From a virus, in IMG/VR virus record IMGVR_UViG_3300024346_000015, positions 1-64,000 of that record: a DNA stretch of 64,000 nt, one strand, 5' to 3'. The notes below the pieces were generated by a model that was not told where the DNA came from, searched no databases, and was given only the letters and a program-made list of their open reading frames with translations. Below are positions 1-64,000 of the stretch, in pieces; position 1 is the stretch's first letter; the number at the start of each line of letters is the position of its first letter. A program made the translations under genes and the position numbers.

Positions 1-599
1 TTCTCCTTACCGGAGTAGATACGATGTACATTATTCTGTACATCATAACCATAGTCTTCAAAGTCTTTGTACATCTGTTCCACTAGACTTGTAGTCGGAA
101 CAATAATGAGTGTCTTACCTTCGGTTCGTTCCTGAACCCATCGCATCAGATTATAGATGATGAAAGACTTACCCGATCCTGTCGGGGATAACAGTAACGC
201 CCTCTTCTCTTCTATACCGTGGACGATTGCGTCATACTGATATCCACGTGGTTCGAATGGCGCACCGTAGTCTTTGATCTCCTTCATCAAAGATGGGTGG
301 TCAACCTTGTTCTTAATCTCCGGATGACCAAACTCATCACTGTCCATCAACTGTAACGGGTAGTACCTATCTGCACAGAATTTCTTCAGATGTTTGTACA
401 GTCCAACAGGTAACGTCTTGGTCACCATGTTGAATAGTTTAATCTTCCCGTCCCACCGTCTTGCCTTAAACGCGGGCATGAACTTATGGCCAGGCACAAA
501 GAACGAGAAGTAATCTCGCAACTCTTGCGCTTGATGTGCGTTACACTGCACCATTAATAGTGAGTGACTCTGCAATCCTATGGTGATGTTGTTATCCAT
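1..599 (-). CDS. uvsW: UvsW-type DNA helicase, N-terminal part (cut by window edge)
   Basis: I translated this frame from the minus strand; it starts with ATG at 599 and stays open to base 1, giving 199 residues. It shows the N-terminal substrate-binding domain of UvsW (about 1-105), then a superfamily 2 helicase core: a Q-motif-like PRGYQYDA near 118, Walker A SPTGSGKS at 138-145 and motif Ia IIVPTTSLVEQ at 165-175. In T4, UvsW is an ATP-dependent helicase that remodels R-loops and stalled forks and drives the switch from origin- to recombination-dependent replication. Its start overlaps the stop of the glutaredoxin gene (592-594), so the two are probably translationally coupled. Helicase motifs II-VI lie outside the window. 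Confidence 0.93.
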   Translation of the reverse strand, partial: MDNNITIGLQSHSLLMVQCNAHQAQELRDYFSFFVPGHKFMPAFKARRWDGKIKLFNMVTKTLPVGLYKHLKKFCADRYYPLQLMDSDEFGHPEIKNKVDHPSLMKEIKDYGAPFEPRGYQYDAIVHGIEEKRALLLSPTGSGKSFIIYNLMRWVQERTEGKTLIIVPTTSLVEQMYKDFEDYGYDVQNNVHRIYSGKE

Positions 600-837
600 T
601 GAGGGACTTATTCAACTCCGTGTATCCGCCAATGTGGTTCCACTCTTCACCTTCTACTGTGAAGATCTGAGGAACAGTGCGAAATACTTGACCAGCCACT
701 GACATCAACCGTTCCTGTTCGGTCAATGCGATTTGCGTTAGATCACGGTAATCATACTCCAGACCATTACGTTCCAGTAGATCCTTTGCTTGTCTGCAAT
801 ATCCACAGACGGGTGTTCCTACTACTATATACTTCAT
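592..837 (-). CDS. Glutaredoxin
   Basis: This is an 81-residue thioredoxin-fold protein with the dithiol active site CGYC at residues 11-14 after a TP turn, the TVPQIF cis-proline segment and the GGYTEL glutathione-binding motif, all in standard glutaredoxin order and spacing. Glutaredoxins reduce disulfides using glutathione; in T4-like phages they commonly serve as electron donor to ribonucleotide reductase. No reductase gene lies in this window. It sits between uvsY (2-nt gap) and uvsW (overlap), so it belongs to the recombination operon rather than to a nucleotide metabolism cluster. The family call is secure; the partner enzyme is inferred. Confidence 0.93.
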   Translation of the reverse strand: MKYIVVGTPVCGYCRQAKDLLERNGLEYDYRDLTQIALTEQERLMSVAGQVFRTVPQIFTVEGEEWNHIGGYTELNKSLNG

Positions 838-838
838 C

Positions 839-1288
839 TTATGCTCCTGCCTCGAATTGTTTCCATCTGATCATATTTCCGATCGTTTGATGTCTCCAGT
901 TAAGGTTATTTACTATTTCATTAAGTGTCTCAATTACAGTCTTTAGGTATGCGACCTTCTCTTCACTACGTTGAATCTCCGGATCGGAGTCGTAGTAATG
1001 TTCCATCTCACCTTTCAGTATCTTCAGACCGTTGAACGGGTCTGGTTCCCACCCTTTAGATTTGAGGGTGTTCTCGTCCATCTTACCATTGTAGTACAAC
1101 CACTTATCCTTCAACAGAATCTTCTGTACGTGATCGGCACGTTTCAAGGACAACTTGGCTGTGGACAGGTATTGTAAATATTTTGCGTGTAACATCGGAG
1201 TGTTACGGGACGTTTCGTCCAGTTGATGTGTAGGGATCTGACAGTCTGTCTTCCACTCACTCAATATCAATTCTAAATCTAACTTCAT
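839..1288 (-). CDS. uvsY: UvsY recombination mediator
   Basis: This 149-residue protein matches the T4 UvsY family (137 aa in T4) in length, in its charged and helical makeup, and in its place directly upstream of UvsW. Recognisable features are the N-terminal LELILSEWKTDCQI helix, the LLKDKWLYYNGK segment and a C-terminal helical region. In T4, UvsY is a hexameric mediator that loads the UvsX recombinase onto gp32-coated single-stranded DNA, and gp32 is also in this window (61907-62830). UvsX itself is not here. The gene is packed between a 2OG oxygenase-like gene (3-nt gap) and glutaredoxin. Confidence 0.88.
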   Translation of the reverse strand: MKLDLELILSEWKTDCQIPTHQLDETSRNTPMLHAKYLQYLSTAKLSLKRADHVQKILLKDKWLYYNGKMDENTLKSKGWEPDPFNGLKILKGEMEHYYDSDPEIQRSEEKVAYLKTVIETLNEIVNNLNWRHQTIGNMIRWKQFEAGA

Positions 1289-1291
1289 AAT

Positions 1292-1939
1292 TTATTCCTC
1301 ATTCTTTATATAGTCTACCATATCTAACCAATAGTCTTGATCAAAACCCAATGTAAAACTCAGTGTCATTCTATAACAGTCAGTGTACGCACAGTGATAT
1401 ATGACTGGTCTTTCTTCTTCGTAACTTGCGAAGTATCCTACCTTACACGACCAACCCTTCTTGTCATGCATTGTATTTATCTTTCCGTTATCTACCCATT
1501 TGAACCAACCATCTCCGGTCTCACTCCACGTGAATATCACATTGAACGATGCCGCGTTTGCGTTATTGTGCCAGTCTATGAATCCTTGAGGTGGATACAA
1601 CTGAGACAATGCAGAAGACTGTAACCCCAATTCTGTCTTGAGTCGATCGTTGACTTCCTCGAAGTCTTTCGTGTACAACGCCTTCGCTTCCGCATCCGGT
1701 TGATTATAGTGTTGAGGTTTTATTGGATGCGAGTACGCAGCTCCGGGCAGACCGTCATGATCTGACCCCTTCTTCATTAATTCGTTTAGGTATTCTTCGG
1801 ATGTGAAGTGATTGCCCTCACCAATATGTTGGCTCATACAATCACTCGTCTTCGTGACATCATATTTCTCACGATACAAATAACGAAATCTTTCTAATAT
1901 ATCAAGAACACGTTGGTTCTTCACTTCAATAAACTTCAT
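1292..1939 (-). CDS. 2OG-Fe(II) oxygenase-like protein (HxN variant), paralogue of the 21.6-22.3 kb gene
   Basis: This 215-residue protein has a double-stranded beta-helix signature: GFIDWHNNANA with H124 and N126, then YHCAYTDCYRM with H182 and R190. The arrangement H-x-N, about 58 residues, H, eight residues, R resembles 2-oxoglutarate/Fe(II) oxygenases, but the usual Asp/Glu of HxD/E is Asn. It shares these blocks almost word for word with the protein at 21625-22338, so the two are paralogues. A standard metal triad is therefore uncertain: this could be a variant oxygenase or a non-catalytic relative. It lies 1 nt after the tail-tube-like gene and 3 nt before uvsY, in a late-type operon. 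The substrate is unknown. Confidence 0.6.
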   Translation of the reverse strand: MKFIEVKNQRVLDILERFRYLYREKYDVTKTSDCMSQHIGEGNHFTSEEYLNELMKKGSDHDGLPGAAYSHPIKPQHYNQPDAEAKALYTKDFEEVNDRLKTELGLQSSALSQLYPPQGFIDWHNNANAASFNVIFTWSETGDGWFKWVDNGKINTMHDKKGWSCKVGYFASYEEERPVIYHCAYTDCYRMTLSFTLGFDQDYWLDMVDYIKNEE

Positions 1940-1940
1940 A

Positions 1941-2432
1941 CTACCTCAGTTCAAATGACGAAAATCTAAACTCCACGTTGAATGTTAAGTACTGCACGGT
2001 CGATGTGTTTGCTTGTAACTGTATAGAACTAATGTTTGTTGGTATACAGTCTTTATATAGTATCTGCGTATTGGAGTTGTTATGACTCGTTAAGATACTT
2101 ACTACGATATCCTGATACGGACTAAACTGAGCATCAGTGTTGGATGTCTGAGGCGAGTTGATCGTACTCTCTAACCAAGACTGCATCTCTTTGTATGATG
2201 TCATGTTCTCGTCCAGTATGATATCCAAGGCAAGACTACCGTAAGTGATCTTGTCACCCGCTAATGGAATAGACGTTATGCGTGGCGTACCAAGTTCTAA
2301 CGGAGAAACCGTAGAGCCCGGATGCGTCACACCCTGTGCAAAGTACTCAAGGTTCGGGTAATTTTGCCTACTAATTATAACACGAAACCCAGTCGGTTGC
2401 AAGTAGTTTTTGTTTGCTGTTAGTTCTGCCAT
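1941..2432 (-). CDS. Tail-tube-fold (T4 gp19 family-like) virion protein
   Basis: This 163-residue protein has the look of the gp19/gp54 tube fold: an N-terminal TGFRVIISRQNYPNLEYF strand, a central DIILDENM segment, and a C-terminal block (FPTN-type CIPTNISSIQLQ followed by YLTFNVEFRF) that parallels CFPTNVSEIAL/FTVEFAIQYW in the real tube protein at 11299-11826. It is therefore probably a tube, tube-cap or connector component rather than a second copy of the tube subunit. It is the first gene after a late promoter (2453-2460) and heads the 2OG-like, uvsY, glutaredoxin, uvsW run. I cannot assign a precise T4 counterpart. Confidence 0.6.
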   Translation of the reverse strand: MAELTANKNYLQPTGFRVIISRQNYPNLEYFAQGVTHPGSTVSPLELGTPRITSIPLAGDKITYGSLALDIILDENMTSYKEMQSWLESTINSPQTSNTDAQFSPYQDIVVSILTSHNNSNTQILYKDCIPTNISSIQLQANTSTVQYLTFNVEFRFSSFELR

Positions 2433-2452
2433 TGATGTTCTCCTATACCTTC

Positions 2453-2460
2453 TATTTATA
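2453..2460 (-). promoter_or_regulatory. T4-type late promoter
   Basis: The minus strand reads TATAAATAG about 20 nt upstream of the tube-like gene starting at 2432. This matches the T4 late consensus TATAAATA recognised by gp55/gp33-programmed RNA polymerase. Confidence 0.8.
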
Positions 2461-2461
2461 C

Positions 2462-2469
2462 GATAAATA
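2462..2469 (+). promoter_or_regulatory. Candidate divergent late promoter (GATAAATA)
   Basis: The plus strand reads GATAAATA, one base from the late consensus, 6 nt before the PhyH gene ATG at 2476. The same variant sits before the gp4 operon (56637-56644). The box is so close to the ATG that the transcript would start at or next to the start codon. No Shine-Dalgarno sequence is visible before that ATG. Confidence 0.5.
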
Positions 2470-2475
2470 ACTCAC

Positions 2476-3171
2476 ATGAACAGAGATATTAAAAAATTCC
2501 ACGAATGCGGTTATGTCATAGTTACCGACTTTCTCAGCGACTCGCAACATGAGGAGTTGGTGAAAGAATGTCATAATCTTGCCGACTTCGGTATGCATAA
2601 TCCCGATAAGTTTTGGGTTTTAAATGCACCAAACAATCCATGTAAACTTGACGGTGTAATGGAGTTGTCCGGTAAGTTATTTAGACTTGGTAGAAATGAG
2701 ACGTTGGTCAAGTATGCAAGGGAACTGATAGGGCCCGATATAGAGACCTATATCTCTAAGTTCTTTCCCATGATACCAAGGGAAGGATTCTCTGTAGACT
2801 GGCATCAAGACAATCATTACATAAAGGCAGATCCAAATAAGATGATCAGTTGTGATGTGTTTGTTGAAGGTGCGTCCAAAGAGAATGGTTGTCTACGTAT
2901 CATACCCAACTCTCAACATGAACTACTGCCCCACGAATTGACATCTCACGATGTATTCGATTGGATAGAAGATAGACATTGGGACAATATCATAGACATA
3001 GAACTAGACGAACCTTTTGCCATACTCTTTCACCCTCAGTTAATCCACAGTTGTTATCGTAACACTAGTGATCGATTTAGATACAGTGTTGCGTGGGAAT
3101 ATATCACCACCGATAACCACTCACCTATACACCGAGGGCATCATTCTCAAGATCGTTTAAATATCGCTTGA
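2476..3171 (+). CDS. Phytanoyl-CoA dioxygenase (PhyH) family 2OG-Fe(II) oxygenase
   Basis: This 231-residue protein has all PhyH landmarks: a short helical start with GYVIVTDFL, metal motif WHQDNHY (H110 and D112), the ENGCLRIIPNSQH segment typical of the family, distal metal ligand H191 in LIHSCYRNTS and 2OG-binding R200/R202. The iron triad H110, D112, H191 is intact, so it should be an active hydroxylase. PhyH-like genes are frequent in marine T4-like phages; their substrates are mostly unknown. It is the first plus-strand gene after the uvsW-uvsY block and is followed within 50 nt by a sigma70-type promoter for the next gene. Confidence 0.85.
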   Translation: MNRDIKKFHECGYVIVTDFLSDSQHEELVKECHNLADFGMHNPDKFWVLNAPNNPCKLDGVMELSGKLFRLGRNETLVKYARELIGPDIETYISKFFPMIPREGFSVDWHQDNHYIKADPNKMISCDVFVEGASKENGCLRIIPNSQHELLPHELTSHDVFDWIEDRHWDNIIDIELDEPFAILFHPQLIHSCYRNTSDRFRYSVAWEYITTDNHSPIHRGHHSQDRLNIA

Positions 3172-3196
3172 CTTAATTTGCTACATACTGTATAAT
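3168..3196 (+). promoter_or_regulatory. Sigma70-type promoter for the DUF4338-like gene
   Basis: TTGACT at 3168-3173, a 17-nt spacer and a perfect TATAAT at 3191-3196 form a near-consensus housekeeping promoter. It overlaps the end of the PhyH gene. A GAGGAAA ribosome-binding site at 3211-3217 precedes the ATG at 3222. This implies early expression by host polymerase. Confidence 0.82.
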
Positions 3197-3221
3197 GTGT
3201 AACAGATGATGAGGAAAGTAA

Positions 3222-4352
3222 ATGATTTTAGAACATAAAGATGCGTTATACGCAGCAAATGCTTTTGATGAGTTCTTTGGAAACATAGAACGCATCGATG
3301 AATACATGAGACAGATCAAGATGGAACGTATGGAATCCTTTCCGTACTCTCTGCCTGGCATGGGGCCAGAAGAAGATCTGTTCAGCAACTTCGATATCCA
3401 TCCGTCAGAGATGGAGTTTGTAATACAAGAATCACCCGCACAACAGTTCATGTCCTACATGGAGATTGTCACGTCCGCACCCGTGGAAGCGTCAATTCCA
3501 GGCAAGGGACTGAAGTGGGTTATCAAAGAGAAGAATACTAACATGGTTGTTGGTATGATTCGTTTCGGTTCTCCTACTATTAATAGTAGACCACGGAACG
3601 AATGGTTAGGACGACCACTAGACAGTATGAATCCAGACGTAATGAAACGGTTCAATGACTCCGCAATCATGGGGTTCAACATTGTACCGACTCAACCGTT
3701 CGGTTACAACTATCTTGGTGGTAAGTTACTGGCCGCAATTTGTTGTTCCCACCACACACGTGAGGCATTGAACAAGAAGTACAATTCAAACTTCTGTATG
3801 TTCGAGACTACTTCGTTATACGGGTCAACAAAGTCTGCATCGCAGTATGATGGTATGAAACCATTTCTGCGGTTCAATGGTTTGACAGACTCAAACTTCT
3901 TACCACTAATCAATGACAACACTTACCGCAGACTTAGTGCATGGTTCGTTGAAAAGAATGGTGGTGAACCCTTGGTTCCTGTGGACGCCTCATCTCGTAA
4001 ACTAAAAACACAGACCAAGATGGCATCTATTATCAAAGCCTCTCTCAAGGTACATGATGAGAATGCCTATAAGAAGTTCTGTCAAACTTATTCGGATGCA
4101 AAGGGACTGACGGAACGTAAACGTTCTTTCGTGTCTACCTACGGGTACGACAACGTCCCTGCGTATTTGAACCTAGAAACCGATACATTGATCAAGAAAG
4201 AGAATTTCGACAGATTCTCTCTAGAGGGTGTTACTGCATGGTGGAAGAAGAATGCCATCAAACGTTATGACAAACTCAAGAGTGAAGGTCGTTTGCGTAG
4301 ACAAGTAGAGACTTGGAATGTAAATGCAGACGACATTGATATTATAAGATAA
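3222..4352 (+). CDS. DUF4338-like (DruA/GNAT-like) protein, possible DNA-modification enzyme
   Basis: This 376-residue protein has a central block resembling DUF4338, the family that includes Druantia DruA: VVGMIRFGSP near 110, then NDSAIMGFNIVPTQPFGYNYLGG, LAAICCSHHTREAL and MFETTSLYGSTKSASQYDG. In family proteins the matching order is an (L/V)VG..(A/F)..P strand, a hydrophobic P-x-x-x-x-LG helix and an (L/F)ET strand. The N-terminal 90 residues and the basic C-terminal 100 residues are unassigned. It has its own strong promoter and ribosome-binding site and is followed by a ParB-like gene. Early expression and pairing with a ParB-fold protein suggest DNA modification or defence-related work, which is inference. 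The DUF assignment rests on motif recall and needs a profile search. Confidence 0.55.
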   Translation: MILEHKDALYAANAFDEFFGNIERIDEYMRQIKMERMESFPYSLPGMGPEEDLFSNFDIHPSEMEFVIQESPAQQFMSYMEIVTSAPVEASIPGKGLKWVIKEKNTNMVVGMIRFGSPTINSRPRNEWLGRPLDSMNPDVMKRFNDSAIMGFNIVPTQPFGYNYLGGKLLAAICCSHHTREALNKKYNSNFCMFETTSLYGSTKSASQYDGMKPFLRFNGLTDSNFLPLINDNTYRRLSAWFVEKNGGEPLVPVDASSRKLKTQTKMASIIKASLKVHDENAYKKFCQTYSDAKGLTERKRSFVSTYGYDNVPAYLNLETDTLIKKENFDRFSLEGVTAWWKKNAIKRYDKLKSEGRLRRQVETWNVNADDIDIIR

Positions 4353-4377
4353 GAGTCTTATATATACTACTGTGTTC

Positions 4378-4383
4378 TATAAT
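4378..4383 (+). promoter_or_regulatory. -10 element (TATAAT) upstream of the ParB-like gene
   Basis: A perfect TATAAT lies in the 81-nt gap between the DUF4338-like and ParB-like genes. The best -35 candidate, TCTTAT at 4356-4361 with a 16-nt spacer, is poor, so the promoter may be weak or activator-dependent. AGGAAA precedes the ATG at 4434. Confidence 0.5.
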
Positions 4384-4433
4384 CCTCAATGAGTTTTATA
4401 TTTCACTTAATTTAATCCAATAGGAAAATAACT

Positions 4434-5420
4434 ATGTCAATCATAACACTAGCTGATTATGTCAGCACAAATACAGACCATATCGCGTTACCCGACTACA
4501 CTGACCTTGGTGTAGAATCCGTAGAAAACATTGTACTATCTTTTGACCAGATTCATATCGATGATATCACTGGCAACGTAGGTAAGGTAGACACCCACAC
4601 TGGCGCTGAGATCGAACAACTTAGGTTGTCTTTCGCTGACGGTGTCGATTCCCAAGAGTTTCCACCCGCAGTTTATTACCGTGGTGCGGCGTTTAGTAAA
4701 CCATACGTCCTTGTATATGGTTACGGTAGATCCGAAGCGATTCGTGCTTTGGGACAAAAAGAGTGGATCTTTACTTTGTTCGCTGGTACACCAGAACAGA
4801 TGGAAGATGTACAGGCACAAGAGAACGAGGGATATCCCAAGCGATTCAACAAAGAAGTCGATATGCGTAAACACCTGAGTCGCAAAGTTGCAAATGGTCG
4901 CATCAAGAATACAGAGAAGGCGATTACCAAAGAGTTCATTAGAATCTACGGTAAGACACGAGATAAGACTTGTCGTAACCGTGTAGTGAAAATGGTTATG
5001 GAAGCGGCAGATACGCCACAACCGTATATCCTATATACCTCTGTCCCTAAAGTACAGGATTGGGTATCTAACCACTCTTCGGTAGAACATGTTATCGGTG
5101 GTGAGTTCAGTGAGGAAACCAACTCATACGGTGTATGTATCGGTGAAGGTTATCAGTATCGTGTTATCATGCAGGCTGTTAATCGTTACATGGAGACAGG
5201 TAAGTTTACCAACCTTATTGGTCATGTAGGCGCACCGACTTCAAAGGCGACACTAGAGATCAAACGAAAGAGATTTGTTGATCAGTTAAATACACACAGA
5301 CAGGCATTAGAGTATTGTGGGTTGACTACATTCCCCGTGAGACTTCTTGGTTTCTTACCACAAGAACAGGGTAAAGAAAGTTTGAAACAATTAGTAAAAT
5401 ATTCCTTGCCAAACAACTAG
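4434..5420 (+). CDS. ParB/sulfiredoxin-fold-like nuclease-domain protein
   Basis: This 328-residue protein has a ParB-N-like arrangement: PPAVYYRGAAFSKPYVLVYGYGRSEAIRALG (about 78-108), in which an input strand is followed by the GxxRxxA-type GRSEAIRALG box, then AQENEGYPKRF (about 128-138), the counterpart of the ParB box with ENxxR/K residues. The remainder (140-328) is basic and helical and may bind DNA; I recognise no further domain. ParB-fold proteins range from partition CTPases to nucleases and DNA-modification partners. It stands directly after the DUF4338-like gene and before the tRNA, on the strand opposite to the late genes, with its own -10 box. Function is not established. Confidence 0.5.
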   Translation: MSIITLADYVSTNTDHIALPDYTDLGVESVENIVLSFDQIHIDDITGNVGKVDTHTGAEIEQLRLSFADGVDSQEFPPAVYYRGAAFSKPYVLVYGYGRSEAIRALGQKEWIFTLFAGTPEQMEDVQAQENEGYPKRFNKEVDMRKHLSRKVANGRIKNTEKAITKEFIRIYGKTRDKTCRNRVVKMVMEAADTPQPYILYTSVPKVQDWVSNHSSVEHVIGGEFSEETNSYGVCIGEGYQYRVIMQAVNRYMETGKFTNLIGHVGAPTSKATLEIKRKRFVDQLNTHRQALEYCGLTTFPVRLLGFLPQEQGKESLKQLVKYSLPNN

Positions 5421-5435
5421 AGTTTGTGTTATAAT
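5406..5435 (+). promoter_or_regulatory. Sigma70-type promoter for the tRNA gene
   Basis: TTGCCA at 5406-5411, an 18-nt spacer and TATAAT at 5430-5435. Initiation would fall near 5442, just before the tRNA 5' end at 5449. The element overlaps the 3' end of the ParB-like gene. The same TTGCCA-18-TATAAT pair occurs upstream of gp32. Confidence 0.8.
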
Positions 5436-5448
5436 ATACCCATATTAT

Positions 5449-5520
5449 GCGGAGTTAGTATAATGATTACGTTAGGTGTCCAACCTAAAGATGGGGGTTC
5501 AAGTCCTCTGCTCCGCTCCA
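5449..5520 (+). tRNA. tRNA-Gly(UCC)-like, with atypical anticodon loop and short D loop
   Basis: A 72-nt cloverleaf with encoded CCA. The acceptor stem GCGGAGT pairs with GCTCCGC; position 73 is U, as in tRNA-Gly. The anticodon stem TTAGG/CCTAA holds the loop TGTCCAA, giving anticodon UCC. The T stem GGGGG/CCTCT holds the loop TTCAAGT. Two features are abnormal: the base before the anticodon is G instead of the near-universal U33, and the D arm (GTA...TAC) has no GG pair for G18/G19. The layout otherwise parallels T4 tRNA-Gly(UCC). It has its own sigma70-like promoter and an intrinsic terminator 12 nt downstream, so it is a dedicated transcription unit. It could be degenerate, or specialised for a non-ribosomal role. 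Confidence 0.75.
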
Positions 5521-5531
5521 AACATTTTTCC

Positions 5532-5555
5532 CCCCACTTCGGTGGGGTTTTTTTT
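5532..5555 (+). terminator. Intrinsic terminator after the tRNA gene
   Basis: Stem CCCCAC/GTGGGG with a TTCG tetraloop, followed by eight T residues. It ends the tRNA unit 12 nt after CCA and separates the early plus-strand island from the late minus-strand genes. Confidence 0.92.
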
Positions 5556-5580
5556 GGGTGCCATCCTTGGCTATCTTACT

Positions 5581-5787
5581 CTATTCCCCTTCTGGTGCTG
5601 TTGCATCTGTGCCAGTCTTTTCCGCAACATCTTTAATCAAATTTGATGTCACATCTAACACACCGGCAGTTACACCAAAGACATCTGAACCAACACCTTT
5701 AATAACACCACCAGTACCATCGATAGTTGCATCGACAGTTGAACAAGCAGACAGAACTAATGCGAATGCAATTGCAATAAAACGCAT
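5581..5787 (-). CDS. Small late lipoprotein
   Basis: This 68-residue protein begins with a short charged start and hydrophobic stretch ending in the lipobox LSAC (residues 12-15), so Cys15 should be lipidated after signal peptidase II cleavage. The mature part is about 54 residues of amphipathic valine/glycine-rich sequence (GVIKGVGSDVFGVTAGVLDV), reminiscent of entericidin-size lipoproteins. An AGGAGAG ribosome-binding site precedes the ATG. It follows the capsid terminator and two late promoters (5890, 5997). In phages such late lipoproteins act as outer-membrane spanins or as superinfection-exclusion factors; neither can be chosen from sequence. No inner-membrane spanin partner was seen nearby. 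Confidence 0.75.
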   Translation of the reverse strand: MRFIAIAFALVLSACSTVDATIDGTGGVIKGVGSDVFGVTAGVLDVTSNLIKDVAEKTGTDATAPEGE

Positions 5788-5836
5788 AATACTCTCCTGT
5801 TTCTAGATTGCTGGATAACCAGATTCCGACTAACGC

Positions 5837-5968
5837 TTACCCGTATAGGGCATCCCCCGTTGTTACTTTGTCCAGTTCGTGAACATAGGTATTTATACGT
5901 ATAGTAAAATCTTCTATCCAGTAATTCCGGCTGTGGTTTCCTATCCACTCATGTGCAGTACGTACCAC
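5837..5968 (-). CDS. Candidate 43-residue small protein downstream of the capsid gene
   Basis: A GTG-started frame gives 43 residues with normal protein character, for example HEWIGNHSRNYWIEDF and INTYVHELDKV. It fills most of the gap between the capsid terminator and the lipoprotein gene and begins about 30 nt after a late promoter (5997-6004). The weak point is initiation: the AGGAAG ribosome-binding site lies about 15 nt before the GTG, and an ATG right after it opens a different, 11-codon frame. The second late promoter (5890-5897) lies inside the coding sequence. No family is recognised. Confidence 0.45.
   Translation of the reverse strand: MVRTAHEWIGNHSRNYWIEDFTIRINTYVHELDKVTTGDALYG
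5890..5897 (-). promoter_or_regulatory. T4-type late promoter
   Basis: Minus strand TATAAATA about 100 nt upstream of the lipoprotein gene (start 5787), inside the candidate 43-residue frame. Confidence 0.65.
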
Positions 5969-5996
5969 TTGATACGCAGAACATCTTCCTTATATC

Positions 5997-6004
5997 TATT
6001 TATA
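5997..6004 (-). promoter_or_regulatory. T4-type late promoter
   Basis: Minus strand TATAAATAG immediately after the capsid gene terminator. It would restart transcription for the small protein and lipoprotein. Confidence 0.8.
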
Positions 6005-6008
6005 CGCA

Positions 6009-6035
6009 TAAAAAAAGGGACTCCGAAGAGTCCCT
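6009..6035 (-). terminator. Intrinsic terminator of the capsid gene unit
   Basis: On the minus strand an 8-bp stem AGGGACTC/GAGTCCCT with TTCG loop is followed by seven T residues. It lies about 40 nt after the capsid stop codon and ends the head gene unit. A copy with identical sequence closes the gp32 unit at 61724-61749. Confidence 0.93.
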
Positions 6036-6077
6036 CTAAAATGTGGTGAGTTAACCTCACTCTTATTTTTATACTTC

Positions 6078-7418
6078 TTATGTGAGGATGTTGTCCACAC
6101 GGAAGATGCGGTAGTACTGGTTGCTTTTCGCAGCAGCAAGACCATTGCTAGTAGGTGTAGAACCAACATATGGGTTAGAAGCCATGCCGTAGCGAGTCTT
6201 GAAACCGATTTTTGGTTGGAACGTATCTTCACCAACAGCCTTAACCATCTGTAAAGGAACATATGGGCAGTAGAATACACCACTGTCGTATGCGTTTTGA
6301 CCTTTATAGCCTACAGTACAGTAGTCAGTCTGGGCATATGGATCGATGTACACTTTGATGCGACCGTTAAGTACACCAGCGAAAGTGTTACCAGTGTCAT
6401 CAACCTGAAGGTTGTTAGACATAGCAGGACTGTAGTCCAAAGTACCAGCAGCAGCAAGTGCAGTAGCAACATCTGAAGAACAGATAAGTACGTTACCTTT
6501 ACCACGGCGAGTTTCTTTAGCAATCACGTTACATTCGCGATCGATCTGAACAGTCAGACCTTTGAACTTCTCAGCAGACCAACGACCGTCAGCATCTGAA
6601 GACAGATCGAAGACACCGCTCTTAGTAACGTTAGCTTGCAACGCACCAGTTTTAGCTTGACTGTTGATAGTACGAATTACTTCGCGGTTGATTTCAGCAA
6701 GGATCTCAGTTGACAAGATGTTCGCCAACTCAGTTTCTGCGTCTAGACCGTGGATTGCTTTAAGGTCTTGAGCAAGTTCCAAAGAGTACTCAGCTTTCAA
6801 CGCACGAGATACAGCAGTAACACTTTGCTTCTCGATGGTGAAACCCATTTCTTTGAAAGTAGAACCACCGGAAGAACCAAGTGCTTCAGCAGAACCAGTA
6901 GGCATACCAGTTGCGCCAAGAGCAAGAAGACGGTTGTCGTCTAAAGAACCATCTGGAGTAGCAGAATCAGAGATTCCAGCGAAACCAGAAACGTTGTCAC
7001 TGTCGTGAGTACCAGCAGAGTCGCCAGAGAACTGAGTCTCAGCTTCACCGAAGAGTGCTTCACGTGAACCAGTTGCACCAGAACCATATCGTGCCTTCAT
7101 GGCAAAGATAAGACCAGTGGGGCCGTTCATAGGTTGTACACCACATACATCGTATGCGATAAGGTTAGGCATCGCACGGCGAACCAAAGAGATCAAGATA
7201 GGATCCCAAGTTCCGATTGAACCAGTGTTAGCACCAGCAGGTGCAGCTTCGGTCATGAATCCCATCTCAGCAGAACGTGACTCGGCCATTGCGCGTTCTT
7301 GGTTTTCCAAGATTGCAGCAGTTACCGCTTTACGGTGGTGATCAGTGATTGCGCCAGCAGAACCTTCGTTCAGTACTGGAGACCATTTTTCGATAAGAGT
7401 ATCGTAAGATTGTTGCAT
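6078..7418 (-). CDS. 23: Major capsid protein gp23
   Basis: This 446-residue protein is the T4 gp23 homologue (521 aa in T4) with the HK97-type fold. It starts MQQSYDTLIEKWSPVL and has the conserved GTWDPILISLVRRAMPNLIAYD and GPTGLIFAMKARYG blocks. A likely prohead-protease site is MTE|AAPAG after residue 57, matching the (L/I/M)xE cleavage rule of gp21, so the mature subunit would be about 389 residues. The C-terminus carries the KIGFKTRYGMASNPY segment. It is the last gene of the gp68-gp21-gp22-gp23 run and ends at a strong terminator. No gp24 vertex paralogue is visible in the window. Confidence 0.97.
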   Translation of the reverse strand: MQQSYDTLIEKWSPVLNEGSAGAITDHHRKAVTAAILENQERAMAESRSAEMGFMTEAAPAGANTGSIGTWDPILISLVRRAMPNLIAYDVCGVQPMNGPTGLIFAMKARYGSGATGSREALFGEAETQFSGDSAGTHDSDNVSGFAGISDSATPDGSLDDNRLLALGATGMPTGSAEALGSSGGSTFKEMGFTIEKQSVTAVSRALKAEYSLELAQDLKAIHGLDAETELANILSTEILAEINREVIRTINSQAKTGALQANVTKSGVFDLSSDADGRWSAEKFKGLTVQIDRECNVIAKETRRGKGNVLICSSDVATALAAAGTLDYSPAMSNNLQVDDTGNTFAGVLNGRIKVYIDPYAQTDYCTVGYKGQNAYDSGVFYCPYVPLQMVKAVGEDTFQPKIGFKTRYGMASNPYVGSTPTSNGLAAAKSNQYYRIFRVDNILT

Positions 7419-7429
7419 TTTAATAATCC

Positions 7430-8458
7430 TTACTTAATAGTTTTTTTGATAGCGTTAACGTATGCGTCCATTGAACTTGAGATCTCTACGGTTTGATCCG
7501 CGTCTTCTACAATCTGTTCAACTTCTGCGTTATCAACAGGTTCTTTAGCGAAGTGTGACTCGATTACGATACCTACTTTAGACGCGAATGTTTCTTCGTC
7601 AAAGTCGATTCCTTCGATAAGTCCTTTTAACTTCTCTACTTGGGTGTCAGCAAGACCACGAGATGCTTCAGCGATGATTGCATCACGCTTCAATACTTCG
7701 AGTTCTTCGCTTAACTTAATTGCGTCACCAGTAGTTGAGTTAAGTTTTTCTTCCAACTCAGTTACTTGTTCTGCAAGTTCGTCAACTAGGTCAACTTTTG
7801 CTTCAGGGACATCGATGTAAGATTCTACGAATAGATCTTTCATTTTACCCATGAATGATTCAGCGATTTCAGTACGGAGACCGTTCTGTACCGCAACCTT
7901 GTTTTCTTCCATCCAAGATTCAACAACGTAATTCATGTAAGAATCTACTTTCTCAACAAGATCAGCTTTAACAGCAGATACTTCTTCAGACAGTTCTTCT
8001 TTGTACTGCTCTTCTAAACGATCAACTTCTTCGCTTAACTTAGAACGGACAGCAGCTTCAAAAATTACAGCAGTCTTCTCTTTAAACTCTTCTGAAAGAG
8101 TGGCTTCAGATTCTACCAACGCATCCAACTCTGAAGTTGTATCGATAGATTCTGCAACAGACTCTGCCACCTTACCTTTGCCGAACATAGTGTCGTATGC
8201 AGCTTGCAGTTCACCTTTCTTCATTTTAGAAGCGGTGACATACATTGCATTCAACAGACCGGCTTTGGTCTTAGGTGCGGGTGCCTGATTTGTTGCGCCA
8301 GCAGCTTTATCGACAGATGCGAGAGATTCTGGTTCCGTTACCGGAGTATCATCTTTGGCTTCTACGACTTCTGCTTGTGCTTCTTCGAGAGTTTCCTCCA
8401 CAATGTCGTTAATTTCTTCATCGTGAAGTTCAACTTCGACTTTACTTTCTTCAGTCAT
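7430..8458 (-). CDS. 22: Prohead core scaffolding protein gp22
   Basis: This 342-residue protein is strongly acidic, almost entirely helical and coiled-coil-forming (for example SEEVDRLEEQYKEELSEEVS and VDELAEQVTELEEKLNS), as expected of the T4 gp22 scaffold (269 aa in T4). It assembles the inner core of the prohead and is degraded by gp21; several (L/I/V)xE-type cleavage sites are present. The KAGLLNAMYVTASKMKKGEL segment near 65-85 is typical of marine T4-like gp22 proteins. It lies 10 nt after the protease gene and just before the capsid gene, the standard T4 order. Confidence 0.92.
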   Translation of the reverse strand: MTEESKVEVELHDEEINDIVEETLEEAQAEVVEAKDDTPVTEPESLASVDKAAGATNQAPAPKTKAGLLNAMYVTASKMKKGELQAAYDTMFGKGKVAESVAESIDTTSELDALVESEATLSEEFKEKTAVIFEAAVRSKLSEEVDRLEEQYKEELSEEVSAVKADLVEKVDSYMNYVVESWMEENKVAVQNGLRTEIAESFMGKMKDLFVESYIDVPEAKVDLVDELAEQVTELEEKLNSTTGDAIKLSEELEVLKRDAIIAEASRGLADTQVEKLKGLIEGIDFDEETFASKVGIVIESHFAKEPVDNAEVEQIVEDADQTVEISSSMDAYVNAIKKTIK

Positions 8459-8468
8459 AATTGACTCC

Positions 8469-9128
8469 TTACATATTAGATTTGATTAACGAGAGGAAAT
8501 TCTTAAACTCCCGAATCTGCACTTCGGATTGAAATGCTTTCGGTGCGGTTTTAATTTCTGTCTCCATATCTTCAATAATCTGGGGTTCCAAAATGCCGTT
8601 ATTCCAGACCCAATCCACACCTTCCATAATTCCATTGACAAAAGCGTCAGGTGCTGAGGGGTCTTGTACGATATCTACCGTACTAAGAATAAAGTCGTCT
8701 TTGACATACATTGCGCCATTTCTTTGTTCCAGACTTCCCATTCCACGAGTTGACACACCCAATTGTACACCACCATCAAGGAGACCTTTAACAATCTTAC
8801 CCATTGGAGTATCCAATATTTGTGCCTTTCCTACCACATCATTACCTTCGAAACGAAGATCAGTGATGAGGTGAGAAACTTTATCCAAGTTAACCGTAGG
8901 GCCTTCAGGGTGATTCAATTCACCTACCGCACGTTTCTTGCTAACTTGGGTTTCAACGTATGCATTTACTGCCTTCTCCATAATTGGTTTAGGGTAAATA
9001 CGTCCGTTTCTATTCTTTGATTCTGTTTGAATGAAGATTCCTTCAATGACGTAATTCTTCTCGCCATTTTCTTTCTTCTCTACGATACACTCAAGATCGT
9101 TTTCTTTAAATTCGCTAATTAACTTCAT
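8469..9128 (-). CDS. 21: Prohead core protease gp21
   Basis: This 219-residue serine protease of the herpesvirus-assemblin-like gp21 family (212 aa in T4) shows the family blocks: RNGRIYPKPIMEKAV near 40-54, the histidine motif GELNHPEGP (H73) and the serine motif QLGVSTRGMG (S126), followed by the IVDIVQDPSAPDAF strand. It cleaves the scaffold and capsid N-termini after (L/I/M)xE during head maturation. Its start codon shares one base with the stop of the gp68-like gene. Confidence 0.95.
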   Translation of the reverse strand: MKLISEFKENDLECIVEKKENGEKNYVIEGIFIQTESKNRNGRIYPKPIMEKAVNAYVETQVSKKRAVGELNHPEGPTVNLDKVSHLITDLRFEGNDVVGKAQILDTPMGKIVKGLLDGGVQLGVSTRGMGSLEQRNGAMYVKDDFILSTVDIVQDPSAPDAFVNGIMEGVDWVWNNGILEPQIIEDMETEIKTAPKAFQSEVQIREFKNFLSLIKSNM

Positions 9129-9349
9129 TAGAGTTTACCACCTAGTGCTTTGACAGTTGAGACTAAAGTCTTCATTGCTTCCGACTGCGTCTTGAATACA
9201 TCTAACTTGTCACCGTCTATATACACGCAGTAACCTTTTGGTTCTTTTACAATAACTACCGGAACCTTTACAGACCCTTTAGTCTTCGCAGAGTACACGG
9301 TTTCACCCTTATACTTCTTTGCTTCGCGGATCTGTTTAAATGTTTTCAC
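9128..9349 (-). CDS. 68: Prohead core protein, gp68-like by position
   Basis: This 73-residue basic protein has a KTFKQIREAKKYKGETVY start and a C-terminal helix. In T4 the gene between 67 and 21 is 68, a minor internal prohead core component (141 aa). The assignment here rests on position and on similar small proteins in other T4-like phages, because the sequence is too short to carry a diagnostic motif. It is the first gene after a late promoter (9376-9383). Confidence 0.6.
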   Translation of the reverse strand: MKTFKQIREAKKYKGETVYSAKTKGSVKVPVVIVKEPKGYCVYIDGDKLDVFKTQSEAMKTLVSTVKALGGKL

Positions 9350-9375
9350 TATAAGTTTTTCCCTGTTTGTACATT

Positions 9376-9383
9376 TATTTATA
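9376..9383 (-). promoter_or_regulatory. T4-type late promoter of the gp68-21-22-23 unit
   Basis: Minus strand TATAAATA in the gap between gp67 and gp68, 27 nt upstream of the gp68 start. Confidence 0.82.
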
Positions 9384-9412
9384 CAAAAAAAGTTTTTTAG
9401 ATCGAATTATTA

Positions 9413-9709
9413 TTAAGAAAGTTCGTCTTCTTCTTCTTCTTCGACTTCGTCTTCTTCCGACTCATCTTCATCTTCGAGGTCTAATTCTAACTCTTCTATC
9501 TCTTCTTCTTCTGGTGCATCATTAAAGATAGTATCGGCTACCGCAACCTTCTCGGCATCCATAGCATCTTGCATCTTACTACCCAACATATCGTTGAATA
9601 GATCTCCAGCATTATTAAAGTTAGATGCCTGAATCGCATCGACAAACTGATTTAGGTTCAGTTCCATTTGCGTAGGTTCTTGTACTTCAGTTGTTTCTGT
9701 ATCACTCAT
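9413..9709 (-). CDS. 67: Prohead core protein gp67
   Basis: A 98-residue protein with a helical N-terminal half (LNQFVDAIQASNFNNAGDLF) and an extremely acidic C-terminal tail of about 40 Glu/Asp-rich residues, the same plan as T4 gp67 (80 aa). It is an internal prohead core component that affects head shape and is processed by gp21. I place the start at the ATG at 9709, which has a good GGAG six nucleotides upstream; the in-frame TTG at 9721 lies inside that ribosome-binding site region and is a poorer choice. It lies directly between portal and gp68, as in T4. Confidence 0.85.
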   Translation of the reverse strand: MSDTETTEVQEPTQMELNLNQFVDAIQASNFNNAGDLFNDMLGSKMQDAMDAEKVAVADTIFNDAPEEEEIEELELDLEDEDESEEDEVEEEEEDELS

Positions 9710-9721
9710 GATTTTCTCCAA

Positions 9722-11224
9722 TTAAAATTCGTCTTCATTTCCGGTCTCTGCATTAGATTCAATTGCGATCTGTTTCAAGATAGTCTCAACTTCATCTTCT
9801 TGCATTTGTAACACGTTCTTCCATACCCACTCTTTAGAGAAGTACTCACCAACATACTGAGATACTTGATCCATAGTCTGGAGACGTTCTCTAAGTACTT
9901 CTGCTTCCTTCAGTTCGGTGAAGTGGTTGTCACGTATATAGTCAACCGTGATATCATTCTTCCACTCTTCCCAATCCAACTCAGTGATAATACCTTTAAG
10001 TATTAACTGTTTACGAAGGATATTTAGGAACAACGTTGCGAAGCGTTTTCGCAGACGATCAATAAACTTCTGGAACTTAACTTCGTCTCTGTTGATCTCT
10101 GTTGAACGACCTAAAGAGAACTGAGCCTCTTGTTCTAAACGCGACAGAGGAACATTCAAAGATCTATATAGTCGTTTCTGAAAGTATACAATATCATCGA
10201 TCTGTCCAAGATTCTCACCGCCAGGCAGTGTAGAGATCTCAGTACCACGACCACCTTCTTTACGTGGTAACCAGAAGTCTTCCAACATAGACATATGTTT
10301 ACGGTCATCTTTCAATTGACCCGTGTTCGCATCGTATACCAACTTGTTACGGTAACGAGCCATGATGTCTTTCATGTGTTTCTCTGCCTTCTGTGGAGGC
10401 AAGTTACCCACATCTATGTAAAAGATTCTACGTTCAGGCGCACGTGCGAGACGGTAGATTACCAATGAATCTTCCATCATACGCAATTGGTTAATTGGTT
10501 TGATTGCCTTGTGTAGGAATGATACTACACGTTTTCTAGAAGGATCCAACAGACCAGACGTAACATAGGATACTGAATCCGGACTTAACTTAACACCAGA
10601 CTGCGTACCAGATTTCTCTTGATAGATGTAAAACTCTTCGGTCTTCTCTACAATCTTTGCGTTAGTGGATGGGTCTTTCTTATACTTTACCTCACGAACC
10701 TTACGTACCTTTGCAGCATCGATGGGACGGATCTCTTGGATACCAGCCTTCATATTAGATTCGTTTACCACCAAGTGGTGATACAAACGACCATCTACAT
10801 ACCACGAACGGAACATGTCGTGACCTAACTCATTGAAGTTCAACATCGCGCAGATGCCGTCAAACTCTTCAATGATGTTCTTCTTAATCTTATCGGATGC
10901 TTTTACCTTATCGAGATCCAGACCAACCGGAGATTCCATTTCTGAACCAGAGATAGACTCGTTGATAATATCTTCGATAGCAGCATCGACTTCAGGATGT
11001 TGTGCAACACCCCTATACTTTTGAATTTGTTGTGTGTTGTCCTTAGAGTCCGCACCGTCCATATCAATATATGCACCGAAGTGTGAACCACTGGCAGTAA
11101 CGTACCCAGCACCATCGGGATCAGCCGTTGGTACAATAGAAGGTAGTTTTTCTTTGTCCTTTTCTTTGGTCGCTCTCTTTATTTCAAAACCAAAGAGTTT
11201 TAGACCGTTATTGTCTTCTGCCAT
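9722..11224 (-). CDS. 20: Portal vertex protein gp20
   Basis: This 500-residue homologue of T4 gp20 (524 aa) contains the conserved HPEVDAAIEDIINESI block, PEVRPIDAAKVRKVREV-type RPIDAAKVRKVRE, the LPGGENLGQIDDIVYFQKRLYRSLNVP segment and the SRLEQEAQFSLGRSTEINRDE motif. The dodecameric portal nucleates prohead assembly and is the docking site for the terminase gp17 and later the neck. It lies between tail tube gp19 and gp67. The FEIKRATKEKDKEKLPS N-terminal region is variable among relatives. Confidence 0.97.
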   Translation of the reverse strand: MAEDNNGLKLFGFEIKRATKEKDKEKLPSIVPTADPDGAGYVTASGSHFGAYIDMDGADSKDNTQQIQKYRGVAQHPEVDAAIEDIINESISGSEMESPVGLDLDKVKASDKIKKNIIEEFDGICAMLNFNELGHDMFRSWYVDGRLYHHLVVNESNMKAGIQEIRPIDAAKVRKVREVKYKKDPSTNAKIVEKTEEFYIYQEKSGTQSGVKLSPDSVSYVTSGLLDPSRKRVVSFLHKAIKPINQLRMMEDSLVIYRLARAPERRIFYIDVGNLPPQKAEKHMKDIMARYRNKLVYDANTGQLKDDRKHMSMLEDFWLPRKEGGRGTEISTLPGGENLGQIDDIVYFQKRLYRSLNVPLSRLEQEAQFSLGRSTEINRDEVKFQKFIDRLRKRFATLFLNILRKQLILKGIITELDWEEWKNDITVDYIRDNHFTELKEAEVLRERLQTMDQVSQYVGEYFSKEWVWKNVLQMQEDEVETILKQIAIESNAETGNEDEF

Positions 11225-11249
11225 TTAAAACCTCAAAACTGAATAGTAA

Positions 11250-11281
11250 AATGGAAGAGGAGACAATTCCCCCCTTCCATT
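11250..11281 (-). terminator. Hairpin between gp19 and gp20 (possible terminator)
   Basis: A 13-bp inverted repeat (AATGGAAG arms extended by G-rich/C-rich sequence with some G-U pairs, 6-nt loop) with a short TTTT on the minus-strand 3' side. It would act downstream of gp19. The U run is short, so it may be a partial terminator or an mRNA-processing/stability structure. Confidence 0.55.
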
Positions 11282-11298
11282 CATTACTTATACTAGAA

Positions 11299-11826
11299 TT
11301 AACTAGTAGTATTTGATTCCCAATATTGGATAGCAAATTCTACAGTGAACTCTTCGATCGTATCATTAGTCTCGTAAGACAATGCGATCTCCGACACATT
11401 AGTCGGGAAACAACCACGGAAGTTGTATGTTTTCAATACATCTCCATTGCGGTCTAATTGATCAACTGACAGATCAGCTTCGTAATCTACAGGGTTAGAC
11501 AAACCAGTATTTGCAGCATGTGCATTAATACCATTCATCCAACGCTCCATAGCGTCACGAACACTAAAGTCTGTGTCGTTGATTACAGTTACAGTCCAGT
11601 TAGCGAAAGTACGATCGCCCGCAATCTTCAATTGGCGTCCACGGAACGGAACAGTTACCAGTGCCATTTCTGACACAGGTAATGCCGCTGTCTTACACAG
11701 GAAGGATGCAAGTTCTACATCTCCACCAGCGTAAGCAGGGAAGTTCAATGTTGCCTTGAAGAGATTGGGTCGCGCACCGCCACCACGGAGTTTTGACTTA
11801 AAGTCATCTACACCTAATACAGCCAT
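11299..11826 (-). CDS. 19: Tail tube protein gp19
   Basis: This 175-residue protein is the T4 gp19 homologue (163 aa). Typical features are the GGGARPNLFKATLNFP start, the LPVSEMALVTVPFRGRQLKIAGDR block, WTVTVINDTDF and the C-terminal RGCFPTNVSEIALSYETND plus FTVEFAIQYW. It forms the stacked hexamers of the inner tail tube. It sits 13 nt after the sheath gene, in the late unit that starts at 13691-13698. Confidence 0.96.
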   Translation of the reverse strand: MAVLGVDDFKSKLRGGGARPNLFKATLNFPAYAGGDVELASFLCKTAALPVSEMALVTVPFRGRQLKIAGDRTFANWTVTVINDTDFSVRDAMERWMNGINAHAANTGLSNPVDYEADLSVDQLDRNGDVLKTYNFRGCFPTNVSEIALSYETNDTIEEFTVEFAIQYWESNTTS

Positions 11827-11839
11827 TTCTTATCTCCCC

Positions 11840-13624
11840 TTATACCGTGCCAACTACTTCGTCAAACTCAACACCAGTTCTAACTGCAACGAAATTCAAC
11901 GTTACGAAGTTAATAGAACGAGCGGGTTTGATGAAGATTGAAGCGATAAATTCATTTCTATCAATGACAGCCGGTGTGTTGTTTGTTTCGTCACAAACGA
12001 CACGGAAGTCAGTGATACCTCTTCGACCCTGTACTTCACGGAGTAAAGGTTCTACGATGTTTGTAAACTCTGCACGAGTAAACTCGTCATTGAATTCAAA
12101 CATTACGTTCTTGGCAGCAAGAGCAATTTGACGTTCAAGAACAAGGAACAATCTACGAACGTTAATTCGATCGAATGCACTTGGACGTGATTCAAAGGTC
12201 TTGTCACCGAACAGGATAACACCAGCGCCTGGAATGTTGGCGATTGGGTTAACACCTGCTTTGTACAGAGTATCTCTCTGAGTCTTGTTAGGGTTAGATA
12301 GAATGTCTGTTACACCCAAGTAGTTACCACGTCTCTGTCCAGCAGGAGAGAACCACGGTGCAGCTACTGCGTCAGTACCAGCGAATAGACCGGCGGTACC
12401 AGCGTTAGCTGGGATTTGGATGTATTGATCGTTATACTTGTCATATACCTTGAACCAGTTGTTATCAACAACAAGGTAAGATGAACGAGTACAACCACTC
12501 GCAAACGAAGTTGTGCTAGTTACAGGAGTAGTACCTGTAATTGCAGCCTTATCGGGGGAAGTAGTTACAACACAATCTTTACGTCCTTTAGCGATTGCAA
12601 CAAGATCATTTACAACGGTGTTACCGTCAGTCTTGTTAGCGTGAGCAGGAGCAATCAACATGTCCACTTGTACAGTCTCAACGTCTTCGAACAGATCAAA
12701 ACCAGTAGAGTATTCACCAGTGCCGATAGCAGAACCATCTGTTCCTCGACCCAAAGTAACAAGACTCTTTGCGTTTGTCCAGCCTGCCAGAGGTACAGCG
12801 TAATCCTGAGCAGAATCGACAGAAGCGGTTTCTCCGATCAAGTGTCCAAAGTTATCGTGTGCCGAACCAAATGCAGAATCGTCACCGAAGTAACTGTTCC
12901 AAATGTAGTTAGACTTATTGTTGATAACGTCTGAGATGTAGTTCGGGGTTCCATCTGGAGTCGAAGCACCTTTCAGCATAGATACGTGTGGGAATGTTTC
13001 TAGAACAGTTCCTTTAGTACCAGAGATTGCACCAGTACGATCGACAACAGCAACGTGCATTTCATCATTAGTTGATGATTCGTTGATGCTTGACAAGTAC
13101 GGTGAAGTTCCCGCAGATTGGTCGAACGCGCCTGCGTAATCCCAAGCACCAAATGCAGAATCGCCAGCAGGACAGAAGGCAACCGCTAATGCGTTACCTA
13201 ACTCGCCAGGGTACTTAGCGACAAAAGAACCAGTGTTCGATGTTCCGACTACGCCTAGGTTCAATGTGTCGAAATGATCACGGTTGCGGATCTGAAGAAC
13301 CATACCGGAACTATCAACACCTTCGATACCTACTACATGAGAAGAACTTGCATTGAAGGCAGAGTCTGTTGCTTCACGTACAACGTAAAGTGAGTTTGAA
13401 TATTTTAAGAACGATGCAGCAGATATAAAATCTACGGCATTACTTGTGTCGGGTGCAGCGAAGACGCTTACTAGACCAGATTCATCTGCTACTAGTGTGC
13501 GTTCTTGTACAGGCCCCCAACGAAATTTCCCTACAAAGGCGCCAGTCGATGACGTTACACTGGGTACTACACCAGTGAGATCAATCTCTTTGACTACAAT
13601 TGCGGGAGAAGCTGATGTTGCCAT
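11840..13624 (-). CDS. 18: Tail sheath protein gp18
   Basis: This 594-residue contractile sheath protein (659 aa in T4) opens with SPAIVVKEIDLTGVVPSVTSSTGAFVG, the usual sheath N-terminal arm, and ends with ARSINFVTLNFVAVRTGVEFDEVVG, the C-terminal insertion strand. Conserved internal blocks include GKFRWGPVQERTLV, FSPAGQRRGNYLG and the NVRRLFLVLERQIALAAKNVMFEFND helix. The middle region differs more, as usual for surface-exposed sheath domains. First gene after its late promoter. Confidence 0.97.
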   Translation of the reverse strand: MATSASPAIVVKEIDLTGVVPSVTSSTGAFVGKFRWGPVQERTLVADESGLVSVFAAPDTSNAVDFISAASFLKYSNSLYVVREATDSAFNASSSHVVGIEGVDSSGMVLQIRNRDHFDTLNLGVVGTSNTGSFVAKYPGELGNALAVAFCPAGDSAFGAWDYAGAFDQSAGTSPYLSSINESSTNDEMHVAVVDRTGAISGTKGTVLETFPHVSMLKGASTPDGTPNYISDVINNKSNYIWNSYFGDDSAFGSAHDNFGHLIGETASVDSAQDYAVPLAGWTNAKSLVTLGRGTDGSAIGTGEYSTGFDLFEDVETVQVDMLIAPAHANKTDGNTVVNDLVAIAKGRKDCVVTTSPDKAAITGTTPVTSTTSFASGCTRSSYLVVDNNWFKVYDKYNDQYIQIPANAGTAGLFAGTDAVAAPWFSPAGQRRGNYLGVTDILSNPNKTQRDTLYKAGVNPIANIPGAGVILFGDKTFESRPSAFDRINVRRLFLVLERQIALAAKNVMFEFNDEFTRAEFTNIVEPLLREVQGRRGITDFRVVCDETNNTPAVIDRNEFIASIFIKPARSINFVTLNFVAVRTGVEFDEVVGTV

Positions 13625-13690
13625 AACTTTTTCCTTTTTTCGGTTTGCGAATTATAAGTTTGCATGATACGATTTTTTCTTCAATACCTT

Positions 13691-13698
13691 TATTTATA
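13691..13698 (-). promoter_or_regulatory. T4-type late promoter of the gp18-gp19 unit
   Basis: Minus strand TATAAATA in the gp17/gp18 gap, about 67 nt upstream of the sheath start. Confidence 0.82.
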
Positions 13699-13710
13699 CA
13701 TTCCGGTATT

Positions 13711-15345
13711 TCACCAATCTTGCACACCTACTGTACCATGCGTCCTGTGCATCCAATCTTCCATATCCTCACCATCTAATCTCTGAGACTCTTCATGTTC
13801 GATATAATCTGTCCCGTCATCGATAAATCCGGCTGGGGGAACATCGTTTTCTATTTGTCTCATCTGTTCCTCAAACATCATCTCTTTTAGATTGATGTCT
13901 GTCATATCAGCAAAGAACTGTGTGGACACAAAGTACCCAAACATTACTAGATTCATCATCAAGTCATCATGGTTACCGTCACTCGCCTCGTATGATTGTC
14001 CTTTACCTACGAAGGTTGATATCTCCAAGATGGTATTCTCATCTACGATGTCTAGTTTCTTCTCTTCAAGAATATCCTTGATTGCGGTACAACCTAGACG
14101 TTTAGTCTTGCGGGTCATCTCAATACCAATAGAGTCCGACTTTACCGCAGATGATACAAACACATTCTCGTATTCTAGATCATAGTATAACCCGTTACAT
14201 ACGACCGTACCTTGATCATTCGACTCAATTACCACATAGGCTTCATTGTAGAGATTCGAATACTTATATATAATATTAGGAAAAAGCACAGGCGAAATAG
14301 AATTATTGCGATAGACGGCGACCTGTTTAAAAGGTTTCACGCTAATGTCGATAACGTTAAACGTAGAATAGTCCTGTCCTCTTCCCTTCGATACATCGAC
14401 ACATACAAGGTATTCATGTCCTTTTTGTGGCTTATCGTAAACTAGGAAGTCTCCCCCATTGAGATAGTCTATGGGGTTAGATGCACGTAGTGACAGAAGA
14501 GTCTCTGCGTTAATTAGGGTATCACCTGTTCCGAAGAAGGTGTTACCAAATTCTTGATCGAACTGAAGTTGTGACGTGTTCGCTACTGTCTGTCGTTTCC
14601 ATTCTTCGTCCCTGCCTGGCACATCATGCCAGTTGACCTCAAATGGTTTAAAATCATTTACGCCTTGTTTCGCACCCGTCCAGATTTTTTCGAAGGGATT
14701 CCCAATACCGTTCGCAGTAGACGTGATAATGACTTTAGTATCCCGACCGGCTGATACCACAGGATATGTAGAAGTATAGAATTCATTTGCTCTTTCCACA
14801 AACGCAAACTCATCAAGAAACAAGAGGTTGACAGACATACCACGAATAGAACTGCCTGAAGTGGCAGCTGCAATAATTCTAGAGTTATTACTAAACTCAA
14901 TACTACCTTTATTGAGTGCTTTACAACCTGGCTGTAAAAAGAACGGTAAGTTTTCCAATGCGAGCGTAACACGACCTAACATCTCCCTTGCAGTTGCGCC
15001 TTTGTTTGCTAGAACTGCAATTGTTTTTTCCGGATGAAATATCGCGTACCATAGAATGTAAACCACAGACGAAATACTTTTACCCGACTGACGGCAAGCA
15101 AGCACTACGCAGAAACGATTATCGTTAAAGTGGTTAAACATATTCTCTTGATATGGATACAAGTTAAAGTTAACTAGTCCATCATCAAGCGAGATAATTT
15201 TAACATAGGTGCGAGCAAAATACGCTGGGTCATTCATGCACCGTGCGTACTCTCTTACCGACTCCTCTGTCCACTCCTCTGCAACCCCATCCTTCTTTAC
15301 ATTAGGATTGCCTAGGTAGCTATTCTTCTCTGCTGGATTCACCAT
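13711..15345 (-). CDS. 17: Terminase large subunit gp17
   Basis: This 544-residue packaging motor (610 aa in T4) has an N-terminal ATPase with Walker A CRQSGKS (84-90), Walker B LLFLDE (174-179) and coupling motif STAN (209-212). The C-terminal RNase H-fold nuclease has D317 in CVDVSKGRGQDYS, E374 in VIESND and D460/D461 in NHDDLMM, equivalent to the T4 nuclease triad. All key residues are present, so a fully active headful-packaging terminase is expected. Its start overlaps the end of gp16 by 26 nt. Confidence 0.97.
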   Translation of the reverse strand: MVNPAEKNSYLGNPNVKKDGVAEEWTEESVREYARCMNDPAYFARTYVKIISLDDGLVNFNLYPYQENMFNHFNDNRFCVVLACRQSGKSISSVVYILWYAIFHPEKTIAVLANKGATAREMLGRVTLALENLPFFLQPGCKALNKGSIEFSNNSRIIAAATSGSSIRGMSVNLLFLDEFAFVERANEFYTSTYPVVSAGRDTKVIITSTANGIGNPFEKIWTGAKQGVNDFKPFEVNWHDVPGRDEEWKRQTVANTSQLQFDQEFGNTFFGTGDTLINAETLLSLRASNPIDYLNGGDFLVYDKPQKGHEYLVCVDVSKGRGQDYSTFNVIDISVKPFKQVAVYRNNSISPVLFPNIIYKYSNLYNEAYVVIESNDQGTVVCNGLYYDLEYENVFVSSAVKSDSIGIEMTRKTKRLGCTAIKDILEEKKLDIVDENTILEISTFVGKGQSYEASDGNHDDLMMNLVMFGYFVSTQFFADMTDINLKEMMFEEQMRQIENDVPPAGFIDDGTDYIEHEESQRLDGEDMEDWMHRTHGTVGVQDW

Positions 15346-15667
15346 TTATCACCTTTGGTTCATTATGAAGTATTCTTTGCAGATCAGTTGTAGAACCTAT
15401 GAACACATTGTTGTTGGTAGTACCACCTTCAATCTGTTTAGGTTCCTGTTTAATGTCCTTGTTCTTTTTGTTCAAGTCCATCAGTTTATCGTTTACGTCC
15501 GAAATGTTCTTTATCATTCCGGATAACACTTCAAATGCACGGGGGTGTTCTGACTCCCGTGCCACTTCAATCATGAGTTCTAACGACTCTCTACCCTTCT
15601 CGATTAACTCGTAGTAGGTATCACGTGAGTACTCATAATCTGTGTTAACATTCTTATCATCAGCCAT
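15320..15667 (-). CDS. 16: Terminase small subunit gp16
   Basis: This 115-residue protein has the T4 gp16 layout (164 aa in T4): N-terminal helices (SRDTYYELIEKGRESLELMIEVA), a long central coiled coil (IKNISDVNDKLMDLNKKNKD) and a C-terminal tail with NNVFIGSTTDLQRIL, the conserved block near the end. It forms rings that recognise DNA and stimulate the gp17 ATPase. It shares one base with the gp15 stop region upstream and overlaps gp17 downstream, so these are translationally coupled. Confidence 0.88.
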   Translation of the reverse strand: MADDKNVNTDYEYSRDTYYELIEKGRESLELMIEVARESEHPRAFEVLSGMIKNISDVNDKLMDLNKKNKDIKQEPKQIEGGTTNNNVFIGSTTDLQRILHNEPKVINGESSREE

Positions 15668-16446
15668 TATTTCTCGATATCATACAGTAGTTCATTAAAC
15701 CCGTAGTCACTGTCAGGCGACACATTAGTGGGACTTGGTGTTATATTTAGTCTTTCGACAAATAAGTCACTGTCGTTGAAACCCTCTTCTTTTAAGAAGA
15801 AGTTTGTGTCAACTTCACGGATGATAGATGATTCTTTCTCTGGGCCATAGAATGACATCTTCATTTCAAAGTCCAGAGTGTATATGATGGTACGTCTTTG
15901 ACCTACCGATCCTTCGAAGTCATCTGAGAAAGTAATACCATTAAGTATAATTGGTACGTCCTCAACAATCTCTGTGTAATCAGTAAATGGTTTTATCGAC
16001 AAAGTATATTGTGGGTTGAAATAAGGTATAACCTGTTCGACTATCTGTAACGCATCATCTTGAGATTTTGCATATACGTTCAACTGAAATCCCATTGTGT
16101 AGGGAACAGATGTATAGAATCTTTTCTTCTTACTAACGTCAGTACCGGATCTGGCAAACTTGTTTACCTTGGGTAACTGTCTCTCCGCATCATATGCCAA
16201 GTTAGTTATCTCGAACGACATACGTGGTAACTTGATGGCTACCCTACGTTCTGCGTCCTCACCCTGTTGCATTTCTTGCAGACGTTCTATAAAGGATCTC
16301 TTAGGTGCATACGATAGGGGAACCTTGACTTGAGAGATAGTCTCTCCGGCAGAGTTCTGTCGCAACACATGAAGATTATTAAATATAGAACCGAATACCG
16401 ATACGGCAGTACGAACTCTCTTGTTATAAAACCAAGATCCAAACAT
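15667..16446 (-). CDS. 15: Tail sheath stabiliser/completion protein gp15
   Basis: This 259-residue protein matches T4 gp15 (272 aa) in length and position, with the FGSWFYNKRVRTAVSVFGSIFNNLHV start, RMSFEITNLAYDAERQLPK, and YTMGFQLNVYAKSQDDALQIVEQVIPYFNP. gp15 hexamers cap the tail and make the head-tail joint with gp13/gp14. It shares one base with gp14 on one side and with gp16 on the other. Confidence 0.92.
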   Translation of the reverse strand: MFGSWFYNKRVRTAVSVFGSIFNNLHVLRQNSAGETISQVKVPLSYAPKRSFIERLQEMQQGEDAERRVAIKLPRMSFEITNLAYDAERQLPKVNKFARSGTDVSKKKRFYTSVPYTMGFQLNVYAKSQDDALQIVEQVIPYFNPQYTLSIKPFTDYTEIVEDVPIILNGITFSDDFEGSVGQRRTIIYTLDFEMKMSFYGPEKESSIIREVDTNFFLKEEGFNDSDLFVERLNITPSPTNVSPDSDYGFNELLYDIEK

Positions 16447-18179
16447 TAGAATGCATCTCCAAATGGATTGGATTCTGAGAAGTCTAGGAAGTCTCCTTCA
16501 AAATCATCAAATATTTTATTCTGGGCTGACTGTTGAATTTGTTGTAGTTCTTCTACAAGTTTCGGAACCCACTCTGCTTCAGACGATACTCCGACTATTG
16601 GCGTAGTGTCAGTGAATGTACGATATTTTCCGTCTGTACTACCCACATGAGCAAGTTGTAATATACGATCACTATCGTTCCAAGAAGTAACTTCACCTTT
16701 GATCGTGTATTCAGTGTTGGTCTGTGTGACAGTTTCACCGACAACGAACCGACCACCGTCTGTAGGTGCATCTATAGTTATTGTTGGGACAGAAGTGTAA
16801 TGTAAACCAGCGTTACCGATATCAACAGAACCGATACCACCGTTGGACAGTACCGCAGTCAATACAGCGTTAGTACCATCAGCACTATTAATCTTAGCGG
16901 TATTAACATCACTATCATACGCAGCAGTTGGGACTACCAAGTCTAAGTTACTGTCAAGTCGGTTATCCAGAATAGTTGCACGATTACCCGCTAAGGCACG
17001 GAACTCATCAATGTAACCATCAAAGATACTATATTCGATACCGTCCGCATTACGTGCAGCCAAACCACCGACTGCATATCCAGTACCATTGATAAGGTCA
17101 TGCGATACAGGTGAAACAGAATCCAAAAGTTCTGAACCATTTAGGTACGCATATAATCGTTTAGGATCTCCACCGGCACTATCGTTATCAACACCAAATA
17201 CAAAGTGGTTCCAACCAGATACAGAGACAGCTGCTGAGGTTAATTCTTTCTGTCCATGTCCATCATTATCATTATAAGAATAGACAAGATTACCCGACTG
17301 ATTAACACCAAACACTTGTTGGTTCTTCAGACTATTGCCACCCGTGTACAACAATGCTTGTTGACCACTTGAGGGTAGATTTCTAACCTTAAAGAATAGT
17401 TCCACACTACCGACATCACTAGTCAATAGATACTGTCGTTCGTCACCGTGACCAAGGAATGCGTGGAAAGATGATGCGCCAAATACGGACTGATTTGAAA
17501 TAACAGGGAAATTCAAGACAGGTGCGGATGTATAACCCGATCCAGATGAATTGACAGTCACTTCACTAATTCTACCTTGATCGTCCAGTACTGGTGTCAA
17601 CGAAGGAAGATTCTGATCACTTGTATTCATTGTAAGTTTATACTGGAACGCACCTTCATACTCAACCGCATCAATAGATGCAATCTCAGTATCAAAGTCT
17701 TCATCACTGTATTCGAATAACTCACACTGCATACGGAATGTAGGTAGGTTACTCAACTGATAGAATGGCGTCTCAGTCTCTACCTTGAGAACCTCGAACA
17801 TAGACTCTGACATAGGCAAGTAAATGACATCACCTTCACGAGGACGGAAACCGTTCTCAGCCAGATTGTCACCCACCATCTTCTTCCAACGTCTACGTGC
17901 GACAACAAAGGTTGCTTGGTCACGTAACTCAATACCGAACTTAGTGAACAAGTCACCCTCTCCATCAAAACCTTCTTGGTTTTCGATGTACATCTCGATC
18001 TTGTAGGCGTCAGAAAAACGTGAGGGGATGTCATCACCAAAGATCTTATCCTTGTTGACGATCTCACGTGGGAGATAGTATACGTCCTCACCATAGAACT
18101 TTAAAGACTCGATTACGATGTCTTCATACAGGTGTTGTTCTGAACGTACCTTTTTGCTTATATATGGATTTGTTGCCAT
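16446..18179 (-). CDS. 14: Neck protein gp14 with inserted LamG-like lectin domain
   Basis: This 577-residue protein is more than twice the size of T4 gp14 (256 aa). The N-terminal about 1-185 and the C-terminal end (FDDFEGDFLDFSESNPFGDAF) are gp14-like. Between them, residues about 232-400 read as a laminin-G/concanavalin-like sandwich: SVELFFKVRNLPSSGQQALLYTG, WNHFVFGVDN, RLYAYLNGSEL and FDGYIDEFRALAG, the typical LamG order. The insertion is flanked by two GxGYTSAP/GLHYTSVP repeats. gp14 belongs to the neck that joins head and tail; the extra domain would be displayed at the neck and could bind carbohydrate. It overlaps gp15 by one base and follows gp13 by one base. Confidence 0.88.
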   Translation of the reverse strand: MATNPYISKKVRSEQHLYEDIVIESLKFYGEDVYYLPREIVNKDKIFGDDIPSRFSDAYKIEMYIENQEGFDGEGDLFTKFGIELRDQATFVVARRRWKKMVGDNLAENGFRPREGDVIYLPMSESMFEVLKVETETPFYQLSNLPTFRMQCELFEYSDEDFDTEIASIDAVEYEGAFQYKLTMNTSDQNLPSLTPVLDDQGRISEVTVNSSGSGYTSAPVLNFPVISNQSVFGASSFHAFLGHGDERQYLLTSDVGSVELFFKVRNLPSSGQQALLYTGGNSLKNQQVFGVNQSGNLVYSYNDNDGHGQKELTSAAVSVSGWNHFVFGVDNDSAGGDPKRLYAYLNGSELLDSVSPVSHDLINGTGYAVGGLAARNADGIEYSIFDGYIDEFRALAGNRATILDNRLDSNLDLVVPTAAYDSDVNTAKINSADGTNAVLTAVLSNGGIGSVDIGNAGLHYTSVPTITIDAPTDGGRFVVGETVTQTNTEYTIKGEVTSWNDSDRILQLAHVGSTDGKYRTFTDTTPIVGVSSEAEWVPKLVEELQQIQQSAQNKIFDDFEGDFLDFSESNPFGDAF

Positions 18180-18180
18180 G

Positions 18181-18939
18181 TTATCCTACGAAGAAGACAG
18201 GGCCCACATCTTCCTCTTCCCTAAACCTAACTTTAATTTGTTCGATCTCGTTATTAGCGTCCTCAAAGATAGAACGTCCGTTGATCTGAACACCGCCAGG
18301 CAAGGTCATACCATCAAACTTTAATAGGTTGGTTCCCCATTGCCTTTTAATGAGACTTGTGGTATACTCTTTAAGGAACTTATGGTTCCACAATGAATTG
18401 TATTCTGTTGTTGAATCCGGAGTTCTTATTCCGTACACTTCTGCAACAATGTTATCACCGACCGATAGTTTCTCGGTACTCACATAGAAGTACAGACGAT
18501 TACCTTGTCTGTCGTGTGTCATCTCTGGAATACCCGTTAGTTTCATATCGAGTAATGATAGATGTTGTTGCATTTGTTCGTAGTATGCGATGTCACCGGC
18601 AAAGTTATTTAAGTCGGTCACATCATTCAACATCATTTGATATTTGATGTCAAAGAAATTTGTTGTTTGAGAAACAGTATTGATTGGGAATATACGAACA
18701 ACGGTAGTAATACTATCGTCAGCCAGATCCACATAACCGTTGTCTATATCATCCTGTGTTAACGCGAATGACATGTAGTGTCTTCGAGATCCATCTGGAT
18801 GATTCTCACGAAACCACTGCATGGCTTCATCGACACGATCTTCGATCTGTTCATCATCACAGTTTATTTCGATCACGGGTGAACCCAAACTACGCAAGCA
18901 GTAATCGATCATCTCTTGTCTAGAATTTGGACTTGCCAT
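18181..18939 (-). CDS. 13: Neck protein gp13
   Basis: This 252-residue protein (309 aa in T4) is recognised by the SRQEMIDYCLRSLGSPVIEIN start, the IEDRVDEAMQWFRENHPDGS helix, YFYVSTEKLSVGDNIVAEVY and the LWNHKFLKEYTTSLIKRQWGTNLLKFDGMTLPGG block near the C-terminus. It forms the neck ring between portal and gp14/gp15. It shares one base with the small gene upstream. Confidence 0.94.
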   Translation of the reverse strand: MASPNSRQEMIDYCLRSLGSPVIEINCDDEQIEDRVDEAMQWFRENHPDGSRRHYMSFALTQDDIDNGYVDLADDSITTVVRIFPINTVSQTTNFFDIKYQMMLNDVTDLNNFAGDIAYYEQMQQHLSLLDMKLTGIPEMTHDRQGNRLYFYVSTEKLSVGDNIVAEVYGIRTPDSTTEYNSLWNHKFLKEYTTSLIKRQWGTNLLKFDGMTLPGGVQINGRSIFEDANNEIEQIKVRFREEEDVGPVFFVG

Positions 18940-19139
18940 TAATTGATCCTTGTACCCGAAGAGTTATATACTTTGAGTTGATTAAAATCTATGATATCTA
19001 CCGCACTACTAGAGTCTTCGGTCTTTATATAAATTATACCTTCGTTGGTATTTATCGCAATTTCACCTAGAACGAGATCACTGGTGCCAGGCGCAACGCC
19101 TTTGACCGTGCTCTTCTTATGTTTAATAGTTGTACTCAA
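18939..19139 (-). CDS. Small fibre-adaptor-like virion protein
   Basis: This 66-residue protein starts with IKHKKSTVKGVAPGTSDLVLGEIAINTNEGIIYIKTED, the short N-terminal module found at the start of many phage fibres and tropism determinants. Here it stands alone, with only about 20 further residues. The 593-residue fibre protein next to it starts with a related SGEMAYSY...KLFIG module. It may be a small fibre attachment or chaperone piece. A variant late promoter and a hairpin lie upstream. Confidence 0.6.
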   Translation of the reverse strand: MSTTIKHKKSTVKGVAPGTSDLVLGEIAINTNEGIIYIKTEDSSSAVDIIDFNQLKVYNSSGTRIN

Positions 19140-19167
19140 GACCTATCTCCGAATAATTATAAGTTTA

Positions 19168-19185
19168 GACTCCCCGAAGGGAGTC
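19168..19185. terminator. GC-rich hairpin after the 593-residue fibre gene
   Basis: Perfect 7-bp stem GACTCCC/GGGAGTC with a CGAA/TTCG tetraloop. There is no convincing T run on either side, so termination would be weak; it may instead stabilise mRNA 3' ends. Confidence 0.45.
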
Positions 19186-19193
19186 GGTACACT

Positions 19194-19201
19194 TATTTAT
19201 G
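19194..19201 (-). promoter_or_regulatory. Variant late promoter (CATAAATA) upstream of the neck gene unit
   Basis: Minus strand CATAAATAAG, one base off the late consensus, 55 nt upstream of the 66-residue gene that leads into gp13-gp17. The TAA stop of the fibre gene is embedded in it. Confidence 0.45.
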
Positions 19202-20978
19202 AGTATGTTCCACCGTCAATTGTACTAATCGCAACAGATCCAGATGTCAACGTAAAGTTCGCAGTTGGGAACTTCGCAACACCAAGATTAGTAGCGGTTG
19301 CGGTTTCAGCTGTAACGGTCAACGAGTTTGATGCATCGGCATACGTAAGATCAATACCTTCACCCGCTAACAATAAGCTTGATACACGGTCATCGATAGT
19401 CTCTGACATACCAAGGATAGTTGCATCAATGGTTTTGTTAGCTACCCACTTATCGCCTGATGCTTCATATAAGAATGTTGGACGATCTCCACCAGTAAAA
19501 GTTGAAGAACCAACGATAAGACCAGCACCATCTGCTTCCGCAGCATTATCAGCACTGTCTCCAAGAATGAGAGTCAGATCATTGATAGTTACTTCGGTAG
19601 AGTGGATAGTGGTTGTAAGACCCTGTACAGTCAAGTTACCCCGAACGACAACGGTACCTGAGTCACCAACAGGATTAGGATCTAAGTAAAGTTCGGTTGC
19701 ACCACCGTTAGTTGTACTAATGGTGTTGCCATCAATACGGATATTATCGACATCGATCTGGGTTAAACCAGCAAGTACTGTGGATGATGCACCAAGTGCA
19801 ATACTAGTACTACCAACTGTGAGACTGTCGTTGTCCAGTTTAGCGTTAGTAACACCACCGTCTTTAATACGGAGTGTATCACTACTTGTCTCGATAGTAC
19901 TGTTATCTACGTTTACATTTAGTGATACTGAACTACCAAGTGCTACTGAACCACCACCACCAAGTCCGTCACCCGCAGTAACGGTTAATGAACTATTTGC
20001 CAGTTTGTTGTTTGCGATAGAACCAGCAAGTTGTGTATTCGATACACCACCAGTCTTAATACTTACCGCACCACTTGAAACTGCGAAGTCTGCCGTAGCA
20101 AAACTTGCAACACCCTTATTGGTTACTGTCGCATCTTCGCCTGTAATAGTAAATTTCTTAGATGCATCATTGAAAGATATATCAATACCCTGAGACGAAT
20201 CACCAACAAACGTTAGTGTGTCAGTAGCTAATGCGATTGTACCCGCTGAGTCTCCATCGGGGCCAGCATTATCTACGGCAACTGCCATAGTAGTTGTGAT
20301 TGCACTAGTAGATGTATTAGTGATCTGACCTTGTTCGTTTACAGTGATAACAGGAATTGCAGTAGCGGAACCATAACTGCCGGCGGTGACAGCTGTGTTA
20401 GTGATGGCGAGACTAACTTGGTTATTCGTTACTGTAGAGGTTATACCTGTTCCACCGGCAAACGTTAATGTTTCGCCAGTAGAGAATAAATCTGAGTCTG
20501 TTCCATCACTGATAGTGAAGTCAGATACGACTGCGCCTACTTGATCATCTACGTATTTTTTAGTAGCAGCGTGTTGATCACCACTTGGATCGGTAACATT
20601 AATGATCTTAGATGAACTAACATCAACATGAGCTGTTCCGTTTGGTGCTAGAACAAGATTTCCGTTCGTATTTGTTGTGCTGATTGTATTGAGATTAAGA
20701 TCGAGGTTATCTACTTTTAAGTTGTCAATCTTTTTGTTAGCATCAACAATCAGTGCTGAACCTGCGGTAAGTGTACCCGCAGCATGATCCAACATACTGG
20801 TGAAATAAACACCACCGATAACACCGATGTTGTCCGCTTCGCCAGGCGTTGTTTCTGCGCCCCAACCTATAAATAACTTTTGATGTCCAGTGGCATAACT
20901 ATATGCCATTTCACCTGAACGTAATGTCGAGGGAGAACCAGTAGTCCCTGAACGTTTTATTAGAATTTTACTTGCCAT
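19197..20978 (-). CDS. Tail-fibre-like structural protein
   Basis: This 593-residue protein has an N-terminal attachment module (ILIKRSGTTGSPSTLRSGEMAYSYATGHQKLFIGW), a CTATKKYVDD-type ATKKYVDDQVGAVVSDF motif near 145 that is common in fibre stalks, and then repeated beta-rich units such as VTNKGVASFATADFAVSSGAVSI and TATNLGVAKFPTANFTLTSGSVAI. These repeats alternate with GDGLGGGGSVALGSSV-type loops. It is a likely trimeric fibre or short-fibre stalk. No receptor-binding tip or chaperone domain is identifiable. It overlaps the upstream 74-residue gene by one base. Confidence 0.7.
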   Translation of the reverse strand: MASKILIKRSGTTGSPSTLRSGEMAYSYATGHQKLFIGWGAETTPGEADNIGVIGGVYFTSMLDHAAGTLTAGSALIVDANKKIDNLKVDNLDLNLNTISTTNTNGNLVLAPNGTAHVDVSSSKIINVTDPSGDQHAATKKYVDDQVGAVVSDFTISDGTDSDLFSTGETLTFAGGTGITSTVTNNQVSLAITNTAVTAGSYGSATAIPVITVNEQGQITNTSTSAITTTMAVAVDNAGPDGDSAGTIALATDTLTFVGDSSQGIDISFNDASKKFTITGEDATVTNKGVASFATADFAVSSGAVSIKTGGVSNTQLAGSIANNKLANSSLTVTAGDGLGGGGSVALGSSVSLNVNVDNSTIETSSDTLRIKDGGVTNAKLDNDSLTVGSTSIALGASSTVLAGLTQIDVDNIRIDGNTISTTNGGATELYLDPNPVGDSGTVVVRGNLTVQGLTTTIHSTEVTINDLTLILGDSADNAAEADGAGLIVGSSTFTGGDRPTFLYEASGDKWVANKTIDATILGMSETIDDRVSSLLLAGEGIDLTYADASNSLTVTAETATATNLGVAKFPTANFTLTSGSVAISTIDGGTYS

Positions 20979-21202
20979 TAATATTGGCCTCCATTAAGAT
21001 TTTGATCTTCTAAGTCTGTGGTTGCTATAAAGCTGGAAGATGTTTCATCATAAATGAGGACACTACCTTGCACTGCACCGGACGTATCAACTCCCGCCAA
21101 GTTGTTGATATTGCCAGTAGCACTGTTAATTCTTCTCACGGGACGACCTACAACAACTTTCTTTACTCTAGTCGTTCCGTTCGTAGTAACTATAACCGCC
21201 AT
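20978..21202 (-). CDS. Small structural protein of unknown function
   Basis: A 74-residue protein with no recognised family. It has a basic N-terminal third (TRVKKVVVGRPVRRIN) and a polar remainder with VQGSVLIYDETSSSFIATTDLEDQNLNGG, a fibre-like strand-loop style seen in virion proteins. Its position between two virion genes and one-base overlap with the 593-residue fibre suggest an accessory fibre component. Confidence 0.55.
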   Translation of the reverse strand: MAVIVTTNGTTRVKKVVVGRPVRRINSATGNINNLAGVDTSGAVQGSVLIYDETSSSFIATTDLEDQNLNGGQY

Positions 21203-21215
21203 CTTTCCTTTTCCC

Positions 21216-21572
21216 CTATCGTGTAACTGATGGGTTAACTTTTATTTTTCCTTCGAGGACACGTTCAATAATAATATTATTGTCTGTATCAACATAAGAA
21301 ACTTCTACATCATATACGTAACGACCAGTCGTAACCAGTTGATCAGTTTGTTCGTTCGTCAGAGACAGGATGGCGATACCATCCGTTGGTGGATTGCCTA
21401 GGGCCGTAGTAAATTCTACTGTACCCTCTGCGCCAGCATTGTAATTTCTTTTCATTTTAGACGTGACTGTATGTGCAGTCAAGTCTTTCTTAGTACCGTC
21501 AGTATCCTGAAGGTGCAATTCAATTGCAACATCTGATCCTTGGTCTATATTGAAATCTTCGTATTCAGCCAT
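21216..21572 (-). CDS. Beta-sandwich virion protein (BppU-N/Ig-like)
   Basis: This 118-residue protein reads IDQGSDVAIELHLQDTDGTKKDLTAHTVTSKMKR, a pattern common in small phage virion domains of the BppU-N/Ig-like type, followed by ISLTNEQTDQL-like LSLTNEQTDQLVTTGRYVYDVEV and a last strand VLEGKIKVNP. Such domains anchor fibres or decorate baseplates. It is the first gene after a late promoter (21604-21611) and leads the fibre gene unit to gp13. Confidence 0.55.
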   Translation of the reverse strand: MAEYEDFNIDQGSDVAIELHLQDTDGTKKDLTAHTVTSKMKRNYNAGAEGTVEFTTALGNPPTDGIAILSLTNEQTDQLVTTGRYVYDVEVSYVDTDNNIIIERVLEGKIKVNPSVTR

Positions 21573-21603
21573 TAGTCCCGTCTTTAAATATGTTTTCTTG
21601 CTT

Positions 21604-21611
21604 TATTTATA
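21604..21611 (-). promoter_or_regulatory. T4-type late promoter
   Basis: Minus strand TATAAATA, 31 nt upstream of the 118-residue gene at 21572. Confidence 0.8.
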
Positions 21612-21624
21612 ACAATTGGAATCT

Positions 21625-22338
21625 TTATTCCGACATTATTTCATCTATTATTTCTTCACGGAATAGTTGTGCAACAGGTGAGGTATCGAAACAAAAAGAA
21701 ACCGTTTGTCGCCAACAGTTAGTCTCAGCAGCATGATAGAAAATCTTATCTTCTTCTCTATAACTACCGAAGTATCCTGCTTTCAATTGCCAACCCGGCA
21801 CGTCTTGCATGACCACGATTTCACCTTTCTCTATATCCCAATACTTGAAACAACCATCACCTGTCTCACTGTATGTGAAAATCATATTCCATGCAGCTGC
21901 ATTCGCATTGTTATGCCAAGCGATAAATCCGTCTTTAGGATACGCGGCAGATAATGCATTGTTACGACAACCCATGAAATTAATCATCTTGGTATTCGTT
22001 TCGGTCAACAACTTCATGAACTCAGAACGGAATCTCGCTTCGTCCGAAGATTCCGCATGGTCGTTCTTAAAGAATTTATGCAGTTTAGTATTAACTCGAA
22101 ACTCGTATCCGTACATTGCATCTGGAAAACCTTCGTGTCTTTCACCCTGTGCAATAATTTCCTTGAGGTATTCTTCACCAGTGAACCAATCTTTTTTGTC
22201 TGACGCGTCTGAACACGTCAAGTGCATATACTTTTCGAACCCATCAAGTGCGCCAGCCTTCCTATAGTCATCAAGAATTTCAATTAACTCTGGGTTGTTA
22301 ATAGGGATGGTTTGCATCCTGTAGTCTACTTCACTCAT
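21625..22338 (-). CDS. 2OG-Fe(II) oxygenase-like protein (HxN variant), coupled to the glycosyltransferase
   Basis: This 237-residue paralogue of the protein at 1292-1939 shares GFIAWHNNANAA (H142, N144) and GYFGSYREED...FYHAAETNCWRQTVSF (H202, R210). The spacing and distal H/R fit the double-stranded beta-helix of 2OG oxygenases, with Asn where Asp/Glu is usual. Its start overlaps the glycosyltransferase stop by four bases (ATGA-type coupling), so the two are produced together. They lie directly downstream of the two giant repeat fibres, which makes a role in modifying those fibres a reasonable inference. Catalytic competence is uncertain because of the HxN change. Confidence 0.6.
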   Translation of the reverse strand: MSEVDYRMQTIPINNPELIEILDDYRKAGALDGFEKYMHLTCSDASDKKDWFTGEEYLKEIIAQGERHEGFPDAMYGYEFRVNTKLHKFFKNDHAESSDEARFRSEFMKLLTETNTKMINFMGCRNNALSAAYPKDGFIAWHNNANAAAWNMIFTYSETGDGCFKYWDIEKGEIVVMQDVPGWQLKAGYFGSYREEDKIFYHAAETNCWRQTVSFCFDTSPVAQLFREEIIDEIMSE

Positions 22339-23060
22339 AAAATATGTCCGTCCTTATCCAGACCACACGAGTAATGTCTCAATACAACTTCACCATCTGG
22401 TCTCGTTTGTTGCCAATTAAATGCGTTATAGTAATTCCAACGCAAATCATCTTTAAATATTCCTACCTTCAGATCCTTGTACTTCGGATCTTTCTCAGTT
22501 AACCACCAAAGAGAGAACTGATCCCAAGACTTGAGACTGTCTGCATATCCTTCTGGCCACCAAGAGTCATTCATCTGTCTACGAGTCAGATCCCACCAGT
22601 CATCCATGAACTCACGGACAATAGGTTTAGTCATATCATACAGACAGACACCCCCACAAAGAGTAAACTTCGCATTCCCTTCGGGAGTACTAAAGTCTCG
22701 TTCAGCATAAATGTAATCACGATCATCGGTCAATTCAGAGAACATGACATCGTAGTCACCTAACTCATCGTAGACCTTTGCGATGTCTTCGTGTTCACAT
22801 TCCATATCAGCATCAATATACATTGTTATATCATAAGGAGATTTCGCCATGCCCCATAGTTTGGCACGGTAGTGGTTGTCACAATGTATGATTTTATCTG
22901 CTAAGCTTCTTGCTCGTCCATCGATCATCCACGGTTCGCATACCAATGTGATATTAGCATCTTCATGATAATCACGAATAGAATCGATTAAGTTAATCGC
23001 ATAAACATAAAAGTTTGGTTTGTTCGATGCGACAATTACAATGCCTTTACTCTTTTCCAT
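22335..23060 (-). CDS. GT-A fold glycosyltransferase
   Basis: This 241-residue protein begins with KGIVIVASNKPNFYVYAINLIDSIR, the nucleotide-sugar-binding beta-alpha start of GT-A enzymes, and has the metal-binding DxD motif in MYIDADMEC (D83, D85). A FTLCGGVCLYD strand and a WDQFSLWWL helix follow, as in GT8/stealth-like families. It should transfer a sugar from a nucleotide donor, using Mn2+ or Mg2+. It overlaps the 156-residue gene upstream (14 nt) and the oxygenase-like gene downstream (4 nt). The acceptor is unknown: fibre residues, host glycans and phage DNA are all possible. Confidence 0.75.
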   Translation of the reverse strand: MEKSKGIVIVASNKPNFYVYAINLIDSIRDYHEDANITLVCEPWMIDGRARSLADKIIHCDNHYRAKLWGMAKSPYDITMYIDADMECEHEDIAKVYDELGDYDVMFSELTDDRDYIYAERDFSTPEGNAKFTLCGGVCLYDMTKPIVREFMDDWWDLTRRQMNDSWWPEGYADSLKSWDQFSLWWLTEKDPKYKDLKVGIFKDDLRWNYYNAFNWQQTRPDGEVVLRHYSCGLDKDGHIL

Positions 23061-23517
23061 CGACCGCTGCCTCTTCCAGAGCTATCGTATCTTGGAGAAT
23101 CATAATCGCGTACATGTCAACTTCGATTCTACTCTTTGCACGTCTAAGTTTCGCTTTCAATTTACGGTTCTTCGAAGATTTTACTTCTTCTACTTCAAAC
23201 GCTTCCATCTTATAGTTGAAGAGATCTTCTAGTTTACGTGCCTTAGCGTGTTCAACGTCACGTTGTTGTTTCTCTTCTTTCTCTTGTTTCTTGCGAACAT
23301 GACGATCGGTCGTGTTGTCATCAACTAATTTTTCAGTTAATACTTCAATGACTTCTTCGTAATCCTCATTGGGATTACCTTCCTTATCAAGTTTATTCAG
23401 ACGCATGACCTGTCTAGTTACTCGACCAATATCGTCTTCTAATTCTAAAATACAGTTTAGTTCGTTCTTATCTTCAGTTTCCCAAAACGCATTGTCTAAC
23501 CATTTTCTACTGCTCAT
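23047..23517 (-). CDS. Coiled-coil protein of unknown function
   Basis: A 156-residue, highly charged helical protein (RHVRKKQEKEEKQQRDVEHA and KLRRAKSRIEVDMYAIMILQ) with no recognised family. The N-terminal WLDNAFWETEDKNELNCIL is the least charged part. Position between the giant fibre gene and the glycosyltransferase, with overlap into the latter, suggests a chaperone or adaptor for fibre assembly or modification; this is inference from context only. Confidence 0.6.
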   Translation of the reverse strand: MSSRKWLDNAFWETEDKNELNCILELEDDIGRVTRQVMRLNKLDKEGNPNEDYEEVIEVLTEKLVDDNTTDRHVRKKQEKEEKQQRDVEHAKARKLEDLFNYKMEAFEVEEVKSSKNRKLKAKLRRAKSRIEVDMYAIMILQDTIALEEAAVDGKE

Positions 23518-23556
23518 CTCAATCTCCTCAGTTGTTTCGATGATATATCGTGCAAT

Positions 23557-23564
23557 TATTTATG
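23557..23564 (-). promoter_or_regulatory. Variant late promoter (CATAAATA)
   Basis: Minus strand CATAAATA, 40 nt upstream of the coiled-coil gene. The stop codon of the 2170-residue fibre lies inside it, the same arrangement as at 19194-19201. Confidence 0.45.
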
Positions 23565-26500
23565 CAGTTCGTAAGTACAGTGTATAAGTCTCTACAGTGG
23601 ATGTACTTTGTCCAATTGTTGTTCCTGAGTAATTTCCTACAAAAGTTCTACCATAATCACCTGTGTAATCTGCGGTATAGTTTCCAAGGTAAGGTACGAC
23701 ATAATCGCCCGCATAGTTCCCTGTGAACGGAGTTATAGACTCTCTAGTATATGAAGATGTACGGAGTCTATTAAAATTACTGTTTCTCAATCTAGTATAT
23801 ATGGCCACAAAACCACGAGTATATACCGATGATCTATTTCTGGTATATGCGGAAACTCTGGTACGAGAATAATGAGCAACATAGTCTGCGGTATAGTTTC
23901 CGGTGAAATCACCTGCGTATGTACCAACACTTACTCTCAAGAAGTTTCCGACATACTCTCTTGCATAGTTGCCAGTATAGTTACCCGCAAAACTTGAGTC
24001 ACGAACACGTGTAAACCCGCCTGCGTAAGTTCCGGTCGCACCTACGAAGTTTGCGTAAGTACGGGATCTAGCATATGAAGAAGGTCTTGTTCTACTATAT
24101 GCAGATACTCTTGTGACGGTGAAGGCTGTTGTGTAATGAGATGTGTAATTACCTGTGTATTCACCAACAAAGGTTCTAGTGAAATCACCTGTATAGTTAC
24201 CACCAAACACTCTGGTGAAATTGCCTGTGTAGTTACCACCAAATAATCTAGTGAAGTTTCCTACATAGTTACCACCGAAGTTTCTACTATAGGCACCAGT
24301 GTATTCTCCAACAAAACCACGAGTATAGTTGCCAATGTAATCACCAGCAAAACTACGAGAATAACTAGATACTCTAGTCCTAACCGATGTTCTCGTATAG
24401 TTACTTCCGCGAACTCGCGAGTAAACACTAGTACGTGTACGAGTATAGGCTGACGGTCTATTTTCATTACGCAGTCTGGTTGAAGTACGAGCATAACTAC
24501 TCGATCGGACTCTAGTAAATAAAGACGTGTAATTTTCGATTCTGTTTCGTGCATAACTACTGGATCTGGTTCGTGCGTAACTACTGGATCTAGGCGTTAT
24601 ACGAGTTCTGGCGTATGCTGATGAACGAGTAACTGAACTGACACGTGTAGATATTCTTGTGTAGTTACCGACATAATCACCAGTATAATCTCCCGCAAAT
24701 GTTCTACCGTAGTTACCAATGAAGTCCCCGACAAATGCGCGAGAATAGTTACCAGTATAATCTCCCGCGAATGCACGAGCATAGTTACCAGTATAATCTC
24801 CACCGAAGACTCGACTATAGTTTCCTACAAAGGTTCTACCGTAGTTACCAATAAACGTTCTCTGATAATTACCAGTGTAATTACCGGCATAATCACCAAC
24901 GAAGCCACGGTTGTAGTTACCAACAAAACCACGCATATAGTTACCTACGTAGTTTCGACTGTAGGTACCAGTATAATCACCAACAAAACCACGTACATAA
25001 TTGCCAGTATAATTGAATACAGAATTTCGGGTTCTAGTATAAACCAGAGTTGACCCTCTAGCGCGAGTATACACACTTACTCGACTTCTGGTAGAGTTTG
25101 TAATTCTGGTTCGAGTATATGCACTATAACGTGTTCTAGTTGATGTACGAGTATAGTTACTATTCCTAGCACGAGACGATACACGAGTAGAGGTACGAAG
25201 ATAGTTACTGTTCCTAGTACGAGTTGATGTACGAACATAATTACTATTTCTAGTACGAGCTGAGATTCTCGTGGATGTACGAAGATAAGAACTATTCCTA
25301 GTGCGAGTCGATGTACGAGTATAATTACTATTTCTAGCACGAGATGATACACGAGTAGATGTACGGAGATAAGAACTAATTCTATTTCTAGTCGATGTAC
25401 GGAGGTAAGAACTAATTCTAGTGCGAGTCGATGTACGAGTAGATGTACGGAGATAAGAACTGACTCTACTATAATCGGTAATACGAGTTCGCTGATAAGA
25501 ACTTATTCTAGTACGAGTTGATGTACGAGTATAAGAACTGACTCTATTTCTTGCATACGCACCCGAATATGCACTGACTCTATTTCTAGTCGATGTACGA
25601 GTAGATGTACGGGTATAGTTTCTAGCACTAGTACGGGTAGATGTACGTGTATATGCACTACTTCTAGTACGAGTTGATGTACGAGTATATATGCTACTTC
25701 TGTTACGTGCGGACACTCTGGTCGAATAACGAAGATAGTTTCTTGTGCTAGTACGGGTAGATGTACGGAGATAACCAACAGTACGGTTAAACGATGTGTT
25801 CCGACTATAGTTACCTGTATAGTACGCAGTACCGCCTATATAATACAAGAAACGAGTGTAGTAGATTAGATTTGGATAGTAATATCTCGCAAAGGCTTGG
25901 GTTCGAGCGAATGATCCAGCCCTTGTGGATATACGTGTGTAAGCCGCGTTGCCAATATAATATGATGTTCTACTGTAATTACCAACGAAGTTACCGGCAA
26001 ATCCTCGAGCATAGTTACCAGTGTAATTACCAGTGTAATTACCGGCAAATAATCTACTAAAGTTACCGCCATAGTTACCGGCAAAGTTTCTACTAAAGTT
26101 ACCAGTGAAGTTACCGGCAAAGTTTCTGCCGTAGTTACCGATAAAATCGCCAGCGTAGTTTGCTACGAAAGTACGGCTGTAGGCACCAGTGTAGTTTCCT
26201 ACGTAAGTACGGTTGAAGTTACCAGTGAAGTTACCCGCGAAACCACGGTTATAGTTACCAACGAAGTTACCCGTAAATACTAATGTTCGGTTATAGTTAC
26301 CAGTGAAGTTACCAGCATAGTCGCCAACAAATCCTCGGTTGAAGTTACCCGTATAATTACCCGCGAAACCACGGTTGAAGTTACCAGTATAGTTACCAGT
26401 ATAGTCACCAACAAATCCTCGACCGAAGTTACCTAGATAGTTACCAGCAAATGCACGAGCGTAGTTACCAGTATAGTTACCAGTATAGTCACCAACGAAA

Positions 26501-29500
26501 CCTCTGAGGTAGTCGCCAGTATAGTTACCGCCAAATGCCCGAGCGTAGTTACCAGTGTAGTTACCCGTATAGTCGCCTACAAATCCTCGACCGTAGTTAC
26601 CCAGATAGTTACCGGAAAATTCACGAGCGTAGTTACCCAGAAAGTTACCGACATAATCACCAGCAAATGCACGAGTATAGTTACCTGTATAGGTTACTGA
26701 TCGACTATAGTTGCCGGTATAGGCCACTGTTCGTGAGGAGGTACGAGTATATGCACTGTTTCTAGTACGTGCATACGCACCACTATAACTACTAGGTCTA
26801 GTTCTAGCATATGCGGAAAGACGAAGACGAGTGTAAGCAGAGTTACGTGTACGTGCGGATGTACGAGTAGAGACTCTAGTATATGCACTGTTTCTATTTC
26901 TAGTATAAGAAGATGCTCTAGATCGAGTATATGCACTACTTCTATTACGTGTAGAGACTCTAGTGTATGCACTACTTCTATCACGTGTTGAGACTCTAGT
27001 ATATGAACTATTTCGAGGTGTTATACGAGTTCTAGCGTATGTACTAACTCGACCACGAGTACTTACTCTTTGTGACGTTCGGGTATAGTTGCCCGTATAA
27101 TCACCAGTGTAATATGCTATGAAGTTTCTGGTATAGTTACCAGCGAAATCTCCTACGTAGTTCCGACTATAGTTACCAATAAAGTTTCTGGAGTAGTTCC
27201 CTTCGAATGAACGTGTGAAGTCTCCGGTATAATCTCCACCGAAGTTCCGCGAGTAGTTACCGACATAGTTACCAGTATAATCCGCAACGTAGTTCCGGCT
27301 ATAATTACCAATATAGTTACGACTGTACTCTCCAGCGAAATTGCGACTATAGTTACCAACGTACTCACCAACGAAATTTCTGTTGTACGTCTCTACCCTA
27401 GTACGAGTTGATGTTCTAGCATATGCTGAAACTCTTGTTCTACTATAAACACCACTATATGATGAAATTCTGGTTCGGGTAAAGTCTGTTGTGTAGGCAC
27501 TGGTACGATCTCTAGTGAAGACAGTAGTATATGCGCTAGTGCGATTTCTGGTAGATACACGAGTGTAGTTACTGACTCGATTTAGAATAGATACTCTAGT
27601 CGAAGTTCTAGCAAAGTCACCAGTATAGTTACCGATGAACTCTCGTGAATAGTTTCCTACATAGTTTCGACTGTAATTGCCGACATAATTTGGTGCATAG
27701 TTACCGATGAAACTACTATCACGAGTTCGTGTGTAATCAGCTGAGAATGTTGAAAAACGTGACGCTAAGTAGTTACCCGTATAATTAGAGTTTCTCGGTG
27801 TTACACGATTTCTAAGGAAATTAGATGTTCTAGTTCTAGAATAGTTACCGACATAGTCTCGGCTATAGTTACCAACAAATCCACGACTATAATTACTGAC
27901 ACGTGTTCGAGAATAATCACCAGTGTAATCTGCGGTGTAATTACCTGTAAAGTCTCTATTGTAGTTACCAGTATAACTAGAGTTACGGATCCGTTGACTG
28001 GTACGAGTAAAGTTAGAATTTCTGGTACGTGCGAAGTCCCTTGTACTTACACTGGTGTAGTTGGATGCACGAGTTCTAGTATAGACGACATCACTCGTAT
28101 CTTTACGTGTATCGGTTGCCGTTCCTCTTACTGTCCATGTTCCAGATGCTGTCGGAGTACCTTGAGCGGAACTACGTAATTCGTATGATCCAATGTTACC
28201 TAAAGTTGCTCTACGGTTAGCTGCGAGTTGACCAAAGGTGAAACCCATTTGATAGTCAGTCATCTCACGGAAACCTTGGAAGGTTCCTGAATCATACCCA
28301 TCTTCAGCAAGAGTAGATGTCCAACCAACTATAGACTCTTCGTCCCCAGCAGTATCATTTACTCGTAACAAAACAGGTTTGTCGGATTCGAATTTCCACA
28401 GGTTGGCACCACCCGCAAACATTGCGACCGTGGATGCACCGTCCTGATCTCCGGATGCACCGCTTGCACCTGAACCATTGTTACCATTACGGGCAATTAA
28501 GTTGCTAGCATTCATATGGTGGTAATCTAGTACTACCCACTTGTCGTCTGTTGAATCATAATAAGAGACATGAACATTAGTGTCATCATCTCTCGCAACA
28601 AGACAATAATCCTTGAGTGAGTCACCCCAAGAGTAGGTGTTCGATAAGAACTCTTCAGGTAAACCTTGAGTTCCGTCAGAACCAGCACCGTCACCTACTT
28701 TAACTACAAAGACATTATGTGTGGTATCTGTAACGAGGTTGCCAGTGGCAGTTGACGGTACAGTGTTTACAGCTGTTCTCTCGTAAGAATTATACGAACG
28801 ATATACCACTTGTTTCATCGGTGGTATTTTGTACTTATCACCTTGTGCTTCTTTTACCGTAACGACAATATCTTTATTAGATGTAATAAACACGTACTGG
28901 TTATCGATTCCAGTAAATGTTTCGGATGTCACTGTGTTCGCACTTAACGATACGGTTCTAGTCGCAGTACCATTGATACCGTTTGTTTCATTTACAAAGA
29001 ACTCTACGGTACACGCTTCTTTTGCAAATAAGTAATATGTACTATCTCCGTATCTAGTCGATACGTTACCAAACTCTTGACCCCTTAGTGACCAAGGAAC
29101 CAAGACGTGTCCGCCATTATTTTGATGTAACTCAATAGGTCTGTCACCATAGTAACTTCGACCAGCAGTCACATTGAATGAACCTCTTTGTGGTTCAGTA
29201 CCAGTGATCGCTAGTGTACTGGTGGTACCGTTAGTCTGTTTCTCTGTAATGACAGTACTTGGATATATCGCAGAATATCTTACGCCAGTAGCACTTACCA
29301 TAACGATGGTTTCGTGGAGACCGTGATTTCTAACGTCAGTGGCATCAGTGTCATATGACTCTGTGTTACCCATCCAACTAAAGATCGCACGATTATTCGC
29401 ATCTGTGGTTGGGGGTGACGCTAAGTCGGTCTTCACATATAGGTTATAGTTGGTAGCCGCGAGAGTGTTGATTGAATCAGAGAACACTGATGATTGGTGT

Positions 29501-30072
29501 ACCGCCCAAGTATCACCATCACTAGGTGCAGATGTACCCAAGTAATATGTGCCGGGCCAAGTGTTAGTCGCAATGTAACTATTGATTCTATCCGAAAACG
29601 ATTCTGTCTCTGCAAATGTAGGTAGACGCATACCCTTTAGATCTGCATCAAATATCACGGGCCATTTGAATCCTGATTCAGGAAGACCGTTAGATACCAT
29701 TTTGTTATTTGCAGTTGAGATACTAGTGAACAATGGGTTCCTAGTAAATAGATCTGTTGTAGTTGTGGTTACAGATATGCTTGATGACGGGTGAGTACCG
29801 TCTGGTTGACCATATCGGGTATCAATATAGTTACCTATACTAGAACGATTGCCACTTACCGCAAGTGATCCGAATGCTCCGTTACCTATGTAACCAGTAT
29901 AGTTGTCATTTGCGTTTGGAGGAGAATACGACAGTATTTCCTTACCGGCAAGGTACGCTAATATCTGTTCCTGTGTCGGAGAATATTGCGCCAAATCATT
30001 CGCATCAAAGGCAGCGTTGCTGCCGCCTTGATACGATTCTTTGATTCTAATCGGTATATCAGAAAATGCCAT
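23560..30072 (-). CDS. Giant tetrapeptide-repeat (Tyr/Arg-rich) fibre protein
   Basis: 2170 residues. Residues 1 to about 660 are ordinary, fibre-like and beta-rich, ending in IGNIGSYELRSS.QGTPTA.G.W. From about 663 to 2145 the chain is nearly all 4-residue units of two kinds: G-N/D-Y/F-x with R-x-F-x (for example GNYT GNYA RAFA GNYL) and T-R-T-S/x-S-A-Y (for example TRTS TRTR SSAY). It is rich in Tyr, Arg, Asn, Thr, Ser and Gly and essentially free of Lys and Cys, so very basic. A short break near 25800-25960 (FARYYYPNLIYYTRFLYYIGG) interrupts the repeats. The C-terminus, TVETYTLYLRTA, is shared with the 1076-residue neighbour. Late promoter 30110-30117 drives it. A structural fibre role is inferred from position; the repeat type is not one I recognise. 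Confidence 0.8.
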   Translation of the reverse strand: MAFSDIPIRIKESYQGGSNAAFDANDLAQYSPTQEQILAYLAGKEILSYSPPNANDNYTGYIGNGAFGSLAVSGNRSSIGNYIDTRYGQPDGTHPSSSISVTTTTTDLFTRNPLFTSISTANNKMVSNGLPESGFKWPVIFDADLKGMRLPTFAETESFSDRINSYIATNTWPGTYYLGTSAPSDGDTWAVHQSSVFSDSINTLAATNYNLYVKTDLASPPTTDANNRAIFSWMGNTESYDTDATDVRNHGLHETIVMVSATGVRYSAIYPSTVITEKQTNGTTSTLAITGTEPQRGSFNVTAGRSYYGDRPIELHQNNGGHVLVPWSLRGQEFGNVSTRYGDSTYYLFAKEACTVEFFVNETNGINGTATRTVSLSANTVTSETFTGIDNQYVFITSNKDIVVTVKEAQGDKYKIPPMKQVVYRSYNSYERTAVNTVPSTATGNLVTDTTHNVFVVKVGDGAGSDGTQGLPEEFLSNTYSWGDSLKDYCLVARDDDTNVHVSYYDSTDDKWVVLDYHHMNASNLIARNGNNGSGASGASGDQDGASTVAMFAGGANLWKFESDKPVLLRVNDTAGDEESIVGWTSTLAEDGYDSGTFQGFREMTDYQMGFTFGQLAANRRATLGNIGSYELRSSAQGTPTASGTWTVRGTATDTRKDTSDVVYTRTRASNYTSVSTRDFARTRNSNFTRTSQRIRNSSYTGNYNRDFTGNYTADYTGDYSRTRVSNYSRGFVGNYSRDYVGNYSRTRTSNFLRNRVTPRNSNYTGNYLASRFSTFSADYTRTRDSSFIGNYAPNYVGNYSRNYVGNYSREFIGNYTGDFARTSTRVSILNRVSNYTRVSTRNRTSAYTTVFTRDRTSAYTTDFTRTRISSYSGVYSRTRVSAYARTSTRTRVETYNRNFVGEYVGNYSRNFAGEYSRNYIGNYSRNYVADYTGNYVGNYSRNFGGDYTGDFTRSFEGNYSRNFIGNYSRNYVGDFAGNYTRNFIAYYTGDYTGNYTRTSQRVSTRGRVSTYARTRITPRNSSYTRVSTRDRSSAYTRVSTRNRSSAYTRSRASSYTRNRNSAYTRVSTRTSARTRNSAYTRLRLSAYARTRPSSYSGAYARTRNSAYTRTSSRTVAYTGNYSRSVTYTGNYTRAFAGDYVGNFLGNYAREFSGNYLGNYGRGFVGDYTGNYTGNYARAFGGNYTGDYLRGFVGDYTGNYTGNYARAFAGNYLGNFGRGFVGDYTGNYTGNFNRGFAGNYTGNFNRGFVGDYAGNFTGNYNRTLVFTGNFVGNYNRGFAGNFTGNFNRTYVGNYTGAYSRTFVANYAGDFIGNYGRNFAGNFTGNFSRNFAGNYGGNFSRLFAGNYTGNYTGNYARGFAGNFVGNYSRTSYYIGNAAYTRISTRAGSFARTQAFARYYYPNLIYYTRFLYYIGGTAYYTGNYSRNTSFNRTVGYLRTSTRTSTRNYLRYSTRVSARNRSSIYTRTSTRTRSSAYTRTSTRTSARNYTRTSTRTSTRNRVSAYSGAYARNRVSSYTRTSTRTRISSYQRTRITDYSRVSSYLRTSTRTSTRTRISSYLRTSTRNRISSYLRTSTRVSSRARNSNYTRTSTRTRNSSYLRTSTRISARTRNSNYVRTSTRTRNSNYLRTSTRVSSRARNSNYTRTSTRTRYSAYTRTRITNSTRSRVSVYTRARGSTLVYTRTRNSVFNYTGNYVRGFVGDYTGTYSRNYVGNYMRGFVGNYNRGFVGDYAGNYTGNYQRTFIGNYGRTFVGNYSRVFGGDYTGNYARAFAGDYTGNYSRAFVGDFIGNYGRTFAGDYTGDYVGNYTRISTRVSSVTRSSAYARTRITPRSSSYARTRSSSYARNRIENYTSLFTRVRSSSYARTSTRLRNENRPSAYTRTRTSVYSRVRGSNYTRTSVRTRVSSYSRSFAGDYIGNYTRGFVGEYTGAYSRNFGGNYVGNFTRLFGGNYTGNFTRVFGGNYTGDFTRTFVGEYTGNYTSHYTTAFTVTRVSAYSRTRPSSYARSRTYANFVGATGTYAGGFTRVRDSSFAGNYTGNYAREYVGNFLRVSVGTYAGDFTGNYTADYVAHYSRTRVSAYTRNRSSVYTRGFVAIYTRLRNSNFNRLRTSSYTRESITPFTGNYAGDYVVPYLGNYTADYTGDYGRTFVGNYSGTTIGQSTSTVETYTLYLRTA
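23640..28085 (-). repeat. About 4.4 kb of degenerate 12-bp coding repeats
   Basis: This DNA encodes the tetrapeptide array of the 2170-residue protein. On the plus strand it appears as endless variants of accagtatagttacc and gtacgagtagatgtacg. The units are diverged rather than identical, with synonymous and conservative changes, which argues for long maintenance at protein level rather than recent slippage. Borders are approximate. Confidence 0.85.
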
Positions 30073-30097
30073 ATTGACCTGTTCACTCAGTTAGTTT

Positions 30098-30136
30098 AAA
30101 TCCTAATTCTATTTATACGATTTGGAATTAGGATTT
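30098..30136. other. 12-bp inverted repeat with late promoter in the loop
   Basis: Perfect arms AAATCCTAATTC (30098-30109) and GAATTAGGATTT (30125-30136) flank a 15-nt loop that begins exactly with the late promoter box (30110-30117). The right arm covers the stop codon of the 1076-residue gene at 30128-30130. It could be a terminator for that gene, an operator for the promoter, or a processing site. Confidence 0.75.
30110..30117 (-). promoter_or_regulatory. T4-type late promoter of the 2170-residue fibre gene
   Basis: Minus strand TATAAATAG, 38 nt upstream of the start at 30072, located in the loop of the inverted repeat. Confidence 0.8.
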
Positions 30137-33100
30137 TCTAACATATAGCGTATAAGTATCAATGACACTGGAAGTTGTTGAAACTGTTATCCCTGTGTAA
30201 TTACCCAAGAAAGATTGTGTTGAGTTAGTACCGAAAGCTCTGGTATAAGTTCCGGTGTAGTTACCCACATAGGTTTCTGAACATACTCTAGTATACTCAC
30301 CTATATATGTAGACACTCTATCTCGTGTGTAAGTAGATATTCTGTTTCTGGTAAACGGATTAAGAAGGTTCGTATAGTTACCGGCATAGTTACCAACGAA
30401 GTTTCTAGTATAATCACCAGTATAATTACCAGTGTAATCCGCAGTATAATCACCAGCATACGCAACCGTTCTGGTTCTAGTACTAGTTCGAAGGAAGTTA
30501 CCTACATAATCTTCGGTGTGATCAGTTACAAAATCTCCGACATAACTTGAAGCCCGTGTTCTAGCGAACGCGGAAGAACGTGTTCTCTCGTATGAAGATG
30601 TTCTTGGAGTAACACGAGTCCTTTGAAAGGTCGAGGTTCTTGATCGAGTACTGACTCGACTAGAAGGGGTCACACGTGTTCGTTGAAAATCTCTGGTATA
30701 ATCACCAGCGAAAGATCTAGAGTATCCGGATACGCGATTACGATTGTAATTACCAACGAAGTCTCTTGCGTATGAGGATATTCTGTTACCTGTAAAATCT
30801 CTTGAACTAGTACGAGTTGAAACGTAAACCTCTAAACGAGTAAATACATTGGCGTAGTTGGTATAGTTACCAACGAACCCTCTGCTATAACTGGATACAC
30901 GTTGTCTAGTGAACACGCTAGTACTATCTCTGGTACTGGTTCTGGTTGACGTTCGAGTAAATGCACTAAGTCGTTCTCTAGTGAATATCTGGTCACGTTC
31001 CCTAACGAACGCCCTAGTCGAAGAACGAGTCGAGGTTCTTTGGAAGTCTCTAGTACTGCTTCTAGTAAACGCATTTACATAGTTGACGTAATTACCAGTG
31101 AAGTTAACGTTGCCAGCGAAGTCCAATATAGCTGCATATTCACCAGCGAACATTCGTACAAAATTTCTACTAAAGTTACCGAGGAAACTGGTGGTCGTCA
31201 TGTTGTCGCCCAGAGCTTCATCACCAGTTGCACCAGAATATGTAATTGTACGAGCAGATGCTCTAGGATATGAGGGTATTCTTGCGAATTGTCCACCAGC
31301 GCCAGTATACACTGTCATTCTACCATAAGCGGGGCCAATATAGTTTGGCCCGACAAACGCTACGGGATAGTAAGTAGTTTGATAGAAACCACTTTGATAT
31401 CTCGAAAACGCTTGGTACCTAGTAAATACATTTTGACCAGCAGGAACGGTTATCCCGACTTCGACAGGCGCACCGCCACCATGAGGGCCTTGAACGGCAG
31501 TTACGTATGAAGTGAGACCTGTTGCTATCGCTCTTACTCTAACATATTGTTGACTGTATATAGAGTAACGACCTCTGGAGAAAGTCGATGACCGTGAAAA
31601 GGAACTTGCCTTGGCGCGAGTTCTGGTATATGCACGGGTAAAGTCGCCAATATATGCGTTGACGTAGTTAACGTAATTACCAGTGTAATTACCAGTATAT
31701 TGATTAACGTAGTTAGTATAGTTACCTGTGAAGTCACCTGTATAGTTACCAACAAAAACATTAACGTAGTTAGTATAGTTACCAGTATAGTTACCGGCAT
31801 AATCGCCAACAAAGTTACCAGTATAAGAGTCGGTTATTGTTCGTTGATAGTTACTAGTACGTGTTCTATTGAAGGTAGACGTGCGTTCCTTAGTAAAGTT
31901 ACCAGCGTAGTTACCCGCATAATAAACAGTATTAGTATTGGTGAAATCCCGCGAGTAAGTTGATTCGCGAATCGTGGTGTAGTTACCAACAAAAGTTCTA
32001 GAGTATGATGAATTGCGACTACGAGTAAAGGCTGATATTCTGTTACCTAAGAAGTTACCCGTGTAATTACCAGTGTAATTACCAACAAATGCGTTGATGT
32101 AGTTGGTATAGTTACCAACGAAGTTTCCTACGAAATTTCTGGAATAGTTACCCACATAACTTGACGCTCGGTTTCTATTGAATGACGAGTTTCGAGTAAC
32201 GGTTCGGTTACCTGTAAAGGTAGACGTTCGAGTAGTTGTATAGTTACCAGTATAGTTACCGGCATAATCGCCAGTGTAGTTACCAATAAAATTAGAATTT
32301 CTGAGTCGTGTCGATTCTCTGGTATAATTAGAATTACGTGTACGAAGGTAATTACCTACGTAGTTTCTAGTAAAATTCCCAATGAATCCTCGAGCGTAGT
32401 TACCAGTAAACGCATTAACAAAGTTGGTGTACTCACCAGTATAGTTACCTGTATAGAGTCCAATACTATCGTTAACATATTCTCCACTATAAGTCGATAC
32501 TCGACCAGTATAGTTGTTAAACGCATATGAAGATACGCGAGTACGAGTGTACTGTTTTGGAGTTAGATCGTTTCTAGTGTCGGTTGCACTACCTACAGAC
32601 TTCCAAACTCCGGTCGCAGTTGGAGTTCCTTGTGATGAACTACGTAATTCGTATGATCCAATGTTACCCGCGATTGCACGTCTAGTTTTAGCCCACTGAC
32701 CTAAAGTATACGTAAGGTTAGATTCACTAATCATTTGAATACCGTCATACCCATCACTATCTTGAATATGCGCTACGTCAATCGCTGTCGGTGAAGTCTG
32801 AGTGGTTCTCTGCCATATGTAATATGGGGTCTCTGAGTTATCCGTTCGAGTATCAGAGAACGCTTCGAACCTACTGGTATAATCAGAACCAGGCGAGTTT
32901 GCGCCTAGTTTGTAACACCCAAGATAGTCATTGGTTGCGATGATACTGTTCAGTCTATCGACAAGGACATTCATATCCGAATCAGCAAATTGGTGAATAC
33001 CTTCCTTGCCATTTTTGGTAGAATATGATACGGGTCGTTTGAATTTAGTATTACCGCCCGCCTCTACACCAGAGGTAGTAGCGGTACCGCCCAGTTGATA

Positions 33101-33358
33101 CAAATCTGACGTGACGGTTATGATATTAGTTCCGTCTACCGGATGGTCACCCACAGGTTCAAGATACTTTGTATCAATATGAGAACCCACTGATATTGCG
33201 TTAGACGTGGATGTATTTCTCAGATCGCCTACAGACGTACCGGCAGAGTTCTTCATCTGGATACCCGCTCGGTACGCTAGGTAATTTTCTTCTGAAGAAG
33301 TTATTTGTTGCAAATCACCATTTGCAGCCTTTAACTTCAGTACTAGATCTGTGGACAT
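30128..33358 (-). CDS. Second tetrapeptide-repeat fibre protein
   Basis: A 1076-residue paralogue of the downstream giant fibre. Residues 1 to about 270 are non-repetitive and share the IAGNIGSYELRSSSQGTPTATGVW block with it. About 275-1055 is the same GNYT/RTRN/TSTR tetrapeptide array, with an extra FTNYVNAF-type unit (GNYTNYVNAFVGNY) not obvious in the larger protein. The array is broken around 31180-31600 by a non-repeat segment with VQGPHGGGAPVEVGITVPAGQNVF and FVGPNYIGPAYGRMTVYTGAGGQ, resembling a glycine-rich tip domain. The C-terminus TYTLYVRKS matches that of the paralogue. It lies 12 nt after the 893-residue fibre gene and is probably cotranscribed with it. Confidence 0.8.
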   Translation of the reverse strand: MSTDLVLKLKAANGDLQQITSSEENYLAYRAGIQMKNSAGTSVGDLRNTSTSNAISVGSHIDTKYLEPVGDHPVDGTNIITVTSDLYQLGGTATTSGVEAGGNTKFKRPVSYSTKNGKEGIHQFADSDMNVLVDRLNSIIATNDYLGCYKLGANSPGSDYTSRFEAFSDTRTDNSETPYYIWQRTTQTSPTAIDVAHIQDSDGYDGIQMISESNLTYTLGQWAKTRRAIAGNIGSYELRSSSQGTPTATGVWKSVGSATDTRNDLTPKQYTRTRVSSYAFNNYTGRVSTYSGEYVNDSIGLYTGNYTGEYTNFVNAFTGNYARGFIGNFTRNYVGNYLRTRNSNYTRESTRLRNSNFIGNYTGDYAGNYTGNYTTTRTSTFTGNRTVTRNSSFNRNRASSYVGNYSRNFVGNFVGNYTNYINAFVGNYTGNYTGNFLGNRISAFTRSRNSSYSRTFVGNYTTIRESTYSRDFTNTNTVYYAGNYAGNFTKERTSTFNRTRTSNYQRTITDSYTGNFVGDYAGNYTGNYTNYVNVFVGNYTGDFTGNYTNYVNQYTGNYTGNYVNYVNAYIGDFTRAYTRTRAKASSFSRSSTFSRGRYSIYSQQYVRVRAIATGLTSYVTAVQGPHGGGAPVEVGITVPAGQNVFTRYQAFSRYQSGFYQTTYYPVAFVGPNYIGPAYGRMTVYTGAGGQFARIPSYPRASARTITYSGATGDEALGDNMTTTSFLGNFSRNFVRMFAGEYAAILDFAGNVNFTGNYVNYVNAFTRSSTRDFQRTSTRSSTRAFVRERDQIFTRERLSAFTRTSTRTSTRDSTSVFTRQRVSSYSRGFVGNYTNYANVFTRLEVYVSTRTSSRDFTGNRISSYARDFVGNYNRNRVSGYSRSFAGDYTRDFQRTRVTPSSRVSTRSRTSTFQRTRVTPRTSSYERTRSSAFARTRASSYVGDFVTDHTEDYVGNFLRTSTRTRTVAYAGDYTADYTGNYTGDYTRNFVGNYAGNYTNLLNPFTRNRISTYTRDRVSTYIGEYTRVCSETYVGNYTGTYTRAFGTNSTQSFLGNYTGITVSTTSSVIDTYTLYVRKS
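30190..32550 (-). repeat. About 2.3 kb of degenerate 12-bp coding repeats
   Basis: Repeat region of the 1076-residue fibre, interrupted at about 31180-31600 by non-repetitive sequence. Same unit types as at 23640-28085, so the two arrays are homologous and could recombine. Borders are approximate. Confidence 0.8.
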
Positions 33359-33370
33359 TCGGGTCTACCC

Positions 33371-36052
33371 TTAATTATTCAGTAGAGTTCCGCTCGCATC
33401 GTAAACATCTATAATTCTATCTGCTACACGATTTAAAGCGGTCACTATATCTTGGTTATGTGAATCGTAGAAACTAGATAAACTTGTTCTCGTACCAAGA
33501 TCGCTATCTACTTCATTGATCGCACCGACAAGATCGGTTGCAGTAGTATTTAGTGTTGTGCCAGGCGTGATAGTTCCAGCCGTTGTAACATTCGCACCAC
33601 TGAATGTCAATACAGTGGTATCACCAGATCTTACTATCAAGTTACCCGAAGTATTCTGGAATCTACCGAACTGAGTTCCACCGTCTTTAAGTAGTACGTC
33701 ACCACCGTCTGCATCTAGTACTATGTCACCAGCAACATCCATAGTCAGACTACCACCAAAGACTTTCATCTCAGTACCAGCGCTTGGTGCATGATTGTAA
33801 TCGAACTCGACTCTTGTCGTATCAGCAGAGTCTCTGAAGAATACCTGACCATCATCTACATCAAAGTAAAGATTCTTCTGAGTGTTTGTGATAAGACTTC
33901 TGTTATGTACTGTCATGTAGGCGACATCAGCAGTACTGGCACCTAGATCAAAGGATATACCATTTGAGTCCGCAGTCTTGAATACAATGTCTTCACCACG
34001 AGAGTTTAATACGATATCACCGCTTGCATCAAGGTTGATACCACCAGTAGTATTCTTTATCGTGTTGCTGTTGATATTGAAGTTTGCGATAGTACCACTA
34101 TCACCATCTAGGTTGTCCGCAAATACTGTTCCGTCAAACCATGCGTGTCTCCATTGAAGAGTGGACGATCCAAGATTGTTTGCGTTAGTTGTTTTTGGTA
34201 AAATATTAGTATCAACTTTACCGTTTATAGAAATGTCATCTGCAGCCGCATTACCCAGATCAACATGACCATTCAATGTAGTATTACCATCTACATTCAG
34301 TGTTCCATCAACATCAAGGTTGTCCTCAATGTTTACGTCTGAGTTAAATACTACATCTGAATCGTTGAATGATGCAGCAAGGATTCCGTTTGAGTAGATA
34401 CCTAATTGGTTATCACCGATGTGTTTGAATCGACCAAACTCTGTTCCGTTGTCTTTAAGAATAACGTCATCTGCAGCTGCATCTAGGATGATATCTCCAG
34501 TTGCATCTACAGTAAAGTTCCCAGCAACGTCTAGTTCTAGACCGCCTTGTGAGTACAACTGTCGAACTAAGGTAGCGTCTCCCGCCATACCCATTTGAGT
34601 CTTGACGAATTGCGTACCTTGTCTAGAGAAGATAAGGTCACTGTCGCCAACATCTAATGTAAGGTCATTCTGAACATCTAATGTTAAACTACCTACTACA
34701 TCGATTTCTTGATCAGCAGCGAAGTTGAAAGTAAACTTGTTTACTCCATTGTCTTTCATGACGATGTCGGCACCATTCGCATCTAGGACAATATCGGTTT
34801 CCGCATCTAGTGTGATGCTACCAGTTGTCTTTACGAGAGTGTTACCAGTAGTATCAATTTCTAGGTCACCGCCAGTCACAACATCGAGTGTTCCTCGTGT
34901 ATCGATGTCCATGTTTCCAGTCGCACCGATATGGTATGTACCAACTGCACTGTCCGATACATTACCTGTAACCGTTTCGGTTCGGTTACCAGTTGTTGCG
35001 ATTGTGGTTGTTGTGCCTAGAGTATATTCTTGACGTGTTGTACCACCATCTTTTAATCTTATATTGTCTCCACCGGCATCAATGATGATATCGTTAGCTA
35101 CATCAAGTGTCAGATTATTTGGAGTAGTGACAGTAAGGTTTCCATCATTAGCAAGATTGATCTGTGCAGAATCAGCACCCGCTCCATTTCTGAAGACTAG
35201 GTCATTACCATCCGCATCTAGGATGATATCTCCAACCACATCAAGTGTATAGGAGCCTGGAGCAGTAACCGTATATCCAGCACCATTCGCAAGAGTATGA
35301 GTTACTTGGTCTGCGCCAGTACCATTCTTAAAGATAATGTCGTTACCGTCTGCGTCCAGAGTAATATCTCCGGATACATCTAGATTAAGATTTCCAGCAA
35401 CGTCTAGTTCTAAACCACCCTGTTGATATAATTGTCTTGTTAAAGTATCATCACCTTCCATACCCATCTGAGTCTTGACAAAGACGGTACCTTGTCTACG
35501 GAAGAAGATGTCACTGTCACCGGCATCAAGGATTACGTCTGCGCCAGCGTCCAGTATGATATCATTAGATGCGTTAAGGTCAATATGTCCACCTGTCGCA
35601 TTTACTACTAACGCACCCAGTGTGTCTATATTGTGATTGCCAGTTGTTGTTATTGATCTAATACCACCAACAGAATCAGTAAAGTTCCCTTCAGTATTAA
35701 CAATGTAGGTTCCGGAATAGTCACCCTCAAAATTAACACTGGTCAGTTCGATATCCGCAACCGCATCAACAAGAAAGTCTCGACCAGCATCGATATCAAT
35801 GTCCGTACCACTACTTTGATTAGTACTAATCTTTAGTCGTGTCTGAGTCTCCCCCGCTTGTCCGTTGGGATATAAGATCTCACCAGCAGATGCGTCAAAT
35901 GTGGCTTCGATTTCATTAATTACTGTGACAAGATCGCTGTCTTGATAGGTATTCAGTTGTAATGGGTCGCCTACGTTATTAGATAATATATTGAACTTGT
36001 CAACAAATATCTTAAACGATTCTTGCATTCTTACTATTGGTTTTCGTGACAT
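33371..36052 (-). CDS. Beta-solenoid fibre protein with LDVxGDIxLDADGxD repeats
   Basis: This 893-residue protein starts with KPIVRMQESFKIFVDKFNILSNNVGD, a helical start common in T4-like marine fibres. It then carries many copies of a 20-30 residue unit of the form LDVxGDIxLDADGxDIxFKxxG, such as LDVSGDITLDADGNDIIFKN and LDVVGDIILDADGNDLVFRN. The regular Val/Ile/Leu-Asp spacing predicts a beta-helix or solenoid shaft. Near 635-700 there is a block with NANNLGSSTLQWRHAWFDGTVFADNLDGDSG, typical of fibre shafts before a tip. Two long internal duplications start with FxKTQMGMxGDxTLxRQLYxQGGLELDVAGN. The end, INEVDSDLG.RTSL...ALNRVADRIIDVYD, is helical. The promoter is probably 36201-36208. Confidence 0.78.
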   Translation of the reverse strand: MSRKPIVRMQESFKIFVDKFNILSNNVGDPLQLNTYQDSDLVTVINEIEATFDASAGEILYPNGQAGETQTRLKISTNQSSGTDIDIDAGRDFLVDAVADIELTSVNFEGDYSGTYIVNTEGNFTDSVGGIRSITTTGNHNIDTLGALVVNATGGHIDLNASNDIILDAGADVILDAGDSDIFFRRQGTVFVKTQMGMEGDDTLTRQLYQQGGLELDVAGNLNLDVSGDITLDADGNDIIFKNGTGADQVTHTLANGAGYTVTAPGSYTLDVVGDIILDADGNDLVFRNGAGADSAQINLANDGNLTVTTPNNLTLDVANDIIIDAGGDNIRLKDGGTTRQEYTLGTTTTIATTGNRTETVTGNVSDSAVGTYHIGATGNMDIDTRGTLDVVTGGDLEIDTTGNTLVKTTGSITLDAETDIVLDANGADIVMKDNGVNKFTFNFAADQEIDVVGSLTLDVQNDLTLDVGDSDLIFSRQGTQFVKTQMGMAGDATLVRQLYSQGGLELDVAGNFTVDATGDIILDAAADDVILKDNGTEFGRFKHIGDNQLGIYSNGILAASFNDSDVVFNSDVNIEDNLDVDGTLNVDGNTTLNGHVDLGNAAADDISINGKVDTNILPKTTNANNLGSSTLQWRHAWFDGTVFADNLDGDSGTIANFNINSNTIKNTTGGINLDASGDIVLNSRGEDIVFKTADSNGISFDLGASTADVAYMTVHNRSLITNTQKNLYFDVDDGQVFFRDSADTTRVEFDYNHAPSAGTEMKVFGGSLTMDVAGDIVLDADGGDVLLKDGGTQFGRFQNTSGNLIVRSGDTTVLTFSGANVTTAGTITPGTTLNTTATDLVGAINEVDSDLGTRTSLSSFYDSHNQDIVTALNRVADRIIDVYDASGTLLNN

Positions 36053-36282
36053 TATAGTTTCTCTAGTAGTTGGGAAAGCATACTTTTCATGTCTGAGATA
36101 TCACTCTCTAGACCCTCTACCTTTGCCTTCAATTCCTGTTCTTCTTTTCTCTGCAATCTTCGTATACGTTTCCGTTCACGCGATTCCTGAATCTTATTAC
36201 TATTTATATTATTAATCGCCCCAGTTTCTGGGTCACGGACTAAATCCGCGTGACCCTCCACTGGAATAAAGTTAGTCTGCAA
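36052..36282 (-). CDS. Small conserved virion-associated protein with C-terminal coiled coil
   Basis: A 76-residue protein with an N-terminal FIPVEGHADLVRDPETGAI motif that I associate with many T4-like marine phages. A basic RERKRIRRLQRKEEQE stretch and a C-terminal coiled coil (VEGLESDISDMKSMLSQLLEKL, heptad-like) follow. Function is unknown. It overlaps the giant baseplate gene by 11 nt upstream and the fibre gene by one base downstream, so it may link baseplate and fibre or act as a fibre chaperone. Confidence 0.65.
   Translation of the reverse strand: MQTNFIPVEGHADLVRDPETGAINNINSNKIQESRERKRIRRLQRKEEQELKAKVEGLESDISDMKSMLSQLLEKL
36201..36208 (-). promoter_or_regulatory. Late promoter inside the 76-residue gene
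   Basis: Minus strand TATAAATA about 150 nt upstream of the 893-residue fibre start. It lies within coding sequence but is an exact consensus match. Confidence 0.6.
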
Positions 36283-39200
36283 GTGCGATACACCTCAAGT
36301 CTTTAATCAACGGTACGCTAGCTGAGTTAGTACTACCGAACACCATCTTCAACTGGAACTGATCGAATGGATCTATTGTTCCGGTAAGTCCACCAATTAA
36401 GAATCCATACTCACGGAAAGTGTTTCTGTTAGTATCCGCAGGCATATCATTCTGTGTTGGTACTGGAGTCCAGTGCAACCCTTTGATGTTTGTATCTTTA
36501 GATGCAGTTCTGTAGTATAGAACGAAACCAGTCTCTGGCGGTCGGTTAACACTCATCATTACTCGTAGACCAACAGCAGTTTCTGCAAGTTTGATTGGGA
36601 TACAAACGTGTTTCGCAGCCGCAGTACCTTTGCCAGGGAATACTTCATCGACAAATAAGATTCTGTCAGAGTATTTCTCATTCAAGTATGTGTTAACGAC
36701 ACGTTGATCAGATGCATCAATGATGTTACTAGTCAACTTCAGATCCGTAGATTCCAAATCCAATACAGGACTTACACGTGGATCTGTTGTTGTGAAAATA
36801 ACATTTGATGTCAACGAGTGTTGTTCGTTAGCAATCAGAGTAGTCTCCGATCCTTCTTCGAACTGGTTGTAGACGGCAAATGGTCTGGTCAACGTTGTAT
36901 TATTCTTGTTAGGTAATACTTGGAAGTTGTTGTCCACTTCGAATCTACCTGTATCAGAATCACACAGAGTAGAGTTAGTAGTCATCTTAAACGATATTGT
37001 AGCGTTAGTCGTCTCTGGTTGAGTCAGATCAAAGTCTGGTCTGATTGTTTCGTATGGTAAGTGTTGTAACATTCTTACCTTACCACCACCAGTTCGACCA
37101 GATGCAGTAGCGTCCGAATCAGATGCGAATGATATGGAGTTAGCGTCTACCGAAGTAACAATACGGTTGTAACCAGTACCATCCATGATAGATGAACCTA
37201 AGATACCGTTGTATCGAGTATTCGCATCCAAACCAAAGATTCGAGTCTTATCACCTCTACGCATACCGTGTGAATCCCTAGGCCCTAACTTCATGGTGAC
37301 GATATTACTACCTTCAGTGGTCATGATAGGATTAGATACCAAGGTCTGTGGTCTTAGGTTACGGTTGTGTAGGAATGCAGTACCAGAAGACTGGAAGTCA
37401 GCACGATACAACACATATGCAAGATCCTGTTTACCACGTGGTTCCCAAACGTCTGTGTTCTGAGACACGAATAACGAACCAAGAGTAGGTTGCTTCATGA
37501 TACGTCTTTCGGTAGAACCTAACTGGAACTGTTCAACTTCAGAGATGTACATCTTGTACTTCATAGAAAGTGAACGAACGATGATCGCATAGTTTGAACC
37601 ACCACCCTGTAGGAATACGGGTTCGTCAAAGATAAAGTCTGTACCGTTGGCAACCATACTACCGATAGATTCGGTCGGTACAGTACGAACTTGAGATGGG
37701 ACAGCTTCTTTAAACGAGCCAGGCACTCTTCGTGTACGATCTGGATAACCATTAGGTGCTTGAGTGATCGCGACACTAACAGTGTGTTGTTCATCATTAG
37801 CGCCAGGTTTCTCAGCAAAGTACAAACGTAATCGAGTTATGTAGACACCATTTGGATCAAGAACTTCGAACGACTGTGCAGTCGGATCTTCGTCCTTATT
37901 ATGTTTCATGGCATTCTTTTGATACTGTACTTGTCCGGCAGCATTTGCAACAACTGGATCGTCCGGATCATACACCTTACCATCAATGGTAAATGTAGTA
38001 CTTGGGTTAGTAGTACCAGTACCAGAACCAGCGTTGGCAGATCCTGCCGGTGCTTGTGAGTATTCTGTACCGGAGTTAGACGTAACCAATACTGTGGTAT
38101 CACCCACAATTTCAGTGTTTGTTTCTACGTTACCATAGACCTGAGTCCGAGTAGTTTCGGTTGTTCCGTTAGTTTCGGTCTCAGTAGTAACAACTGTATC
38201 TGTGGAGACAGTCGATTCACTATGAACACCAGTAGTAGTAGTTGTGGTTTGACCACCAACAATCTCTAACACTCGTGTGTTAGTAATAGTATAGTCACCA
38301 GTCAAGTTCTCGATAACACCAGCAGATGTGTAGAACTGAGCACAATATGAAAGTGCGTGACCCACGTCTGGTTTACTGATATCGAATAACGAGAATACCG
38401 CAGAACCACTCTTGAATCGCATTGGTGGATTGACCAAGTTTGGAATCTCAAATTCACCTTCAATGATACCATTGGAGTTAGAGATCAAATCACCAGAACC
38501 TTCGGAGTGACCTAAGCCAGGCGGAATGTCTATCTGAGTAACCATGTTGGTTCCGTCATCCGCAATAGTGTAATCGGGATCTGGATAAGTCGATGACTTG
38601 TAGAAAGTCTTCGGTTTACAGAAATCTTTCACATCTGTGTTATTGAAGAATGGGAAGTAACGTGTGTTCGGACGTAAGTTAGTCGCTTTGAACGATACCT
38701 TACGTGATCGCATAAACGGTACGTGAATGATTTGTAATTCACGATTATCGACAACTTCAGTAAGAACACTTTCACTAGCGATACGGTTCACAGTAGATGA
38801 AGTATCGGTGGTGGTAGTAAATTCTTGAGTAGTCTCAGTCTCAGTTTCGGTAGTTACCGTATTAGTTCTTTCGTAACTAGTATTGGTAACTGTCTCAACT
38901 GTACTGACATCACGGTGTGAAGTTGTTATGGTATCGGTGTTGGTCTGATACACATTGACAGTAGTTGTAGTACCTACGCCACCAAGACCAAATGTTACAG
39001 TGTGTACACCATTGAGACTGCTTGTAGATGCACCTTGACCAGTACCATTGTTGATGTAGAAGTATAGGTGACATGAACCAGTCTTCTTACCGACAAGTTT
39101 TACCTTCATGCCACTGCTGATGGAAGTAGTGGTGTTAGTGATTAGTGTCCAAGCACCACCACCGGAATTCTGTTTGTATAGGTCTGCGATATCTCTGTGA

Positions 39201-42200
39201 GCACCACATCGGAAGACTCTACCCCAAGCACGGGTAGCAGTAATTACGATTTCGTCCTTGACCTTTGCCTCAATCGCAGATGCTCCATTCGACCAAGTAG
39301 ACCCGCTCGGAGGTTCATTCTTATTAATCGTCTGACCAGTATATGCAGCTTCAGATGTTGTAGTAGCGACTACAAAGTCACCAGCAACTTGGTTATGATC
39401 GCGTGAAAGAACTTCGACACCACTACCGATAACTTCACTAGTAGAAGTCGAACCAGTCTCAACCCAATCACCATGATCTACAGTGACATCTTCACCTGTT
39501 TGACGGGTAGACTCACCTGTCACCGCTACGGACTGTGAACTTGATACTAACGGAGAGGTTTGCATTCCAACACGCAAGTCGTTTACGTTAGTACCACCCC
39601 ATGCATATTCTTGTTCGTTCCAAAGAAGTGCTTGAGATGCGTCAAACTCTGTACCACCATCGACAACCATCGGTGCGTCTTGTTTGAACGACTTCCAAGT
39701 ATCTTTAGATGGAGACAGTACTAAGTCACCATAAGTCTTTTCAACATGGAATGGGTTGACATTAATTGTCTGAGATGCCATGTTCTGTGCGAAGTATTGT
39801 ACTTCAGTGTGATCCAGATAAAGGTTATCACCCTTCTGAACCATACGATTGGTACTACTATGATTGGAGTCGAATAACATCTCGACAGTATCACAAGTAT
39901 AGCCAGGACGGATGACACCCTTTGTGGGATCATGTGACGCACGGTGTTCTATAGACTTAGTGTCCATGAACTTCTGGTTCTTGAAGTTATCAACAAAGAA
40001 ACCAGTGTGGATACGTTCGTTACCATCGGAGTCAAACAATCTTTCGTTAGTCGCATTAAGTTCCAACAAAGAAAGAGTGGTTGCTTGTTCTAGACGGTCT
40101 ACACGTTTGTCCAGTTTACCGATATCTTCCATCGTGTAACCACGTCTTGGAATGATAGTGGTTTTGAGATCCTTAGTGTGTAATGTGTTTGCACCAAGTT
40201 CGATCTTATAGAGATCAATACAATCTACCGGAGTAGATGGGAACTTAGGCATCATTGAAGATACACCCTGAATGTAACGCAACTCACCACTCTTAGACAA
40301 TACTAATTTGTCCAGACGTGGCATGTAGTATTCTGCATCAGCGTTAACAAGATTATTACTTGAGGGCAGACCAAAGATTAGTGGACTAGAACCGAAGACA
40401 CCGTTGGAGTCAACCGAAGGACGGAAATCTAAAACGTCTCGTAGACTGACCAATCGACCTTTTTCAGTTCTATGTACCGGAATGTTTGAGTAATCAACGG
40501 TACCGTCATATGAGTTTACACCAAAGAACTCACCATCACCAGTTTGGTGTTGGAAGTGTTTGAATGAAACGTGGATATTCTGTCCCGCAGAATCAAGGCC
40601 AGAACCACCGTAGAGTAGTTTACCTAAGTCATAGTGAGTGTCACGTTGACCGTAATCTATACGGAATAGGTTTAATAGGTTTTTACCGTTAGCACTATCT
40701 TCTCGTACACCATCGATACTATAGATGTCAGTCTTTCTCAAGTTAATGAACTGAGTACCTGAACTATCTGAAGATAAGTTAAATGTATCTGCGACAGGCG
40801 TCAGAGTTTTAACTCGTTGTTGAGCGTTAGAGATCTTCTCAAAGTACTGGATAGTGTAGACAGTGTTATTGGCTAGTTCACTAACAGTAGTAGAAGATGC
40901 ACCAAAGTTGATTATAGCACCATCAACTCGTGCTTCGGTCGCAGATGAAACTATCCAGTTACCTACGTTGTCTAATGCATTACCACTAGAAGCAGTGACA
41001 GAAAAGTTACCACTACCATCGGATGTAATAACCTTACGCTTAGCAACAGTAAGAGAGATGTCACTGAAGATTTTAGGACGTGAGATAGGTGTGTCAAACA
41101 ACAATGGACGTTTGTCGGATTGTTGTAATGCAGCACGCTCAGATCGGTTTGTACCTAAACCAGCAGTAAGAATTACGTTATAGTATAACCCACCATTAAC
41201 ACCGATCGAACGTATGTCACGGATACTCTTGGCTGCGTTAGAAATTCTTGTATTGAATACAAATAGATGTATACGATCATCACCTATTGGACTAGATGCA
41301 CGTACACGTGTAGTACCAATTACGTTACCACCGGCATTCACTGCATCAAACAGTTGCAGTTCTTGAACATTCTCAAAGTCAGCCATACCTTGACTAGACG
41401 CTGCGTTTATGATAAAGTAGTTACCATAGTTGACAGTGATTGAATCGTTGTTTCTAGATAAAGTCTTTATTGGTTTCTCAACAATGATTGTGGACTCAGC
41501 GTCCTTGTTGATACGGTAACCCTGAACATATGCAGTTCCGGGCGTGACCTTCAACTTCATTGTAGTGAGATCGTTTGGTTCGAACGAAGAACGGAAGTAA
41601 CGTTTAACATAGTCACCCGCAGTTTCGCGAGTACGTGTTGCCATCTCTTCTTTGATAGACTTGAAACCAGAACTAGCGGTTACTGCACTAACAATGTCAC
41701 CACCTAAAACTTCGATTACCTGAATGAAGTTCTTAGCGACTGTGGTAGTACGACCATCAGCAAGTGTTAAAGTGATACGATAACGGTCAGCGCCAGGCGA
41801 TGTTAAGTTTGGAGTCTCACCTTGGTTGTCGTATAGAGTCGTGTCATCATCGACAGTAACAATCTCTTGATCGATAAGGAATCCGAATCGACTAGATTGG
41901 TTAGTAGAGTACTTACCGAATATCAGACTTTGTGGTGGACAATATACAACACGTCCCTGAACAAAGAAGTGTCCTTCATCAACCGATATCTCTGACGCTA
42001 AACCGACAGCTGGGTTGTTAGAAGTATTGATCGACTGTACTTCGAATGTGAATCCACCTGTAGTACTCGTAATGGTACTACCTGAACCAACTCTAGTAGA
42101 TGTTGCACCCGTGTTTGTATCTGACGTGTATTCTACATAGAGAGTATCGGGATCACCGTCTACCGCTGCAATGTACTGAATGACACGGAATTTAATTGTA

Positions 42201-42517
42201 GGGTTTAAATTGTTTACCGAAAACTCAACACCTTCCAAGACTGACGGATCAGAAGGAAATGGTGTTAATGGGTTTATCTTGATGAATTCAAGACCATTGT
42301 CTACCTTGAAAGATCCCGGCGTGATTGCAGAACCTTCTTCGAAAAGATTGCCTCCAATCTGAGAGATTTCAGACTGAATAATAGTCTGCATCTGTGTAAG
42401 TTCACGAGCCTGAAGCGCCTTACCACTATTGAACAACACACGATGATAGTTCTTAGTCTTATCGTAGTCGTCCTTATAAGTGGATGGAAAGCTTGATTTT
42501 GTGTAAATAGTCGGCAT
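36272..42517 (-). CDS. Giant DUF4815-type baseplate/fibre protein (gp10-like by position)
   Basis: This 2081-residue protein begins with FPSTYKDDYDKTKNYHRVLFNSGKALQARELTQMQTIIQSEI, the diagnostic start of the DUF4815 family of large T4-like marine virion proteins. It continues with long beta-rich stretches, Thr/Glu-rich linkers around 1180-1240 and 1370-1420, and a C-terminal region with DPTAQSFEVLDPNGVYITRLRLYFAEKPG and PGKGTAAAKHVCIPIKLAETAVGLRVMM. Its place after gp8 and before the fibres corresponds to T4 gp10/gp11/gp12, so it probably forms the peripheral baseplate and holds the fibres. No enzymatic motif was recognised. The exact T4 equivalent is not certain. Confidence 0.75.
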   Translation of the reverse strand: MPTIYTKSSFPSTYKDDYDKTKNYHRVLFNSGKALQARELTQMQTIIQSEISQIGGNLFEEGSAITPGSFKVDNGLEFIKINPLTPFPSDPSVLEGVEFSVNNLNPTIKFRVIQYIAAVDGDPDTLYVEYTSDTNTGATSTRVGSGSTITSTTGGFTFEVQSINTSNNPAVGLASEISVDEGHFFVQGRVVYCPPQSLIFGKYSTNQSSRFGFLIDQEIVTVDDDTTLYDNQGETPNLTSPGADRYRITLTLADGRTTTVAKNFIQVIEVLGGDIVSAVTASSGFKSIKEEMATRTRETAGDYVKRYFRSSFEPNDLTTMKLKVTPGTAYVQGYRINKDAESTIIVEKPIKTLSRNNDSITVNYGNYFIINAASSQGMADFENVQELQLFDAVNAGGNVIGTTRVRASSPIGDDRIHLFVFNTRISNAAKSIRDIRSIGVNGGLYYNVILTAGLGTNRSERAALQQSDKRPLLFDTPISRPKIFSDISLTVAKRKVITSDGSGNFSVTASSGNALDNVGNWIVSSATEARVDGAIINFGASSTTVSELANNTVYTIQYFEKISNAQQRVKTLTPVADTFNLSSDSSGTQFINLRKTDIYSIDGVREDSANGKNLLNLFRIDYGQRDTHYDLGKLLYGGSGLDSAGQNIHVSFKHFQHQTGDGEFFGVNSYDGTVDYSNIPVHRTEKGRLVSLRDVLDFRPSVDSNGVFGSSPLIFGLPSSNNLVNADAEYYMPRLDKLVLSKSGELRYIQGVSSMMPKFPSTPVDCIDLYKIELGANTLHTKDLKTTIIPRRGYTMEDIGKLDKRVDRLEQATTLSLLELNATNERLFDSDGNERIHTGFFVDNFKNQKFMDTKSIEHRASHDPTKGVIRPGYTCDTVEMLFDSNHSSTNRMVQKGDNLYLDHTEVQYFAQNMASQTINVNPFHVEKTYGDLVLSPSKDTWKSFKQDAPMVVDGGTEFDASQALLWNEQEYAWGGTNVNDLRVGMQTSPLVSSSQSVAVTGESTRQTGEDVTVDHGDWVETGSTSTSEVIGSGVEVLSRDHNQVAGDFVVATTTSEAAYTGQTINKNEPPSGSTWSNGASAIEAKVKDEIVITATRAWGRVFRCGAHRDIADLYKQNSGGGAWTLITNTTTSISSGMKVKLVGKKTGSCHLYFYINNGTGQGASTSSLNGVHTVTFGLGGVGTTTTVNVYQTNTDTITTSHRDVSTVETVTNTSYERTNTVTTETETETTQEFTTTTDTSSTVNRIASESVLTEVVDNRELQIIHVPFMRSRKVSFKATNLRPNTRYFPFFNNTDVKDFCKPKTFYKSSTYPDPDYTIADDGTNMVTQIDIPPGLGHSEGSGDLISNSNGIIEGEFEIPNLVNPPMRFKSGSAVFSLFDISKPDVGHALSYCAQFYTSAGVIENLTGDYTITNTRVLEIVGGQTTTTTTGVHSESTVSTDTVVTTETETNGTTETTRTQVYGNVETNTEIVGDTTVLVTSNSGTEYSQAPAGSANAGSGTGTTNPSTTFTIDGKVYDPDDPVVANAAGQVQYQKNAMKHNKDEDPTAQSFEVLDPNGVYITRLRLYFAEKPGANDEQHTVSVAITQAPNGYPDRTRRVPGSFKEAVPSQVRTVPTESIGSMVANGTDFIFDEPVFLQGGGSNYAIIVRSLSMKYKMYISEVEQFQLGSTERRIMKQPTLGSLFVSQNTDVWEPRGKQDLAYVLYRADFQSSGTAFLHNRNLRPQTLVSNPIMTTEGSNIVTMKLGPRDSHGMRRGDKTRIFGLDANTRYNGILGSSIMDGTGYNRIVTSVDANSISFASDSDATASGRTGGGKVRMLQHLPYETIRPDFDLTQPETTNATISFKMTTNSTLCDSDTGRFEVDNNFQVLPNKNNTTLTRPFAVYNQFEEGSETTLIANEQHSLTSNVIFTTTDPRVSPVLDLESTDLKLTSNIIDASDQRVVNTYLNEKYSDRILFVDEVFPGKGTAAAKHVCIPIKLAETAVGLRVMMSVNRPPETGFVLYYRTASKDTNIKGLHWTPVPTQNDMPADTNRNTFREYGFLIGGLTGTIDPFDQFQLKMVFGSTNSASVPLIKDLRCIALAD

Positions 42518-42532
42518 CTTTAAGTACTACCC

Positions 42533-43948
42533 TTAGAGTTGTATGATGATTTTAAGGTCTTCAATTTGTTCCGCAGATCGATCTACAGCGGCCCTATTAT
42601 CTATGTAAAGAAGTTCGCCTGTCATCGGATCAAAACTTCCTTTTAATATCTTATTTATTGTACCAGTATTACCACTTGGATCTGTCACAGTAGTTCCGGA
42701 ATCAAATGCAGTAAATCCTGTACCTTCATTCTGGTGAATGAACAGTCTAGCAGTAAGTGCTGAACCGTTAAGTGAATCTACTGTATCTATATATGCCTTC
42801 GCACCAGCTGCGTCCGTGATGTAGGTATCTTCAACAAACGTACCACTAGTGGAAGTCAGTTCTAACTTATCGACACCCAATCCAGTAGATTCCGTGAAGA
42901 ATGCACCAGCACTGTCATAGTTAGCAATCAAAGGATTACGTAACAGACATACTTGACGGAAGGTGTTGGTACCTAAGATAAAGTCACCGTTCTCCGAACC
43001 ATCAATCTTAGAGTTAAACATTACCGCAGATGAACGTAGATCGTCACGTGGATCCGCACCTAAACCATTAGGTGAACCAAGTATCGCAACACCAGCTGCA
43101 TCGTCACCCACACCAGCAATCACAACATTGGCGCGAGTATAACCCGAACCACGGTATGAACCTGTTGCCCAACCCAATGGGTTATTACCAGAAAGGTTAC
43201 CGGCAGAATCTTCTTTTATTTTTAAGTTTACAAGTGAGTTACCAGAGATCACTGGAGTCACTATCGCACCTGTACCATCACCAACAATAGTTGCTGTAGG
43301 AGTAGATGTATATGATGTACCACCGGCGGTTACTCGTAGACCGATAATCTGACCTTTAATTGCAGCAAGTTCTACCGCACGTTGTTCTACTTGTTCCGCA
43401 GTCGCATCAACAGATGCAGCCGTGTCTGAGTCAACAAACTGTACAGGCATATAGGCAGAAGAAAGGAACTTAGATGCATTCAATGCACCGATAGAGTACA
43501 GGAACTTCCAGACGTAATCGTCAGAAGTACGGAAAGGTGTACCAGTAGTATTACCTGTCGGTTGAATAGTAGAGTTCTGAACAACACCAGCCGCATCTTT
43601 ACCTTGTTGTAAACAGATGTATACTTCTTGGTTACTGTTCATAACATAGAAAGGTTGTAGAGGATATCCTACATGGTTATCATCAAACGCAGAATACTGT
43701 GTACCAGAAGACCAGTTGTATCGAGGAATCGCGAATGTCTTATCCGTAATGTTCTTGATAGACTGCATGTTCAGTCGTGCGTCACGTTCGTCTCTTACAC
43801 GATTCTGTGGGATAATAGCGGTATCACTATCGTTCCAACCTTCCGACCTAGCGATACCAGCGTAGTATCGAACAGAACCGGCGTCAAAGTCCGCAAACAA
43901 TTCCTCTAGAAAGAGTTTTTTAATTTTATCAGTTACTATGGCAGCCAT
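42533..43948 (-). CDS. 8: Baseplate wedge subunit gp8
   Basis: This 471-residue protein is longer than T4 gp8 (334 aa). It has the gp8 signature start (IVTDKIKKLFLEELFADFD...YYAGIARSEGWND), NMQSIKNITDKTFAIPRYNWSSG, and the FYVMNSNQEVYICLQQG...PTGNTTGTPFRTSDDYVWKFLYSI block that is strongly conserved in marine relatives. The C-terminal half adds GGTSYTSTPTATIVGDGTGA and GSGYTRANVVIAG repeats, similar to those around the LamG insertion of gp14. gp8 dimers sit in each of the six wedges. It lies 15 nt before the DUF4815 gene. Confidence 0.88.
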   Translation of the reverse strand: MAAIVTDKIKKLFLEELFADFDAGSVRYYAGIARSEGWNDSDTAIIPQNRVRDERDARLNMQSIKNITDKTFAIPRYNWSSGTQYSAFDDNHVGYPLQPFYVMNSNQEVYICLQQGKDAAGVVQNSTIQPTGNTTGTPFRTSDDYVWKFLYSIGALNASKFLSSAYMPVQFVDSDTAASVDATAEQVEQRAVELAAIKGQIIGLRVTAGGTSYTSTPTATIVGDGTGAIVTPVISGNSLVNLKIKEDSAGNLSGNNPLGWATGSYRGSGYTRANVVIAGVGDDAAGVAILGSPNGLGADPRDDLRSSAVMFNSKIDGSENGDFILGTNTFRQVCLLRNPLIANYDSAGAFFTESTGLGVDKLELTSTSGTFVEDTYITDAAGAKAYIDTVDSLNGSALTARLFIHQNEGTGFTAFDSGTTVTDPSGNTGTINKILKGSFDPMTGELLYIDNRAAVDRSAEQIEDLKIIIQL

Positions 43949-43957
43949 CTATATGTC

Positions 43958-44956
43958 CTATGAAATCGTTGCGGTTGAGCTTACTACATACCACTCTGTG
44001 GTGGACAAACTATAAACCAGATGTGCAGTCTGTCCTGAAGCTATTGTTAATGTGTCTCTGGATGCGGCGTTGTTACTGATAGTAACTGTCGCTGTACCAG
44101 AATTGATATTTATTAGATATTTAACTTCACCATCTACCGTACCGTCACCCATAGTTGCAGTGACCGCAGTACCCATGTTGAAGAATGTTATCGGTGCAGT
44201 CAATGCAACCGTTGCGGGGGTGGCAGTTATATTCTGAGTACCAAGTGCAAGTTTAGTTTCAATTGCAACCGCACCAGTACCCTTAGAATGAAGTTCTAAA
44301 TTGATGTCTGCGTTACTACCTACCGATCGGATCTCCGGATGAAGAAGGTGCGAAGCATTACCAATACTGATATTGTTTATCGCATTATTATCGGGAGAAA
44401 ATGTAATCAGTTCGTTACCAGCACTATCCTGAAGATTAGTTCCGATACGGAACGTTTCAATCAATGGATCGACCAGAGTCTTGTTAGTCAAAGTCTGAGG
44501 ATGGTTATTGAACGTGAACTCATCGTGATTAGTCAATACAGGTAGAGTTACGTTTCGGTTAGCTGCAACATCAGATGCAACTAAATTGAAAGAATGGTTG
44601 CCACCAGCATCAGTTAGTGTTAAACTAGAGATAGTCGGACTAGTAAGTGTTTTGTTCGTTAGTGTCTGAGTCGCAGTACTAAGTACAAAGTCACCGTTCG
44701 CATCCGGAAGACTCAAGACACGGTCAGCAGTTGGGTTCACTACGGTCAGTTTAGTTTCAAACTGATCTAAACTTGTTCCTTCAAAGATGATACCATCATC
44801 CACGAAAGATACACCACCGGAGAGGGTGTCACTATCACCACCTAGAAACTTATATAGTTCTACGAAGTTGGCGTTGATCTTTAAACCGGCAGTACGTAGT
44901 GTATCACCCGTACCATCGTTAGCAACTGTTCCTCTGTTTAATACTTGTCTTGTCAT
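43958..44956 (-). CDS. gp9-like wedge protein / fibre connector
   Basis: A 332-residue protein. Its N-terminus, NRGTVANDGTGDTLRTAGLKINANFVELYKFLG, parallels T4 gp9 (GNASTGDILFDGGNKINSDFNAIY), the long-tail-fibre connector in the baseplate. The rest is beta-rich and fibre-like, with repeated QTLTNKTLTSPTI and QTLTNKTLVDPLI units and a C-terminal strand region SGTATVTISNNAASRDTLTIASGQ. It is a reasonable candidate for the fibre socket of this phage. It follows gp7 and precedes gp8 and has its own late promoter. Confidence 0.65.
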   Translation of the reverse strand: MTRQVLNRGTVANDGTGDTLRTAGLKINANFVELYKFLGGDSDTLSGGVSFVDDGIIFEGTSLDQFETKLTVVNPTADRVLSLPDANGDFVLSTATQTLTNKTLTSPTISSLTLTDAGGNHSFNLVASDVAANRNVTLPVLTNHDEFTFNNHPQTLTNKTLVDPLIETFRIGTNLQDSAGNELITFSPDNNAINNISIGNASHLLHPEIRSVGSNADINLELHSKGTGAVAIETKLALGTQNITATPATVALTAPITFFNMGTAVTATMGDGTVDGEVKYLININSGTATVTISNNAASRDTLTIASGQTAHLVYSLSTTEWYVVSSTATIS

Positions 44957-44986
44957 TAGTCTCTTCTACCTAAAGATTGATACTTC

Positions 44987-44994
44987 TATTTATA
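44987..44994 (-). promoter_or_regulatory. T4-type late promoter
   Basis: Minus strand TATAAATAG, 30 nt upstream of the gp9-like gene. Confidence 0.8.
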
Positions 44995-44998
44995 CGTT

Positions 44999-46066
44999 TT
45001 ATAGCAGTTCGTCCAGAGTTATTTCTCCGTCCGAATCACCTGTTTGTCCTACAGCTGGATTGTTACCATCAGTCCTTAACACATTGCGCCAAGTGAATTG
45101 TTCTTGGTCAATAGTCTCCAGACTAGACAGACCCATAGCGGATCCACTGTCATCGGTATCTTCATCGAATGTTGGTGAGTTGGGTTCTAAGTACTCTAGT
45201 ATGTTACTCTGTAACCCATGTACCTCACCGATAGTGATGTCACCAACGTCTTTAATATCGTTACCGCCAGGGTTCGGATAAGATGATGAACTTCCCATGT
45301 TTGTTCTGAATATCATCTCGTCTCCATCTGGATTGATTGCCACATCGAATAGTGCGGTGTGTTGTGCGTAACCTTCTGGATGTCTCATAGTAGCAATACC
45401 CTCGATTTCTTTCGGTGGTAGATCCAGTGTGCCAGGAAATGGTTGATTCTCGATATCCAAATCGACCGATCCTACCAACTGTACTTGAGAACCCAAATAC
45501 ATACCAGCTGGGTGTACAAACAACTTATACACCTCTCTCCACTTGGAGATTGCCAGTTCACTTCTAATCTGTATCGCATAGTTCTGATACAGTTTATCGT
45601 CTGTTATATACCTCTGTGAGGATGCACCGATCTCCGAAGCGTTTAACGTAAACACATTCTTCTTAGTGTAAACGATATCGGGATCAATGTTAAAGAACGT
45701 CCGAAAGAACTGTTGAATAGAGTACTTAGTACCCTTAGAACGATACAGTGTATTAGAGTACTTTGCAGCCTCTCTCTTATCCGCAAATCCTTCGAAGTAC
45801 GACTGACCCAACAACAACTCATCTTCAACAAAGGATAACAAATCTATATCCGTCTGTGTGATATCCTTGATTAAGAATAACTCATTGAGTAACGTAGTCG
45901 GAGAAACATCTTCCTCTTCAAAGTTATAGTACTTTGTCAACAAAGTTACTAACTTAGGAAAACTAGAGATTATATGATCGGGAAGTACTTCCTCAATCTT
46001 ATAATGTCGTAGATTTATTTCCCTACGGTTTAAGTCATCGAATGTCTTGTCTAAGTGTCCGGCCAT
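44999..46066 (-). CDS. 7: Baseplate wedge protein, compact gp7 homologue
   Basis: A 355-residue protein. Its segments YRSKGTKYSIQQFFRTFFNIDPDIVY and KWREVYKLFVHPAGMYLGSQVQ align in order and character with the C-terminal half of T4 gp7 (FYSTKGIEASYKFLFKVLY, and RWKSDVIRFVHPVGFGF). T4 gp7 has 1032 residues; the large N-terminal part is missing here, leaving mainly the wedge core module. Position directly after gp6, with a one-base overlap, supports the call. It should form, with gp6 and gp53, the inner wedge that contacts the hub. Confidence 0.72.
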   Translation of the reverse strand: MAGHLDKTFDDLNRREINLRHYKIEEVLPDHIISSFPKLVTLLTKYYNFEEEDVSPTTLLNELFLIKDITQTDIDLLSFVEDELLLGQSYFEGFADKREAAKYSNTLYRSKGTKYSIQQFFRTFFNIDPDIVYTKKNVFTLNASEIGASSQRYITDDKLYQNYAIQIRSELAISKWREVYKLFVHPAGMYLGSQVQLVGSVDLDIENQPFPGTLDLPPKEIEGIATMRHPEGYAQHTALFDVAINPDGDEMIFRTNMGSSSSYPNPGGNDIKDVGDITIGEVHGLQSNILEYLEPNSPTFDEDTDDSGSAMGLSSLETIDQEQFTWRNVLRTDGNNPAVGQTGDSDGEITLDELL

Positions 46067-47892
46067 TAGTTAGTCGCTGTCGTTATGATGCCAGTTGTCT
46101 GTGATCGAGATTCGTCATAATTGAGGACATCGTTTCTTTGTGGAGTAATCGCAGACTGGTTAGCAGGGAGTACAGATATTTTAACTGTGGTCTGTCCACC
46201 CGTGATACTATCGATCTGAAGTCCTACAAAAGAAACAACACCATTTACGTCAAACGATCCTACGTTGTCAACCAATACTCTGTTGTCGTTAAGATCAATG
46301 ACCTGTAACACATTAGAGTTCAACTTGTTTCGAATCGAACAGTTGATGTTTTGGAGTACAAAGTTAGTTGATGTTACGATATACTCTTCATCGTCAAACT
46401 CTTCGATCATTACCGGAAACTTCAAAGTGTGATTCTGTATTCTACCAAGTATCGGAGTAACACTCTGTTGCATCTTGACGGTCGCACGTGAAGACAGGAT
46501 AGCTGGAGATATATCATCAATCAAACTCAGTAGATTAGATCGTCTAAACGACTGATCAAACTTACCAGTATTTTGAGTAAAGTATTGACGGGTTACGTCT
46601 TCTACTTGTGACTTAATAGTGTTCATTGTCAACGAAGTTAATCGTTCGTTAAACTGGAACTTAGTATCGAGTTCAACACTAGTTCTAACTGGATCGGAAA
46701 ACTTCAAGTCAAATGATGCAATAGACAACTGAGACGCTAAGTCTAAGATGGACTGTTTGGTTGCATCGACAGTAACTTGAGGAATAGTAGAGTTAAAGAG
46801 GACAGACATAAAGACTGCACCATACTCTTTAACAATGTTATCTTCTCCACCCCAAGACTTGATATCACTGATCAAAGAAGAGAAGTTACGTAATACAAGA
46901 GCGGAGTAATCCGAATGCGTTACCATTCTGTTCTGAGATGCATATTGGAAAGGTGCGTTCTTACGAATCGATTCTAGAGATTCTTTCTCTGCACCACCAG
47001 ATGAAACTGATTCTGTGGTTATCGTTGGTACCAATTCGGTATTCGCATTGATCTGAACAGCATTAACTGGTTCGAATGTCTCTGCGAAGTTTGAATCGGG
47101 GCCGTTGGTGGACAGATATTCAACAACAATCTTGTTGCCTGGCGCTGGGGTTCTACCCAAAGTAGTACCGTTACCGAACGTCAATTCAAAGAAACCATTA
47201 GGCATCTCCTTCATGATGTATATGGTTGAATCGGTATCAATGACGCTTGTATTCAAAATGTTTTTATATGCGGTAAAGTCCAATGATGTTGAACTAGGGT
47301 GTACCTTAACTACCGCAGTACTGAGATCTAGGTTCTTATCCGGAATGATGTATGTGATGTTTTCAGAGTTATCACCAGAGATAAACGTCTTAGTCTTTGA
47401 ACGACCTTCCTTAATAGGAATGATGTTGGAACCGTTCTGTTGTTTGAACTCATAGAAACCAAAACCATCGTCTGAAGCAGAGATTGTTTCGGTTGTCTGG
47501 AAAGTGAATTCAAGACTATCAACCGTAGATACAAACTGGTAACCAGCTGAGATAGATAATCGTGGACTACGGTCAACAATACCAGATAGGTTCAATGACA
47601 TCTTGACAAACGCCTGTGATGCGTTCTTACTATCCGGAACATAACCGATACCTTCGGACAAGGAGACCAACGAACTACGTAGTTGGGCCGTTCCAAGGAA
47701 TGATTCGTTCAAGGCGAAGTTGGCAGTCAATGCATTCATGTGTGTATTGTATGCCAATACATCCAGTATGTTAGACAGACCGGACGCTTCGAAGTTGTAG
47801 TCCTTGAACTCTTGTTGTTGTTCTAGGTAAATCTTCAGGTTGTTCTTGATTGCCTGAAAATCTAGTGCTGTTGATTTAATCGTTGTCGCCAT
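46066..47892 (-). CDS. 6: Baseplate wedge protein gp6
   Basis: This 608-residue protein (660 aa in T4) belongs to the gp6/gpJ baseplate family. The conserved start reads STALDFQAIKNNLKIYLEQQQEFKDYNFEASGLSNILDVLAYNTHMNALTANFALNESFL. It has the ESLESIRKNAPFQYASQNRMVTHSDYSALV domain near 300 and a TGKFDQSFRRSNLLSLIDDI region near 480. gp6 forms the continuous ring holding the six wedges and controls contraction. It follows gp25 by one base and overlaps gp7 by one. Confidence 0.96.
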   Translation of the reverse strand: MATTIKSTALDFQAIKNNLKIYLEQQQEFKDYNFEASGLSNILDVLAYNTHMNALTANFALNESFLGTAQLRSSLVSLSEGIGYVPDSKNASQAFVKMSLNLSGIVDRSPRLSISAGYQFVSTVDSLEFTFQTTETISASDDGFGFYEFKQQNGSNIIPIKEGRSKTKTFISGDNSENITYIIPDKNLDLSTAVVKVHPSSTSLDFTAYKNILNTSVIDTDSTIYIMKEMPNGFFELTFGNGTTLGRTPAPGNKIVVEYLSTNGPDSNFAETFEPVNAVQINANTELVPTITTESVSSGGAEKESLESIRKNAPFQYASQNRMVTHSDYSALVLRNFSSLISDIKSWGGEDNIVKEYGAVFMSVLFNSTIPQVTVDATKQSILDLASQLSIASFDLKFSDPVRTSVELDTKFQFNERLTSLTMNTIKSQVEDVTRQYFTQNTGKFDQSFRRSNLLSLIDDISPAILSSRATVKMQQSVTPILGRIQNHTLKFPVMIEEFDDEEYIVTSTNFVLQNINCSIRNKLNSNVLQVIDLNDNRVLVDNVGSFDVNGVVSFVGLQIDSITGGQTTVKISVLPANQSAITPQRNDVLNYDESRSQTTGIITTATN

Positions 47893-48351
47893 TTATCTTA
47901 ACCTACTTAATACGGTAGTAAATTCTACGAGTTCTCCAGTGTTGATTATCTTAAAGATAACCGTAACTTCCACTGCATTGTCATCCGGTTGCATGTTAAC
48001 AATTACTCTCAAAGAGGATATGTCAACACGGGGTTCATACACTTCAATCACGTTTCTGATTTCACGAATGATGTTCTTCTCTGTAACGGGATCTGCCAGT
48101 TCAAACAAGAAGTTGTATAGGTTACCGCCACAATAGGGATTGAATGGTTTCTCTCCCTGATTAGTCAGTAACAAATTCTTAACTGCGAACTTGACAGATT
48201 CGACATTACGTTTTCGGAATACGTCTTTGGTTGTCGGAGACACGGCCAATGACAGATCCAGATCTGAATACTCTCTGTTCTTGGTTGCCTGTACGGTAGA
48301 TGACGCTTCTAAGTTTCTGTCTTCTATCGATAGTGATCTTGTGATTGCCAT
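47893..48351 (-). CDS. 25: Baseplate wedge protein gp25
   Basis: This 152-residue member of the gp25/gpW lysozyme-like fold family (132 aa in T4) has the conserved NLLLTNQGEKPFNPYCGGNLYNFLFE block and the EPRVDI motif (EPR) that defines the family, followed by terminal strands VTVIFKIINTGELVEF. It initiates sheath polymerisation at the baseplate; despite the fold name, it is not an active lysozyme. First gene of the gp25-gp6-gp7 unit after the late promoter at 48378-48385. Confidence 0.95.
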   Translation of the reverse strand: MAITRSLSIEDRNLEASSTVQATKNREYSDLDLSLAVSPTTKDVFRKRNVESVKFAVKNLLLTNQGEKPFNPYCGGNLYNFLFELADPVTEKNIIREIRNVIEVYEPRVDISSLRVIVNMQPDDNAVEVTVIFKIINTGELVEFTTVLSRLR

Positions 48352-48377
48352 ATTAGTCTCTTAAATAACCTTGTATC

Positions 48378-48385
48378 TATTTATA
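48378..48385 (-). promoter_or_regulatory. T4-type late promoter of the gp25-gp6-gp7 unit
   Basis: Minus strand TATAAATAG, 27 nt upstream of gp25. Confidence 0.82.
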
Positions 48386-48389
48386 CGAT

Positions 48390-48986
48390 TTAATCTAGCT
48401 TAACTTCGATTAATTCCCCACCAGACAACTGTTTTCCGTTATAATTGGTAGAGATACTAAATCCGAAGTTTAGGTCAAATGATTCCGTTACTTCGGGCAT
48501 CTCAACAACAATCTGAGATGTCAACGAACCGTCTGGATTGTAGATGTCATAGTCAAGTGTAATCTTCTCATAAAAACAATAGTCTTTCCAATACTCCGCA
48601 ATATCAAATGTCGCAGAGTGATCTATGTTACCTTCTCTATCGATTACCTGATATGCCACAACACGACCATCTTCCTTCTTCAGATTGTCACCCCCTACAG
48701 TCTCCAGAGGGCCACCTTTGTAAATACCTTCACTCACAATAAGACGTACATTGTTGAACAAGTCTGTGTTACCATTGATCGTTCGATACATCTCTGCATG
48801 GAGATAAAGGTTACGTGCAATTTGTTTACGTTCAGATGCGGGGCCTACATGGGAGAACGGTGTCTTATCCCCATACGCACCAAGGTACTTTGCGATGGTT
48901 ACGCCTGGCGCAAGTTTAGTTCTAGATGAGATCTGATCCCCATCAAGAAAGTTTGGGTTGTATAACGGATCTGGTAATATGATCAT
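48390..48986 (-). CDS. Conserved structural protein of unknown function next to gp5
   Basis: A 198-residue beta-rich protein (DPLYNPNFLDGDQISSRTKL, ARNLYLHAEMYRTINGN, AYQVIDREGNIDHSATFDIAEYWKD, ITLDYDIYNPDGSL). I do not recognise a characterised family. It overlaps the gp5 beta-helix gene by four bases and ends just before the late promoter of gp25, so it is the last gene of the hub unit. A spike-tip, hub-plug or chaperone role is possible but not supported by a motif. Confidence 0.6.
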   Translation of the reverse strand: MIILPDPLYNPNFLDGDQISSRTKLAPGVTIAKYLGAYGDKTPFSHVGPASERKQIARNLYLHAEMYRTINGNTDLFNNVRLIVSEGIYKGGPLETVGGDNLKKEDGRVVAYQVIDREGNIDHSATFDIAEYWKDYCFYEKITLDYDIYNPDGSLTSQIVVEMPEVTESFDLNFGFSISTNYNGKQLSGGELIEVKLD

Positions 48987-50425
48987 CCTTTAAACCTCTT
49001 TCCTCTATTCTCAATTGAATTACCTATAGGCACCATACCAAATCTTGAAGACGGTTTAGCATTAACTGCACGTCCTATCTTCGGTGGACTAGTGTTATCA
49101 TAGTCAGAATTAAGTCTACCTTCACCTACCATCTTGTTTCCAATCAAAGAACGGTTAGCGGTGTCACGAATCTTAGACCTAAGTTCTTGGGTTGTCGGGA
49201 TCTTCTCGAACAGTCCTTCGTAATCGTCACGTAGAAGAATCTTATTCTTGAGAGAGTCAGCCGCATCAACCGATATGGCACGTACTGCAAAGTCACCCAT
49301 TGTCATCATTGCACCAATCGCATCTGCAAGTGGTACTGGTTTCTTCGGTGTTGGAGTCTCTTGTGCTTCGACTGCCTTCTTAACGGTAGGATCACTCGCA
49401 GCACCAGCCGCACCTAACGCACCAGCAGTTGCCGCTTTCTGTGCTTGGAATGCAGTCTTCGCCTTGTCTGCTACGTTTGCGTTGTATGACTTGATTGCCT
49501 CTGATGCCTGTCCGTGGAACGATCCATAGAACGCAGCACCGGATGCAAAAGGAACCGCACCCATTGGCCCCATGTAAACGGGGGAAGTCATCTCTACCTG
49601 TTCACCACCGATCACACCCTTCATACCCATGACAGATAGTTCCGATCCAGTGATCGACATGACAGGTGAGGTTAAAATACATTCTGTACCCGCAGTCATA
49701 GTAAGACGATTGTCCGTCATTATCTGGATCTCTCCCTGAACATGGTTCTTGTAGTAACCCTTAGTCCAGTTAGAGTTTTGACCCAGAGTAATCTCAGCCC
49801 TATTCTCTACGGTCTTGTATGACGCAGATCCTTTAGTCGTATATTCGGTGTTCTTCGATACTTCGGTACGTTTGTTCAACAATACACTTTGACGAGAGTT
49901 ACCGTGTATGTTTAGATTGTGATTACCACCCACGTCCATATTCCAGTCACCTGTAACCGTCTGGTTCAGATTACCCTTATAGACCATCTCAGCATCACCC
50001 TCTACGATGACCGTATTGTCTCCTCCGGTCACCTCGACTTTATTGTTCGGAGATGATATAATGATAGAACCATCAGCACGCATTTCGATACCACCACCCT
50101 TACGGTGTTTGATAAGAATACGTTCACCGCCTGGCGTATCATCATGTTCAATGACATGACCTGATGCGGTCTCCATGACCTGATTGAACGGGTACTGTGA
50201 TGGTTGTTGATCTTCTATATTAAGTGATACGTTAAAGTCACCACCCCCAACATAGAGTTCATTTACCTGAAACCCACGTGCAGCTTGGTTTATACTAGAC
50301 GTATAATGATAGTCCGTTCTAGGAAACTCACCAGTAGGATCTTGAAACCCTTCCTGTGGTACACCAAGAGTTCTGTCCTTGGCTGTATTCTTCCCTAACG
50401 AATTTTTATTTGATTCTGTTGTCAT
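48983..50425 (-). CDS. 5: gp5 C-terminal part: needle beta-helix protein (split gp5)
   Basis: This 480-residue protein starts with the linker GFQDPTGEFPR (26-36), the exact counterpart of the T4 gp5 sequence after its OB domain (GFSDPTGQYPR). It then has VgrG/gp5-like beta-helix repeats (about 80-290), such as GNLNQTVTGDWNMDVGGNHN and YTTKGSASYKTVENRAEITLG. It ends with an Ala-rich helical region (about 300-365) and a basic tail. It lacks OB-fold and lysozyme domains, which are in a separate gene (52329-53216). It should form the trimeric membrane-piercing needle. It overlaps the amidase gene by four bases. Confidence 0.85.
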   Translation of the reverse strand: MTTESNKNSLGKNTAKDRTLGVPQEGFQDPTGEFPRTDYHYTSSINQAARGFQVNELYVGGGDFNVSLNIEDQQPSQYPFNQVMETASGHVIEHDDTPGGERILIKHRKGGGIEMRADGSIIISSPNNKVEVTGGDNTVIVEGDAEMVYKGNLNQTVTGDWNMDVGGNHNLNIHGNSRQSVLLNKRTEVSKNTEYTTKGSASYKTVENRAEITLGQNSNWTKGYYKNHVQGEIQIMTDNRLTMTAGTECILTSPVMSITGSELSVMGMKGVIGGEQVEMTSPVYMGPMGAVPFASGAAFYGSFHGQASEAIKSYNANVADKAKTAFQAQKAATAGALGAAGAASDPTVKKAVEAQETPTPKKPVPLADAIGAMMTMGDFAVRAISVDAADSLKNKILLRDDYEGLFEKIPTTQELRSKIRDTANRSLIGNKMVGEGRLNSDYDNTSPPKIGRAVNAKPSSRFGMVPIGNSIENRGKRFKG

Positions 50426-52329
50426 TGTGGTTTCTTCGTTATCAATTCAGATGGAGTAAAAGACGTATCTTTCGATAGATCTTCGTATACGGACTTCTTG
50501 CGGAATACCGTTTCTACATATTGTGATACATCAAAGTATGGGTCAGTCACTAAGGGTTGTATTTCGTTGTGACCAAACACTTGTCCACCATGATATCTTC
50601 TATAGAATGCTTCACATACTGATTCAAAGGTTGTCATCTGTTCACGAGTGAATGACTGTGAGGAACGATACTGATCCGGATTATCACATCCTGTCGCACA
50701 GTTTAGACCACCTACCAGACATATCTCGATCACAGTATCCGTGTGACCATTAACCACATTACTGGTCGATCTATCCATCGGTCGGGCTCTCTGTAAACGT
50801 CCGTCTCTACGTATCACCAAGTGATATTGAATACCATCGTCACCCGCACTAGTATGGTCAACGTGTAACTCTTCTGCACCAATGTTTTGGTTAGTGTATG
50901 TGTCTGACGCATGTACAACCATTCCGGTTATAGGACGTTTTATAAGTCTAAATTCTGTCCCCAGTTCTTCCTTAGAATCAATATAAGTGTATGCCTCAAA
51001 CGCACTACTCTGTCCATCAAACTTAGCGAGTGTCTCAGTGAGATCAAAGTCTTTAACTACAAATGAATCTGAGGTAGTAATAAGTGAACCGGAGATCGTG
51101 GTATCCAGTGCAGAGAAATCTGCCTCAGCAGCGAAGACACGTTGTTGTGTTGCCTCGATCTCTGCATCCTCGATACCTGCGGCCTTCGCCTTTACCTTAA
51201 CCTCATTCACAAACTCATCGTTAGTCTTACCTTCGGGAATCGATCCGATAACAGCCTTCATTTTAGGACTGAGTGTTTTATCTTCTCTGATTGTCGATTG
51301 TGTCGCCTTTGCGATACCTTCTAAAGTACCGTCCAATGCAGAAGAAACGATCTCAGTGACCTTACCTAATCCAAGGTTTGCGTTACTGGTAACACCTCGT
51401 ACTAGACTAGTCGCAGCGTTGGTGATGTCCTCTGTGATATCTTGTAACATACCAAGACCAGTCTTTACCGGAGACTTATCGAAGAACTCTTGCAATGCAC
51501 CCTGACTCTTTTCTAATCCTTTCAACGGTGCGTTGACTCCACTAGTAATCGCAGCACCTAGATCAGAAGCAGTTGCAGAGATAGAGTTTAAATTTCCTTG
51601 TAGATCGGTACTCATAGTACCAATATCGTTCTTAACATTACTCAATAAGTCTGCGGCAGGGTTCAATGATTGAATAGATGATACCTCTGAGGTAATATCC
51701 GCAACCATACCTTCTGCTTTCTTTATGGTATCGGTAATCGCACCTAGTCCACCAGTTGCGCCACCACCTGTTCCAGATGCAGCCTTTACTTCACTCGCAA
51801 CCCCTTGGATCTTTGACTTCAATGCACTAGACTTACCCTCAACATCTGTTGCGGTTGCACTGATTGCGTCTAGAGATGATGCACCTAGTGTCTCCACTTC
51901 TAGTTTAGCAACAGGTGCGCCTAGTCCAGTTAACTGAACAACCACGTCAGATACAGATTGTTCTTCTTGATCACCCGCGACAATAGTGGTTTCCGCACCC
52001 GAATCCAATCCCACCGATACTGTGAGAGAAGGGGCAGACAGAGTCATCAGAGAAGATGCGGGATCTGCGACACCGGATAGTCCGGTTACCTGATCACCGA
52101 AAGAACACATCGCATCACCCATGGCGGTCTGCCCTGCGTTATCGATCTTAGACTCCATACTAGTAATACCACCGAACACCGCACCCGTTTCACTACCCAA
52201 TAGTGTCGCATTCTTTGCGAACGTATTTTCGGTTAACGCTTTTGCGGAGGCATCGAGACTAGCACCAATACTTGAACCAGCTTGGTTGTCTGTTAATCTA
52301 GAATTAAGTTGACTTTTATTTAAAGGCAT
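50422..52329 (-). CDS. Hub-associated protein with C-terminal N-acetylmuramoyl-L-alanine amidase
   Basis: 635 residues. Residues 1 to about 440 are Ala/Ser/Thr-rich and helical with no recognised domain (for example ASLDASAKALTENTFAKNAT), suggesting a rod or trimeric stalk. Residues about 469-605 form an amidase_2/T7-lysozyme-like domain: GMVVHASDTYTNQN with Zn ligand H473, GIQYHLVIRRDGRL, DTVIEICLVGG, then VFGHNEIQ with H587 and TDPYFDV with D596 as third ligand. It would cut the stem-peptide bond of peptidoglycan during injection. It lies between the gp5 OB/lysozyme gene and the gp5 needle gene, overlapping each by 1-4 bases, so it is a hub component rather than a holin-associated endolysin. 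The usual catalytic Lys near the last ligand is not obvious. Confidence 0.82.
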   Translation of the reverse strand: MPLNKSQLNSRLTDNQAGSSIGASLDASAKALTENTFAKNATLLGSETGAVFGGITSMESKIDNAGQTAMGDAMCSFGDQVTGLSGVADPASSLMTLSAPSLTVSVGLDSGAETTIVAGDQEEQSVSDVVVQLTGLGAPVAKLEVETLGASSLDAISATATDVEGKSSALKSKIQGVASEVKAASGTGGGATGGLGAITDTIKKAEGMVADITSEVSSIQSLNPAADLLSNVKNDIGTMSTDLQGNLNSISATASDLGAAITSGVNAPLKGLEKSQGALQEFFDKSPVKTGLGMLQDITEDITNAATSLVRGVTSNANLGLGKVTEIVSSALDGTLEGIAKATQSTIREDKTLSPKMKAVIGSIPEGKTNDEFVNEVKVKAKAAGIEDAEIEATQQRVFAAEADFSALDTTISGSLITTSDSFVVKDFDLTETLAKFDGQSSAFEAYTYIDSKEELGTEFRLIKRPITGMVVHASDTYTNQNIGAEELHVDHTSAGDDGIQYHLVIRRDGRLQRARPMDRSTSNVVNGHTDTVIEICLVGGLNCATGCDNPDQYRSSQSFTREQMTTFESVCEAFYRRYHGGQVFGHNEIQPLVTDPYFDVSQYVETVFRKKSVYEDLSKDTSFTPSELITKKPQ

Positions 52330-53216
52330 TATTCACCTATTAGTTCCTGAAGACCAATGCAGAGTCTCTCTACACTTTCGAAGTCACTCTCTTTCTTTAC
52401 ACCAAGATAATACTTTGCAAAGACTCGTTGACAATTGTTCTTTAGACCTTTTTCGTTAGTATCTGTTTTACGTAAACGAATGTTTGCGGCCGCTTGACTA
52501 CTATTTAGTTCAAATTTAGTGAAGACCAATTGAGTCGCATATTTCGACCAATCGTTACTAAAGTTCTTGAGTATAAGTTTACGTTCGTTTTCCCATCCCG
52601 CAATACCTAGAGGGTTATCTTCACCCGCAACCTCTACGCCAGTCTCATTAAGTCTTGACTTGAAAATAAGTCCTGCCATAATACCGACTGATTGTTTCAA
52701 TGAGTAACCAGCACTGAGGAAGTATTTGACTCCCTCTAGTTGACGAGCCTGCATTGTATTACCATAGACTCGACCGACATTATCGTTCTCGACCTTCACT
52801 GTATCGATAACACTTATTTGTTGTTCAAAGAATACCACGTCTTGCGAGATTCTCTCTTGTACAGTCTTGAACTGAACATTACGTTGAACACGTGTAGGAT
52901 ACTCTATCTTAGGTATAGATCCCAACACCAATGGTATCTGTGAAGCGACACCATCCATGAAGAATCCGAATACCGTTGCACCTGAAGTCAGTCTAGGTGT
53001 TTTACCTAAACCAGACACACCCGCCTCTGTGGTAGGTAGTACTACTTGGGCCCAAGGTAGATCGTTCTGTGGTATCTCTCTTGTAGATGGATTGTGTACA
53101 CCGTGGACACGAATCTTGACACGACCTTCCAAACCATATGGGGGTGTGTGGTCAACAACATCTGCGATAAACCAACGAGTATTGTCACCGTAGTATTCTG
53201 TTTGGATTGCTTTCAT
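52329..53216 (-). CDS. 5: gp5 N-terminal part: OB fold plus lysozyme-like domain lacking catalytic Glu (split gp5)
   Basis: 295 residues from an ATG that overlaps the gp27 stop (TAATG) and is preceded by GAGGGG; an in-frame GTG 21 nt upstream is less likely. Residues 5-105 are the gp5 OB domain (WFIADVVDHTPPYGLEGRVKIRVHGVH, LPWAQVVLPTTEAGVSGLGKTP, VFGFFMDG). Residues 155-272 resemble the Phage_lysozyme2 domain: VKYFLSAGYSLKQSVGIMAGL and NPLGIAGWENERKLILKNF. In that family GNLxxES carries the catalytic Glu; here the position is Lys (LIFKS, K186), so lysozyme activity is probably lost. It should attach the needle to gp27. The amidase next door may replace the lost activity. Confidence 0.85.
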   Translation of the reverse strand: MKAIQTEYYGDNTRWFIADVVDHTPPYGLEGRVKIRVHGVHNPSTREIPQNDLPWAQVVLPTTEAGVSGLGKTPRLTSGATVFGFFMDGVASQIPLVLGSIPKIEYPTRVQRNVQFKTVQERISQDVVFFEQQISVIDTVKVENDNVGRVYGNTMQARQLEGVKYFLSAGYSLKQSVGIMAGLIFKSRLNETGVEVAGEDNPLGIAGWENERKLILKNFSNDWSKYATQLVFTKFELNSSQAAANIRLRKTDTNEKGLKNNCQRVFAKYYLGVKKESDFESVERLCIGLQELIGE

Positions 53217-54544
53217 TATCCCCTCACCAACTTGCACACTGTCATAACAACATCATGACGTGTGTTCTTGAATGTATGTCTTGTGTTATAGATTAGGAAC
53301 TCACCTGTTCGCAATAAGTCGAAAGGTTCTGTTGATTGTGGATCACCATCATCGGAGATTGTTTGGATCTTAACTATATCACCAACACTGGCTTTGGCAA
53401 CAATGAATCCTGCGCCTGGAACAGTTAATTCAAATTGATTCTTGTATAACATATTTCTTATAGCAACGTTTCCGACCTTAGTCTTGAAACTGCCTGGCTT
53501 CATTTCATCATGATAACTCTTGAACGTACCATATGTACCTGTAGATGTAATCTGATGATATATTCTAGAATCTAATTGATCAACGTATTCATCATTTAGC
53601 TTAAATTCTTCTGGATATACGTTTTGTTTCCCAGCCTCTATTATACCAGAATCTGAGATTTTGTCAAGCAATTTCTTTACACTAAAGTGTTCCGAACCAA
53701 TTTGTCCTGTCGCAAGGTTAGTATTTCTGTAGGATGCACCGACACCACCCGCCATCATCTGTTTAAATGTGTTCTGTAACTTGGCGGTTCTCATGGTCTG
53801 CACTTGGAAGGTACGGTGTAACGGAGACTTATCTTCGGTCTTCTTTACGTTCGATGGTGAGTACAGATACGGCAACTCACTATTCCAAGGGTCTTGTTCC
53901 AACATCTTGTCAAGACTACCCAACCGGATATTAGTGTCGTGTATAGATGCATACAAGAATAACGGACAACCATTGGTGGTAGTGGCTCTGTCTCTCAACC
54001 AATCACATGCTTCGAGTGGATGCAAGTAAGGGATCAGTATCTTCATGTTACTTTGGATAGATGGTTCTAGATAGGACAAGTCTACGTCTTTCCGTAGATC
54101 CTGACCACATATCTTAGTGATCTCTTTTTCTAACGTATCCGTGACTGTACGTGATATCTTCTTAGACTTACTAACGACAGCGTGTTCGTCCATGATAGTG
54201 AACACATATATACTGGCTTGTCCAGCATCATTACTTTTAATCACTTGATCAATACTAGTCATTATAAACGATCTAGACATTACTGGCAATAAAGTTTTAT
54301 CTTCAGATGCCATTTCAATGAATAATCTTTCGGTTCCAGAAAATCCTATACCATCAACGAAACCCTGATCATCAGATATAGCAATCTGGCCAGAGATATA
54401 AGGTTTCTCTAGACTCTCAAAGAATACCAATTCTACAATGTTAGAGTTCAAATTGATACGGTTAGAAACGTCCTCACCACCCTGTTGTTCGGAAGTGATA
54501 AACGCCTGCGTTATCTTATATTGTGATTGGTTCTCGTTCTTCAT
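53216..54544 (-). CDS. 27: Baseplate hub protein, gp27-like
   Basis: This 442-residue protein lies directly upstream of the OB domain gene, the place of gp27, whose trimer forms the hub socket for gp5. It has an N-terminal tube-like domain (IVELVFFESLEKPYISGQIAISDDQGF), a long central region with ILIPYLHPLEACDWLRDRATT (a helix typical of hub proteins of the gp27/gpD type) and a C-terminal beta domain (VTGAGFIV-type FELTVPGAGFIVAKASVGDIVKI). T4 gp27 has 391 residues. It overlaps gp53 by four bases. Confidence 0.75.
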   Translation of the reverse strand: MKNENQSQYKITQAFITSEQQGGEDVSNRINLNSNIVELVFFESLEKPYISGQIAISDDQGFVDGIGFSGTERLFIEMASEDKTLLPVMSRSFIMTSIDQVIKSNDAGQASIYVFTIMDEHAVVSKSKKISRTVTDTLEKEITKICGQDLRKDVDLSYLEPSIQSNMKILIPYLHPLEACDWLRDRATTTNGCPLFLYASIHDTNIRLGSLDKMLEQDPWNSELPYLYSPSNVKKTEDKSPLHRTFQVQTMRTAKLQNTFKQMMAGGVGASYRNTNLATGQIGSEHFSVKKLLDKISDSGIIEAGKQNVYPEEFKLNDEYVDQLDSRIYHQITSTGTYGTFKSYHDEMKPGSFKTKVGNVAIRNMLYKNQFELTVPGAGFIVAKASVGDIVKIQTISDDGDPQSTEPFDLLRTGEFLIYNTRHTFKNTRHDVVMTVCKLVRG

Positions 54545-55581
54545 CGGTTATTTGTCAACCTATAAAATTCTTTAGTTACACTTTCAACACTAGTGTCTTT
54601 CAATACCTTGATCTGTTTCAAGTCTTCGTTACGTGCGATCATTCGTTCATAGTAGGTCACTTCGGTTAACGATGAAGGTATCTCTTCCACAAATGGATCG
54701 ATGTCTACGTATTCTCCAGCTGCATTCTCATAATGATGTACAGCGTTGTATTGTGCATCTTCTCTATGAATACGTGCGAATACTACTAGACCAGTGGTAT
54801 CGTCACGGAAGTAGATCTGTTCTCCCGCCTGAAACCTTGCTTCACCATCATTAAACAATCGCACTCTTGCGGTCAATGTATACTCATAGTTACCGACTTC
54901 GAATGGGATGTTTCTAATATTTACGATAGTATCTATCTGAGATAGTGTCAAGGTATACCCAGTCAAAGAAACGGGATCTGCCGTTGGATTGTCTAAGTCT
55001 TTTTTCAACAAGATCCACTGATCGGTATTTGCGAAACGTTTCAATGGATCTGTCAATGATATTTCAGCTGCACCGTTAGTGTTAATCGTTACAACAAAGT
55101 CTTCGTTGCCTTCTATGTACGCATGTTCAGTATCGATGGTCAATTGACCCAAGTCTAGGTTTCGTTTGATGATCGTTCCTACGGTACCCGATATCTGACC
55201 CGTTACTGTTCGACCAACCTTGAAGTCATAACCACCTTCGGCAGTTGCAATGTCTGCGGTAGTTGTGATGATACGATGCGGGTAGAAACCTTTAGCACGT
55301 TCCAACAACTCTTCGGTCTTCAACGGCCAACCAGACTCACGTAAGTGGTCATTCATCAGATAGAATGTCCAGTAATGAGTGTAGTCACCATACAACTGTA
55401 ATGCTAACGTATCCGGTCTATCTCCAGACTTGATAGTATAATCTTCGTAGAATGCCTGTTGCGGTTTGACCTGATCAATGATATCGACATATTGAGTAAG
55501 ATTCTGGAAAAGAGAATATGAAGTCTCGTCCCCGAACTTATAATATAACTTCTCAAACCGTTGAAAGTATTTTGTACTCAT
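54541..55581 (-). CDS. 53: Baseplate wedge protein gp53 with central insertion
   Basis: 346 residues against 196 in T4. Residues 1 to about 103 are gp53-like: YFQRFEKLYYKFGD, then YEDYTIKSGDRPDTLALQLYGDYTHYWTFYLMND, and the C-terminus YERMIARNEDLKQIKVLKDTSVESV is the gp53 C-terminal block. Between them (about 105-285) is an insertion with repeated beta elements (VTGQISGTVGTIIKRNL and YTLTLSQIDTIVNIRNIPF). gp53 connects adjacent wedges. It shares one base with gp48 and overlaps gp27 by four. Confidence 0.85.
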   Translation of the reverse strand: MSTKYFQRFEKLYYKFGDETSYSLFQNLTQYVDIIDQVKPQQAFYEDYTIKSGDRPDTLALQLYGDYTHYWTFYLMNDHLRESGWPLKTEELLERAKGFYPHRIITTTADIATAEGGYDFKVGRTVTGQISGTVGTIIKRNLDLGQLTIDTEHAYIEGNEDFVVTINTNGAAEISLTDPLKRFANTDQWILLKKDLDNPTADPVSLTGYTLTLSQIDTIVNIRNIPFEVGNYEYTLTARVRLFNDGEARFQAGEQIYFRDDTTGLVVFARIHREDAQYNAVHHYENAAGEYVDIDPFVEEIPSSLTEVTYYERMIARNEDLKQIKVLKDTSVESVTKEFYRLTNNR

Positions 55582-56627
55582 TAGAATCCAACTCCATCCG
55601 CATCCACGTCAAGAATATCTTTCTTGGATAGTGTAACGGTTTCGGTAAAGTTAAGGTTCATATCCACTTCGAGGAACTCTCCATCATCGTGGAACGCCAT
55701 CTGACTCGCATTGTAAGTGGTATCAACCGAACGTAGGAAACAAGGTTTAACTTTGTGTGCAATAGTCTTACCATCATATTCGAACTCAAGGTTAAACTTG
55801 TTAGGGAACTGATAACCCAGAGACAACTCTTGTCCACCAATTGTAACAGGAATGTCTTCGGGATACAACTCACTACGGAAAAAGTTAACGATCTTCTTGA
55901 CCTGTGCAGCCTCTTCCTTAGATCGTGCAATCATCTTAAAGTTAAACGCAAACTCTCGCATATTAACTTGTTTAAATAACGAGCGTTGGTTTGGATTCGT
56001 GGTAACACCTGTCTGTAATTTGAGACCCGCAGTAACTTCATCACTGAACTTACCGGCAGACGATGCCAGTTTCACTGTTGCGAGTTTTGCGAGACCATCG
56101 TTTGCACCACCACCACCAGTAAGACCATTCACAAATGACCCTACACCATCTGCCATAGAACCTAATACCGATGCACCACCCGCGACTGCGGCACCTGTTG
56201 CACCTACATCAACGTTCTCGTATGTGACGTTGTCACGGAACTGTAGACCCTGTGGTAGGTACAAAAGTACTTCGGTATCGACAATCTGTCTTGGTCGCAT
56301 ACCCATATCAGTTTCGTTCTGTAGACCGTTGAATGCACCAACATCTTTAGACAGTTCTTCTAATTGTGCAGTAACTTCCTCCAGTTCACCGTAAGATGCT
56401 GTAGTACTCATACCACCGCCACCTTCGTTGTCTTTGGCCTCAGACTTAACCTGATCGAGGAGTTCCTGTCTTTTAGTTTTTAGATTCTTCATATCCTGTT
56501 GTTTATCGGATAAGATATCAGACAAACCTGTATTGAAGTACTGTTCAGCGAACAGAGTGAATCTGATTCTACCTTTATAATCATCTTCGTCATGAAGAGG
56601 ATATTGATATGTGTTTTTTGCGCTCAT
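55581..56627 (-). CDS. 48: Baseplate tail-tube cap protein gp48
   Basis: This 348-residue protein (364 aa in T4) has an N-terminal YPLHDEDDYKGRIRFTLF strand, a coiled coil at about 44-100 (KNLKTKRQELLDQVKSEA), a Gly/Ala-rich middle, and a C-terminal tube-like domain: QRSLFKQVNMREFAFNFKMIARSKEEAAQVKKIVNFFRSELYPED and KFNLEFEYDGKTIAHKVKPCFL. gp48 caps the hub and forms the first ring of the tube with gp54. It is the first gene of the hub unit gp48-gp53-gp27-gp5-amidase-needle. gp48 and gp54 are distant relatives; the order and length favour gp48. Confidence 0.8.
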   Translation of the reverse strand: MSAKNTYQYPLHDEDDYKGRIRFTLFAEQYFNTGLSDILSDKQQDMKNLKTKRQELLDQVKSEAKDNEGGGGMSTTASYGELEEVTAQLEELSKDVGAFNGLQNETDMGMRPRQIVDTEVLLYLPQGLQFRDNVTYENVDVGATGAAVAGGASVLGSMADGVGSFVNGLTGGGGANDGLAKLATVKLASSAGKFSDEVTAGLKLQTGVTTNPNQRSLFKQVNMREFAFNFKMIARSKEEAAQVKKIVNFFRSELYPEDIPVTIGGQELSLGYQFPNKFNLEFEYDGKTIAHKVKPCFLRSVDTTYNASQMAFHDDGEFLEVDMNLNFTETVTLSKKDILDVDADGVGF

Positions 56628-56636
56628 AACTTTTCC

Positions 56637-56644
56637 GATAAATA
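56637..56644 (+). promoter_or_regulatory. Candidate late promoter (GATAAATA) of the gp4 operon
   Basis: Plus strand GATAAATAG, 40 nt upstream of gp4. Same variant as at 2462-2469. Confidence 0.6.
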
Positions 56645-56667
56645 GGGTTATTAAAAACTTCTATTTC

Positions 56668-56675
56668 TATTTATA
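56668..56675 (-). promoter_or_regulatory. T4-type late promoter of the gp48 hub unit
   Basis: Minus strand TATAAATAG, 41 nt upstream of gp48. It lies beyond the opposing plus-strand promoter (56637-56644), so the two transcripts would overlap by about 10 nt at their 5' ends. Confidence 0.8.
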
Positions 56676-56683
56676 AGGATTCT

Positions 56684-57172
56684 ATGGCGTATTCGGGCAA
56701 ATATAAACCAAAAAACCCAGAGAAGTATTTGGGTGACGTGACCAACATAGTGTATCGATCATTATGGGAAAGACACGTAATGCGCCATTGTGACAATGAC
56801 TCTAACATCAAGGAGTGGGGATCGGAAGAGATCGTCATACCTTATCTATATGAAGTGGACAGAAAATACCACCGTTACTTCATGGACTTTGTTATTGTGT
56901 ACAAGAACGGTACGACTAAGTTGATCGAAGTGAAACCTTTCAAAGAGACCCAACTACCCAAGATGAAAGGTAGACGTACTAAACGTATGTTAACAGAATC
57001 GTTCACCTATGTCAAGAATCAGAACAAATGGAAAGCTGCATCTGAGTATGCAAAGGATCGGGGGTGGGGATTCGAGATATGGACTGAAAAAGAGTTGACT
57101 GCGATGGGTATTATGCCTAAATCGACTAAACCATTAAAACCACTAAAACCTTTTAAGAAACGTAAAAAATAA
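56684..57172 (+). CDS. 4: Head completion protein gp4
   Basis: This 162-residue protein is close to T4 gp4 (150 aa): the start MAYSGKYKPKNPEKYLGD, ITYRS-type IVYRSLWERHVM (E29), WGSEEIVIPY, the RYFMDF strand (D68), LIEVKPFKETQLP with E82-x-K84, and KWKAASEYAKDRGWGFEIWTE. E29, D68, E82 and K84 make a TnsA/PD-(D/E)xK-like nuclease site. In T4, gp4 is needed to complete filled heads before tail joining. An AAGGA ribosome-binding site is 4 nt upstream of ATG. First gene of the plus-strand late cluster. Confidence 0.95.
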   Translation: MAYSGKYKPKNPEKYLGDVTNIVYRSLWERHVMRHCDNDSNIKEWGSEEIVIPYLYEVDRKYHRYFMDFVIVYKNGTTKLIEVKPFKETQLPKMKGRRTKRMLTESFTYVKNQNKWKAASEYAKDRGWGFEIWTEKELTAMGIMPKSTKPLKPLKPFKKRKK

Positions 57173-57173
57173 G

Positions 57174-57181
57174 TATAAATA
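57174..57181 (+). promoter_or_regulatory. T4-type late promoter immediately before the gp2-like gene
   Basis: Plus strand TATAAATAG, 5 nt before the ATG at 57187. Initiation would be expected at or next to that ATG, implying a leaderless or nearly leaderless message. Confidence 0.75.
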
Positions 57182-57186
57182 GACGT

Positions 57187-57792
57187 ATGAGTAATTTATT
57201 TAACAGACTAGAACTACAGGCATTCCGTGCGGGAGTTACACCTCGTACCAAGGAGAGTCGTGATTGGTTCCGACAGAAAGCATCTAATCTACGATCTATC
57301 AACCGTGAAGCGTTGATGAAAGAAGATCCGTTGAAGAAACGTGATGCGGGTAAAGCAGACAATCGTGAGATGATCGGTAGTATGCAGATGTTTTTCTATG
57401 ATCCAAAACATAAGAAGACATTGCCGTACTACGATGCGTTTCCGTTGGTCATCATTGTTGGCCCAGCGGAAGGTGGGTTCTACGGACTCAACTTGCATTA
57501 CTTACCTCCGATACTTCGTGCGAAGTTTCTGGATGCGTTGATGGGTGTACTTGGACAAAAGATGACCCAGAGTGCGAGACAAGCATTAACTTATAATATG
57601 TTGAAGAAGGCCGCCAAGATGCGGTACTACAAACCGTGTTTGAAACACTATCTAACCGCACATGTAAAGAGTCGGTTCGCAGAAGTACAAACACCAGAGT
57701 GGGAGATTGCAACATTCTTACCGACTGCACAGTTCCGTAAGGCAAACTCACAGAAAGTATTCTACGATTCAAGGCAAAAGATAGATGGCTAA
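57187..57792 (+). CDS. 2: gp2-like DNA end protector / head protein
   Basis: This 201-residue protein has the start LFNRLELQAFRAGVTPRTKESRDWFRQKAS and the core MFFYDPKHKKTLPYYDAFPLVIIVGPAEGGFYGLNLHYLPP, a block I associate with proteins annotated as gp2 (DNA end protector) in T4-like phages. In T4, gp2 binds DNA ends in the filled head, protecting them from RecBCD, and lies next to gp4 as here. T4 gp2 has 274 residues, so this version is shorter. The function is inferred from neighbourhood and recalled similarity, not from a catalytic motif. It overlaps gp54 by eight bases. Confidence 0.6.
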   Translation: MSNLFNRLELQAFRAGVTPRTKESRDWFRQKASNLRSINREALMKEDPLKKRDAGKADNREMIGSMQMFFYDPKHKKTLPYYDAFPLVIIVGPAEGGFYGLNLHYLPPILRAKFLDALMGVLGQKMTQSARQALTYNMLKKAAKMRYYKPCLKHYLTAHVKSRFAEVQTPEWEIATFLPTAQFRKANSQKVFYDSRQKIDG

Positions 57793-58483
57793 CTCAGTAA
57801 ACCAAATAGGTAACATTGAACAACTCAAGACTCTGATCGGTAGGAGTGGTGGCATACAACGTCCCAACCTCTACCGTGTACAGTTACCACCTATCGAAGG
57901 TTATGATACCAAAGATCTAAACTTATTGTGTAAGGCAGTAACCATGCCAGGCAGACAGTTAGGTACGATCGAAAAACAGATGGGTACATTCAAGATGGAC
58001 GTTGTTAACGCAATGACCTTGAGTGAAGTAACTATGGTGTTTCACGTACCGTCTAATCATGTCGTCAAGTCTTACTTCGAAGCATGGCAGTCTGCGATGT
58101 GGACACGTGGTGAGGTAGGTTACTACAAAGACTATTGCAGAGATATCGTTGTCGAGACTATACAGAAAGGTGCGTCCATTCCGTTGTACAACAAACAGAT
58201 CCCGTTCCTGACTAAACTGTCACCAACTATCAGAAACAGATTACCTGACATTGGCCCATTCAAGTTCTCTCAAGGAGAGGTTGATCTTGATTTGGGAACA
58301 ACAGACGAACCAGCATACACGTGTCGATTAATCGATGCGATTCCGACTACACTAAGTGACATCCAGTTGGGTGACGATCAAGGCGATGCAATTATGGAAC
58401 TTACGATATCGTTCAAGTTCAAAGATTGGTACAGTAAAGCGCACGATGCGAAGCGACTTTTTAGTGGACTAAATATACGTTAG
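57785..58483 (+). CDS. 54: Baseplate tail tube initiator, gp54-like
   Basis: This 232-residue protein is of the tube-fold type: RPNLYRVQLPPIEGYDTKDLNLLCKAVTMPGRQLGTIEKQM, the common start of tube, gp54 and gp48 proteins, then TMVFHVPSNHVVKSYFEAWQSAMW, and the end AIPTTLSDIQLGDDQGDAIMELTISFKF. T4 gp54 has 320 residues and begins tube polymerisation on gp48. It is longer than the true tube protein of this phage and placed in the gp54-gp26-gp29 cluster, which supports gp54. Another tube-like initiator function cannot be excluded. Confidence 0.7.
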   Translation: MANSVNQIGNIEQLKTLIGRSGGIQRPNLYRVQLPPIEGYDTKDLNLLCKAVTMPGRQLGTIEKQMGTFKMDVVNAMTLSEVTMVFHVPSNHVVKSYFEAWQSAMWTRGEVGYYKDYCRDIVVETIQKGASIPLYNKQIPFLTKLSPTIRNRLPDIGPFKFSQGEVDLDLGTTDEPAYTCRLIDAIPTTLSDIQLGDDQGDAIMELTISFKFKDWYSKAHDAKRLFSGLNIR

Positions 58484-58527
58484 ACAACCCTGAATTAAAC
58501 TATTTCTAAATTATTAGGAGAAATGAA

Positions 58528-59244
58528 ATGGCATTACCCAAGTTAAACACCGCACCGCTATATGAATTGGCGGTTCCTTCGACCGGACAGAAAGTAAGTT
58601 TTCGTCCGTATCTAGTGAAGGAAGAGAAAGTGTTGATGATGGCGTTTGAATCTGGAGATCAGAAACAAGCGTTGAAAGCAATCGTCTCAACAATTGATGC
58701 GTGTGTTCAAGAGAAGTTGACGGTCAGAGACTTAGCAACATTCGATGTAGAGTATATGTTTACTCAGATTCGTTCTAAGTCTGCCGGTGAAAAGGCGACC
58801 GTGATGTTGAAGTGTAAGGAATGTGGGACACAACACGAGTACAGCGTTGACTTATCAACGATTGGTGTTGACATCCCAGACGATAGTGGTCTGATTGAGC
58901 TGACCGACAATATAACGATCGAGATGCGTTATCCACCATATAGTTCATTGATGGATAGTAATCTAAATGCTGATCAGATGGAATTAGGATTAGCGATGGT
59001 CGTGAGTAGTGTCAGTGCAATCATTGTTACTAACGGACTAGAAGAAGAACGAATAGATGCGAAAGACGTATCTAAAAAAGAAATATACGATTTCATCGAA
59101 TCGATGACGAGTGAACAGTTTGAGAGAGTTACCCAGTATATCGGAGATCTCCCAGCCATGAAACATAATGCGAAGTTTACTTGTTTGAATTGTGATACCG
59201 AAAATGACATGGAACTTAAAGGGATATCGGATTTTTTATCCTAA
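58528..59244 (+). CDS. 26: gp26-family baseplate/tail assembly protein (zero-frame product)
   Basis: This 238-residue member of the T4 gp26 baseplate family (208 aa in T4) has the LVKEEKVLMMAFESGDQKQALKAIVSTIDACV helix, a zinc-ribbon-like pair CKEC (C96, C99) and a second pair CLNC (C219, C222), and the PPYSSLMDSN segment. Despite its name, T4 gp26 has been hard to place in the mature baseplate. Here the gene ends on a slippery heptamer and is followed by an open -1 frame and then the tape measure, which is the layout of tail-assembly chaperones. A good AGGAGA site precedes the ATG. Confidence 0.88.
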   Translation: MALPKLNTAPLYELAVPSTGQKVSFRPYLVKEEKVLMMAFESGDQKQALKAIVSTIDACVQEKLTVRDLATFDVEYMFTQIRSKSAGEKATVMLKCKECGTQHEYSVDLSTIGVDIPDDSGLIELTDNITIEMRYPPYSSLMDSNLNADQMELGLAMVVSSVSAIIVTNGLEEERIDAKDVSKKEIYDFIESMTSEQFERVTQYIGDLPAMKHNAKFTCLNCDTENDMELKGISDFLS

Positions 59245-59432
59245 ACCTTTCTCATGATAGTCTTGTAAACCATTATAAGACGAATTTTGCAATGATGCAA
59301 CATCATCATTATAGTTTAACAGAACTGGACATGATGATGCCATGGGAGAGGGAGATTTACGTCAGTATGTTATTGGATCACATTAAAGAAGAGAATGAAC
59401 GTATAGAACAACAAAATAAACAAAACGGATAG
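58528..59432 (+). CDS. Predicted -1 frameshift product of gp26 (about 301 residues)
   Basis: The last codons of gp26 are GAT TTT TTA TCC TAA, giving slippery T-TTT-TTA at 59232-59238 in the correct register. After a -1 slip the frame stays open through 64 codons to TAG at 59430-59432. That segment reads like protein, with SLTELDMMMPWEREIYVSML and a charged end HIKEENERIEQQNK. An AAGGGA lies 7 nt upstream of the heptamer, as in dnaX. An 8-bp hairpin at 59260-59281 (GTCTTGTA/TATAAGAC) lies about 21 nt downstream, farther than usual. The tape measure starts 4 nt after the TAG. Frame and motif are seen directly; the slip itself is inferred. Confidence 0.72.
59232..59238 (+). promoter_or_regulatory. 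TTTTTTA programmed -1 frameshift heptamer
   Basis: X-XXY-YYZ heptamer T-TTT-TTA in frame 0 of gp26, six bases before its TAA stop. See the frameshift product entry for the surrounding stimulators. Confidence 0.75.
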
Positions 59433-59436
59433 AGTA

Positions 59437-61725
59437 ATGGCAAAACAGGCGAACTTACAAGGTGCGATCGACAAGTTAAGAACTTCTAATGAGAAGGTTC
59501 TTGGCGAGATGAATGATCGTTCAGGTGAAATTGCATTCAACACAAGAACCACCAAGAATCTTATTGGTGATATGTTGGATGGGATGGCTCTCGATCGTCA
59601 AAGAGGTCAAGACGAGGAAGAAACCGTAGCACCAGCCGGTGGGGGTCGTGATAACGGTTCTCCGGAAAGTAAAGACTCTGGTGGTGGACTCGGTATCGCA
59701 AGAATGTTGGCAGGACTTGCCGGTGCAGCCCTTGGTTTTGTAAGTGGTTTCATTAGTGCGTTTACTAGACCATTGATGAAAGCATTAAAGTCTTTCAAGA
59801 AGGCGTTCTCGTCAAGTACGTTAGGTAAAACCGTAACTCAATTCGGTAAGAACCTATCCAAACAGTTTAAGTTGTTCTTCAAACCTCTGGTCAATACACT
59901 CAAGAATATTCGTATTGCATTCTCTGAAGGACTCAAAGGCAATGCGAAAGTAGTCCGTGGCGCCATGGGTAGAATGATGAATCCAGTAAAAGGATTCGTT
60001 GGTATCTTTGGTCGTATCGGTAACTTGTTGAGTCCGATAGTCAAGGATATGAAGAGACGTATCAAGGTTGTCCGAAAGTCATTTGGTTTACTCCGAACGG
60101 GTGTGAGCAGTGTTTCTGGATTCTTTGGTCGTATCGGATCAGTCTTCTCTAGAGTAGGTCAAGGTATAAAGGCTGCGGGTTCAGCACTAGGTAGTCTAGG
60201 AAACGTCTTCAAAGGTTTCTTTAAAGTGTTCGCCACCATTGGTCGTGTAGTTGCGTTCCCTATAACCATCATCACTGGATTGGTCGGTGGTTTCATGAAC
60301 ATGTTCAAAGAAGGTAAGGAGTCTATGGCCAAAGGCGATAGTTTCTTTAAGGTCTTTGTCAATGGTTTCTATGGATTCATCGAAGGTGCGATCAATGCTG
60401 TCATAATGGCACCATTAGATATGTTGAAAGATGGTATCGGTTGGATTGCTGGTAAACTAGGATTCGAGAACTTCGAGAACATGTTGGCTGGATTCAGTTT
60501 CTCAGGACTGTTCAGTGGATTGATCGATGGTATAAAGAACATGATCTTCGGAATCGCAGACTTCTTTGTACAACTAGTGACAGATCCGATTGGTCTATTC
60601 AAGAAGATAGGTGCAGCGATCGGTAGTTTCATGGGTTCTATCGGAGAGAGTATCTCCGGTATGTTCGGAAACTTGATTGATGGTGTATTCGGATTCTTCA
60701 CGGGTGATGAAGGTATGTTCGCCAAACTAGGTGAAGGTGTCGCTAATATTAAGAACAAGTTTAGAGAGTTTATCCTTGGTATGTTACCGGAGAGAGGATC
60801 GTTCCTTGAGAAGTTTGTTCCTGATTCCGTCTATGAGTGGGCGGGTACTACTGCACCACCGGCAGAAGCGGGAGCGGAACCTGTCGCTGACGCACAAGGA
60901 GCAACACCAGAAGTAGAGATGACCAAGGAAGAACTACAGAAACAATTAGTGGCAGACAAAAAAGATCTTGCAGATGCAACTCAAGCAAGAGATGATGGAA
61001 CTGGTTCGGATCTTGAAGTCGAGAAGATGCAGATGTTCGTAGATGCAACAGAGATGCAACTAGCCGGACTCAAAGAGTTGACCACCTCTAACAAAGATAT
61101 GAATGACGCAAGACTTGAGGCAATCAAGACTAACGACACATCTAAGTTAGAAGAAGTGAAGAAGAAAGAACGTAGACCTCGTAAGTCCTATGAAGAACTA
61201 CAAATGGATAGACTTGCGAAGATGAAGGATCAACTTGAAAGAGGTGAGGCAACCTTCACGTGGTCACAGGCAGAGTTAGATGGAGCAAATGCAGCAGACC
61301 GAGAATGGATGATGCAAGATAACTCTGAGGAAGGTCAAGCGAATCAGTTGAAAGAACTCAGTAAGAGTATCGCAGCGAAAGAAAAAGAACTTGAAGACTA
61401 TAAACTAAAACAAGCACAAAAAGAGATGGATATCGCTAAGTATGGTTCTGCTCAAGGGGCGAGACTTGCGAAGATGTCTGAAGCTGACCGTGAGAAGAAT
61501 CTTACACGTGCAAGAGAAATGATTGCGAAATCTGAGAGAGGCGAAGAGGTTCTTGCAGTCAATAAGAGAAGAGCAGAAGCGTTACTCGCTGCAGATGCAA
61601 ATAGACAATCCTCAATGATAGTCGCACCGTCTACCAACGTAGTAAACAACAGCGCACCTACTACCGCAGTTATGAACATGAACATGCCTGCAACCGATGC
61701 ATTAGACCTTAGTTACGGTACATAA
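59437..61725 (+). CDS. 29: Tape measure protein, gp29-like
   Basis: This 762-residue protein has the tape-measure plan: a helical N-terminus, a Gly/Ala-rich hydrophobic segment (GLGIARMLAGLAGAALGFVSGFISAF, about 82-107), a long amphipathic middle rich in FGRIG/FSGLFSGLI repeats with several hydrophobic stretches (about 230-440), and a charged coiled coil (about 490-720, for example KEKELEDYKLKQAQKEMDIAK). T4 gp29 has 590 residues; a longer protein predicts a longer tail tube. It follows the gp26 frameshift frame by 4 nt. The stop is immediately followed by the convergent gp32 terminator. A C-terminal segment with NNSAPTTAVMNMNMP is typical of such proteins. Confidence 0.85.
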   Translation: MAKQANLQGAIDKLRTSNEKVLGEMNDRSGEIAFNTRTTKNLIGDMLDGMALDRQRGQDEEETVAPAGGGRDNGSPESKDSGGGLGIARMLAGLAGAALGFVSGFISAFTRPLMKALKSFKKAFSSSTLGKTVTQFGKNLSKQFKLFFKPLVNTLKNIRIAFSEGLKGNAKVVRGAMGRMMNPVKGFVGIFGRIGNLLSPIVKDMKRRIKVVRKSFGLLRTGVSSVSGFFGRIGSVFSRVGQGIKAAGSALGSLGNVFKGFFKVFATIGRVVAFPITIITGLVGGFMNMFKEGKESMAKGDSFFKVFVNGFYGFIEGAINAVIMAPLDMLKDGIGWIAGKLGFENFENMLAGFSFSGLFSGLIDGIKNMIFGIADFFVQLVTDPIGLFKKIGAAIGSFMGSIGESISGMFGNLIDGVFGFFTGDEGMFAKLGEGVANIKNKFREFILGMLPERGSFLEKFVPDSVYEWAGTTAPPAEAGAEPVADAQGATPEVEMTKEELQKQLVADKKDLADATQARDDGTGSDLEVEKMQMFVDATEMQLAGLKELTTSNKDMNDARLEAIKTNDTSKLEEVKKKERRPRKSYEELQMDRLAKMKDQLERGEATFTWSQAELDGANAADREWMMQDNSEEGQANQLKELSKSIAAKEKELEDYKLKQAQKEMDIAKYGSAQGARLAKMSEADREKNLTRAREMIAKSERGEEVLAVNKRRAEALLAADANRQSSMIVAPSTNVVNNSAPTTAVMNMNMPATDALDLSYGT

Positions 61726-61749
61726 AAAAAGGGACTCCGAAGAGTCCCT
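61724..61749 (-). terminator. Intrinsic terminator of the gp32 unit
   Basis: On the minus strand: 8-bp stem AGGGACTC/GAGTCCCT, TTCG loop, seven T residues. Identical in stem, loop and A/T run to the capsid terminator at 6009-6035. It also abuts the tape measure stop codon on the other strand and may act there weakly. Confidence 0.92.
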
Positions 61750-61784
61750 ATAACCATAACGGTTTATCCTAAGGCAAGGATGCT

Positions 61785-61904
61785 TTAGTCTCGGAAACCT
61801 TCACCCTTTACAAAGTGATGGAATCTGTGTGAGATTACTGCGAACAGCAACCTCACAAGACTTGTCTCTGAATAAGAACCATTCTCAGTATGCAAGTGAT
61901 ACAT
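61785..61904 (-). CDS. Candidate 39-residue protein downstream of gp32
   Basis: A 39-residue frame, starting MYHLHTENGSYSETSLVRLL and containing FAVISHRFHHF and VKGEGF, fills the gap between gp32 and the terminator. Its ATG at 61904 has a good GAGG seven nucleotides upstream, located inside the last gp32 codons. It thus looks like a coupled second cistron of the gp32 message. It is basic and His-rich with no recognised family. The ribosome-binding site, the fit to the transcription unit and the natural composition argue that it is real. Confidence 0.6.
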   Translation of the reverse strand: MYHLHTENGSYSETSLVRLLFAVISHRFHHFVKGEGFRD

Positions 61905-61906
61905 TC

Positions 61907-62830
61907 TTATTCCTCTGCCGCCATCTTAGCGAAGTATGACAGAGAATCGTCTTCATCACTTGACGATGATTCAATCGTTGGTTGCGGTGCAGCCACGATA
62001 GTTGGTTCTGGACTAGAAGATACTGGTGCAGCTTCCGCAGATTGCGTCAGTGCCTCATTCTTCATAGTAGAACCCGCACCTACTGAGTGACCTAGTACAA
62101 GTTGTAGACGAGAATTTAGATCCTCATACGACTTGTAGTTAGCGGGATCGATAAACTCCCGTAGTTCAAACAGTTGGTTGTAGGTCGCCTCAAGTCGTGT
62201 CTCATCAGCATCAAATAATGCGTTTGGAGATTTGAACTCCGACTTATCATAGTTACGATAACCCGCAACATTACGAATCTTCAACTGAAAGTCAGCACCT
62301 TCCCAGAAGTTAAATGGATTGACCGGAGTCTCGCCAGGGAACTGTGGTTGCATAACGTCCATGATCTTATCAAAGATCTTCTTACCATAAACGAACAACT
62401 TCACTTGACCTTCGTTCTGAGGGTTAGCTGGATCACTAACAATCAGTACGTTAGAGATGTAGTGCAGTCTACGTTTCTGTTTACGAGCAGTCTCTTTGTC
62501 CTCTTCATTACCAGAGTTCCACAGACGTGAGTTCAACTCACCGACTGGATCCTTCTGACCGATTGAAGTAAGAGACTTCTCGATATACCATTGACCAGTT
62601 GGGCCTTTAAAACCGTGATCCCAGTAACGTTCCCAAGGAAGTTCCTGACCTTCAGTTTCAGGTAAGAATCGAATTACAGCATATCCGTTACCAGCGTCAT
62701 CGACAGTTGGTTTCCAGATACGGTCATCTTCGTATTTGTTTTTAGTTTTCTGACCACCAGCAACTTCTTGGGCGGCAGATACGAGTTTAGAGATGTCGGT
62801 GCGACCCGACTTTAGATTAGCAAAAGACAT
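61907..62830 (-). CDS. 32: Single-stranded DNA-binding protein gp32
   Basis: This 307-residue protein (301 aa in T4) has the N-terminal basic cooperativity region (SFANLKSGRTDISKLVSA), the OB core with YAVIRFLPETEGQELPWERYWDHGFKG, RRLHYISNVLIVSDPANPQNEGQVKLFVYGKKIFDKIMDVM, PVNPFNFWEGADFQLKI, and the acidic C-terminal tail (SSSSDEDDSLSYFAKMAAEE). There are no cysteines, so the T4 zinc site is absent, as reported for marine relatives. It coats single-stranded DNA in replication and recombination and works with UvsY, encoded at 839-1288. It has both a sigma70-type and a late promoter. Confidence 0.96.
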   Translation of the reverse strand: MSFANLKSGRTDISKLVSAAQEVAGGQKTKNKYEDDRIWKPTVDDAGNGYAVIRFLPETEGQELPWERYWDHGFKGPTGQWYIEKSLTSIGQKDPVGELNSRLWNSGNEEDKETARKQKRRLHYISNVLIVSDPANPQNEGQVKLFVYGKKIFDKIMDVMQPQFPGETPVNPFNFWEGADFQLKIRNVAGYRNYDKSEFKSPNALFDADETRLEATYNQLFELREFIDPANYKSYEDLNSRLQLVLGHSVGAGSTMKNEALTQSAEAAPVSSSPEPTIVAAPQPTIESSSSDEDDSLSYFAKMAAEE

Positions 62831-62854
62831 ATTGTTTTCCTTTATATTAACAAT
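62831..62854 (-). promoter_or_regulatory. Leader hairpin presenting the gp32 ribosome-binding site
   Basis: Arms ATTGTT/AACAAT flank a loop that contains AAGGAA on the minus strand, directly before the gp32 ATG. T4 gp32 represses its own translation through its leader; this small A/U-rich structure could serve the same purpose. Stem is only 6 bp. Confidence 0.4.
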
Positions 62855-62898
62855 GTATTAGACAGTTTATCCACTAGTTGATCATATTATAAGACAGT

Positions 62899-62928
62899 AT
62901 TATACCACATATAGTATTCATATGGCAA
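62899..62928 (-). promoter_or_regulatory. Sigma70-type promoter of gp32
   Basis: On the minus strand TTGCCA (62923-62928), 18-nt spacer, TATAAT (62899-62904). Identical elements and spacing to the tRNA promoter. Gives early or middle expression of gp32. Confidence 0.78.
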
Positions 62929-62932
62929 CTAT

Positions 62933-62940
62933 TATTTATA
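62933..62940 (-). promoter_or_regulatory. T4-type late promoter of gp32
   Basis: Minus strand TATAAATA just upstream of the sigma70-type element, about 100 nt before gp32. Two-phase control of gp32 is also known in T4. Confidence 0.78.
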
Positions 62941-62955
62941 CAGATCGGAAATTAA

Positions 62956-63471
62956 TCATTTCTGTATCTTTCCCAACCATGCAGTGACGACTAACCTTGT
63001 ACCCTTTACAACCGGAGACGCAGCGTGCCAATGATCAGCTGGAAATACTATGGTCTGACCTTCTTCTATTTTCGGAGAATAACCAACATCGTCATCCTCA
63101 CTTGAATACAAAACAAGACCATCCCCTTCGAAGTCATCTGATAGTTCAAGAATACTCACCGTAGTATATATTCTATTTTCCTCTTCACCTATAATGCGAT
63201 CATAATGTTTAACAAACTTCTGACCCTTATCGTAATGAAGAACATCTATCTGTGTGACTTCTAATTCACCGTATATGGAGGCCATTTGTTCACAGAACTC
63301 CGGATACCATGTACGATGGACATCTAACTTAGTACTGGTACGATCGTTGGAAAGATATCCATTGGTACCAACACTAACCTGACTAGGTGTTACTGACAAA
63401 GAACCTGAATAGAAATCGTCCTTGATCTCATCCAGAAGTTCTTTGTCTATAATGTATCGACCCTCATACAT
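62956..63471 (-). CDS. Prolyl-4-hydroxylase-like 2OG-Fe(II) oxygenase
   Basis: This 171-residue protein has an intact P4H-type site: HYD (H89, D91) in GQKFVKHYDRI, distal ligand H149 in FPADHWHAASPVVKGTR and a basic residue (K156 or R159) for 2-oxoglutarate. Strands VLHYDKGQ and TTVSILELSDDFEGDGLVLYSS fit the double-stranded beta-helix with the usual FxGG-like glycine turn. P4H-like proteins hydroxylate prolines or other residues; small versions are common in marine T4-like phages and their substrates are unknown. It overlaps gp33 by eight bases upstream. Confidence 0.85.
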   Translation of the reverse strand: MYEGRYIIDKELLDEIKDDFYSGSLSVTPSQVSVGTNGYLSNDRTSTKLDVHRTWYPEFCEQMASIYGELEVTQIDVLHYDKGQKFVKHYDRIIGEEENRIYTTVSILELSDDFEGDGLVLYSSEDDDVGYSPKIEEGQTIVFPADHWHAASPVVKGTRLVVTAWLGKIQK

Positions 63472-63715
63472 CCAAAGTATTAACCTTTGGTATTATATTC
63501 AGATCCATTGCTTCCTTCTCAAGTTGTTCTACTATAGGCAGATTGAGGTACTTCTTAATATCTTCTATCTCGATATTATTCTTTTCACACAACCAGACTA
63601 TCGCATCAAGGTAAGACATCGAGTTCGTCCGAACTGCCATCTCCACCATCGATGAGAACTTCTTCTTGTTTAGGAAGTTTTCTTTCGTGGACTCTTCTTG
63701 GTTCGTTTCCACCAT
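63464..63715 (-). CDS. 33: Late transcription co-activator gp33
   Basis: This 83-residue protein (112 aa in T4) has the gp33 core NSMSYLDAIVWLCEKNNIEIEDIKKYLNLPIVEQLEKEAMDLNIIPK, a conserved helical region that binds the RNA polymerase flap and the sliding clamp-linked late machinery. With gp55 and clamp gp45 it activates the TATAAATA promoters seen throughout the window; neither gp55 nor gp45 is in this piece. A strong AAGGAG site precedes the ATG at 63715. A shorter start at 63649 is possible but less well supported. It overlaps the upstream gene by 110 nt. Confidence 0.85.
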   Translation of the reverse strand: MVETNQEESTKENFLNKKKFSSMVEMAVRTNSMSYLDAIVWLCEKNNIEIEDIKKYLNLPIVEQLEKEAMDLNIIPKVNTLDV

Positions 63716-64000
63716 ACCACTCCTTTTTTAGTTCTTGTGTCCACACCTGACTGATGTCTGGATACCATGTACCCACAGATCGTTTAGGTGTTCCATCTGG
63801 ATAGTACGCCATTGTCGTACAGATTGTCATCATTCGGCCTTCACGGTTACGACCGTAACGACTGTCTTGATACACACCCCCAGATAGATAGGACTTCAAG
63901 TTTTTCAGATAGACATCCAAGATCTGATATTCGTGTCGTTCCTTACTATCCTTAGATAGACGTTGTCTCTTTATGGAGTTCAGTTCAGATGTGATTTCTT
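63606..64000 (-). CDS. Unknown protein, 5' end beyond the window
   Basis: The frame is open from the window edge to the stop at 63606, giving about 131 visible residues; there is no need for the TTG at 63918-63920 as a start. Visible blocks are KRQRLSKDSKERHEYQILDVYLKNLKSYLSGG, GRMMTICTTMAYYPDGTPKRSVGTWYPDIS and an acidic end. I do not recognise it. The last 110 nt overlap the start of gp33, an unusually long overlap that suggests translational coupling with the late activator gene. Confidence 0.6.
   Translation of the reverse strand, partial: EITSELNSIKRQRLSKDSKERHEYQILDVYLKNLKSYLSGGVYQDSRYGRNREGRMMTICTTMAYYPDGTPKRSVGTWYPDISQVWTQELKKEWYGGNEPRRVHERKLPKQEEVLIDGGDGSSDELDVLP

Follow-up and report, generated by a model that had tools for sequence, protein, structure and literature searches.

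Does the gp26 gene of this virus give only the protein that ends at its stop codon, or do some ribosomes change frame shortly before that stop and add a further domain? The gene lies toward the end of the window, by which we mean the whole stretch of 64,000 nucleotides analysed here, and its 3' end reads GAT TTT TTA TCC TAA. The features of the locus are as follows.

57785 to 58483, plus strand: tail-tube-like protein gene, 232 aa (phrog_45, tail tube, E 8.8e-32; phrog_3629, E 4.4e-15)
58528 to 59244, plus strand: gp26, putative short form (TAC-N), 238 aa (PF12322, phrog_150)
59219 to 59224, plus strand: AAGGGA, a possible Shine-Dalgarno (SD)-like stimulator 7 nt 5' of the heptamer
59232 to 59238, plus strand: putative slippery heptamer T TTT TTA, of the form X XXY YYZ and in register with gp26
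59238 to 59432, plus strand: -1 frame extension (gp51 or TAC-C domain), 64 codons and TAG (phrog_634)
59260 to 59281, plus strand: 9-bp hairpin with an ACCA loop, starting 21 nt 3' of the heptamer (z -2.9 against shuffles)
59437 to 61725, plus strand: tape measure protein gene, 762 aa (tail length tape measure: phrog_4200, E 3.8e-07; phrog_58, E 1.1e-06)

An earlier note on this DNA had located the heptamer, the AAGGGA, the hairpin, the 64-codon -1 frame and a 4-nt gap before the tape measure gene, and all of these coordinates hold; the -1 frame stops with TAG at 59430-59432, and the tape measure gene begins with the ATG at 59437. Counted regardless of frame, TTTTTTA is common in the window (10 copies, with 14 expected). 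Among the 50 ATG-initiated open reading frames of at least 100 codons in the window, two have an in-register X XXY YYZ within the last five codons; the -1 frame is 66 codons long in gp26, including the two slippery codons, and 6 codons long in the second. Given the conservation described below, the combination of the heptamer and the -1 extension at gp26 is, on sequence grounds, far beyond chance.

The gp26 protein matched PF12322 over nearly its full length (residues 11-237 on positions 3-218 of the 219 of the profile, E 1.1e-54) as well as phrog_150 (E 1.8e-58), and its two CxxC pairs are both conserved. The extension matched phrog_634, which is labelled 'baseplate hub assembly catalyst' and corresponds to gp51 (E 6e-28). 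The C-terminal end of the phrog_150 profile was also matched by the extension, as is expected if phrog_150 includes fused members such as T4 gp51. In the PHROGs search, gp26 matched no family labelled as a tail assembly chaperone, and a sequence search of the PDB with a gp26 profile gave no significant match. The AlphaFold2 model of gp26 (mean pLDDT 87.9) was compared with known structures by Foldseek, and the HK97 tail assembly chaperone 2ob9 was the sole high-probability PDB match among the matches listed (probability 0.77-0.80, TM-score normalized to the target 0.40-0.52, E 0.8-1.1), the other listed PDB matches being below 0.1. The viral models matched by gp26 were annotated as T4-type hub and hub-chaperone proteins. 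This model comparison is suggestive only of a likeness of gp26 to the HK97 chaperone fold.

The tail-tube-like gene lies directly 5' of gp26, at the place taken by V in lambda, and the order of tube-like gene, gp26/51 and tape measure gene is that of the G/GT-type chaperone loci. Elsewhere in the window there are two further matches to the gp19-type tail tube domain (PF06841), on the minus strand at 1980-2225 and 11317-11637. Beyond the tape measure gene, a terminator-like hairpin (AGGGACTC/GAGTCCCT; 61730-61749), whose T run is on the minus strand, sits between the convergent tape measure gene and a gp32-like gene. The latter and the late-transcription regulator genes are adjoined by a 2OG-Fe(II) oxygenase-like gene (62956-63471, minus strand; phrog_61, E 7.5e-16).

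The comparison set comprised 80 gp26 genes, that is, 79 IMG/VR loci and the window; a second set comprised 12 named T4-like phages, all outside the T-even type and spanning Kyanoviridae, KVP40-type Vibrio phages, rhizobial phages, Caulobacter phage Cr30 and Pseudomonas phage pf16. T TTT TTN was found in register, 7 or 10 nt 5' of the stop, in 80/80 of the gp26 genes, and in register together with a homologous -1 extension in 12/12 of the named phages; these counts come from related sequences and do not represent independent events. Over both sets the distance from heptamer to stop was 7-13 nt. All contigs long enough to show the extension carry a homologous one, except L069, in which it is broken; in another outlier, L105, gp26 itself is broken at codon 162, and both look like sequence errors or decayed copies. 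The alignment of the extension (49 sequences) shows the motif SHDxLxNHYxTNF...YSLTELxxMxPWEREIY, and tblastn found the extension in 577 public phage records. Distant gp26 queries added a few loci, which were consistent with the remaining set. Relatives that had lost the heptamer or the -1 frame, named beforehand as what would speak against a frameshift, were thus looked for; heptamer and frame were kept throughout the two sets, apart from the broken extension of L069.

Among the 46 distinct sequences, the first six T of the heptamer are invariant and its last base is free (A in 18, T in 16, C in 11 and G in 1). The first phenylalanine codon of the heptamer is TTT in 46/46, compared with 68% elsewhere in gp26, and the base before it is T in 46/46, compared with 44-68%.

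In T4 the two genes are separate: gene 26 lies on the minus strand and encodes 208 aa, gene 51 on the plus strand and encodes 249 aa. The products of both belong to PF12322. The extension domain is carried by T4 gp51 (phrog_634, E 1.2e-23; the extension of the window aligned with gp51 residues 205-244, hhalign E 1.2e-4) and is absent from T4 gp26. Thus T4 encodes the short form (gp26) and the long fused form (gp51) as two genes; in Aeromonas phage Aes508 they are split in the same way.

The extension could instead be an independent small gene, gp51, with a translation start of its own or read by ribosomes that reinitiate past the gp26 stop. Public records do annotate a distinct 'baseplate hub assembly catalyst' open reading frame, the window has an ATG-initiated frame of 46 codons from 59292 (its first -1-frame start codon, 60 nt past the heptamer start), and six of the 12 named phages have a -1-frame ATG that shares bases with the gp26 stop (TAATG or TGATG). 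However, a start at 59292 would drop 18 preceding codons, which are conserved as protein. Over 70 pairs of related sequences, pN/pS 5' of the heptamer was 0.39 for frame 0 against 1.7 for frame -1, whereas from the heptamer to the position of the first -1 ATG of the window the values were 0.16 (frame -1) and 1.76 (frame 0). Because the ratio is low in frame 0 upstream and in frame -1 downstream, the heptamer marks the point at which purifying selection passes from the one frame to the other, 5' of the first -1 start of the window. Furthermore, 10 of the 46 distinct loci have a TGA in the -1 frame immediately next to the heptamer, and therefore a route from gp26 into the extension would exist there only by slippage on the heptamer. 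The heptamer is kept even where the stop-overlapping ATG exists, and T4 gp51 carries the domain fused to a gp26-like part. We consider a separate gene very unlikely as the explanation of the extension.

Slippage of the RNA polymerase on the T run would likewise give the longer protein, from a mixed pool of mRNA, and the site is indeed a homopolymer of six or seven T in all of the relatives. A run of six T, as in the window, is however short for efficient transcriptional slippage. Moreover, the run always stands in the X XXY YYZ register and only the last base varies; polymerase slippage would have no need of the register, whereas the fixed register with a variable last base is what tandem tRNA slippage predicts. 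This explanation appears even less probable than a separate gene. That the frame break is a sequencing or assembly error in what is really one continuous frame, as might be imagined since homopolymers are error-prone and the T4 long form is a single uninterrupted gene, is refuted by the comparison, for the identical break occurs in every gp26 gene of the first set and every named phage of the second, with a variable distance to the stop, and its probability is practically nil.

The preferred reading, therefore, is slippage of the ribosome. Two candidate stimulators, the AAGGGA and the hairpin, had been proposed in the earlier note as part of the signal. Both are present in the window, but the hairpin is not conserved and too distant, and the case for AAGGGA is weak. 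The hairpin recurs in the close clade of the window, with some, limited, compensatory changes; across 43 sequences no consensus RNA structure was found downstream, and conserved structure 5-9 nt 3' of the heptamer was not seen, the hairpin of the window being 21 nt away. It is probably not a stimulator. In the AAGGGA of the relatives the GG is invariant, but it is part of a glycine codon conserved in the protein, and the flanking purines are common without being fixed; a role as an SD-like stimulator is thus only weakly suggested. A pairing across the heptamer between AAAGG (5') and CCTTT (3') was also considered and rejected: 87% of the cells were paired, the same as in shuffles, with no covariation, and the level of pairing is explained by the conserved protein sequence.

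Thus, it is highly probable that the gp26 product is a tail assembly chaperone in its short form and that -1 slippage at T TTT TTA gives a longer fusion. A minority of the ribosomes would slip back by one base on the heptamer near the 3' end of gp26, bypass its stop and add the C-terminal domain of 64 residues, so that a fusion protein of about 301 aa results. On the model of lambda G/GT, the short form in many copies and the long form in a few may hold the tape measure protein in an assembly-competent state, the C-terminal domain may recruit tail tube subunits, and neither form would be expected in the finished virion. The sequences show the slippery site, its conservation, the change of frame under selection and the homology to T4 gp26 and gp51; that ribosomes of the infected cell slip here, how often they do so and that the products act as chaperones, we infer. 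Conservation, the coding signature, the architecture of T4 gp51 and gene order together lend strong support to both the programmed -1 frameshift and the tail-chaperone role proposed in the earlier note.

The phages with an ATG over the gp26 stop in the -1 frame are VH1_2019, phiM19, Cr30, D485, AF3 and S-CRM01 (L090, L091, L092, L093, L096 and L097), and in them the ATG moves with the stop relative to the heptamer. This suggests termination-reinitiation in those six, which might produce free gp51 besides the fusion; the window lacks such an ATG. One possible scenario, which we regard as rather doubtful as a whole, is that the frameshift is ancestral and near-universal in T4-like phages (including the KVP40-type, rhizobial and Caulobacter phages) and was replaced in the T-even phages by separate short and long genes, and that free gp51 is a third product, by reinitiation at TAATG or TGATG, in several lineages outside the close clade of the window.

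An abstract by Vladimirov, Gautam and Davidson reportedly describes frameshifting as conserved across several groups of T4-like phages and names genes 26 and 51 as those used by T4. According to PMC10885494, the tail assembly chaperone genes of T4-like phages were identified by these authors (Virology 2022, 566:9-15), and poly-T slippery sequences in T4-like TAC-N genes are stated as known, with citation of the same work, in PMC12846349 (2025). The frameshift in T4-like gp26 is thus already known, having been published in 2022 as these citing papers present it; the novelty implied earlier does not stand, and the case of the window is a correct rediscovery. What is added here is its breadth over the two sets, the pN/pS evidence for the change of frame and the case against the hairpin as stimulator. 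Sullivan et al. (PMC3037559) described that, relative to other gp51 proteins, cyanophage and marine vibriophage gp51 is without approximately the first 200 residues. What is annotated in cyanophages as a short 'gp51' is the extension, and the frameshift accounts for the apparent truncation, cyanophage gp51 being the C-terminal portion of a gp26-gp51 protein made by frameshifting. In a T4 review (PMC3004832), gp26 and gp51 are already described as hub assembly chaperones; our finding supports a tail-chaperone role for both, a reassignment already in print. Annotation lags behind: among the frameshifting public records inspected (L085-L097), none has a joined gp26-gp51 coding sequence, the halves are given as two genes, and the choice of the gp51 start varies.

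Compared with lambda gpG/gpGT, the heptamer of the window is T TTT TTA and the extension has only 64 residues; in our scans, lambda G/GT-type chaperones had no detectable sequence similarity to gp26 of the window. The T4 pair resembles the window in that gp26 corresponds to the short form and gp51 to that form with the extension domain added, but T4 uses two separate, oppositely oriented genes and no frameshift. In the chaperone locus of Vandenendeviridae (Pseudomonas phage Adele, PMC12846349), a conserved poly-T -1 motif is found at the end of TAC-N, as here, and the extension is usually annotated as a separate hypothetical gene; however, these are different phage families and the motif is GTTTTT. 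Closest is the T4-like gp26 (TAC-N) and gp51 (TAC-NC) system of Vladimirov et al. (2022), which involves the same families as the window (PF12322 or phrog_150, and phrog_634) and, as described in PMC12846349, the same poly-T slippery site close to where the short gene ends. As far as the accounts of that work go, there is no substantive difference between the two, and the window represents another phage of the frameshifting type.
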